DNA from: a virus
DNA: 29,061 nucleotides
Strand: one strand, 5' to 3'
Virus record (IMG/VR): IMGVR_UViG_3300035698_002062
Location: 1 to 29,061 of that record
Shown: positions 1-29,061 of the stretch, in pieces
How positions within the stretch are numbered: position 1 is the first letter of the stretch
Layout: every line of letters starts with the position of its first letter
The notes under the pieces: generated by a model
What the model was told of the DNA's origin: nothing
Databases searched by the model: none
The model's input: only the letters and a program-made list of their open reading frames with translations
Program-made: the position numbers and the translations under genes

Positions 1-104
1 AATTCCAAAAATCCTTCTTATAATAAAATTTAAAAATTCATACACTCAACGTTGCTATTCAGTAATTTTCTAATCGCTTACAAAATTATAATTATAATTA
101 ATGT

Positions 105-112
105 TATATTTG
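105..112 (+). promoter_or_regulatory. Possible Bacteroidetes -7 box
   Basis: TATATTTG matches the TAnnTTTG -7 element. No TTG lies 17-23 bases upstream. The ATG at 117 begins only four bases after the box, so the transcript would be almost leaderless, or the match is chance in AT-rich DNA. On the other strand TAATTTTG (88 to 81) is a second weak match that would point leftwards, so a divergent control region is possible. Confidence 0.3.
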
Positions 113-116
113 TTAA

Positions 117-389
117 ATGATACAAAAATACTTTTCATATATTGCAATTGGCTTACTCATTATCATAATGGGTCAAGGGTTTTTAAATACAAGCCTTACA
201 AATGATGATTTATATATTGAAAGGATTAAACAATACCAATTAGAAAAGATTTCAGACATACAAAAAATTGATTCATTAGAAACTAAAATAAATACTTTTA
301 AAAATGAAGCACCTAAAATTGATTCTATTACTGACAGTTATTCTCACGATCAGATTGACAGCTTTTACACAAACTTATTCGACAGATAG
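117..389 (+). CDS. Small membrane-anchored coiled-coil protein, spanin-like candidate
   Basis: A 90-residue protein. Residues 7-26 form one hydrophobic segment (IAIGLLIIIMGQGF core). The remainder is charged, helical and likely coiled coil (residues 30-70), so it would be anchored in the inner membrane with the tail outside. Its 3' end overlaps the next gene by 86 bases in a different frame. A membrane-anchored coiled-coil protein overlapping out of frame with a secreted one is the arrangement of phage Rz/Rz1 spanins, which disrupt the outer membrane at lysis. The role is inferred from architecture and position only; no family was recognised. No holin or endolysin is visible beside it, though the window starts here. 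Confidence 0.55.
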   Translation: MIQKYFSYIAIGLLIIIMGQGFLNTSLTNDDLYIERIKQYQLEKISDIQKIDSLETKINTFKNEAPKIDSITDSYSHDQIDSFYTNLFDR

Positions 390-678
390 TGTAAAGTGTT
401 TTACTTACGAACAAGCCAGAGAAATAGCCAACAGATTAAAGAAAGCTGATTTGTGTGATTCAATTGTTCAAACCCAAGCGTTTCAAATAGTCGCATTTAA
501 AGACCTTTCTAAAACAAATGATAATATCATACTAGAAAACAATAAAAGACTATTAGAGCTAAAGAAAACATTAAAGGTTACTAATCTAAAGCTAAAGATA
601 AGTAAGCGTTTAACCTTTCTTGGTGTTCCTACTGCTATTATAGGTGGTTTAGTTGGTGGATATATCCTTTCTAAATAA
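304..678 (+). CDS. Secreted/membrane protein overlapping its neighbour, possible lysis partner
   Basis: A 124-residue protein starting inside the previous gene in the +1 frame. Residues 1-21 look like a signal peptide (MKHLK followed by a hydrophobic core, then polar TQTYS). Residues 30-95 are charged and helical, and the C-terminus (about 102-123) is hydrophobic and glycine-rich, suitable for a membrane helix. No lipobox cysteine follows the signal, so it is not a classical Rz1 lipoprotein. Short Bacteroidetes phage proteins with an N-terminal signal and a central coiled coil are common near lysis genes. A spanin-like role is inference; another membrane protein is possible. Confidence 0.6.
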   Translation: MKHLKLILLLTVILTIRLTAFTQTYSTDSVKCFTYEQAREIANRLKKADLCDSIVQTQAFQIVAFKDLSKTNDNIILENNKRLLELKKTLKVTNLKLKISKRLTFLGVPTAIIGGLVGGYILSK

Positions 679-724
679 AACTTTTAGGAAAAAAAGACTG
701 TGAAAAGCAAGATATTAAAAAAGC

Positions 725-781
725 AATCAATCATTTAAAAATGTATTTAGACCATTTAGAAGGTTTATAATCAATCATTTA
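725..781 (+). repeat. 13-bp direct repeat pair between lysis-like and early genes
   Basis: AATCAATCATTTA occurs at 725-737 and again at 769-781, 44 bases apart. It lies in the spacer before the early promoter candidate. It may be a protein-binding repeat or a low-complexity coincidence in AT-rich DNA. Confidence 0.4.
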
Positions 782-815
782 CATCATTAATCAAATCTTT
801 TATTGAAAGTTTATT

Positions 816-835
816 GTAATTACAAAAGTAATTAC
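816..835 (+). promoter_or_regulatory. Palindromic operator candidate GTAATTAC-AAAA-GTAATTAC
   Basis: Two copies of the self-complementary octamer GTAATTAC (816-823 and 828-835) are separated by AAAA, so the site is both a direct repeat and an inverted repeat. It ends 11 bases before the -7 box at 847, in the position of the -33 region and spacer, where a bound dimer or pair of dimers would block RNA polymerase. No repressor gene is present in the window. Confidence 0.5.
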
Positions 836-846
836 ATTAATAGTTG

Positions 847-854
847 TATATTTG
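847..854 (+). promoter_or_regulatory. Early promoter -7 box
   Basis: TATATTTG matches the Bacteroidetes TAnnTTTG element 29 bases before the ATG at 884. The -33 TTG at the usual distance is missing (the nearest, 814-816, is 30 bases away) and the operator-like palindrome occupies that place, so an activator or repressor may act here. It would drive the recombination operon 884-3497. Confidence 0.5.
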
Positions 855-883
855 TATCAGTTAAAAACGAAACAAACAACGAT

Positions 884-1195
884 ATGGAATTATTAAACTT
901 TGAAAACTTAGATTTAGACCACAACAATCTTGAAGCTTTATTTGATGGAATGTTTAAAGAAGGGTTTTATGTTACAACTGATTTTGATTATGACGAAAAA
1001 CAAATTGAAACATACGAAGAAGAAACCAATTGTCAAGATGTATTTGAAGCTGTTAATATTTCATTTTGGGATTTTAAAATATTTACATCCGACAATGAAT
1101 TAATAACAATCAACGACAGAGAAACAAAACAAATAAAACAGTTAATTGATTTTAAATTAACTGATTCTTTAAACGATTACATAAACAATAATTAA
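884..1195 (+). CDS. Acidic small early protein, unknown function
   Basis: A 103-residue very acidic protein (MELLNFENLDLDHNN start), first gene of the early operon. The ATG at 884 is preferred over an in-frame TTG at 803 because the upstream stretch contains the -7 box and the palindrome, and because the leader AACAACGAT before the ATG resembles other early gene leaders here. No domain recognised. Acidity and first place in the operon are common for phage proteins that bind host factors or mimic DNA, but nothing more specific can be said. Confidence 0.65.
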   Translation: MELLNFENLDLDHNNLEALFDGMFKEGFYVTTDFDYDEKQIETYEEETNCQDVFEAVNISFWDFKIFTSDNELITINDRETKQIKQLIDFKLTDSLNDYINNN

Positions 1196-1196
1196 G

Positions 1197-1334
1197 ATGG
1201 GCGAAATGATAGAAAAATACGAATACGATTATCAAGTTAAATTATTCGCTATAAGAAACGAAACTATTAAAGCAATGCAAAAAAGAATTGACTTTTTAGA
1301 AAAACAAAATAATTTATTAATTAGAAAAGCATAG
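1197..1334 (+). CDS. 45-residue helical small protein
   Basis: ATG at 1197 directly follows the previous stop (AATTAAGATG) and the frame is open for 45 codons to TAG at 1332-1334. The product (MGEMIEKYEYDYQVK start) ends in a heptad-like segment, about residues 22-43, likely a short coiled coil. Tight packing between two genes and the early-type leader support it. Function unknown. Confidence 0.55.
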   Translation: MGEMIEKYEYDYQVKLFAIRNETIKAMQKRIDFLEKQNNLLIRKA

Positions 1335-1339
1335 AAATT

Positions 1340-1873
1340 ATGAAAGAATTTGGAATTGATAGTATGAAATACAGAAAATCAACTCACTTAGCTGGCGTTG
1401 ATGTTGAAAGTATAATTAGCGAAAAAGGAAAATGTATTTTAATAATTAAAGATAGTTATTATGATACGGGAGTGGATGTATCAGGAAATAAAACAGATGG
1501 CTATTTTTTAGAATTTGAAAATCAAAAACCAATGGTAGTTAATTCTGGAAACAGAAAACAAATAGCTAAAATTTACAAAGATTTAAAAAAATGTTCTTCA
1601 ACTGATAGCCGTAACATTGCGAATTGGGTTGGTTTAGAAATAGAACTTTATTTTGATGAAAATGTAAAAATGATGGGTAAACGAACTGGAGGTATTAAAG
1701 TTAAATATGTTTTACCTGAAAATAATACAGATGACACAAACGGTTTAAAAATATTAAACGCTTCTAAAACAATGGATGAATTAAAAACTAATTGGGAAAA
1801 ATTAACAACTGAAGAAAAAACATTGCCAACTATAACGGCATTAAAAGAAACTCTTAAAACTACTTTTTCTTAG
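1340..1873 (+). CDS. Recombination-associated phage protein of unknown function
   Basis: A 177-residue protein starting five bases after the previous stop. The first 130 residues are a mixed alpha/beta domain. The last 40 (KTMDELKTNWEKLTTEEK and beyond) form a helical tail of the Trp-containing type often seen at the C-termini of phage recombination proteins. It lies just before the YqaJ-type exonuclease, the usual place for an annealing or single-strand-binding partner, so it may be the recombinase partner. I do not recognise the core domain, and this role rests on position. Confidence 0.6.
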   Translation: MKEFGIDSMKYRKSTHLAGVDVESIISEKGKCILIIKDSYYDTGVDVSGNKTDGYFLEFENQKPMVVNSGNRKQIAKIYKDLKKCSSTDSRNIANWVGLEIELYFDENVKMMGKRTGGIKVKYVLPENNTDDTNGLKILNASKTMDELKTNWEKLTTEEKTLPTITALKETLKTTFS

Positions 1874-1981
1874 TTTTTTATGAACATTTAATTGAATTGA
1901 ATCATCACACTAATTTTCAACCTTTATGGGTTGGAGATAATATAAGAAAAGGTAATAAAATAATAACTAAACAAAATTAAA

Positions 1982-2629
1982 ATGATTAGAATAAAATTAG
2001 TGCAGGGAAGCATCGAATGGTTAGAACATAGATATTGTAAAATTGGAGGTACTTTATCAAAGGGGTTATTAACTAAAGGAGATACGCTTAAAATAGAGTT
2101 GCTGAGTCAAATGTTAGAAGATTACGAACCAGATGAAGGATTTACTTCTAAAGATATGGATAGAGGAAATGAATTAGAACCTTATGCAAGAAAAGAATTA
2201 AATAAATATACTGGTTTAGAATTTAAAGAAGCTGGTTGGTTACAAAGTTCTGAATGTAGTTTAATAGGAATTAGTCCTGATGGGATTACAGATGATGATA
2301 AACATAGTTGCGAAGTTAAATGTCCAGCAAGAAAAAGACATACTGAAACAATTATAAATGGAATAATTCCTTTAGATAATTTACACCAATGTATCCATTA
2401 TTTTACTGTAAACCCAAAATTAGAAACTCATACTTTCGCAAGTTTTAGACCTGAAAATAAAATTACACCTTTGTTTGTCAGAACATTAACAAGAAAAACA
2501 GAAGTTAACATTGGAACAAAAGCAAAACCAATTTTAAAAACAGTTCAAGAAGTTGTTGATATGTCATTAAAAGCTGCTATGGAATTAGAAGCTGATTTAT
2601 TAATTGATTTAGAAAAATTAAAATTTTAA
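1982..2629 (+). CDS. YqaJ-type (lambda exonuclease-like) viral recombinase
   Basis: A 215-residue exonuclease of the PD-(D/E)XK YqaJ/lambda Exo family. Visible motifs in order: RGNELEPYAR (61-70, acidic helix), GISPDG (96-101, with the metal-binding Asp), EVKCP (111-115, the E-x-K signature) and the HQCIHY helix (135-140, in place of the usual Y..Q motif). The length fits the family. It would resect double-stranded phage DNA ends 5' to 3', preparing single strands for annealing in phage recombination or concatemer formation. The ATG follows an A-rich leader. It is in one operon with the unknown protein at 1340 and the OB-fold protein at 3210. Confidence 0.92.
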   Translation: MIRIKLVQGSIEWLEHRYCKIGGTLSKGLLTKGDTLKIELLSQMLEDYEPDEGFTSKDMDRGNELEPYARKELNKYTGLEFKEAGWLQSSECSLIGISPDGITDDDKHSCEVKCPARKRHTETIINGIIPLDNLHQCIHYFTVNPKLETHTFASFRPENKITPLFVRTLTRKTEVNIGTKAKPILKTVQEVVDMSLKAAMELEADLLIDLEKLKF

Positions 2630-2632
2630 GAT

Positions 2633-2896
2633 ATGAGTAAACACGAAAGAAATAAATTACGATCAGAACTTTATGCAGAACAAAAAACAGATGCAAACGG
2701 TTGTAAATTACCTGAACAAATCGGAAAAGGGTTTACTGAAGAATATTTAGCAACATTGGATAAAACCACAAAATCGGAAGTTTATCAAATTAGATTAACA
2801 CCTTTTGAAAAAGCTAAATTGTTAAATGACCCTAGAAAAATATCAAAAATATTTAAACCAGTTATTGATAAAATAGCAAAAAGCAAAATAAGATGA
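2633..2896 (+). CDS. Small basic hypothetical protein
   Basis: An 87-residue basic protein (MSKHERNKLRSELYAEQK start), ATG preceded by TTTTAAGAT. Many Lys/Arg residues and predicted helices; no recognised domain. Its stop overlaps the next ATG (ATGA at 2893-2896), indicating translational coupling to the DnaA-like protein. Nucleic-acid binding is plausible from charge and context, but not shown. Confidence 0.65.
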   Translation: MSKHERNKLRSELYAEQKTDANGCKLPEQIGKGFTEEYLATLDKTTKSEVYQIRLTPFEKAKLLNDPRKISKIFKPVIDKIAKSKIR

Positions 2897-3198
2897 AATT
2901 AACTTACTGGACAGCTCCAATTATTCTAAAAAAAACAATTGAACAATCAATAAAAAAAGTCTGTGAAGCTTATGGAGTTACGGAAGAAGATATTAAGTGT
3001 AAATGTAGAAAGGGTATTTACAACGAACCTAGAGCTATTATCTGTTACTTATTAAGAACAGAACATTTTTGGACTTGGGAAAAAGTAGGTAAGTTTTTTG
3101 ATCGTAATCATGCAACAGCTTTACATCATAGTAATAGGGTAAAAGATATGATGGAAGTAGATAAAGAATATAGACAATTAGTAAACAGTTTTAAATAA
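2893..3198 (+). CDS. DnaA domain IV-like DNA-binding protein
   Basis: A 101-residue protein resembling only the C-terminal helix-turn-helix of the replication initiator DnaA. Residues 45-90 follow the domain IV plan: EPRAIICYLLR helix, WEKVGKFFDRNHATALHHSNRV (65-84) matching the DnaA signature (IG..FG.RDHSTVLHA..KI), then an end helix. There is no AAA+ ATPase domain. In DnaA this helix contacts the DnaA box; here it may bind the phage origin, recruit or compete with host DnaA, or regulate transcription. The first 44 residues have no recognised motif. Confidence 0.8.
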   Translation: MKLTYWTAPIILKKTIEQSIKKVCEAYGVTEEDIKCKCRKGIYNEPRAIICYLLRTEHFWTWEKVGKFFDRNHATALHHSNRVKDMMEVDKEYRQLVNSFK

Positions 3199-3209
3199 AC
3201 AAATAAATT

Positions 3210-3497
3210 ATGAGTGAATTAAAAGTAAAGGGGAAACTAACCCAAAAATTAGAAGTGGAAACTGGAACAAGTAAGGCAGGGAAAGAATGGAAAAAGCAAA
3301 GTTTTGTGGTTGATACTGGAGCACAGTATAATCCAGAAGTAGCATTTAGTTTGTTTGGTGATGAAAAAGTAAAAATGTTGGCTAGATTTAATGAAGGAGC
3401 TGAAGTTGAAGTTTCTTTTAATGTTTCTAGTCGTGAACATAACGGAAAATGGTATGCTTCAGTAGATGCGTGGAAAATCGAATCAGGTGGATTTTAG
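3210..3497 (+). CDS. DUF3127-like OB-fold (SSB-like) protein
   Basis: A 95-residue protein with the pattern of DUF3127, a Bacteroidetes family with an OB-fold resembling single-stranded-DNA-binding proteins: LTQKLEVETGTSKAGKEWKK (10-29), SFVVDT, FSLFGDEKV (46-54), a GAEVEVSFNVSSRE strand and KWYASVDAWKIE at the end. The GTSKAGKEWKKQ segment is the family hallmark. It probably coats single-stranded DNA during replication and exonuclease-driven recombination. It is the last gene before the terminator at 3579. Confidence 0.85.
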   Translation: MSELKVKGKLTQKLEVETGTSKAGKEWKKQSFVVDTGAQYNPEVAFSLFGDEKVKMLARFNEGAEVEVSFNVSSREHNGKWYASVDAWKIESGGF

Positions 3498-3538
3498 GAT
3501 CAAAAACTAAAAAAAAATATTATAGAGAATTAACTCGT

Positions 3539-3566
3539 GCTTTTTTAATATCGGTTATTTTAAAGC
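3539..3566 (+). other. Imperfect AT-rich hairpin
   Basis: GCTTT at 3539-3543 pairs with AAAGC at 3562-3566, with a two-base mismatch and then AAT/ATT around the loop ATCGGTT. It lies just upstream of the terminator and could help protect the 3' end of the operon transcript. It may be chance. Confidence 0.3.
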
Positions 3567-3578
3567 AATTAATGTTTT

Positions 3579-3612
3579 AAGCCCTTACTTTTGTTAGTGA
3601 GGGCTTTTTTTG
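3579..3612 (+). terminator. Intrinsic terminator of the recombination operon
   Basis: AAGCCCTTAC pairs with GTGAGGGCTT (one G-U pair) around an 8-base loop, followed by a run of T. It is a standard rho-independent terminator about 80 bases after the DUF3127 stop, separating the early recombination operon from the next region. Confidence 0.88.
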
Positions 3613-3801
3613 TGTCCGATTGTCACACATGGACATAGAGTATATTAGTATATTATATTTATTTTTTTAATTATTTCTAAAAATAGTGTGACAACGTGAC
3701 AAAACGATTAAAACCTATGCTGTGATTGGCTTTGACCTGTCAACTTTACGTGTGCCATTATGGTGACAGTATGACATAATAAATAACCAACTAAAAAAGC
3801 G
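3613..3801 (+). other. Non-coding repeat-rich region, replication-origin candidate
   Basis: There is no open frame of note. The hexamer GTGACA or its complement TGTCAC recurs at 3621-3626 (minus orientation), 3688-3693, 3696-3701 and 3763-3768; ATGACA is at 3771-3776 and TTGACCTGTCAA, a small palindrome, at 3732-3743. TTGTCACAC (3620-3628) and GTGTGACAA (3686-3694) form a perfect 9-base inverted repeat with an AT-only stretch between them (about 3640-3680), like a melting region. The stretch lies between DnaA-like/SSB-like genes and the primase-helicase gene. Origin function is inference; an operator cluster is the main alternative. No classical DnaA box is seen. Confidence 0.45.
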
Positions 3802-3829
3802 TTGTATTAATAAAATAACAGTATATTTG
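3802..3829 (+). promoter_or_regulatory. Bacteroidetes-type promoter of the replication operon
   Basis: TTG at 3802-3804 and TATATTTG at 3822-3829 are separated by 17 bases, a complete match to the Bacteroidetes consensus TTG-N17-23-TAnnTTTG. The expected start is near 3835-3840, directly at the first stem of the structured RNA that follows. This is the best promoter in the window. Confidence 0.78.
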
Positions 3830-3840
3830 TCTTTCAATAA

Positions 3841-3919
3841 GTGTGAGAGCTTTAAAGAAATTTAATTAATTACCTCTAAGATTCAAGTCTTCTCACACAC
3901 TTGTTTTTTAGGGGTTTTT
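3841..3919 (+). ncRNA. Pseudoknotted leader/small RNA, copy A
   Basis: Stem 1: GTGTGAGAG (3841-3849) pairs with TTCTCACAC (3890-3898; 8 Watson-Crick pairs plus one G-U). Stem 2: ACCTCTAAG (3872-3880) pairs with TTTAGGGGT (3907-3915; two wobbles), followed by TTTT. The 3' strand of stem 1 lies inside the loop of stem 2, which makes an H-type pseudoknot ending like an intrinsic terminator. The first loop is A/U-rich with AGAAATTTAAT. It begins at the expected start of the 3802 promoter, so it is either a short RNA of about 80 nt or an attenuator in the leader of the primase-helicase operon. AAGATTCAAGTCTT (3878-3891) could form a competing hairpin. Confidence 0.6.
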
Positions 3920-3934
3920 GCATTTATAAATATT

Positions 3935-4099
3935 ATGAAAGAAGAAGAAGTTTTAAAATTATTAATAGAATCAAATGGAGGTTTTTTAAAAGTTGGAAAA
4001 GAAACAGTAACAAAAGATGTTGATTTCTTTACTGTAACAGATGAAAGTGGAGGTTTTGGAGGTACTGCAATAGAGGTACTAAACTATTTAAAAACATAA
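3935..4099 (+). CDS. 54-residue small protein
   Basis: ATG at 3935, open for 54 codons to TAA at 4097-4099, two bases before the primase-helicase ATG. The product (MKEEEVLKLLIESNGGF start) has an N-terminal helix and a glycine-rich middle (ESGGFGGT). The tight spacing and leader TAAATATT argue that it is real. Function unknown; first protein after the structured leader. Confidence 0.6.
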   Translation: MKEEEVLKLLIESNGGFLKVGKETVTKDVDFFTVTDESGGFGGTAIEVLNYLKT

Positions 4100-4101
4100 C
4101 T

Positions 4102-6333
4102 ATGAAAAAGTTAGTTAAGCACAATCTTGGATTCTATAATAATTTAATTGATAAAGGCTTTTTAGTTATGCCGATTAAATTTAATAATAATCAACATATA
4201 TTTCCAAAAAGAGATAATAATAATTTAAAGATAGTTGATATTGAACAAGATTATCAAGATGATAAAACAGTTGGTTTTTGTTTGATAACTGGTTTTAATG
4301 ATTTAGAAGTAATTGATATTGACACAAAAATACTTCCTACTAAAAAGGAAAGGGATGAATTTTTAAAAGAATATTTTGATTTATTAGATAACCATATTGA
4401 TGATTTTTATAAAAAGTTTTGTATTGTTAAATCACAATCGGGTGGATTTCATATTCTTTATAAAAATGCTTTTTATGAAGGTAATTTAAAAGTTGCTAAA
4501 CCAAAAGGTTATAAAGAAGCATTAATTGAAACTCGTGGTAAAGGCGGTTTGGTTCATATTTATAATCGTGTTAAGGGTTTACAATATCATGAAATAGATT
4601 ACATAAGCGATGAAGATAGAAATCTTTTATTTCAAATATCTAAAACTTATCATTATGAAGAAGTAGTTGAGCCTAAAATAAAAAAACAGAACACCATTAT
4701 TTCAAATGGTTTAACTCCTTGGGAAGATTTTTCAAATAAAAATACTGTACTTTCTATTTGTTCAGATGATTTTGATGTTGTAAAAAACGGACGTACATCG
4801 ACAATGATAAGAAGGAAAGGTGCAAGTTCTGCTTTTAGCGGTCATATCTTTGACAATAGCGGTAAAATGTTTTTATTTTCTACTGGCACAATATACCCAC
4901 ATGAAACCCCTTTAAATTCTTTTGATGTTTATGTTTACAAACATCATAATGGAGATTATTCAGCTGCTACAAAACAAGCTTATTTTGATGGTTATGGTGC
5001 AAGATATAAGAAAGAAGAAACCCCAGTAATAATTGAAGAAGAATTAAAAGAAATAATTGATAATATTGCTTTTCCTATACATATTTTCCCTAAAGAAATT
5101 CAGCTTTATATTTTAGAATGTAACACAAAATTAAATGCTTCTATTGATTTTATGAGTGTTTCATTTATTTGGTTAATGTCTGTTTTAATAGGTAATACTT
5201 TAAAGGTTCAAGTAAAAAATGGCTGGGTTGATAGTCCTATTGTTTGGATTAGTGTTATTGGAGAAGCTGGAGTAGGTAAAACACCTGATTTAAAATTGAT
5301 TTTAAAGCCTTTATTGGACTTAAATAGTCAAGAGATAAAAAGATATGCTAAAAAACAAAGAGAGTTTAAAGCGTATGATAAAATGAGTAAAGAAGATAAG
5401 GATGTTAATGCAACAATTGAAGCTCCTATTAAAAGCCAATTAATAGTAGATGATATTACAATGGAATCTTTAATTGATTTACATTCTTATAACCCTAAAT
5501 CAATAGGAGTTTTTAAAGATGAACTTGCAGGGTGGTTTAAGGATATGAATAAATACAGAGAAGGTTCAGATAAAGAAAGGTTTTTATCAGCTTGGTCTGG
5601 TGATAGTATTGTATTAAATAGAAAAACAGCTGAAGATGCTTATGTTGAAAGTCCATTTATACCAATTTTAGGAGGTATTCAACCAAGTATATTTAAAGAA
5701 TTTCAAACATCTGAAAATCAATCTAATGGTTTCTTGGATAGAATGTTGTTTTGTGACCCTAAAAAAACAGCTACTTATCCTAAAGACGAAGAAATTAATC
5801 CCGATTTAATTATTCAATATAGAAATGTAATATTTAAAATAAAAGAACAGATTGATAAAGACCTTACAAAGATTGAAGATGGTGTTATTACACCATACAT
5901 TTTAAAACTAAACAAAGAAGCAAAAATTGAATATTCTAAAAGTCACTGTGCTTTAATTGACTCAATGAATAGTGATGATGAACTTAACCATCATAAAGGA
6001 ATGTTTGCAAAACAAATAACATATATTCCTAGATTCGCTCTATTAATTGAGTTTATTAATTGCATTTTCAAAGATGAATTTCCAAAAGAAATAACTAAAG
6101 AATCAATAGTTAAAGCGACTGAATTAAGCAACTATTTTATTTCAATGGCTAAAATAAATAAATCTGAAAATAAAGAAGATTCTAAAATAAAAACAGTTTT
6201 CGATTCTATGAGTGGTAAAACAGGTAAAGAAATAGCTAAACACTTAACTACAAAATTCCCTAAAGCATCGAAGAAAAAAATATCAGAGATTATGGATATT
6301 TCAGTACGTACTTTTTATAGATACACGAAATGA
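4102..6333 (+). CDS. Replicative primase-helicase (prim-pol-like plus DUF3987)
   Basis: A 743-residue protein. The N-terminal ~160 residues look like an archaeo-eukaryotic prim-pol domain: GFCLITG (58-64), EVIDID (69-74, catalytic acids), KSQSGGFHILYK (110-121) and IETRGKGGLVHIY (142-154). The middle is a DUF3987-type P-loop ATPase with Walker A GEAGVGKTP (about 387-395) and Walker B-like VFKDELAG (about 469-476). The last ~40 residues (GKTGKEIAKHL...ISVRTFYRY) look like a helix-turn-helix. It likely primes and unwinds phage DNA at the fork. It follows the origin candidate, and its stop overlaps the next ATG (ATGA). Confidence 0.85.
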   Translation: MKKLVKHNLGFYNNLIDKGFLVMPIKFNNNQHIFPKRDNNNLKIVDIEQDYQDDKTVGFCLITGFNDLEVIDIDTKILPTKKERDEFLKEYFDLLDNHIDDFYKKFCIVKSQSGGFHILYKNAFYEGNLKVAKPKGYKEALIETRGKGGLVHIYNRVKGLQYHEIDYISDEDRNLLFQISKTYHYEEVVEPKIKKQNTIISNGLTPWEDFSNKNTVLSICSDDFDVVKNGRTSTMIRRKGASSAFSGHIFDNSGKMFLFSTGTIYPHETPLNSFDVYVYKHHNGDYSAATKQAYFDGYGARYKKEETPVIIEEELKEIIDNIAFPIHIFPKEIQLYILECNTKLNASIDFMSVSFIWLMSVLIGNTLKVQVKNGWVDSPIVWISVIGEAGVGKTPDLKLILKPLLDLNSQEIKRYAKKQREFKAYDKMSKEDKDVNATIEAPIKSQLIVDDITMESLIDLHSYNPKSIGVFKDELAGWFKDMNKYREGSDKERFLSAWSGDSIVLNRKTAEDAYVESPFIPILGGIQPSIFKEFQTSENQSNGFLDRMLFCDPKKTATYPKDEEINPDLIIQYRNVIFKIKEQIDKDLTKIEDGVITPYILKLNKEAKIEYSKSHCALIDSMNSDDELNHHKGMFAKQITYIPRFALLIEFINCIFKDEFPKEITKESIVKATELSNYFISMAKINKSENKEDSKIKTVFDSMSGKTGKEIAKHLTTKFPKASKKKISEIMDISVRTFYRYTK

Positions 6334-6533
6334 AAAGAACAGTAAAACAGCAAAAAGAAATGTTAGCCCTATCAAAAGAAAATGAGAAGTTATCAAAGTT
6401 TAAAATTGAAGGGGTTTCATACTTGAATGTTGGCTGCGACTTAGGGACTAACATCGTAACAATAAAGAATTTGAGCACAGGGATATACGAAGAAGTAAAT
6501 TTTTATAAACTAGAAAAATTGATTAATGATTAA
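6330..6533 (+). CDS. Small protein between the two helicase genes
   Basis: A 67-residue protein whose ATG overlaps the primase-helicase stop and whose end overlaps the next start, so it is translationally coupled to both. Residues 1-22 are a charged helix; residues 25-60 look like a small beta domain (FKIEGVSYLNVGCDLG, then VTIKNLSTGIYEEV). No family recognised. The position suggests an accessory replication protein, by inference only. Confidence 0.65.
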   Translation: MKRTVKQQKEMLALSKENEKLSKFKIEGVSYLNVGCDLGTNIVTIKNLSTGIYEEVNFYKLEKLIND

Positions 6534-8118
6534 ACTTTACCCACATCAATACGAACTAACCCAGAAAATTAACCAAAGTCAAAGTTTAAGAAATTGCGTT
6601 CAACTTTCTACAGGTGGAGGTAAAACAATTATCTTTTCTGATTTGGCAAACAATTATAAAGGTCGTGTATTGATTCTTGTTAATAGGACTGAATTAGTGG
6701 AACAAACTGCAAAGAATATAACCCGACCAATTTCATTAATCACTGCTAAAACTAAAACAATTGGTACTGGAGAAGTTTTAATCGGAATGGTTGAAAGTGT
6801 ACATAACAGAATAAAAAAAGGTGTTTTTAACCTAGATAATATCGACCTTATAATAGTTGATGAAATTCAAAATTTGCAATTTATTAAAGTTTTTGAAAAT
6901 TACCCGAATCGCCTTTTAGGATTTACTGCAACACCAGTAACATTAAAAAAAGAAACGTATTTTAAATGTAGATACTGTGAATCTAAATACCCAACGAATG
7001 AAGAATGTTGTGGAAAAGAAACTAAAAAATATACTTTAAAAGTAAGTTTAAAACGGTGGTATGGAGATTTGATACAGGGGGTAGAAATTGAATCATTAAT
7101 AGATCAAGGTTTTTTAACACCTGTACATAATTTTGTTTGCAATAATTCAAACTTGGACAAACTAAAAACAGACAGTAGTGGAGAATACACAAATAAAAGT
7201 CAAAACGAAGTATTCAATAACCTTGCATCTACTGAAAATTTAATTGAAAACTATAAAATTCATTGTTTAGGGAAAAAGACAATGGTGTTTAATTCAAACA
7301 TTGAAACAAACAATGAAGCGTTTAAATTATTCTTTCATTCAGGTTACAATGTCAGGTCTTACGATTCTAAATCTAAAGGTAACAGAAAAGAGGTTGTAGA
7401 ATGGTTTAGGAACACTCCTAACGCTGTTTTAATGTCTGTCGGTGTATTTACTACTGGTTTTGATGTGGATGATGTAGAAGCGATAATACTAAACAAAGCA
7501 ACTAAATCTTTGAGTTTGTATCATCAAATGGTTGGACGTGGTGGTAGAATAACAGATAAAATATACAAGCCATTTTTTAAAATGATTGATCTTGGTGGTA
7601 ATATTGCCGAGTTTGGTAGCTGGTCAGATGATGTTGATTGGGCTAAAATTTACAACAATGAAAAAGAAAGTAAATCACAAATTAGGGATTTAGAAGATTT
7701 TATTATTTGTCATGGGTGTGCAGGATTAATTTCTGAGTACGATTGTAATATTTGTGGTGCAGAAAAGCCAGTTAAAAAAGCAAGTTCTAAAGTCGTAATT
7801 GCTGAAGAACTAAAAAAACTACCACCACCAAAAGCAACCCATATTTTGAAATATGCTTTGGCTAATGATCTGGATGTAAACGAAGCCAAAAGTTTGACAG
7901 CTAATTACATATTAGATATGTTTATTTTTAGTCAAACAAAAAAAGCAAAGGTTGAAGAAAGTATTGATTATTTAAGAAATGAAATTAGTAAAGCAATTAA
8001 ACCTATTTATTTTGCACTACATGGAAGTGATTTAAAAGGAAACCGTAGACGAACAATAAAGGATTTTGAAAATAAAATATTTAATAAATTGAATAAACAT
8101 TACGAAGAAAAAGTTTAG
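6526..8118 (+). CDS. Superfamily II DEAD/DEAH-like helicase with two Cys clusters
   Basis: A 530-residue ATP-dependent DNA helicase. Motif I STGGGKT (28-34), motif II VDEIQ (111-115, a DEIQ box in place of DEAH), motif III GFTATP (132-137) and motif VI QMVGRGGR (about 335-342) are in order with normal spacing. Two zinc-ribbon-like clusters are present: CRYC...CC (148-163) inserted after motif III, and CHGC...CNIC (395-410) after the helicase core. Such proteins act in phage replication, recombination or origin remodelling. The C-terminal ~110 residues are helical and unassigned. It overlaps the upstream gene by 8 bases and is followed by pseudoknot copy B. Confidence 0.88.
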   Translation: MIKLYPHQYELTQKINQSQSLRNCVQLSTGGGKTIIFSDLANNYKGRVLILVNRTELVEQTAKNITRPISLITAKTKTIGTGEVLIGMVESVHNRIKKGVFNLDNIDLIIVDEIQNLQFIKVFENYPNRLLGFTATPVTLKKETYFKCRYCESKYPTNEECCGKETKKYTLKVSLKRWYGDLIQGVEIESLIDQGFLTPVHNFVCNNSNLDKLKTDSSGEYTNKSQNEVFNNLASTENLIENYKIHCLGKKTMVFNSNIETNNEAFKLFFHSGYNVRSYDSKSKGNRKEVVEWFRNTPNAVLMSVGVFTTGFDVDDVEAIILNKATKSLSLYHQMVGRGGRITDKIYKPFFKMIDLGGNIAEFGSWSDDVDWAKIYNNEKESKSQIRDLEDFIICHGCAGLISEYDCNICGAEKPVKKASSKVVIAEELKKLPPPKATHILKYALANDLDVNEAKSLTANYILDMFIFSQTKKAKVEESIDYLRNEISKAIKPIYFALHGSDLKGNRRRTIKDFENKIFNKLNKHYEEKV

Positions 8119-8127
8119 TATATTTAC
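8119..8127 (+). promoter_or_regulatory. Weak -7-like site before pseudoknot copy B
   Basis: TATATTTAC (one change from TAnnTTTG) begins one base after the helicase stop and 17 bases before the first pseudoknot strand. The same nonamer stands before copy C (11370-11378), and TATATTTGT before copy A (3822-3830). No TTG is present at the -33 distance, so it may belong to the RNA element or be a weak promoter. Confidence 0.35.
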
Positions 8128-8135
8128 AAAGCTAA

Positions 8136-8206
8136 CCGCCAAGTAGTAATAAGAAATTTTAATAAAGCCCTTTCGGTGGTCTTGGCGGACATTGAAGGGG
8201 TTTTTT
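8136..8206 (+). ncRNA. Pseudoknotted RNA element, copy B
   Basis: Stem 1: CCGCCAAG (8136-8143) pairs perfectly with CTTGGCGG (8181-8188). Stem 2: AAAGCCCTTTC (8164-8174) pairs with GAAGGGGTTTT (8194-8204; 11 pairs including two wobbles) and ends in a T run. The 3' strand of stem 1 lies inside the loop of stem 2, the same topology as copy A, with first loops of nearly equal length (20 and 22 bases) and a shared AGAAATTT(T)AAT motif. The stem-1 sequences of the two copies are unrelated yet both pair. It lies between the helicase gene and the nuclease gene, with a homing-endonuclease-like start peptide right after it. Confidence 0.6.
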
Positions 8207-8211
8207 GATTT

Positions 8212-8262
8212 ATGGAAAAAGAAATATGGAAAGATATTAAAGGGTTCGAAAATGGGTTTTAA
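8212..8262 (+). pseudogene. Remnant of a NUMOD4-type HNH homing endonuclease start
   Basis: A 16-codon ORF, MEKEIWKDIKGFENGF, ending in TAA. It matches the start of NUMOD4-containing HNH homing endonucleases (the EIW.DIKGYEG.Y segment) and then stops where the VSNLGRV part should follow. The following nuclease gene begins inside its last codons in another frame. Likely the scar of a deleted homing endonuclease; alternatively a short leader peptide. Confidence 0.45.
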
Positions 8263-8620
8263 AAGAAAAAACATGGCGGCATCTATAAAAAAAAGCGAGG
8301 CACTAATTCAGCAAGAAATGGTGAAATGGTTTCGTGAAAACTATTATGGAAAAGGAATAATTTTCAGCGTACCAAATGAAAGAAGTGGTGGTTATATGAC
8401 AATGAAGGATTTATTACTTACTGGTTTACTTTCAGGAGTAAGTGATTTAATTGTAGTGTTAAAAGGTAAAGTTTTATTTATTGAAGTAAAAAATGCTAAA
8501 GGTATTCAAAGCGAAGCCCAAAAAAGATTTGAATTGTTAGTGCAGAAACTAGACTTCCCATATTACCTAGTCAGAACTTTTGAAGAATTTGAAAAAATAA
8601 TTAACAAAAGTAACGTTTAA
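8252..8620 (+). CDS. VRR-NUC domain nuclease
   Basis: A 122-residue (start 8252; a second ATG at 8273 is equally possible) standalone VRR-NUC domain of the PD-(D/E)XK superfamily: IQQEMVKWFRE helix (19-29), VPNERSGG (40-47), GLLSGVSDLIVV (58-69, Asp65), LFIEVKNAKG (75-84, Glu78-x-Lys80) and SEAQKRFE (87-94, Gln90). All catalytic positions are present. Small phage VRR-NUC proteins act as structure-specific or nicking nucleases in replication and recombination. An in-frame TTG at 8192 is rejected because it lies in stem 2 of pseudoknot B. Confidence 0.88.
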   Translation: MGFKRKNMAASIKKSEALIQQEMVKWFRENYYGKGIIFSVPNERSGGYMTMKDLLLTGLLSGVSDLIVVLKGKVLFIEVKNAKGIQSEAQKRFELLVQKLDFPYYLVRTFEEFEKIINKSNV

Positions 8621-8651
8621 TAATGTAATTCAGAACATAAAAAATAAAGAT

Positions 8652-8798
8652 ATGGAGGAAATAATAAAAGAATTAGCAAACGAGAAAGCCAGGAGGATAA
8701 TTTTAGAAACAATACTATCAGAAGTAAGCAGCCAATTAAAAGACTATGGAGGTTTTGATATATTAACAGAATCAATTGATGATACATTAAAAAAATAG
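8652..8798 (+). CDS. 48-residue small protein
   Basis: ATG at 8652 after the typical early leader AAATAAAGAT, open for 48 codons to TAG at 8796-8798. The product (MEEIIKELANEKARRIILET start) is an amphipathic helix followed by DYGGFDILTESIDD. Gene-sized, correctly led and in line with its neighbours. Function unknown. Confidence 0.55.
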   Translation: MEEIIKELANEKARRIILETILSEVSSQLKDYGGFDILTESIDDTLKK

Positions 8799-8858
8799 AT
8801 AATAACAGTTAGGTATTAAAGCAAATAAATTAATTAATAAACTAAAAACATATAAGAT

Positions 8859-9218
8859 ATGAGCAATTTAACTGATGAAGAAAGAAGACAATGTGTTAAG
8901 CATTTGATGAAGGAAAGCGTTATTTCTTGGAATAAAAAACCAAATATTAAAACAGCAAAACAATTATTAGATAATACAAGCCATATGAATTGGCTTACTG
9001 AATCACAGAAAGATTTGGTCGAAGTATTTATGGAAACTTATAACAATTTAAAACAAAAAGCTAATGAGAATGTTATCTATGAATTATCAACTGTAATTGA
9101 CAGTAAAGATTTAAAGATTAAAAACTTAAAAGACAAGATAAGTCAATTTACTGGAGATTGCGACACATACAAAAACAACGGTTGCGAATGTATTGGAACT
9201 TGTTGTAAGTATAAATAA
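8859..9218 (+). CDS. Hypothetical protein with Cys-rich tail
   Basis: A 119-residue protein with leader AACATATAAGAT. Residues 1-100 are mainly helical and charged, with a coiled coil near 65-98. The last 20 residues hold five cysteines (CDTYKNNGCECIGTCCKYK), enough for a small metal site or disulphides. No family recognised. It is the last gene with early-type base composition; composition changes right after it. Confidence 0.65.
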   Translation: MSNLTDEERRQCVKHLMKESVISWNKKPNIKTAKQLLDNTSHMNWLTESQKDLVEVFMETYNNLKQKANENVIYELSTVIDSKDLKIKNLKDKISQFTGDCDTYKNNGCECIGTCCKYK

Positions 9219-9283
9219 AGCCTAATGCTTACTGTATGGAATTGATATTGAGCAAGTGAAAGGAGATTCGAGAATTAGAGGGA

Positions 9284-9673
9284 TTGTTGAAGCTCGGCAA
9301 GTTCTGGCTTAAAGCCAATGATAAAGTATCTGTAATAGGAAAATACGATAATTCAACCTTCCTAGGAACAGATAAACTCTCTATGGCTGTAATCGCAGTT
9401 TTAGATAAATACAATAAATTAGCCGATAAAGAAAACTTATTCACTATTTTTGAAGGGGATAGATTTACTAATTCTACCCTAATCGGGAAGAACATCCCTC
9501 TTATAATTGAAATAGGTGGGGATGGAGAACAAGGAAGAAAGCTCAGAGGATCAAACCAAACAGAAAGACACCTTAGATATATTAACACAAGAGTAACTAA
9601 CATAACAGAGGATATATTGGTTAAAAACTCAACAGAAGCTTTAGCTAAGATTATATCACTAATCGGTAATTAA
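9284..9673 (+). pseudogene. P-loop kinase-like protein lacking its N-terminal P-loop
   Basis: An open frame from TTG at 9284 (129 codons; an ATT at 9266 is the only other nearby start, and a stop lies at 9257-9259). The sequence resembles the later part of phage nucleotide-kinase-like proteins: VSVIGKYDNSTFLGTDKLS (substrate side), LFTIFEGDRFTNS (EGDR motif) and NQTERHLRYINTRVTNI (LID-like arginines). Proteins of this kind should begin with a Walker A loop about 30 residues earlier; none is present in any frame. It is either a truncated remnant at a recombination joint or a gene with a non-ATG start that lost ATPase function. It lies 11 bases before the terminase small subunit. Confidence 0.5.
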
Positions 9674-9684
9674 ATTTACATTAA

Positions 9685-10107
9685 ATGGCAGACCAAGAAG
9701 AAGGAAATAACGAGGACTTTATTGGGGAAGGGCAACTTGCTGGTATGGATAAAACAGTACAATCTAAAAAAAGGATGCTCCAAGCATTAGCAAAATCACT
9801 CGGAATTGTCTCTCCAGCCTTACAAAATGCTCAAGTAGGTCGGCAAACATATTATAACTGGATTAGGGAGGATAGTGCTGTGTATGACCCATTCTTTAAG
9901 GCTCAAGTAAAAGATCTGAATAATGTGGTTCACGACTTCGCGGAACACGCCTTACATCAACAGATGATGGCTGGTAATGTAGCTGCTACTATTTTCTTCT
10001 TAAAAACTCAAGTAAGGAATAGAGGTTATATTGAAAACCCTGCAACAGTAGAAACTAATGATGCTCCAAGGTCGTACACCATAATCCCAGCCAAGCAAAT
10101 TGAGTAA
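9685..10107 (+). CDS. terS: Terminase small subunit
   Basis: A 140-residue protein directly before the large terminase. Residues 27-60 (SKKRMLQALAKSLGIVSPAL, then VGRQTYYNWIRED) form a helix-turn-helix that would bind the packaging site. Residues 60-115 are a helical oligomerisation region (FFKAQVKDL...AEHALHQQMMAGNVAATIFFLKTQ), matching HTH-type phage small terminases. It selects phage DNA and stimulates the large subunit. Its end overlaps the large-subunit start by 8 bases. Confidence 0.85.
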   Translation: MADQEEGNNEDFIGEGQLAGMDKTVQSKKRMLQALAKSLGIVSPALQNAQVGRQTYYNWIREDSAVYDPFFKAQVKDLNNVVHDFAEHALHQQMMAGNVAATIFFLKTQVRNRGYIENPATVETNDAPRSYTIIPAKQIE

Positions 10108-11362
10108 GAGCAAAGAAATAGCCATAAACCCAGCGTATTTACCGTTGGTGGAAAACATATCCAGAATACTGCTTATTTACGGAGGTGCTGGTTCGGGTAA
10201 GTCCTATTTCGTAGCACAGAAGATAGTGCTGAGGTTTATCCACGAGAAAGGCCATAAGATAATGGTGCTTCGTAAACAGCAAGTGAATATCAAAGATTCA
10301 GTCTGGTCATTAATCCTTGAGGTTATAATACAATTCCAATTCTTTGCCATCAAGATAAATAAGTCTGATAGGACTATAACTAACCTTGAGAATGGTAACA
10401 TACTACTGTTTAGAGGACTGGATGAGCCAGAGAAGATTAAGTCTATTCAAGGAGTATCAAGTATATGGATGGAGGAGGCTACTGAGTTTATGTATGATGA
10501 TTATACTCAGCTATTACTAAGGATAAGAGGCCAACATCAGAACTATGTACAGTATATCCTTTCCTTTAATCCTATCTCGGAATATCATTGGCTAAAAACT
10601 AAGATAATTGATAAGCTCGATGTAATGCCAGAATGCCAATACGTACATACAACTTATGTGCATAATATGTTTCTTACTGCTCAAGATAGAGAGCAACTCG
10701 AGTCCTTAAAACATACTAACCCTCTGTACTATCAAATCTATTGTTTAGGTGAATGGGGAATAGAGGATAAGAGTGGTAAATTTGCCTACGCATTCGATGA
10801 AGAGAAGCACGTTAAGGATGAAGTACCTTGGAATAGGAACGAATACACTTATTTGTCCTTTGATTTTAACGTCAACCCAATATGCTGCTCTGTAATCCAA
10901 CACTATGGTGGTAAGGTCAAGGTAGTTCAACTGATTAAGCTAGCTGACAGTAATATCCACGCTATGTGCGACTATATCAATGCTAAGTATAACAAAGCCT
11001 TGTTTATCGTTACTGGTGATGCTACTGGCCAAGCGAGGAGTGCATTAGTGAAGGATAATATGAACTACTATACCGTTATCAAGGATAAGCTGAGGCTAAT
11101 GGATACTCAATTACAAATCCCAAGCGTTAACCCTCCAATGGTACAGAATAAGGTGCTGGTGAATACTATACTGCAAACAATGGATGTAGAAATAGATAAG
11201 AAGGAGGCTGATGCTCTAATCTTTGACCTTAAATACGTAGAGGTTACTCAAGACAATAAGATTAAGAAATTCAATAGGGATGATGATAAGCAGAAGGCTG
11301 ATGCGTTAGACACCTTCAGATATTTCTGCAATACTTTCCTCAAGCAAGAACTAATCTCTTAA
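10100..11362 (+). CDS. terL: Terminase large subunit
   Basis: A 420-residue packaging motor. ATPase: Walker A GGAGSGKS (28-35), Walker B IWMEEATEF (about 122-130), coupling-type ILSFNP near 152. RNase H-like nuclease: FDFNVNP (about 253), TGDATGQ (about 304) and ADALDTFRYF (about 399), giving the three acidic sites. The start must be TTG at 10100: an in-frame stop is at 10082-10084 and no ATG occurs before the Walker A. It cuts concatemers and pumps DNA into proheads through the portal. Pseudoknot copy C follows the stop. Confidence 0.93.
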   Translation: MSKSKEIAINPAYLPLVENISRILLIYGGAGSGKSYFVAQKIVLRFIHEKGHKIMVLRKQQVNIKDSVWSLILEVIIQFQFFAIKINKSDRTITNLENGNILLFRGLDEPEKIKSIQGVSSIWMEEATEFMYDDYTQLLLRIRGQHQNYVQYILSFNPISEYHWLKTKIIDKLDVMPECQYVHTTYVHNMFLTAQDREQLESLKHTNPLYYQIYCLGEWGIEDKSGKFAYAFDEEKHVKDEVPWNRNEYTYLSFDFNVNPICCSVIQHYGGKVKVVQLIKLADSNIHAMCDYINAKYNKALFIVTGDATGQARSALVKDNMNYYTVIKDKLRLMDTQLQIPSVNPPMVQNKVLVNTILQTMDVEIDKKEADALIFDLKYVEVTQDNKIKKFNRDDDKQKADALDTFRYFCNTFLKQELIS

Positions 11363-11383
11363 AATGTATTATATTTACACTCA

Positions 11384-11457
11384 AGTCAAGATGTTCTTAC
11401 CATATTACCGTAGATTTTTACAAGAGGCTGTTTGTTGACTGGCAACCTCTCTTTTTT
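11384..11457 (+). terminator. Terminator with pseudoknot potential, copy C
   Basis: Hairpin AGAGG-C-TG (11423-11430) with CA-A-CCTCT (11443-11450, one mismatch) followed by CTTTTTTT forms an intrinsic terminator after terL. Its loop contains TTGACT (11435-11440), complementary to AGTCAA (11384-11389), so the A/B pseudoknot topology is possible with a shorter stem 1 (6 pairs). TATATTTAC at 11370-11378 precedes it as in copy B. The terminator is likely; the pseudoknot is tentative. The 140 bases between genes hold nothing else clear. Confidence 0.6.
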
Positions 11458-11502
11458 TAAGTCTCTATCGAGTGTAGTATGTTAACCAAATACCTATAAA
11501 CA

Positions 11503-11886
11503 TTGAGAAGTTTCAGAAGTGAATTAAAGGAGAAAGCTGAGCAAGTAGCAGCCGTTAATCGACAAAAGCGGAAGCTTAAGCGAAAAGAGGATAAGCAACT
11601 GGCTGAGATTAACACTAATTTCGATGGGGTGGTTAATGCCTTCCAAACAATGCTATTTACTACCGACTGGGATAACCCGAAAGCGGTAAAGCTGGATATT
11701 TACAAGGAGTTTAACGCAGCTTGGTTGAACTTTTGCAGCATATATAACGCAAGTAAAAAGAATATGATTAAAGCTAACGAGAAAGCCTTTTACGAATGGG
11801 CAATTGATAACACTAAAAACAACAATGATGATAAATCTATTTCTACTGGTAATTATAAACTCACTTATTTGCGTTGGGCTTTTTAA
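11503..11886 (+). CDS. Hypothetical late protein, basic N-terminus
   Basis: A 127-residue protein starting at TTG 11503; an in-frame stop lies just upstream at 11497-11499 and no early ATG exists. Residues 1-45 are a long, very basic helix (RQKRKLKRKEDKQLAEI); residues 48-110 are helical with aromatic residues. The 3' end overlaps the membrane-protein gene by about 60 bases in another frame. No family recognised. Confidence 0.6.
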   Translation: MRSFRSELKEKAEQVAAVNRQKRKLKRKEDKQLAEINTNFDGVVNAFQTMLFTTDWDNPKAVKLDIYKEFNAAWLNFCSIYNASKKNMIKANEKAFYEWAIDNTKNNNDDKSISTGNYKLTYLRWAF

Positions 11887-12178
11887 GTCCTTTCAATTTG
11901 AGTATATGTTTTATGAGGATAAAACTTTTAAGAAAGTTGACAACGATACCAAGGGAATATTTTGGTTCTGGAAGTATTATGTACTGGATGTTATTTACTA
12001 CAGAGTATCTAAGCCGTTGGGTAATTGTTTAACGTGTATGGCCTCGGTTTATTCTGTATTACCATACTGGGTATATGTAGGAAGCTCTGCTGATTTAAAG
12101 GATGTATTAATATATCCATTTTACATATTAGCGGTTGCTGGATTAAACAGTATATTTGCTAAAATAATAGAGGAATGA
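11825..12178 (+). CDS. Small phage membrane protein with CLTCMAS motif
   Basis: A 117-residue protein; ATGs at 11825 and 11828 are preferred over an in-frame TTG at 11804 because they begin directly before the first hydrophobic segment. Segments: residues about 3-20 (INLFLLVIINSLICVGLF), about 48-60 (hydrophobic, aromatic) and about 92-112 (LIYPFYILAVAGLNSIF). KPLGNCLTCMASVYS (about 66-80) recalls the conserved Cys-x-x-Cys segment of small membrane proteins common in Bacteroidetes phages. Function unknown; superinfection exclusion or lysis are possible. Confidence 0.65.
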   Translation: MMINLFLLVIINSLICVGLFKSFQFEYMFYEDKTFKKVDNDTKGIFWFWKYYVLDVIYYRVSKPLGNCLTCMASVYSVLPYWVYVGSSADLKDVLIYPFYILAVAGLNSIFAKIIEE

Positions 12179-12243
12179 AGCATATAATAATGTTATTTAT
12201 AATGATGGAGAAAAGAAACGTATCAAGGAACTTAACTAGGTAA
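12175..12243 (+). CDS. Possible 22-residue small ORF
   Basis: ATG at 12175 overlaps the membrane-protein stop (ATGA) and the frame runs 22 codons (MKHIIMLFIMMEKRNVSRNL start), hydrophobic then basic. The ATGA overlap fits coupled translation, but it is short enough to be chance. A -7-like TATATTTG (12151-12158) lies just upstream, with no well-placed TTG. Confidence 0.25.
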   Translation: MKHIIMLFIMMEKRNVSRNLTR

Positions 12244-12253
12244 TTATTAAAGA

Positions 12254-12460
12254 ATGATTGAATATATTACAGCAAATGGGTGGTATCAATTCCATAAATG
12301 TACTTGCGGAGGAACATTAAGTATCTCTCACCGTAATCCAAATAAGGGAGGAGCTAAGCTCAAGATACAGCCAAATAGAAATAAGTGGATTATGTCTGGC
12401 TCTCTGAATGGTGGAGGAGAAGGAATGGAATCATTAAAAACGTATTTAGAAGCACTATGA
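12254..12460 (+). CDS. Small Cys-containing hypothetical protein
   Basis: A 68-residue protein (MIEYITANGWYQFHKCTCGG start). HKCTCGG near residue 15 is a single Cys knuckle or half zinc ribbon; the rest (GGAKLKIQPNRNKWIM) looks beta-rich. Its stop overlaps the tail-chaperone ATG (ATGA at 12457-12460), so it belongs to the tail operon by coupling. Function unknown. Confidence 0.65.
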   Translation: MIEYITANGWYQFHKCTCGGTLSISHRNPNKGGAKLKIQPNRNKWIMSGSLNGGGEGMESLKTYLEAL

Positions 12461-13062
12461 AATTCAAGACAACTATTGCAAAGGTTACTAACTGGATTAC
12501 ACGTAAGCCTCAATTTTTAATTGAGCCTCAAGCACCGATTAAGGAAGCTTTTATTAGCGGAGGTGTTACCTACTATATGTTTGATGATATATTCTCTTTA
12601 CCTTGTCAGAGGGCTTTTGAGGCAACAACTTACTATGAAGAATTAAAGAGTGGGATTAGTGCTGAGTATTTAAAATTACATATTCAAGCTATGGATGCAA
12701 TAGTGAGCAATACTAAGGAGATAAACCTATCTCAGATAATTATGTTACAAGCCCGATTAAAAGAAAGAAGTGATTTTGTGATTGATGCGGATATTGTGTT
12801 TAAATTAGCATCCGTATTGTACTTCGATAAGAATGAAAATCCTTATGCCTATGATATGAAATATAATCACGGTAAAATAAAGGCTTGGAAACAAGATAAT
12901 GAAATAGCTGATTTTTTTTTATCCACGCCTATCAAGACTTTGCTACCCTTTACAGATATATTGGAACACGATTTGAGCAGTTATTTAAAGGTGGTGGAGC
13001 AGATGAAGAAGAAACAAAAGAACGAAGTGTTATCGATAATATCCAAGAAAGCCGTGAGCTAA
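12457..13062 (+). CDS. Tail assembly chaperone, short (zero-frame) product, gpG-like
   Basis: A 201-residue protein directly before the tape-measure gene. ATG at 12457 overlaps the upstream stop; an in-frame GTG at 12385 is rejected because it lies inside the neighbour. I identify it by position and by the slippery T9 run at 12912-12920: the -1 frame opens at that run and extends to the tape measure, the gpG/gpGT arrangement of lambda-like tails. The short form would coat the tape measure during tail assembly and is absent from the finished tail. The sequence itself matches no family I can name. Confidence 0.75.
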   Translation: MKFKTTIAKVTNWITRKPQFLIEPQAPIKEAFISGGVTYYMFDDIFSLPCQRAFEATTYYEELKSGISAEYLKLHIQAMDAIVSNTKEINLSQIIMLQARLKERSDFVIDADIVFKLASVLYFDKNENPYAYDMKYNHGKIKAWKQDNEIADFFLSTPIKTLLPFTDILEHDLSSYLKVVEQMKKKQKNEVLSIISKKAVS

Positions 13063-13187
13063 GGTTTTTGAGCATTATCAACGTGGCAAGACACAGCCAA
13101 ATAAGTTTAACCGAGGTTTATCGCCTATCACTATTCCAGTTCCTATTACTAAAGGAGCAAAATAAATCCGAAATACCACGTGACTAA
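12457..13187 (+). CDS. Tail assembly chaperone, -1 frameshift product, gpGT-like
   Basis: Zero-frame residues to about 155, then a -1 slip at U_UUU_UUA (12915-12921; T_TTT_TTT at 12912-12918 also fits), then 88 codons in the -1 frame (IHAYQDFATLYRYIGTRFEQ onwards) to TAA at 13185-13187, about 243 residues in all. In the -1 frame a TGA at 12909-12911 sits immediately before the T run and no start codon follows for over 140 bases, so this segment can only be reached by shifting. Its sequence is gene-like (SRELRFLSIINVARHSQ). The stop overlaps the tape-measure ATG (TAATG). In lambda the T domain links the chaperone to the tail-tube protein. Confidence 0.82.
12912..12921 (+). other. Programmed -1 frameshift slippery site
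   Basis: Nine T then A in zero-frame register GAT TTT TTT TTA contains both T_TTT_TTT and T_TTT_TTA heptamers, the latter of the same type as the HIV-1 gag-pol site. No strong downstream stem is obvious within 10 bases. Transcriptional slippage on the T9 run is an alternative mechanism with the same result. Confidence 0.8.
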
Positions 13188-15445
13188 TGAGCCAAGATAT
13201 TATAATCAAACTGAAAACAGATGATAAGGATTTAGTATCTACCATCAGAGAGATGGAGAAGCTCGGTTTAATCGATAAGGAAAATGCTGACCAATTTGTA
13301 AAGAATCAAAGGAAGTACAGTCAAGGTTATAAAAAACAAGCTACAGACGTAGGGAAGCTCGATAAGATGATTACTAATGTCGGTGCAACAATAGCTGCCA
13401 CATTTGCAATACAAGGTCTTATATCGTTCGGCAAGGAGGTTGTGAATACTATTTCTGAGTTTCAGAAGCTCGAGGCTGTATTAGTAAATACTTTAGGTAG
13501 TAAATCAGAGGCAGCCAAATCGATGGCTATGATAGTTGACTTCGCTAAAAAAACACCATTCGCAGTGCAAGGATTAACTGCATCATACGTAAAATTAGCA
13601 AATCAAGGGTTTAAACCTACTTCAGACGAGTTGAGAAAACTCGGGGATCTTGCTGCATCTACTGGTAAAGGATTTGACCAATTAGCTGAGGCTGTTCTTG
13701 ATGCTCAGACTGGAGAGTTTGAAAGATTAAAAGAATTTGGTATTAGAGCTGTGAAGCAAGGGGATAAAGTGACATTTTCCTTCAAAGGGGTTAAAACGCA
13801 AGTTGATTTTACTCACGAGGCTATGCAAGGTTATTTATTGTCTTTAGGGGATGCTGTTGGTGTCTCTGGAGCAATGGCAGCTATTAGCGAGACTATGGGA
13901 GGTAAAATATCTGGCTTAGGCGATTCTTATGACCAAATGATATTGAGTTTGGATGAAGGGAATGGTATTATAACTAAATCTGTAGGTATTGTAACTAAAT
14001 CATTAGCTGAATTGTTTGAAAGTGTTAGGTTAATTAACTCTGCTGATATGAGTGGGTTTGACCAACTACAATCCTATTTCAATATCGTACAAAACCCCTT
14101 GTTAGCACAAAAGCAGAAAGAAACACTATTGCAGATTGCAGCTATTGATAAAGGGTTGATTAAGATGTCAGCTGCTACTCTGCAAGATGGGAAAACTCAA
14201 ATGAAAGTGATTGCTGCATATGTTGAACTGGGTTTGACGAAAGACCAAGCCATAATGAAGATTCACGAACAAATTAAAGCTCTCGAGGATTATGGTAATC
14301 AAGTTGAAACAATAGAGGAGGGTGCTACAGGGTTAACTGAGGCTGAACTTAATAAGCGAACTAAAGCAAGGGAAAATGAGTTAAAAGCCACTAAAAAGAA
14401 GCTTGAGGATGAAGTTAAAGCCTTTGAGAAGATGTTGATAGATGTAGCTGCATTGTCAGAGGCCTCGGCACAAAAAGATTTAGATTCATTTAATGATTGG
14501 GAGGCCAGACAAGATGAAGCTGCCAAAACATTAAGAGATGCTCGTATTGAGACTAATTTCGAAGGGGATGAGCAAGAGAAAATGAGATTACAAGCAAAAC
14601 ACGATGATAAAATTGAGAAGCTTGATGAAGCCTCTATGGAGTATAACGAAATTGTTAAACTATATGATGAGCAATTAGATAATGATAAAGATGCAGTTGA
14701 TAAACGAAGGGCTGAAAAGGATAAGGCTAACAAAGAAACGGAACTTCAACGTGAAAAGAATCTACAATTAGCAAAGGCAGCGATATATAGAGATGATTTA
14801 CAAGCATTGTCGGGGTTGTTTAATGCTGCCTCTGGATTATTTAAGAAAGGTTCTGAAATGGAAAAGTCATTCGCATTATTTGGGATTGGTTTAGATACAG
14901 CAGCTGCAATATCATCTTTAGTCGCAGCAAGTTCAGCAAATCCTAACAATTCTGTTACCTTTGGAGGGGCTGGAGCTGCTCAGTTTATAGCTGGATTAAC
15001 TGGTATATTATCAAATATAGCTAAGGCTAAGTCCTATTTCTCGCCTACTCCAAATGCTCCAGCGTTTAAGGATGGTGTGATTAGATTACAAGGAGAAGGA
15101 ACTGAGACAAGTGATTCTATTAATGCAAGACTATCTTTGAATGAATCTGTAATTAAGGCAAAACAATCTAAGAAGTATGAAGGCCTCTTGAGAGCTATAA
15201 ATGATGATAAGCTTGATGATTATATTGGAGCTAACTGGGGATTCGTTGCTAACTTACCAATAACTAAATCTGGTGGTGATGAAGCTTGGATTGATAATCT
15301 AACTCAAAACCTCGGGATGAATGGCTTTAGCGGTGATGAGATTGTTGGAGCTTTAAGGAGTAACGATAAGAATGAAAATAAAAGGCTTAATCTATTGATT
15401 AGTGCTATACAGTCTAATAACCATTACAAATCCCATAGGAAATGA
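13187..15445 (+). CDS. Tape measure protein
   Basis: A 752-residue protein. Residues about 60-230 match the tape-measure N-terminal domain (ATFAIQGLISFGKEVVNTISEF, then TPFAVQGLTASYVKLANQGF, GDLAASTGKGFDQLAEA and SETMGGKISGLGDSYDQM). Residues 385-540 are a long highly charged coiled coil rich in Glu, Lys and Asp, and 580-635 is a hydrophobic helical region (AAAISSLVAASSANPNN..., AAQFIAGLTGILS) able to enter the membrane. It sets tail length and moves with DNA into the host; at the usual ~0.15 nm per residue this predicts a tail near 110 nm. Start overlaps the frameshifted chaperone by one base. Confidence 0.9.
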   Translation: MSQDIIIKLKTDDKDLVSTIREMEKLGLIDKENADQFVKNQRKYSQGYKKQATDVGKLDKMITNVGATIAATFAIQGLISFGKEVVNTISEFQKLEAVLVNTLGSKSEAAKSMAMIVDFAKKTPFAVQGLTASYVKLANQGFKPTSDELRKLGDLAASTGKGFDQLAEAVLDAQTGEFERLKEFGIRAVKQGDKVTFSFKGVKTQVDFTHEAMQGYLLSLGDAVGVSGAMAAISETMGGKISGLGDSYDQMILSLDEGNGIITKSVGIVTKSLAELFESVRLINSADMSGFDQLQSYFNIVQNPLLAQKQKETLLQIAAIDKGLIKMSAATLQDGKTQMKVIAAYVELGLTKDQAIMKIHEQIKALEDYGNQVETIEEGATGLTEAELNKRTKARENELKATKKKLEDEVKAFEKMLIDVAALSEASAQKDLDSFNDWEARQDEAAKTLRDARIETNFEGDEQEKMRLQAKHDDKIEKLDEASMEYNEIVKLYDEQLDNDKDAVDKRRAEKDKANKETELQREKNLQLAKAAIYRDDLQALSGLFNAASGLFKKGSEMEKSFALFGIGLDTAAAISSLVAASSANPNNSVTFGGAGAAQFIAGLTGILSNIAKAKSYFSPTPNAPAFKDGVIRLQGEGTETSDSINARLSLNESVIKAKQSKKYEGLLRAINDDKLDDYIGANWGFVANLPITKSGGDEAWIDNLTQNLGMNGFSGDEIVGALRSNDKNENKRLNLLISAIQSNNHYKSHRK

Positions 15446-17496
15446 ATTTACGTGTAAAGATTGATGAGTTTTATCCAAAGATGCAGCCTAAGAAATTAGG
15501 TGATTTAAGGATGGAGATTGAATTAGATATTGTTGATAGATTGTTCCTTGTAGATATTAATGATGTTCGTATTGACTTTTGGGGTGATGCTTATATATAC
15601 CTTAAAAACTCAAGGGATACAAGGGCTTATGATGGTGTTCATAGAATTTCTATTGAAGCGGAAGTAAGTGAGGGAACATTTGGGGAGGTATTTGCTGGAG
15701 AGATATATTTGGCAGAATGTGAGTTTGATTTAACCAATCAAACAATGGTGACTACTATTTCTGATGGTAGTTACAATTCTAAGATTAAAACGAACAGGAA
15801 CATAAAAGCGAATCTTATATCCAACCTCTCAAAGAACGGAAACCCAGTTCCCCAGATAGGGTTTACTACTGTAACTCTTTTTCAAGTTGGTTTTAATCAA
15901 ATATCTCACCCTACTGCAAGAGTGTTACCCATAGTTGATGTATTCAATTATCTGACTAAATTTATGACAGACAATGAGCTTTCCTTTGAGAGTAAGTTTA
16001 TGGAAAATCTAATAGCAGAAGATGATTTGAATTATGGGCTTATTACTGGAAGGGCATTACGTGAAGGTTTTATTGATGTTGATAGGTACACAATCAGTTT
16101 TCAAGAGTTATTATTAGATTTTGCAAGGGCTTTTAATCTACTCGTAGGAGTTGATAATACAACTGGTACTCCGATTATAAAGATGGATAAAGCTGAGAAT
16201 TTTAGGAATAGTTCTATTGCTACAGTTATTGAAAATCCTAAGAATGTTAAGATGGGTTATGTTGAAGAGTTACTTTTCAATAGAGTTAAGATTGGTGATG
16301 CTGATGCTTTCATAGATGGTTCTGTGGGCTCATTCCCTTACTTCGCTCCATTTGATTTTGGAGAGGATTTTTACTACATAGAAGGTACTGGTAATATCGA
16401 TTCTGAGCTTGATTTAACGCCTCGAACATTACATTATGATAATAACATCATTCAAGATTTGTTAGAGAACAACAATGATGAATTTGATAATGATTGGTTC
16501 TTGATTGCTTATGTAGATTCTACATTAAGTACTATAACTGCAAACGCTGGTTATTTAGGTAATGGTTCTAATTATTACAATATGGATTTTACTAATGTTT
16601 TAATCATAAACAGATACAGTTTTTCTGGTGGTGTGATTAAGAATATAGGTGACGGTTCGGAGGATATGGAAGTTTGGAGAGGTAGTGATAAGCACAATAT
16701 TATACCAAATAGCTCCTTTCCAATACCTCAATGGACTAAGGCTTTTTACGGTTATGTAGAATATGATACAGCTGGTAATTTTGCTAATAGTGAATATACA
16801 GCTACCGATGGTGGTGTTAGGAATATATTTGTTCAGTCATTTCTTCAAATGACAGCATTAGGACAACCAAGTGGTTCACAGTCTCAAGATGGAGAATCTG
16901 ATGTTGATTTATCTCAGTTTACAGAGGTTTGGGTATTCAATTATAGACCATACGTAAATGGAGCAGCTTGGTATGGTGCTTCAAGTAGTCAAGTTACTCC
17001 AGTTGACCACGTGGTTGTTAAAGATTTAAACTATGTTGCAGAATTTCAAAATAACTATTCTATTTACTTAAACCCAGGTGATGTACTGGATATAAGAACG
17101 CACATACAATGCGTTTGGATAACTAATAATACATTTTCTCATCTATTTGGGAATGGTCAAAAACAAATTAGGTATCACGGTCAAGTAAGCACTTCTAAGA
17201 ATAGCTCTGCAAGGTGGAGCAAGTATTCTAATTCAATATGGAGAGTAGATGCTGAGGCTGTATTAAATGGAATTAGAGGTAGTGTTGAAAATAACTACTT
17301 TGTAGATAAATTAACGTGTGAAGCTCCAATTAGTCAGAAAGACATAATCAAGTTGATAAATAATCCTCAAGAATCACTAATTTTACGTAACAATAAAGTT
17401 GGATTAAATGCCAAAACTTGGGCGTATGACGTGTCTCTTAATCTTAATAAGGGAGAAGGTAAATTTGAATTAATTACTAATATAGACAATCTATGA
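15442..17496 (+). CDS. Distal tail/baseplate structural protein
   Basis: A 684-residue protein whose ATG overlaps the tape-measure stop (ATGA). The first 120 residues are beta-rich with MEIELDIVDRLFLVDINDVRI and EVFAGEIYLAECEFD, followed by an alpha/beta middle (DVFNYLTKFMTDN, SFQELLLDFARAFNLLVGVD) like baseplate hub proteins that handle a small domain for the tail tip. The last 350 residues are beta-rich and aromatic. Position right after the tape measure is where the distal tail and hub proteins lie. Function by position and general character only. Confidence 0.65.
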   Translation: MNLRVKIDEFYPKMQPKKLGDLRMEIELDIVDRLFLVDINDVRIDFWGDAYIYLKNSRDTRAYDGVHRISIEAEVSEGTFGEVFAGEIYLAECEFDLTNQTMVTTISDGSYNSKIKTNRNIKANLISNLSKNGNPVPQIGFTTVTLFQVGFNQISHPTARVLPIVDVFNYLTKFMTDNELSFESKFMENLIAEDDLNYGLITGRALREGFIDVDRYTISFQELLLDFARAFNLLVGVDNTTGTPIIKMDKAENFRNSSIATVIENPKNVKMGYVEELLFNRVKIGDADAFIDGSVGSFPYFAPFDFGEDFYYIEGTGNIDSELDLTPRTLHYDNNIIQDLLENNNDEFDNDWFLIAYVDSTLSTITANAGYLGNGSNYYNMDFTNVLIINRYSFSGGVIKNIGDGSEDMEVWRGSDKHNIIPNSSFPIPQWTKAFYGYVEYDTAGNFANSEYTATDGGVRNIFVQSFLQMTALGQPSGSQSQDGESDVDLSQFTEVWVFNYRPYVNGAAWYGASSSQVTPVDHVVVKDLNYVAEFQNNYSIYLNPGDVLDIRTHIQCVWITNNTFSHLFGNGQKQIRYHGQVSTSKNSSARWSKYSNSIWRVDAEAVLNGIRGSVENNYFVDKLTCEAPISQKDIIKLINNPQESLILRNNKVGLNAKTWAYDVSLNLNKGEGKFELITNIDNL

Positions 17497-19193
17497 ATAT
17501 TCCAGAATTACAACCGATTAGGTTTACTGATGAGCCAACAGACTGCTTATGTGATAGCAAAGATTCTCAGCTTGTTCAAGATGGAGATGTTACGCAGTTC
17601 CAATTTGAGTTAGATGTATGTGATTATCAAAAGGATCTAATTACCAATGGAGATTTTGACGACCAGTTAGGAGGAGGTTGGAGTAATAATAGTTTTGGGT
17701 TTGTTCAAGGTTCGATTGTAAGTGATGGAAGCTCTACGGATACTATTGAGACTGATACTAACATCTTAGGTGCTGGTAAAGCTTACCAATTAGAGATAGA
17801 TATTGTTACTTGTAATGGAGAGCCATTATTGGTTTATATGGGTGATAATGTGATAAAAGAGATAATAATACCAGGAAATTATCAGATAGGTGGTGTCTGC
17901 GAAACTAATAGTGGAGCGAATAGTACTCTGAGGCTTGTTAGTAGAAAATCCAATACAGTAAACATAGAGCGTATTGCTTGTTATATGGTAGAGAATAACT
18001 TTGCTTTATGTACATACAAATTAGGAACAAACTCGAAATTCATTAGGACTTTAGCGAATGATATTGCAGATAGTGCATATACGTTCTTTAGAATAGATAA
18101 GAATACGGTTACTGTTACATTTGATTGGGCTATCATTCGTGATGCTGGTGATGGGTATGCTCAAGATTATGGATGCTACTATTTTGGTATTACTGGGATG
18201 TGTGATAATCCTTGTGGACAGCTAGGTTTTTTAGATGGAGATTTTGATATTCCAATGCCAGAGCTTGGTAATTACACTTATCCATATAGAGAAGTTGCTT
18301 CAATTAACAGTCCTACATTAGAAGTAGAGGATGGGCAAATGACTTATACAAGTTTAGTTCCATATAGTTGGTTAACACTTGAGGACGTTCAAGCAATTCC
18401 TTGTGCTGGAAGGAATGCAACCTATGATGTTACAATAGATATTAGCTCAATTATTAAATGTGCTGTTTACATTAGGATAGGTGGAACTATCTCAGCTGCT
18501 TACACTACTGCTGGAGTACATCAGTTTCAATTGATTTCTGCTGCTGCTACCTCTTTTAGAATAGAGTTTATAGATGCGAGTGGCTTTAATGGTCGTTGTA
18601 TATTAAATAGTGTTGAAGCTCATATGAGTACAAGTTCACCAGGATCTTGGGAGTTTCCAAGCCAAAGTAACGTATTTAGCTTTAAAGAGATTCATCCTTG
18701 CTCTATGCTTATCGCAGCGACTAACAATGAGGATGCTTATGGTCTTAAATTTGGTTCAGCTTTCTATACTCCAAGAGTTAGGGTTAAAGGACGTTTAAGG
18801 GCATCTAAGCCAGAGTCAAGTTCTGAGAAGCATATCAACGAATTAGGACAAGAGATTACCAGTTATTTTGAATCAAGAAATAAAGAGGAATTGCAATTGG
18901 AGAATATACCGTTGTATTTAGTTAAATGGTTCTCTTTATTTGAAGGGTTCAATAAGGTTTGGGTAGATACAGTTGAAAAGTCTGTTTCAGACCAGCCAGA
19001 TTTATCATATAACAGATTTTGTGATAACGCTAAGGTAGGTATTGAAATGGGTGATTTTAGACAAGATATTGAAAGCATTAATCGTGATGGGCAATTAGCT
19101 GTTACAGATTACAATAATATATTAGTTCGTCTTAATGACGAGCAAGAGCCATTGATTTGGTTAGATGGAGAAGAAAGAGCTATTAACGGATAA
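17493..19193 (+). CDS. Tail protein with carbohydrate-binding-like beta-sandwich domains
   Basis: A 566-residue protein coupled to its neighbour by a 4-base overlap. Residues about 45-170 have the layout of a CBM4/9-like or galactose-binding beta-sandwich (LITNGDFDDQLGGGWSNN start, then a KAYQLEIDIVTCNGEPL strand pair). A second similar domain is at about 270-385 (EDGQMTYTSLV, CAGRNATYDVTIDISSI, FRIEFIDASGFNGRC). The N-terminus is Cys-rich (TDCLCD). The final ~170 residues are an alpha/beta unit. Probably a baseplate or adhesion protein that contacts host surface sugars; the domain assignment is by eye. Confidence 0.6.
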   Translation: MNIPELQPIRFTDEPTDCLCDSKDSQLVQDGDVTQFQFELDVCDYQKDLITNGDFDDQLGGGWSNNSFGFVQGSIVSDGSSTDTIETDTNILGAGKAYQLEIDIVTCNGEPLLVYMGDNVIKEIIIPGNYQIGGVCETNSGANSTLRLVSRKSNTVNIERIACYMVENNFALCTYKLGTNSKFIRTLANDIADSAYTFFRIDKNTVTVTFDWAIIRDAGDGYAQDYGCYYFGITGMCDNPCGQLGFLDGDFDIPMPELGNYTYPYREVASINSPTLEVEDGQMTYTSLVPYSWLTLEDVQAIPCAGRNATYDVTIDISSIIKCAVYIRIGGTISAAYTTAGVHQFQLISAAATSFRIEFIDASGFNGRCILNSVEAHMSTSSPGSWEFPSQSNVFSFKEIHPCSMLIAATNNEDAYGLKFGSAFYTPRVRVKGRLRASKPESSSEKHINELGQEITSYFESRNKEELQLENIPLYLVKWFSLFEGFNKVWVDTVEKSVSDQPDLSYNRFCDNAKVGIEMGDFRQDIESINRDGQLAVTDYNNILVRLNDEQEPLIWLDGEERAING

Positions 19194-19203
19194 AACATAT
19201 AAT

Positions 19204-19755
19204 ATGAAAACTACACTACAATTAACAGAAACTACAAGTGCAACTACTAAAGATGTTGTTGCAATGGTGGATGTTTCAGCAAATCAAGATAAATATATGA
19301 AAAAGGCTGCGTTCGATAATGCTAAGCCTTATGGAGAACTTTATACTGCTGGAGGAACAATGACAGTAGCTGTTGTTGACACTTGGTATTTACCAACTAA
19401 TGGAGGTGGCGTCTCAACTTTAGCAGGTATGTTGAATGAGTTTTCTCACGATTCTGCTACTGGTAAATTAACTTATACTGGAGAAGAAAATATCACAGTT
19501 GATATAGGGGTTATTGCAAGTGTAGAATCAGATGCTAACACAGCTTTGTTGAAAGGAGCTATATTTGTTAATGATGTTCTTTTAACAAGAAGTGTTCAAG
19601 AGGGAACTATGGAGGCAACAAATCATAATGTTATTCCTTTGGCTGGGATGGTTACTTTAGGGAAGGATGATTATATCCAAACTAAGTGGCAGAATAATAC
19701 ATTGACTGATAATGTTAATTTCTTGCAATTACACTATAAAATAGTTCAGATATAA
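19204..19755 (+). CDS. Short tail fibre/receptor-binding-like protein
   Basis: A 183-residue beta-rich protein; ATG at 19204 chosen because the only earlier in-frame start (TTG at 19165) lies inside the upstream gene. Residues 1-45 look like a virion attachment segment (TTKDVVAMVDVSANQDKYMKK). Residues 48-183 form alternating strands like the small jelly-roll head domain of phage fibres (GELYTAGG, DTWYLPTNGGG, GKLTYTGEENITVDIGV, then GMVTLGKDDYIQTKW and LQLHYKIVQ). It is probably trimeric and receptor-facing. Its stop overlaps the first glycosyltransferase gene (TAATG). Confidence 0.6.
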   Translation: MKTTLQLTETTSATTKDVVAMVDVSANQDKYMKKAAFDNAKPYGELYTAGGTMTVAVVDTWYLPTNGGGVSTLAGMLNEFSHDSATGKLTYTGEENITVDIGVIASVESDANTALLKGAIFVNDVLLTRSVQEGTMEATNHNVIPLAGMVTLGKDDYIQTKWQNNTLTDNVNFLQLHYKIVQI

Positions 19756-20423
19756 TGAAAATATTAGTTAAGTATCCCACAAGAGGAAGGCCAACTGAAT
19801 TTCTAAAGGTTCTCGCCAGAACAATAAAGCACCAAAAGACAAATGATGTACATTACTTGGTTAGCTACGATAATAATGATTTAACTATGCCTCAAAAGAT
19901 TGTTGACTTTGTTGAAAGCAGATTTGATAATGTTACAATGGTTGATGGTAATAGTACTGGTAAAATACACGCTTGTAATCGAGATGTAGCCTCATATACT
20001 GACCATTGGGATATAATTGTCCTCTTATCTGACGATATGATAATTGAAAGATTAGGCTGGGATGAGATTCTTATGGATGAAATGTCTCGATATTATCCGA
20101 ATATGGATGGTGTCCTTTTTCATAATGACGGTTTTTGTGAGCAAAGATTAAATACAATGTGCATAATGGGGCGTAAGTATTACGATATGTTTGGTTATAT
20201 CTACCATCCCTCTTATATTTCTCTATTCTCAGATGATGAATTTATGGCTGTGGCCAATAGGCTGGGTAAACAGACTTATTTCAAGCAAGTATTATTTAGA
20301 CATTTACATCCAATAAATACTGGAGAACAATGGAGGTTTGATTCTACGTACAATATTAACGACAAGTTTTATGAAAAAGATAAAGCCAATTATGAAATTA
20401 GAAGAGCAAAAAGTTTTACTTAG
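19755..20423 (+). CDS. Glycosyltransferase-like protein 1 (GT-A fold)
   Basis: A 222-residue protein opening with MKILVKYPTRGRPTEFLKVL, the nucleotide-sugar end of a GT2/GT-A fold (RGRP in place of NRP-type loops), followed by LVSYDNNDLT and the acidic LLSDDM (91-95) in the DxD position. SLFSDDEFMAVA near 155 and HLHP near 185 resemble the acceptor half. It would transfer a sugar from a nucleotide donor. First of five overlapping genes; the start overlaps the fibre stop. Family by eye, acceptor unknown. Confidence 0.68.
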   Translation: MKILVKYPTRGRPTEFLKVLARTIKHQKTNDVHYLVSYDNNDLTMPQKIVDFVESRFDNVTMVDGNSTGKIHACNRDVASYTDHWDIIVLLSDDMIIERLGWDEILMDEMSRYYPNMDGVLFHNDGFCEQRLNTMCIMGRKYYDMFGYIYHPSYISLFSDDEFMAVANRLGKQTYFKQVLFRHLHPINTGEQWRFDSTYNINDKFYEKDKANYEIRRAKSFT

Positions 20424-20982
20424 TATTCTCATCCCGACTTTAGTTACAAGGAGGGGTTATTTTCAGAATATAACAAGGGTATTAGATAAGCAAATAAAGA
20501 GATTAGGTGTTCAAGATAAAGTTGAAATATTGGCCTACGAGGATAATCGTGAGAAAACAACTGGGTACAAAAGAAATATATTGCTCAAGAAAGCAAAAGG
20601 GGTGTTTTCAGTATTCGTTGATGATGACGATATGGTAGCTGCATTTTACATAGAGGAGATTCTTAAAGCGATAGAGAATAATCCTAAACTGGACGCTATT
20701 GGTATTCAAGGCTGGTATTCGGAAGATGGTAAGACTAAAGAGCCATTCGAAACGTCTTTAGCTCACAATTGGGAGAAAGTTGAAGGCTGGTATCTCAGAA
20801 CGATTAATCATATTTCACCAATCAGAACATCGAAAGCTCGAGAGGTCTTATTTCCAGATAAAGTTAGGTTTGAAGATTATGAATGGACTATGGCCTTAAA
20901 AGAAACTGGTTTACTAAAAACTGAATATGTTATCAAAAAGAAAATGTATTTTTATGACTTTGTAAGCCAAAAACGATATTAA
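20371..20982 (+). CDS. Glycosyltransferase family 2-like protein 2
   Basis: A 203-residue protein (ATG at 20371, or 20392). VLLSILIPTLVTRRGYFQNI (15-34) is a GT2 N-terminal strand-loop-helix, and GVFSVFVDDDDMVAAFYIEE (77-96) holds the DxD metal/donor motif DDDD at 84-87; KRNILLKKAKG before it is typical. RFEDYEWTMALKETG near 168 fits the catalytic ED region. It is compact compared with bacterial GT2 enzymes but has all N-terminal elements. Overlaps the preceding gene by more than 30 bases in a different frame. Confidence 0.8.
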   Translation: MKKIKPIMKLEEQKVLLSILIPTLVTRRGYFQNITRVLDKQIKRLGVQDKVEILAYEDNREKTTGYKRNILLKKAKGVFSVFVDDDDMVAAFYIEEILKAIENNPKLDAIGIQGWYSEDGKTKEPFETSLAHNWEKVEGWYLRTINHISPIRTSKAREVLFPDKVRFEDYEWTMALKETGLLKTEYVIKKKMYFYDFVSQKRY

Positions 20983-21648
20983 ATGAAACGATGTATAGTA
21001 AGCTACGCCAAGAACGGTAGAGAGCAGTACGAAAAGGCACTTTTAAGAGGCGAACAGTCTGCAAAGGCTTATAGCGATGTAGATATGTTTTACTACGCTG
21101 ATATGCTCCCAGACGGATGCCCGACACATCAAGAAGTGCCTTATGCTTTTAAGCCCTATATCATCAAGGAAATGTTTAATAGAGGATATGACCAAGTTAT
21201 ATGGGTTGATTCTACAATAGTAGTAACTCAGCTTTTAGGTAAGCTCTGGACTTATATGGATAGACACGGAGTTATGGCCTTCCACAATTTAGGACATCCC
21301 CTTCATAATTACATAAGTGATGTAGCCACCTCGAAACTGAATGTTAATGATTTACAGCTGGGTACTATTGAACAGATTATGGCGTGTGTTGTTGGTTTTG
21401 ATTATTCAACTATCATTGGGAGAACCGTATTTGATGATTGGTATAATTTAGCGGAGGATGGGGAAGCTTTTAAGGACTATGGAAGCACAAGGGAGGGTTT
21501 TAAAGCACACCGACACGATCAAGCTTGTTTGTCAGTCTTACTTTGGCAATACCACGTTAAACTGCTTCCTTACGGTAATTTGGTTTATCAGCCTGATGAT
21601 ACTAATGGGAAATATTCTGATATATATTTTGTCAATAAGGGGATATAG
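20983..21648 (+). CDS. Glycosyltransferase-like protein 3
   Basis: A 221-residue protein starting right after the previous stop. CIVSYAKNGREQY opens as a donor-binding strand, VPYAFKPYIIKEMFNRGYDQ (52-71) and VIWVDSTIVV (72-81) give a DxS/DxD-like site as in GT8-related enzymes, and HRHDQACLSVLLWQYHVKLL (about 180-199) resembles the acceptor-side His/Asp region. Assignment is by pattern only; a non-enzymatic GT-like fold is possible. Confidence 0.6.
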   Translation: MKRCIVSYAKNGREQYEKALLRGEQSAKAYSDVDMFYYADMLPDGCPTHQEVPYAFKPYIIKEMFNRGYDQVIWVDSTIVVTQLLGKLWTYMDRHGVMAFHNLGHPLHNYISDVATSKLNVNDLQLGTIEQIMACVVGFDYSTIIGRTVFDDWYNLAEDGEAFKDYGSTREGFKAHRHDQACLSVLLWQYHVKLLPYGNLVYQPDDTNGKYSDIYFVNKGI

Positions 21649-22310
21649 TGCTTAAAAGAATTTATTATAATTATTTACTATCAAAAAAACATAAGAAATC
21701 GATGTATAGTCAGAACACAGAGGATACAATTGCAGTCAATTATTTTAAAGGCTTTAATGGTCGTTTATTAGATTTAGGAGCGAATGATGGAAGAACATTC
21801 TCAAACTCTCTTAGGTTAATCCAAAAAGGATGGGGAGCTGAGCTGGTTGAAGCTTCACCAGAAACATTTAAGAGGCTGGAGAAAGAACATTTAGGAAATA
21901 GTGCTGTAGTATGTCATAATGTAGCAATATCAAATGTGAATGGTAATGTTAAGTTTTACGAATCTGGAACATTATTAGGAGGAGATGATAAATCTCTGGT
22001 GTCAACTTTAGATAAGCGTGAGATCGATAGATGGGATGGTAAGGTTCAATATACTGAAATGGTGGTGGAGAGTGTAACCTTTAATAATTTGTTAACGAGG
22101 ATTAAAAATACTAAATTTGACCTAATTACAATTGACATAGAGGGGATGGATTGGATTGTTCTAAAGCAAATCGATTTAAAGGAAGTGGGATGTAAAATGA
22201 TGATTGTAGAGACTAATGGGGTTGATACGATAAAGTACATTAATTACTGCCAAAAGTTCGGGATGCAGTTACATTCAAGTAACGCTGAAAATATAATAAT
22301 GACATTATGA
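21648..22310 (+). CDS. FkbM-family SAM-dependent methyltransferase
   Basis: A 220-residue protein starting at GTG that overlaps the previous stop (TAGTG). YSQNTEDTIAVNYF (20-33), RLLDLGANDGRTFSNS (39-54, SAM-binding motif I), GAELVEASPETFKRL (63-77, acidic loop), SVTFNNLL (about 142-149) and DLITIDIEGMDWIVLKQI (about 158-175) are all FkbM family marks. Such enzymes O-methylate sugars or similar hydroxyls, which fits a glycan made by the neighbouring transferases. Length is normal. Its end overlaps the next gene (ATGA). Confidence 0.88.
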   Translation: MLKRIYYNYLLSKKHKKSMYSQNTEDTIAVNYFKGFNGRLLDLGANDGRTFSNSLRLIQKGWGAELVEASPETFKRLEKEHLGNSAVVCHNVAISNVNGNVKFYESGTLLGGDDKSLVSTLDKREIDRWDGKVQYTEMVVESVTFNNLLTRIKNTKFDLITIDIEGMDWIVLKQIDLKEVGCKMMIVETNGVDTIKYINYCQKFGMQLHSSNAENIIMTL

Positions 22311-23230
22311 GCGATAAAGAAATAGTACCAGCTAAGAAAGAAACTACTGGAGTTTTGTTGGTAGCCGTTAATCATCCGTATTACGGAAATTATGCTTTCC
22401 AATTAGCCTTGAGCTTAAAAACTACCTCACCTAAATTAAAAATAACAATAGCTCACGATGGGGCTGGCATCTCTCACTTAGGGAAGGATAAGCTTAATAT
22501 ATTTGATTCAGTTGTTAAAATAGCTCCTAAGTTACTGGAGGTAAATGGAAGGAGAGAGCTGCTGAGGTTTAAAGCATATTTATATGAATTAAGTCCTTAC
22601 GATAACACTTTGTACTTGGATGCTGATATTCTATGGAGTCCGAAAAGGTCTGTGGAGGACTTCTTAAAAACTATCCCAAAGAAGGTGGATTTTACCATGC
22701 AAAATAGAGGTGCTATCTCAATAAAAGCAGAAGATAAATTACTTAATACTAATTTCAGTATATGGGTAAACACAAAGGAACTGAAAGAGGCTTATGGCTT
22801 CAAGAAGGGTAAATTATTCAACTTAAGCTCTGAGCTTATATTCTTTAGGAAAACTGAGAAGAATAAGGCTTTTTTCAAGCAAGTGAAAATAAATTACTCA
22901 TCCATAAAAGTTAAGCACGTAGATTTTAGTGGTGGTATTCCAGATGAATTACCATTCGCAATAACTATGATTGAGACTGATACGTATCCGCATATTACTG
23001 GATGGAGGCCGATATACTGGGAAGCCTTCGATAAACAACGATTATTACTTAAGCCGAAAGACTTATATACAAATTATTGGGCTGTTAGTTTTGGTGGAAA
23101 CTTCCAAGAGCCTATGATTAAGAAATTCCACAACAATTTGGCACAATACTACTGTAACAAGTACTCAGTGCAATATACTTTCCCTCTTAAAGATAAAAGA
23201 AGCTTTATTACTGAGAGACATACCATCTAA
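22307..23230 (+). CDS. Glycosyltransferase-like protein 4 (GT8-like)
   Basis: A 307-residue protein. GVLLVAVNHPYYGNYAFQLA (15-34) is a donor-binding strand, RRELLRFKAYLYELSPYDNTLYLDADILW (82-110) carries the GT8-type DxD (D105-A-D107), and later segments LSSELIFFRKTEK and the Trp/aromatic-rich IETDTYPHITGWRPIYWEAF are acceptor-side-like. It would be a nucleotide-sugar transferase. Last gene of the cassette, 12 bases before the portal gene, so it is probably transcribed with virion genes. Confidence 0.72.
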   Translation: MSDKEIVPAKKETTGVLLVAVNHPYYGNYAFQLALSLKTTSPKLKITIAHDGAGISHLGKDKLNIFDSVVKIAPKLLEVNGRRELLRFKAYLYELSPYDNTLYLDADILWSPKRSVEDFLKTIPKKVDFTMQNRGAISIKAEDKLLNTNFSIWVNTKELKEAYGFKKGKLFNLSSELIFFRKTEKNKAFFKQVKINYSSIKVKHVDFSGGIPDELPFAITMIETDTYPHITGWRPIYWEAFDKQRLLLKPKDLYTNYWAVSFGGNFQEPMIKKFHNNLAQYYCNKYSVQYTFPLKDKRSFITERHTI

Positions 23231-23242
23231 AAAGATTGCCAA

Positions 23243-25027
23243 ATGATTACAGTTAACAAAAGTTTTGTTGATTCTTACTTTAAAGAAGCAGCTCGTCACG
23301 TATTCTTCAAGGATGCGATTAGAATACAAAAGCACCTATCATTTCATATAGATGGATATGAGCATAAACCCTCTGGAGAGATTGGGGAAGAGAATCCCTT
23401 TTTTAATATCCTTATTGGAGAAAGAAGGCCTAATGAAAACCCAGAGATATTAGAATATCGTAAGAAAATATATCTAAACAAAACAACTCAGCCTTGTTTC
23501 AAAGTAATTAATTCTCTAAAGAAGATTGTTAAATCTCAAGATTGGAAGATTGATTATGATAAAGCCGAAGTACCAAGTGTTACTAAATCTGAAAGTTTTG
23601 AAGCATATTGCGAGAAGAATTACCCAGTATTCGGGTCAGTTGAAAACTGGATATATACTTATGCTCTGCAATACATCTTGACTGACCCAAATAGCTTAAT
23701 CTATGTTGAACCAACTGAATGGGATATCCCAGCTGGAGAGAAGTGGAAGCCAGTAGCAAAGTTTGTTGATTCGGATAAGGTTTTTGATTATAAGGAAGGG
23801 GAATACGCAGTATTTGAGACTGATAGAATGGAAATTATTGTAGTTAAAGGCGTTAAGTATGAAAGGCCAATTAACTGTGTAATGACTAAAGAAGCTATCA
23901 TTGATTTGATACCTACTGATTTAGAAATGAACTTTAGAATTGAGGTTAAATATCAACACGCCTTTAACAAATTGTTCTGTTTTAAGTCTGGAGGCCTATA
24001 CAAGAAATATAAGCAAGGGAAAGCATTATATGTATCTTTCATTAATCCTATGATTAGTGGGCTGGATGCTGTAGCTCGAGAGGTATCTGATTTAGATGCT
24101 GAGGTTGTGCAACATATTTACTCTACAATGTGGTATATTGCTGGTAATGATTGCGGAGCTTGTAAAGGTACTGGAAGAATGAACCGTTACGGAGATGATG
24201 TAGCGTGTCCTAAATGCGAAGGTAATGGGAGGTTATTAAAATCTCCTTACAAGGATATAGTTATCAAGCCAAAAACTGGAGATAGCAACACACCTACACC
24301 ACCAGCTGGTTATGTACAAAAGCAAACTGAAATAGTTAAATTACAAGACGATAGAATAGCTAATCATATTCACGATGCACTTGGTTCTATCAATATGGAG
24401 TTTTTAGGCCAAACGCCTTTAAATCAATCTGGAACTGCAAAAGAGGTAGATAGAGATGAACTGAATAATTACGTCTATGGAATAGCTTATCACTTGGTTA
24501 AAAATGTAATGTTACCAATCTACAAAATGATTGCTGATTTACGTTATGGGGTGTTAGTGCCTTCCCAAGAGGTTAGGGATAGTATGATACCTTCAATTAA
24601 TGTACCAGAGAAGTTTGATTTACTTTCTACAAACTCATTGGTTGATAATTATAAGAAAGCAAAAGAATCTAATCTTGACCAGAATATTATAAGCGAAGTT
24701 GAGAACGATATTATTAATAAGATATTTAGTAATGAGCCAGATACTCGACATAAGTTAATGCTGATTAAGAAGCTTGACCCATTAAAAGGATTATCTATGG
24801 AAGATAAATCGACTATGTTATTGGTTAATGCTATCACAAAAGAGGATTTAGTTGTTTCTAATTACATCTCTCAATTTGTTTCTGAGGCTATCGAGCAAGA
24901 TGAATCTTTCTATATGAAAGAAACTAAAGCACAAAAGGAAGTGGTTTACAAATTAGCTAAGGAAAAAGGATTAGAGGATATTACTCCAGTTCCACCAAAA
25001 GCTCCAGATGTAATAGTTGAAGAATAA
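23243..25027 (+). CDS. Portal protein with DnaJ-type Cys cluster
   Basis: A 594-residue protein. N-terminal half has FNILIGERRPNENPEILEYRKKIYLNKT and FKVINSLKKIVKS, typical of portal-like entry regions; the middle contains DLDAEVVQHIYSTMWYIAG, and the C-terminal half has LNQSGTAKEVDRDELNNYVY and a long helical stem. Identification is by size, this pattern and its place before the minor head protein. Residues 304-325 hold CGACKGTGRM...CPKCEGNG (C304, C307, C322, C325), the two CxxCxGxG halves of a DnaJ zinc domain. It would form the prohead ring through which terminase pumps DNA. Confidence 0.8.
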   Translation: MITVNKSFVDSYFKEAARHVFFKDAIRIQKHLSFHIDGYEHKPSGEIGEENPFFNILIGERRPNENPEILEYRKKIYLNKTTQPCFKVINSLKKIVKSQDWKIDYDKAEVPSVTKSESFEAYCEKNYPVFGSVENWIYTYALQYILTDPNSLIYVEPTEWDIPAGEKWKPVAKFVDSDKVFDYKEGEYAVFETDRMEIIVVKGVKYERPINCVMTKEAIIDLIPTDLEMNFRIEVKYQHAFNKLFCFKSGGLYKKYKQGKALYVSFINPMISGLDAVAREVSDLDAEVVQHIYSTMWYIAGNDCGACKGTGRMNRYGDDVACPKCEGNGRLLKSPYKDIVIKPKTGDSNTPTPPAGYVQKQTEIVKLQDDRIANHIHDALGSINMEFLGQTPLNQSGTAKEVDRDELNNYVYGIAYHLVKNVMLPIYKMIADLRYGVLVPSQEVRDSMIPSINVPEKFDLLSTNSLVDNYKKAKESNLDQNIISEVENDIINKIFSNEPDTRHKLMLIKKLDPLKGLSMEDKSTMLLVNAITKEDLVVSNYISQFVSEAIEQDESFYMKETKAQKEVVYKLAKEKGLEDITPVPPKAPDVIVEE

Positions 25028-25914
25028 TGGCTAAAATAGATGCGAATATAGGAGTTATTCATAAGGCTCTATCTCAATTTGAGAAAGGAACTAATATAGT
25101 TCAAGGAAAGGCGTTCGATAACATTATGGGTTCGATGGCAGACTTGAAATATACGGCCTCGGGAACTTTAAGACCTACATCTGCTAATCTGAGAGCATTA
25201 GGAACTGTTAAGGGTAATTTAGGCTCGTTTCTTCAAGCAAATAATCAGCACGTTACGGACTTTGTTGGTAATTATGATGAGCTGGAAAGGATTAATAAGG
25301 AATATTACTCATCTATTTCTAATGATTTTGGTAAAGCCTCAGGATTAGAAGTTATCAAGGAAGCAAGTAAACAAAATTTAATTACTGGTTTAGGAGCTGG
25401 AGGAGTAAATGGTACGGTTACGGCTGGTGTCTTAAACATTTTATATGATGGGATGCAAGGTGGTTTAAACCGTAATGATATGATTAGTCAAATCAGAGCT
25501 TATATGCTTGGTGATAAAGACACTCACGGCCATCTTTTAAGGTACTCTAAGCAACTTGCTGATGATTCCATCGATCAGTATGATAGAGCAATAGATAAGT
25601 CTGTTACGGATAGCTTAGGCTTTGAGTGGTATCAATATACTGGTGGCCTAATAGATACATCAAGACCTTTCTGTGTTGGATTAACTCATCAAAGATGGAT
25701 ACATAGGTCGGAATTTGATAAAGCAGCTAAAGGTATTCTACGTACTGAGACAGTTTCACGTACTGGGATGATTAAGGGTACTAACGGCTCTAATCTACAA
25801 TTATATGCTGGTGGCTATCAATGTGGCCATAAGTTCAGAGGGGTTACTTCAAACTCTGTACCGAAAGCTGTTAGAGATATGGTGCTGGGTGATAAGGAGG
25901 AAGATGATGATTAA
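25027..25914 (+). CDS. Minor head / head morphogenesis protein (Mu gpF-like)
   Basis: A 295-residue protein overlapping the portal stop by one base. Residues 180-280 contain QYTGGLIDTSRPFCVGLTHQRW (about 203-224), HRSEFDKAA and LYAGGYQCGHKFRGV (about 258-272), the D..TRPFC...GY.C.H pattern of the Mu F / SPP1 gp7 head-morphogenesis family. These associate with the portal and are injected or assist prohead assembly. The N-terminal half is helical. The stop at 25912 is followed by about 300 bases with no gene. Confidence 0.82.
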   Translation: MAKIDANIGVIHKALSQFEKGTNIVQGKAFDNIMGSMADLKYTASGTLRPTSANLRALGTVKGNLGSFLQANNQHVTDFVGNYDELERINKEYYSSISNDFGKASGLEVIKEASKQNLITGLGAGGVNGTVTAGVLNILYDGMQGGLNRNDMISQIRAYMLGDKDTHGHLLRYSKQLADDSIDQYDRAIDKSVTDSLGFEWYQYTGGLIDTSRPFCVGLTHQRWIHRSEFDKAAKGILRTETVSRTGMIKGTNGSNLQLYAGGYQCGHKFRGVTSNSVPKAVRDMVLGDKEEDDD

Positions 25915-26213
25915 TATACTGATTTAAAAAAGTATCGTAAAGATAATTTCACGTGTTTTTATTCAGTAAAAAGCCATTCGCAATTTATTGTTCTGTTTTA
26001 ACCGTTATGTCCTAAAAGGGGAAACGCCAAATTAAATTCTGCGTTTTGAAAAACAGCTTAAAACCCACCTTAAGGCGTATTCGAAACTATATTCTGTTTT
26101 TATTAGAAAAAGATGAGTTGACAAAACTATATTCTGTACTGGTAAAACATTATATTTGCATATATTAAAAAAGAAATACTACTTTTGGAGTATAAACAAT
26201 CTTAAAAATTATT
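25915..26213 (+). promoter_or_regulatory. Non-coding regulatory region before capsid genes
   Basis: About 300 bases with no credible ORF. AAACTATATTCTGT occurs twice, at 26084-26097 and 26124-26137, exactly 40 bases apart; TTCTG also occurs at 25991-25995 and 26037-26041. TATATTTG at 26151-26158 is a -7 box 55 bases before the ATG at 26214; the nearest TTG (26118-26120) is 30 bases upstream, as at the early promoter 847. ATACT...AGTAT (26177-26193 region) can form a small hairpin in the leader. The pseudoknot candidate D lies at 26021-26101. Probably the promoter that boosts capsid-gene expression. Confidence 0.55.
26021..26101 (+). other. Pseudoknot candidate, copy D (tentative)
   Basis: GAAACGCC (26021-26028) pairs with GGCGT-A-TTC (26074-26082; 8 pairs, one bulged A). 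AAAAACAG (26049-26056) pairs with CTGTTTTT (26094-26101). The strands interlock in the same order as copies A-C and the first loop is also 20 bases, but no T run follows the second stem and no -7 box stands in the equivalent place. Confidence 0.3.
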
Positions 26214-26597
26214 ATGGCGAAGGTGAAAATTATTATGAATGGAGGAAAAGTTACTGAAATTCCAGAAGGTAATTTAGAGAATTTTAAGAGATTAAATGGA
26301 GCTTCAATTGAGCAAATTGTAAGAGAGAATCAATCTTATGGTGAAATTTTAGCTGAGCTGGAGGATGAAGAAATTATCCAAGATGCTGTTGAAGTTACAG
26401 ATGAAGAAACTACAGTTAAGCAAATAACTGATAAAACTCCAGATGCAACAATCAGAGAATCTGAGTTATTAAATTCAGATTTAGATGTCCTTGTTATGTT
26501 AGGAAATGAGATTGCAGAAAAGAAAGGTGATGATAAGTTCACGAGAAGAAATAGTAAAAATACGTTAGCTGGTTATATTATGGCTAACGATAAATAA
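26214..26597 (+). CDS. Acidic head-region protein of unknown function
   Basis: A 127-residue acidic protein, first gene after the capsid promoter region. Residues 1-50 may be a small alpha/beta unit (KVKIIMNGGKVTEIPEGNL); residues 55-90 are acidic and Thr-rich and probably disordered; the end (FTRRNSKNTLAGYIM) is basic. Position before scaffold and capsid genes suggests a head accessory or assembly protein. No family recognised. Confidence 0.65.
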   Translation: MAKVKIIMNGGKVTEIPEGNLENFKRLNGASIEQIVRENQSYGEILAELEDEEIIQDAVEVTDEETTVKQITDKTPDATIRESELLNSDLDVLVMLGNEIAEKKGDDKFTRRNSKNTLAGYIMANDK

Positions 26598-26618
26598 GTA
26601 ACCAATTAACTTTTATAT

Positions 26619-27485
26619 ATGTCTCAATTAGGAGAATTAATCAACAAATTAGCTGGTCAATCTGGAATGGATGCGACAGACGAAGGTTTAGTAGCCTTAT
26701 TAAGTAATGCAGCAGTTAGCAGTTTTGAAGTGCCAGATACTATCTCGAATAGTATTCTGAATAACCTCTTAACCGTTGATAGTGCAAAAAATAACCCTAA
26801 GTTAAAATCTCACTTTTATGCGTTAGCGTATAATGGTTTAGATACTGAGCTTAACGGTTTAATGGGAGAATTAGGAATTGATGAAACTCTTAGAGCTGAA
26901 TTAATGACCGAAACTTCAAGTACAAAAAGAGCCAGTCTATTAACCAAAAAGGTTAAGGAATTAGAAATAGCGAAAGCTGGATCTTCAACTGGAGACAAGG
27001 ATAAATACGCTGAACAGATTACTGCCTTAAATGAGCAAGTACTATTAGCTAAAGCCCAAGTTGATACAGTTACAACCGATTTAACTGCAAAGTTTCAAGG
27101 GGAAAAGAAGAATATGTTATTGCAAAATGTTTTAAGCGGTTATGATTACGCTATGCCAATTTCAAAAGAGGCGAACGTAATGACTGCTATGAATTTGCTC
27201 CAAATGGAGTTAAATCAAAAGGGTTTGACAGTTAATGTAACTGCGGACAATAGCTTATCTCTTATTAATGCTGAGGGGCAAGAACACTTCGAACAAAATG
27301 CGAAAGTTGATGTTAAAAGGTTCACCGATGCAGTTTTAGGACAACACAAATTGTTACAAGCAACACCAACAGCTGGAGGAACACCACCAGTTGTATTACC
27401 GAGTGGAGGAACACCTCCAGTAGTTAATACTGGAAATAGTTCTTTTGCACAAGAGGCGATTGATGCTGCTAAGCAATTTGATTAA
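26619..27485 (+). CDS. Scaffold-like capsid assembly protein
   Basis: A 288-residue protein right before the capsid gene. Residues 1-100 are helical; 105-175 are a coiled coil rich in Glu, Lys, Gln (KKVKELEIAK, ITALNEQVLLAKAQVD); the final 40 residues hold two near-copies of GGTPPVV as a flexible linker, then a short C-terminal helix (SSFAQEAIDAAKQFD). A long helical rod with a short C-terminal helix is usual for scaffolds, whose end binds the capsid protein. Role inferred. Confidence 0.7.
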   Translation: MSQLGELINKLAGQSGMDATDEGLVALLSNAAVSSFEVPDTISNSILNNLLTVDSAKNNPKLKSHFYALAYNGLDTELNGLMGELGIDETLRAELMTETSSTKRASLLTKKVKELEIAKAGSSTGDKDKYAEQITALNEQVLLAKAQVDTVTTDLTAKFQGEKKNMLLQNVLSGYDYAMPISKEANVMTAMNLLQMELNQKGLTVNVTADNSLSLINAEGQEHFEQNAKVDVKRFTDAVLGQHKLLQATPTAGGTPPVVLPSGGTPPVVNTGNSSFAQEAIDAAKQFD

Positions 27486-27504
27486 TTTTTAATACGATAA
27501 AACG

Positions 27505-28620
27505 ATGAATGGAATAGCACCATATTTATTGAACCACATATCTCAGATAGCTGGTCAATCAACACCACAGTACAAAATGGAAGTACCTGGTTTTTTAAAC
27601 TTATTAATGTCTCAGTCTAAGCCTGAGAGTGTACAGTTAGGAATGGCTAACGGACACAAAAAAACTGTACGTGTAAAAGCGAAGCAGAGAGCTACTAAAG
27701 GAATGACAGACACAAGTAAATCTTGTGATAATGTTTTAGTTCCTTCTTATCAAGAAACAGAAGTGACGTTAGACGTAACACGTCAAATCGCAATTCATAT
27801 TCCAGATGAGACTGTAGCAAGTTATGAGGCAGCTGCTTCTACATCTGTAGCTTTAGGGCAACCAGCTACACCAATTATGAATGAATTTTTGGAAAACATC
27901 TTAACTCATACTTCTGCAATTATGGAAGCCGTGAATGATGATTTATTGACTTTAGCCTCTGCGAAAGTAGGTGTAAATAGAGTATCTGGAGATGCTTTAG
28001 CTCAAGCAGTAAACTTCAATAAAGATGGTTCTATCAATCCATTGAATGATGGACTTACTAAGATATTATCTGATTATAAGATAAACGGTGGTAAAGGTAG
28101 ACCTCAAGTAATAGGAGCTGGTAATTTCTTAAACTTTATGTTACAGAAACAAGCTAATGCTGTTACAACTAACCAATCTGGATTAGACGTTATGAAGTTG
28201 GCTAACTTAGATTATTATTTTGACCAAGAAATGGAAGATACTTTTGGTAACAACGAAATAATGGTATATGAGCCAAACGCTGTACAATTAGTTGAATATA
28301 TGGAATATACTGGATTTAAAGCAGGTGTAAAACCAGGAGGTTCTACATTCGGAGTAATGGTTTTACCAGCTGTTATCAACGGTGAGATTAAGCCAGTTAA
28401 ATTAGACTTCCAATTAAAGTACAACGATTGTGCAAGTGAATTTACAGATGCTTATTACGGAACTTCAATGACTTTGGATAAAGGTTATAACTTAATCCTT
28501 TCTAAACAATGTGGTCTTTGGACTATCCCAGATAACTCTTACAGAGGTACTGATGTCTTGGCTGGTAACAGAGGGTCATACAGATACAATGTATCTAATG
28601 ATTGTGAGACTTGTTCATAG
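27505..28620 (+). CDS. Major capsid protein (probable)
   Basis: A 371-residue protein, by size and position the major capsid protein: it follows a scaffold-like gene, has its own strong terminator and balanced beta/alpha content. Its N-terminal 45 residues are helical (PYLLNHISQIAG), then a MANGHKKTVRVKAKQRATKG basic beta segment, a long helix-rich middle (TPIMNEFLENILTHTSAIMEA) and a beta C-terminus with several Cys (CGLW, CETC end). I do not recognise conserved HK97 motifs by eye, so the fold is unproven. Confidence 0.78.
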   Translation: MNGIAPYLLNHISQIAGQSTPQYKMEVPGFLNLLMSQSKPESVQLGMANGHKKTVRVKAKQRATKGMTDTSKSCDNVLVPSYQETEVTLDVTRQIAIHIPDETVASYEAAASTSVALGQPATPIMNEFLENILTHTSAIMEAVNDDLLTLASAKVGVNRVSGDALAQAVNFNKDGSINPLNDGLTKILSDYKINGGKGRPQVIGAGNFLNFMLQKQANAVTTNQSGLDVMKLANLDYYFDQEMEDTFGNNEIMVYEPNAVQLVEYMEYTGFKAGVKPGGSTFGVMVLPAVINGEIKPVKLDFQLKYNDCASEFTDAYYGTSMTLDKGYNLILSKQCGLWTIPDNSYRGTDVLAGNRGSYRYNVSNDCETCS

Positions 28621-28650
28621 TATGTTAGAAAAGTAATTTAACACTCTTAA

Positions 28651-28681
28651 ACCTCCTTATTTCGGTAAGGAGGTTTTTTTT
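28651..28681 (+). terminator. Strong intrinsic terminator after the capsid gene
   Basis: AACCTCCTTA pairs with TAAGGAGGTT around a TTTCG-containing loop, followed by eight T. Perfect, stable stem 30 bases past the capsid stop. It would stop most transcripts here, favouring high capsid expression from the upstream promoter. Confidence 0.92.
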
Positions 28682-28683
28682 GT

Positions 28684-28709
28684 CCTATTGGCGTAGCTAT
28701 GCTTATAGG
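28684..28709 (+). repeat. Short palindrome after the capsid terminator
   Basis: CCTAT (28684-28688) and ATAGG (28705-28709) flank GCGTAGCTATGC, itself nearly palindromic, giving a two-part hairpin with small internal loops. No T run follows, so it is not a terminator; it may be a binding site or a 3'-end remnant. Confidence 0.35.
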
Positions 28710-28808
28710 GATAATCTATTCTTCTACTCCTACACTTTTCCAATGAACTTATTAATAATAGTAATACTTATACGTTAATTTCTAAATAAATATCTGATTA
28801 TTAGAAAG

Positions 28809-28851
28809 TAAGTTCTCTAATTGATTAAATTTGGTTAAAAATTAGAACTTA
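28809..28851 (+). promoter_or_regulatory. Promoter-like box inside an inverted repeat
   Basis: TAAATTTG (28826-28833) matches TAnnTTTG 18 bases before the ATG at 28851. It is enclosed by TAAGTTCTCTAATT (28809-28822) and AATTAGAACTTA (28840-28851), complementary except for two bulged bases, whose right arm includes the first base of the ATG. A regulated start for the following gene is plausible; no TTG is well placed upstream. Confidence 0.4.
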
Positions 28852-29061
28852 TGATAACAAATTGTTTATTAGATTGGATTGGGCTTCAAGGATGCTCTCC
28901 AACTACACCACCAAGCGGAGTTTACTTAAATGATTTAGCTGGAATTGACCTAAAGAAAGTCGATAATTTAGCTAATGAAGAACAACAAAATTACGTAGGA
29001 GTATGGGCTGTTATCCAAAAAAGGGCTTTACGTAAGTTTCAAGTTGATATTAAAAATGCCT
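28851..29061 (+). CDS. Start of a further head/neck-region protein (partial)
   Basis: ATG at 28851 (MITNCLLDWIGLQGCSPTTP start) open to the window edge, 70 codons so far. A C.....IGLQGC start followed by a proline-rich stretch and EEQQNYVGVWAVIQKRALRKF resembles small proteins that follow capsid genes in Bacteroidetes phages, often near the neck. The end is outside the window; function unknown. Confidence 0.6.
   Translation, partial: MITNCLLDWIGLQGCSPTTPPSGVYLNDLAGIDLKKVDNLANEEQQNYVGVWAVIQKRALRKFQVDIKNA

Follow-up and report, generated by a model that had tools for sequence, protein, structure and literature searches.

The guanidine-IV riboswitch (GGAM-1/mepA) and Gd4v consist of two hairpins joined by a loop-loop helix, with the 3′ hairpin forming an intrinsic terminator that has a U-tract and lies before the gene, and neither has an antiterminator sequence overlapping the terminator. 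For guanidine-IV it has been proposed that the kissing loop strains the linker, such that the terminator stem cannot close and read-through increases (PMC11611296, PMC7736828, PMC9788692). The putL and putR RNAs of phage HK022 are described as cis-acting RNAs of ~70 nt with two stem-loops that are found behind phage promoters, two per genome; they act on RNA polymerase in the region of its zinc-binding domain, suppressing remote terminators (PMC9378689). In phage T4, RNA structure directly upstream of the homing-endonuclease genes I-TevI, segB and mobE limits their expression, and mobE and segF carry internal terminators (PMC2988022). Flavo-1 RNA (RF01705) is a structured RNA of the Flavobacteria, found in some 5′ regions (PMC9723704). 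Little is known about gene timing in phages of the Bacteroidota, and the literature found describes no transcription control elements there.

The window studied here is an entire IMG/VR virus record of 29,061 bases. Its genes are arranged as in a tailed phage (DnaA-C-like protein, DUF3987 primase, helicase, VRR-NUC, terminase, then later genes), its closest relatives are environmental phages and it has weak local similarity to named phages, including Flavobacterium and Cellulophaga phages. On the plus strand are two copies of an RNA element, copy A (3841-3919) and copy B (8136-8206), which are, judged by their sequences and predicted folds, members of one phage RNA family. The order of parts in this family is a putative promoter of the canonical Bacteroidetes type (TAnnTTTG), a 5′-terminal hairpin (P1), an A-rich linker, a predicted intrinsic terminator (stem S2, upper stem P2 and U-tract) and an ATG, with the loop of P1 kissing the terminator loop in a helix (K) of 6-9 bp. 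A preliminary description of copy B had drawn a simple H-type pseudoknot, of which the pairing strands stand; P1 and P2 were missed, as were the promoter and an endonuclease remnant described below, and the fold is better represented as two hairpins with a kissing helix. What was called stem 1 is the loop-loop helix K, its 5′ strand (K1) in the P1 loop and its 3′ strand (K2) in the P2 loop inside S2.

Like guanidine-IV, the element has two loop-loop-paired hairpins, the 3′ one predicted to be an intrinsic terminator. It differs in that the highly conserved ligand-contacting loop nucleotides are absent, the kissing sequence is hypervariable and the element is carried by phages of flavobacteria, ahead of replication and mobile genes. 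Lacking the conserved ligand pocket, the element is not assigned to the guanidine-IV class, which appears instead to be the best model for how it may work; no guanidine-IV match was obtained from Rfam at E ≤ 5 for copies A and B and the copy in locus L042, though Rfam 15 may lack an accession for the class. Two promoter-proximal stem-loops in phage operons, as in put, are also present, with P1 at about +1/+2 followed by the terminator hairpin. The put RNAs are from lambdoid phages, however, and in the accessible text of their description (PMC9378689) no terminator of their own is mentioned and the word pseudoknot does not occur, whereas a T-rich tract is universal in the element, which closes with a conserved terminator of its own; put is not a match. 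The T4 leaders differ in that their hairpins hide the ribosome binding site, have no kissing loop and do not form a shared family that precedes housekeeping phage genes. The Flavo-1 model matched neither copy of the window, nor the copies of mumin9-1, P12002L and L042. A gathering-threshold Rfam search of the window at the elements, and a search at E ≤ 5 with both window copies and L042, gave no significant or relevant family, and nothing describing the element was found in the literature searched. As far as Rfam 15 and this literature show, the element is a new RNA family, in agreement with the earlier statement that no named class fits. A kissing-loop terminator is itself a known kind of mechanism.

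Upstream of copy A, the likely -33 box TTG (3802-3804), here 20 nt upstream of TAnnTTTG, and the -7 box TATATTTG (3822-3829) were read from the sequence, with a predicted transcription start at 3834. P1 (3839-3852; AAG/CTT, loop TGTGAGAG) was located by the scanner and by folding, and includes K1, GTGTGAGA (3841-3848), identified from the sequence and in the loop-pairing test. The A-rich linker (3853-3871) contains AAAGAAATTTAAT, the linker motif being enriched in the family, and is followed by the 5′ arm of S2 (3872-3881; scanner and fold), by P2 (3884-3903; CAAGT/ACTTG), which surrounds K2, TCTCACAC (3891-3898; scanner, fold and loop-pairing test), and by the 3′ arm of S2 with the U-tract (3906-3919; scanner, T-free scan and fold). 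The pairs of this copy are GTGTGAGA/TCTCACAC and ACCTCTAA/TTAGGGGT, then T residues. According to the gene annotation, the first gene behind the leader encodes 54 amino acids (3935-4099, plus strand) and precedes the DUF3987 primase gene (4102-6333, plus strand).

Copy B is located between the stop codon of the helicase gene (8118) and the VRR-NUC gene (annotated on the plus strand at 8273-8620, with an alternative start at 8252 possible). The -7 box, TATATTTA (8119-8126), has one mismatch and the predicted start is at 8131. P1 (8132-8146), assigned from its geometry and the sequence, pairs CTA (8132-8134) with TAG (8144-8146) around the loop ACCGCCAAG; K1 within it, CCGCCAAG (8136-8143; sequence, strict scan and loop-pairing test), is fully complementary to K2, CTTGGCGG (8181-8188). 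The linker, again A-rich and containing AGAAATTTTAAT (8147-8165; sequence), leads to the 5′ arm of S2, AGCCCTTTC (8166-8174; sequence and fold), which pairs with the 3′ arm GAAGGGGTT (8194-8202), and T residues continue through 8206 (arm and U-tract, 8194-8206; sequence). Between the two arms is P2 (8175-8193), where GGTG (8175-8178) faces CATT (8190-8193) around K2 (fold and loop-pairing test). The sequence and stem pairs of copy B are as first reported, and so is the linker motif common to the two copies: AGAAATTT is found in both linkers and nowhere else in the window. A strict pseudoknot scan of both strands of the window had copy B as its sole match with a T-tail.

Using the primase as query, 80 viral loci were obtained for comparison. 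A structure scan of the window and ~80 related loci revealed 52 promoter-linked plus-strand structures versus 0-1 per dinucleotide shuffle (5 shuffles), while a second scan, which required the promoter, P1, kissing, S2 and a downstream ATG and made no T requirement, gave 69 matches at a score of at least 50 and none in shuffled sequence. In close relatives the arrangement is kept while the pairs can be completely different, as exemplified by the elements upstream of the primase in loci L004 (GCCTTGGA/TCCAAGGC and AACCCG/CGGGTT) and L005 (GTGTGGTA/TACCACAC and ACCTCTAT/ATAGGGGT). Loops scored a mean of 18.9 with their own partners and 9.5 when swapped between elements; the best permutation reached 12.3 and none of 20,000 reached the own-partner score. 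In an alignment in which many rows are related and whose seeds were first picked by a scan demanding complementarity, 91.7% of the cells are standard pairs, changes on both sides are present in 21 of the 23 pairs and doubly changed cells number 262, compared with 68 in shuffles; sliding by one column reduces pairing to 37-42%. Covariation is present in all four helices (P1, P2, S2 and K).

Since the first MAFFT alignments of the very divergent copies were poor, a seed of seven sequences was used for covariance models. The first model (R1) was built from seven copies from other loci, without window sequence, and only P1, P2 and S2 were paired; the second (R2) included copy A and excluded copy B, and kissing pairs were in neither. 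With E-values that are rough, R1 matched copy A at 1.6e-4 and copy B at 0.34, and R2 matched copy A, which was in its training, at 8e-6 and copy B, which was not, at 0.023. R2 also matched cultured phages outside the training set, namely mumin9-1 (1.6e-11 and 2.5e-4), P12002L (6.9e-9), P2559S (3e-4) and 11b (4e-4). The structure is almost certainly real. The preliminary description had deduced selection for structure from compensated stem changes and had proposed a covariance-model search for further copies; two copies alone are no proof of covariation, and it is across the family, where many copies with compensated changes were found, that the deduction holds.

The kissing strands are diverse, with 47 distinct K1 sequences among 61 copies. 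Among the model-aligned copies the GU:AC end of K hardly varies; it is absent from copy B of the window. The linker is usually 17-21 nt (median 19 nt). A shortening of the linker with a longer terminator arm was seen and set aside, as it is the scanner that sets where S2 ends on its outer side. Some copies (L052, 4889-4975; L092, 37494-37582) have an extra small hairpin in a linker of ~30 nt (GGTTTAATTACTAAACC and GGTTTTTTAACC, respectively).

All 61 distinct copies from the T-free scan have at least four T in the eight positions after the 3′ arm of S2 (S2b). T occupies positions 1 to 5 in 92, 85, 85, 77 and 72% of them, and A is common only from position 6 onward. The element thus has the GC-containing hairpin with a U-tract directly behind it that is expected of an intrinsic terminator. 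Its hairpin has a mean of -17.0 kcal/mol, whereas ordinary terminators of these loci have -10.7 kcal/mol, and the U-tracts of the two are comparable. Across the family, P1 most often starts 5 nt after TAnnTTTG, TTG is enriched 21-26 nt upstream of this box and S2b is followed at 8-28 nt by an ATG. The TAnnTTTG box of Flavobacterium is located at -12 to -5 (PMC9723704), so that the predicted transcript would have P1 at its outermost 5′ end. The element is thus very probably a transcribed leader that ends in an intrinsic terminator.

The element is found in the cultured phages mumin9-1 (two copies, at 11684 and 12722 of NC_048837, with U-tracts at about 11755-11760 and 12806-12811), 11b, P12002L, FCL-2 and P2559S. 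P12024S has no convincing copy, and none was found in 6H, phi40:1 (first 50 kb), B124-14 and RAP44. Direct scanning of 316 kb of host chromosomes gave only two weak chance matches, without a TAnnTTTG promoter, and the host chromosome sample contained no covariance-model match below E 0.2. Among 199 genomes of one family, with few candidates scored in each, the single match was on a phage-like primase contig, and phages of other groups with related terminases (902 kb) had promoter-less chance matches only. In 50 of the 79 testable loci the element is at most 900 nt upstream of the primase match. Further targets are NUMOD4/HNH and GIY-YIG homing endonucleases, an ERF recombinase, DNA methylases, an HTH_36 protein annotated as primosomal and many small proteins. 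In many marine and freshwater flavobacterial phages the predicted element separates a putative promoter from the start codon of certain genes, which bears out the earlier view of a terminator element that is repeated ahead of separate sets of genes and shows compensated changes. Two related contigs (L115, 5201-5286; L123, 4866-4955) have a different long structure (GGTGTGAGACCCGG ... GGTGTCTCATCAG), located 22-23 nt upstream of an ATG and without a Bacteroidetes promoter.

In a search with one NUMOD4 endonuclease, the element stood intact immediately ahead of the ATG in 12 loci and was cut by the contig end in one further locus; the NUMOD4 loci that lack the element are mostly from other lineages. 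Homing-endonuclease genes appear to carry their own copy of the element. An exception is locus L206 (near 2001), where a NUMOD4 endonuclease gene has a flavobacterial-like promoter and a short 5′ leader without the element. In the window, a truncated ORF, MEKEIWKDIKGFENGF* (8212-8262, plus strand), starts ~10 nt past the terminator stem of copy B and, in a by-eye alignment, resembles the starts of NUMOD4 endonucleases (MEVWKKIEGFENY...), pointing to the remnant of a NUMOD4/HNH homing-endonuclease start. Intact NUMOD4 homologues are located behind the same leader in other loci, and at the same helicase/VRR-NUC junction a relative (L002) has neither the element nor an insert, and the remnant is absent as well. 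The junction looks like a homing-endonuclease insertion site, and the simplest reading is that an endonuclease gene inserted here together with its own leader and was later lost, leaving the leader and the first codons. The one-base change in the -7 box of copy B (TATATTTA) fits relaxed selection, but such a change also occurs in other copies (L070 and L074).

On the sequence evidence, the element is more probably than otherwise a cis-acting transcription attenuator, and the family is probably a shared on/off valve for the downstream genes. Host RNA polymerase would start at a constitutive-type promoter, giving a transcript with P1 at its very 5′ end, and ~75 nt after P1 it would meet the strong intrinsic terminator (S2, P2 and U-tract) just before the start codon. 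By default, transcription would stop at the U-tract. The kissing helix could form once the terminator loop emerges and, as proposed for guanidine-IV, may stretch the linker so that the outer terminator pairs stay open and read-through occurs; with the opposite sign, kissing would clamp or lock the terminator. Candidate triggers are a factor that binds the conserved linker, the speed of transcription, or infection-induced changes of RNA polymerase, and a common valve before replication, recombination and homing-endonuclease genes would allow their co-regulation.

The many unrelated genes behind the element (primase, NUMOD4, ERF, methylases, GIY-YIG and HTH_36) argue for attenuation in cis. A classical transcriptional riboswitch platform was rejected, as no antiterminator helix using a terminator arm was found upstream in the leader (complementarity 8.93 versus 9.12 permuted for S2a, and 9.11 versus 9.01 for S2b). 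A leader-peptide attenuator was also rejected as a general explanation: 23 of the 61 leaders lack any ATG, and an ATG ORF of five or more codons that closes ahead of the U-tract is found in just 19. With no upstream replacement for the terminator arms and no general leader peptide, the kissing helix is the only visible long-range switch. Against attenuation, all four helices covary together and the terminated RNA could equally be the functional form; with a median of 19 nt, the linker is probably long enough to bridge the whole structure, so that kissing need not exclude a complete terminator. No phage gene that might encode a dedicated antiterminator was found to be common to six positive genomes, in BLAST comparisons of limited sensitivity for short, fast-evolving proteins. 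A more speculative form of the attenuator, to which we give only a minor chance, is a self-acting, ligand-free antitermination code, in which every leader would have a loop pair of its own, and kissing of this pair as the RNA is transcribed would decide read-through; a phage lineage would then use one mechanism with interchangeable loops to time replication, recombination and homing-endonuclease genes, and the endonucleases would spread with their own valve.

The terminated RNA of ~80 nt could itself be the product: a small phage RNA, stable and with both ends protected, that acts in trans, the gene being read only by leakage. This is unlikely: the RNA would have its own promoter, a U-tail and a compact fold in which all helices are kept, but the loops that would address targets differ between copies and fit their own partners best, and almost every promoter-linked copy of the first scan, where an ATG was not a requirement, is followed 8-28 nt past the terminator by an ATG, at many unrelated genes. 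The small-RNA family offered in the preliminary description is less likely, as the copies are immediately followed by the start codons of these genes, and of the other options offered there attenuation fits better than put, given the conserved terminator that belongs to the element itself. Antitermination by RNA alone, as in HK022 put, in which the folded leader would bind RNA polymerase and carry it past its own and later terminators, is improbable. It has a precedent in a two-hairpin RNA of similar length (PMC9378689), would need no common phage protein and is consistent with promoter-proximal copies at several operons of one phage, but neither an own terminator nor a pseudoknot is mentioned for put in that text and a strong terminator is universal in the element. 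Very unlikely is a 5′ UTR structure that would affect how stable the mRNA is or when it is translated, with the U-run serving only as an AU-rich landing site for ribosomes; the hairpin at the extreme 5′ end, the AU-rich stretch before the ATG and the control of T4 homing-endonuclease translation by RNA hairpins (PMC2988022) are in keeping with it, but the base directly after S2b is T and not A (92% at position 1, with A from position 6), which is a terminator signature, and S2 does not cover the start region. Least credible is a small-molecule riboswitch whose ligand pocket would be made up of the GU/AC end of K and the conserved linker; this would suit the nearly invariant GU:AC end and an architecture equal to that of guanidine-IV and its variant, but the kissing nucleotides vary too freely (47 distinct K1 among 61) for a small molecule to be bound by the kissing helix itself, copy B lacks the GU/AC end and the targets are replication and mobile genes and not a pathway.

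The attenuator reading can be tested at once, since this compact element with very strong covariation is present in cultured phages with published hosts (e.g. mumin9-1 on Flavobacterium LMO9). A kissing-loop terminator outside the known riboswitches would represent a gene-control part of general use whose loop sequences can be exchanged, and here also a portable leader linked to mobile homing-endonuclease genes. For annotation, the element marks probable transcription and gene starts in many environmental phage genomes.

Upstream of copy A, the preceding operon of the window is closed by an ordinary strong terminator (AAGCCCTTACTTTTGTTAGTGAGGGCTT and T residues, 3579-3606), which has a short loop and no partner hairpin, in contrast to copies A and B. 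From the DnaA-C-like gene region to copy A (3610-3780), words of the GTGACA/TGTCAC type are repeated. Analogous repeats occur in a similar place in L004 and L007 (GTAACAT, GTGACAT), L036 and L039 (GTGCGACAT/GGGACAT) and L038 and L066 (TTTCACACTTTT), and these words, in the window and in its relatives, are possible iterons of a replication origin.
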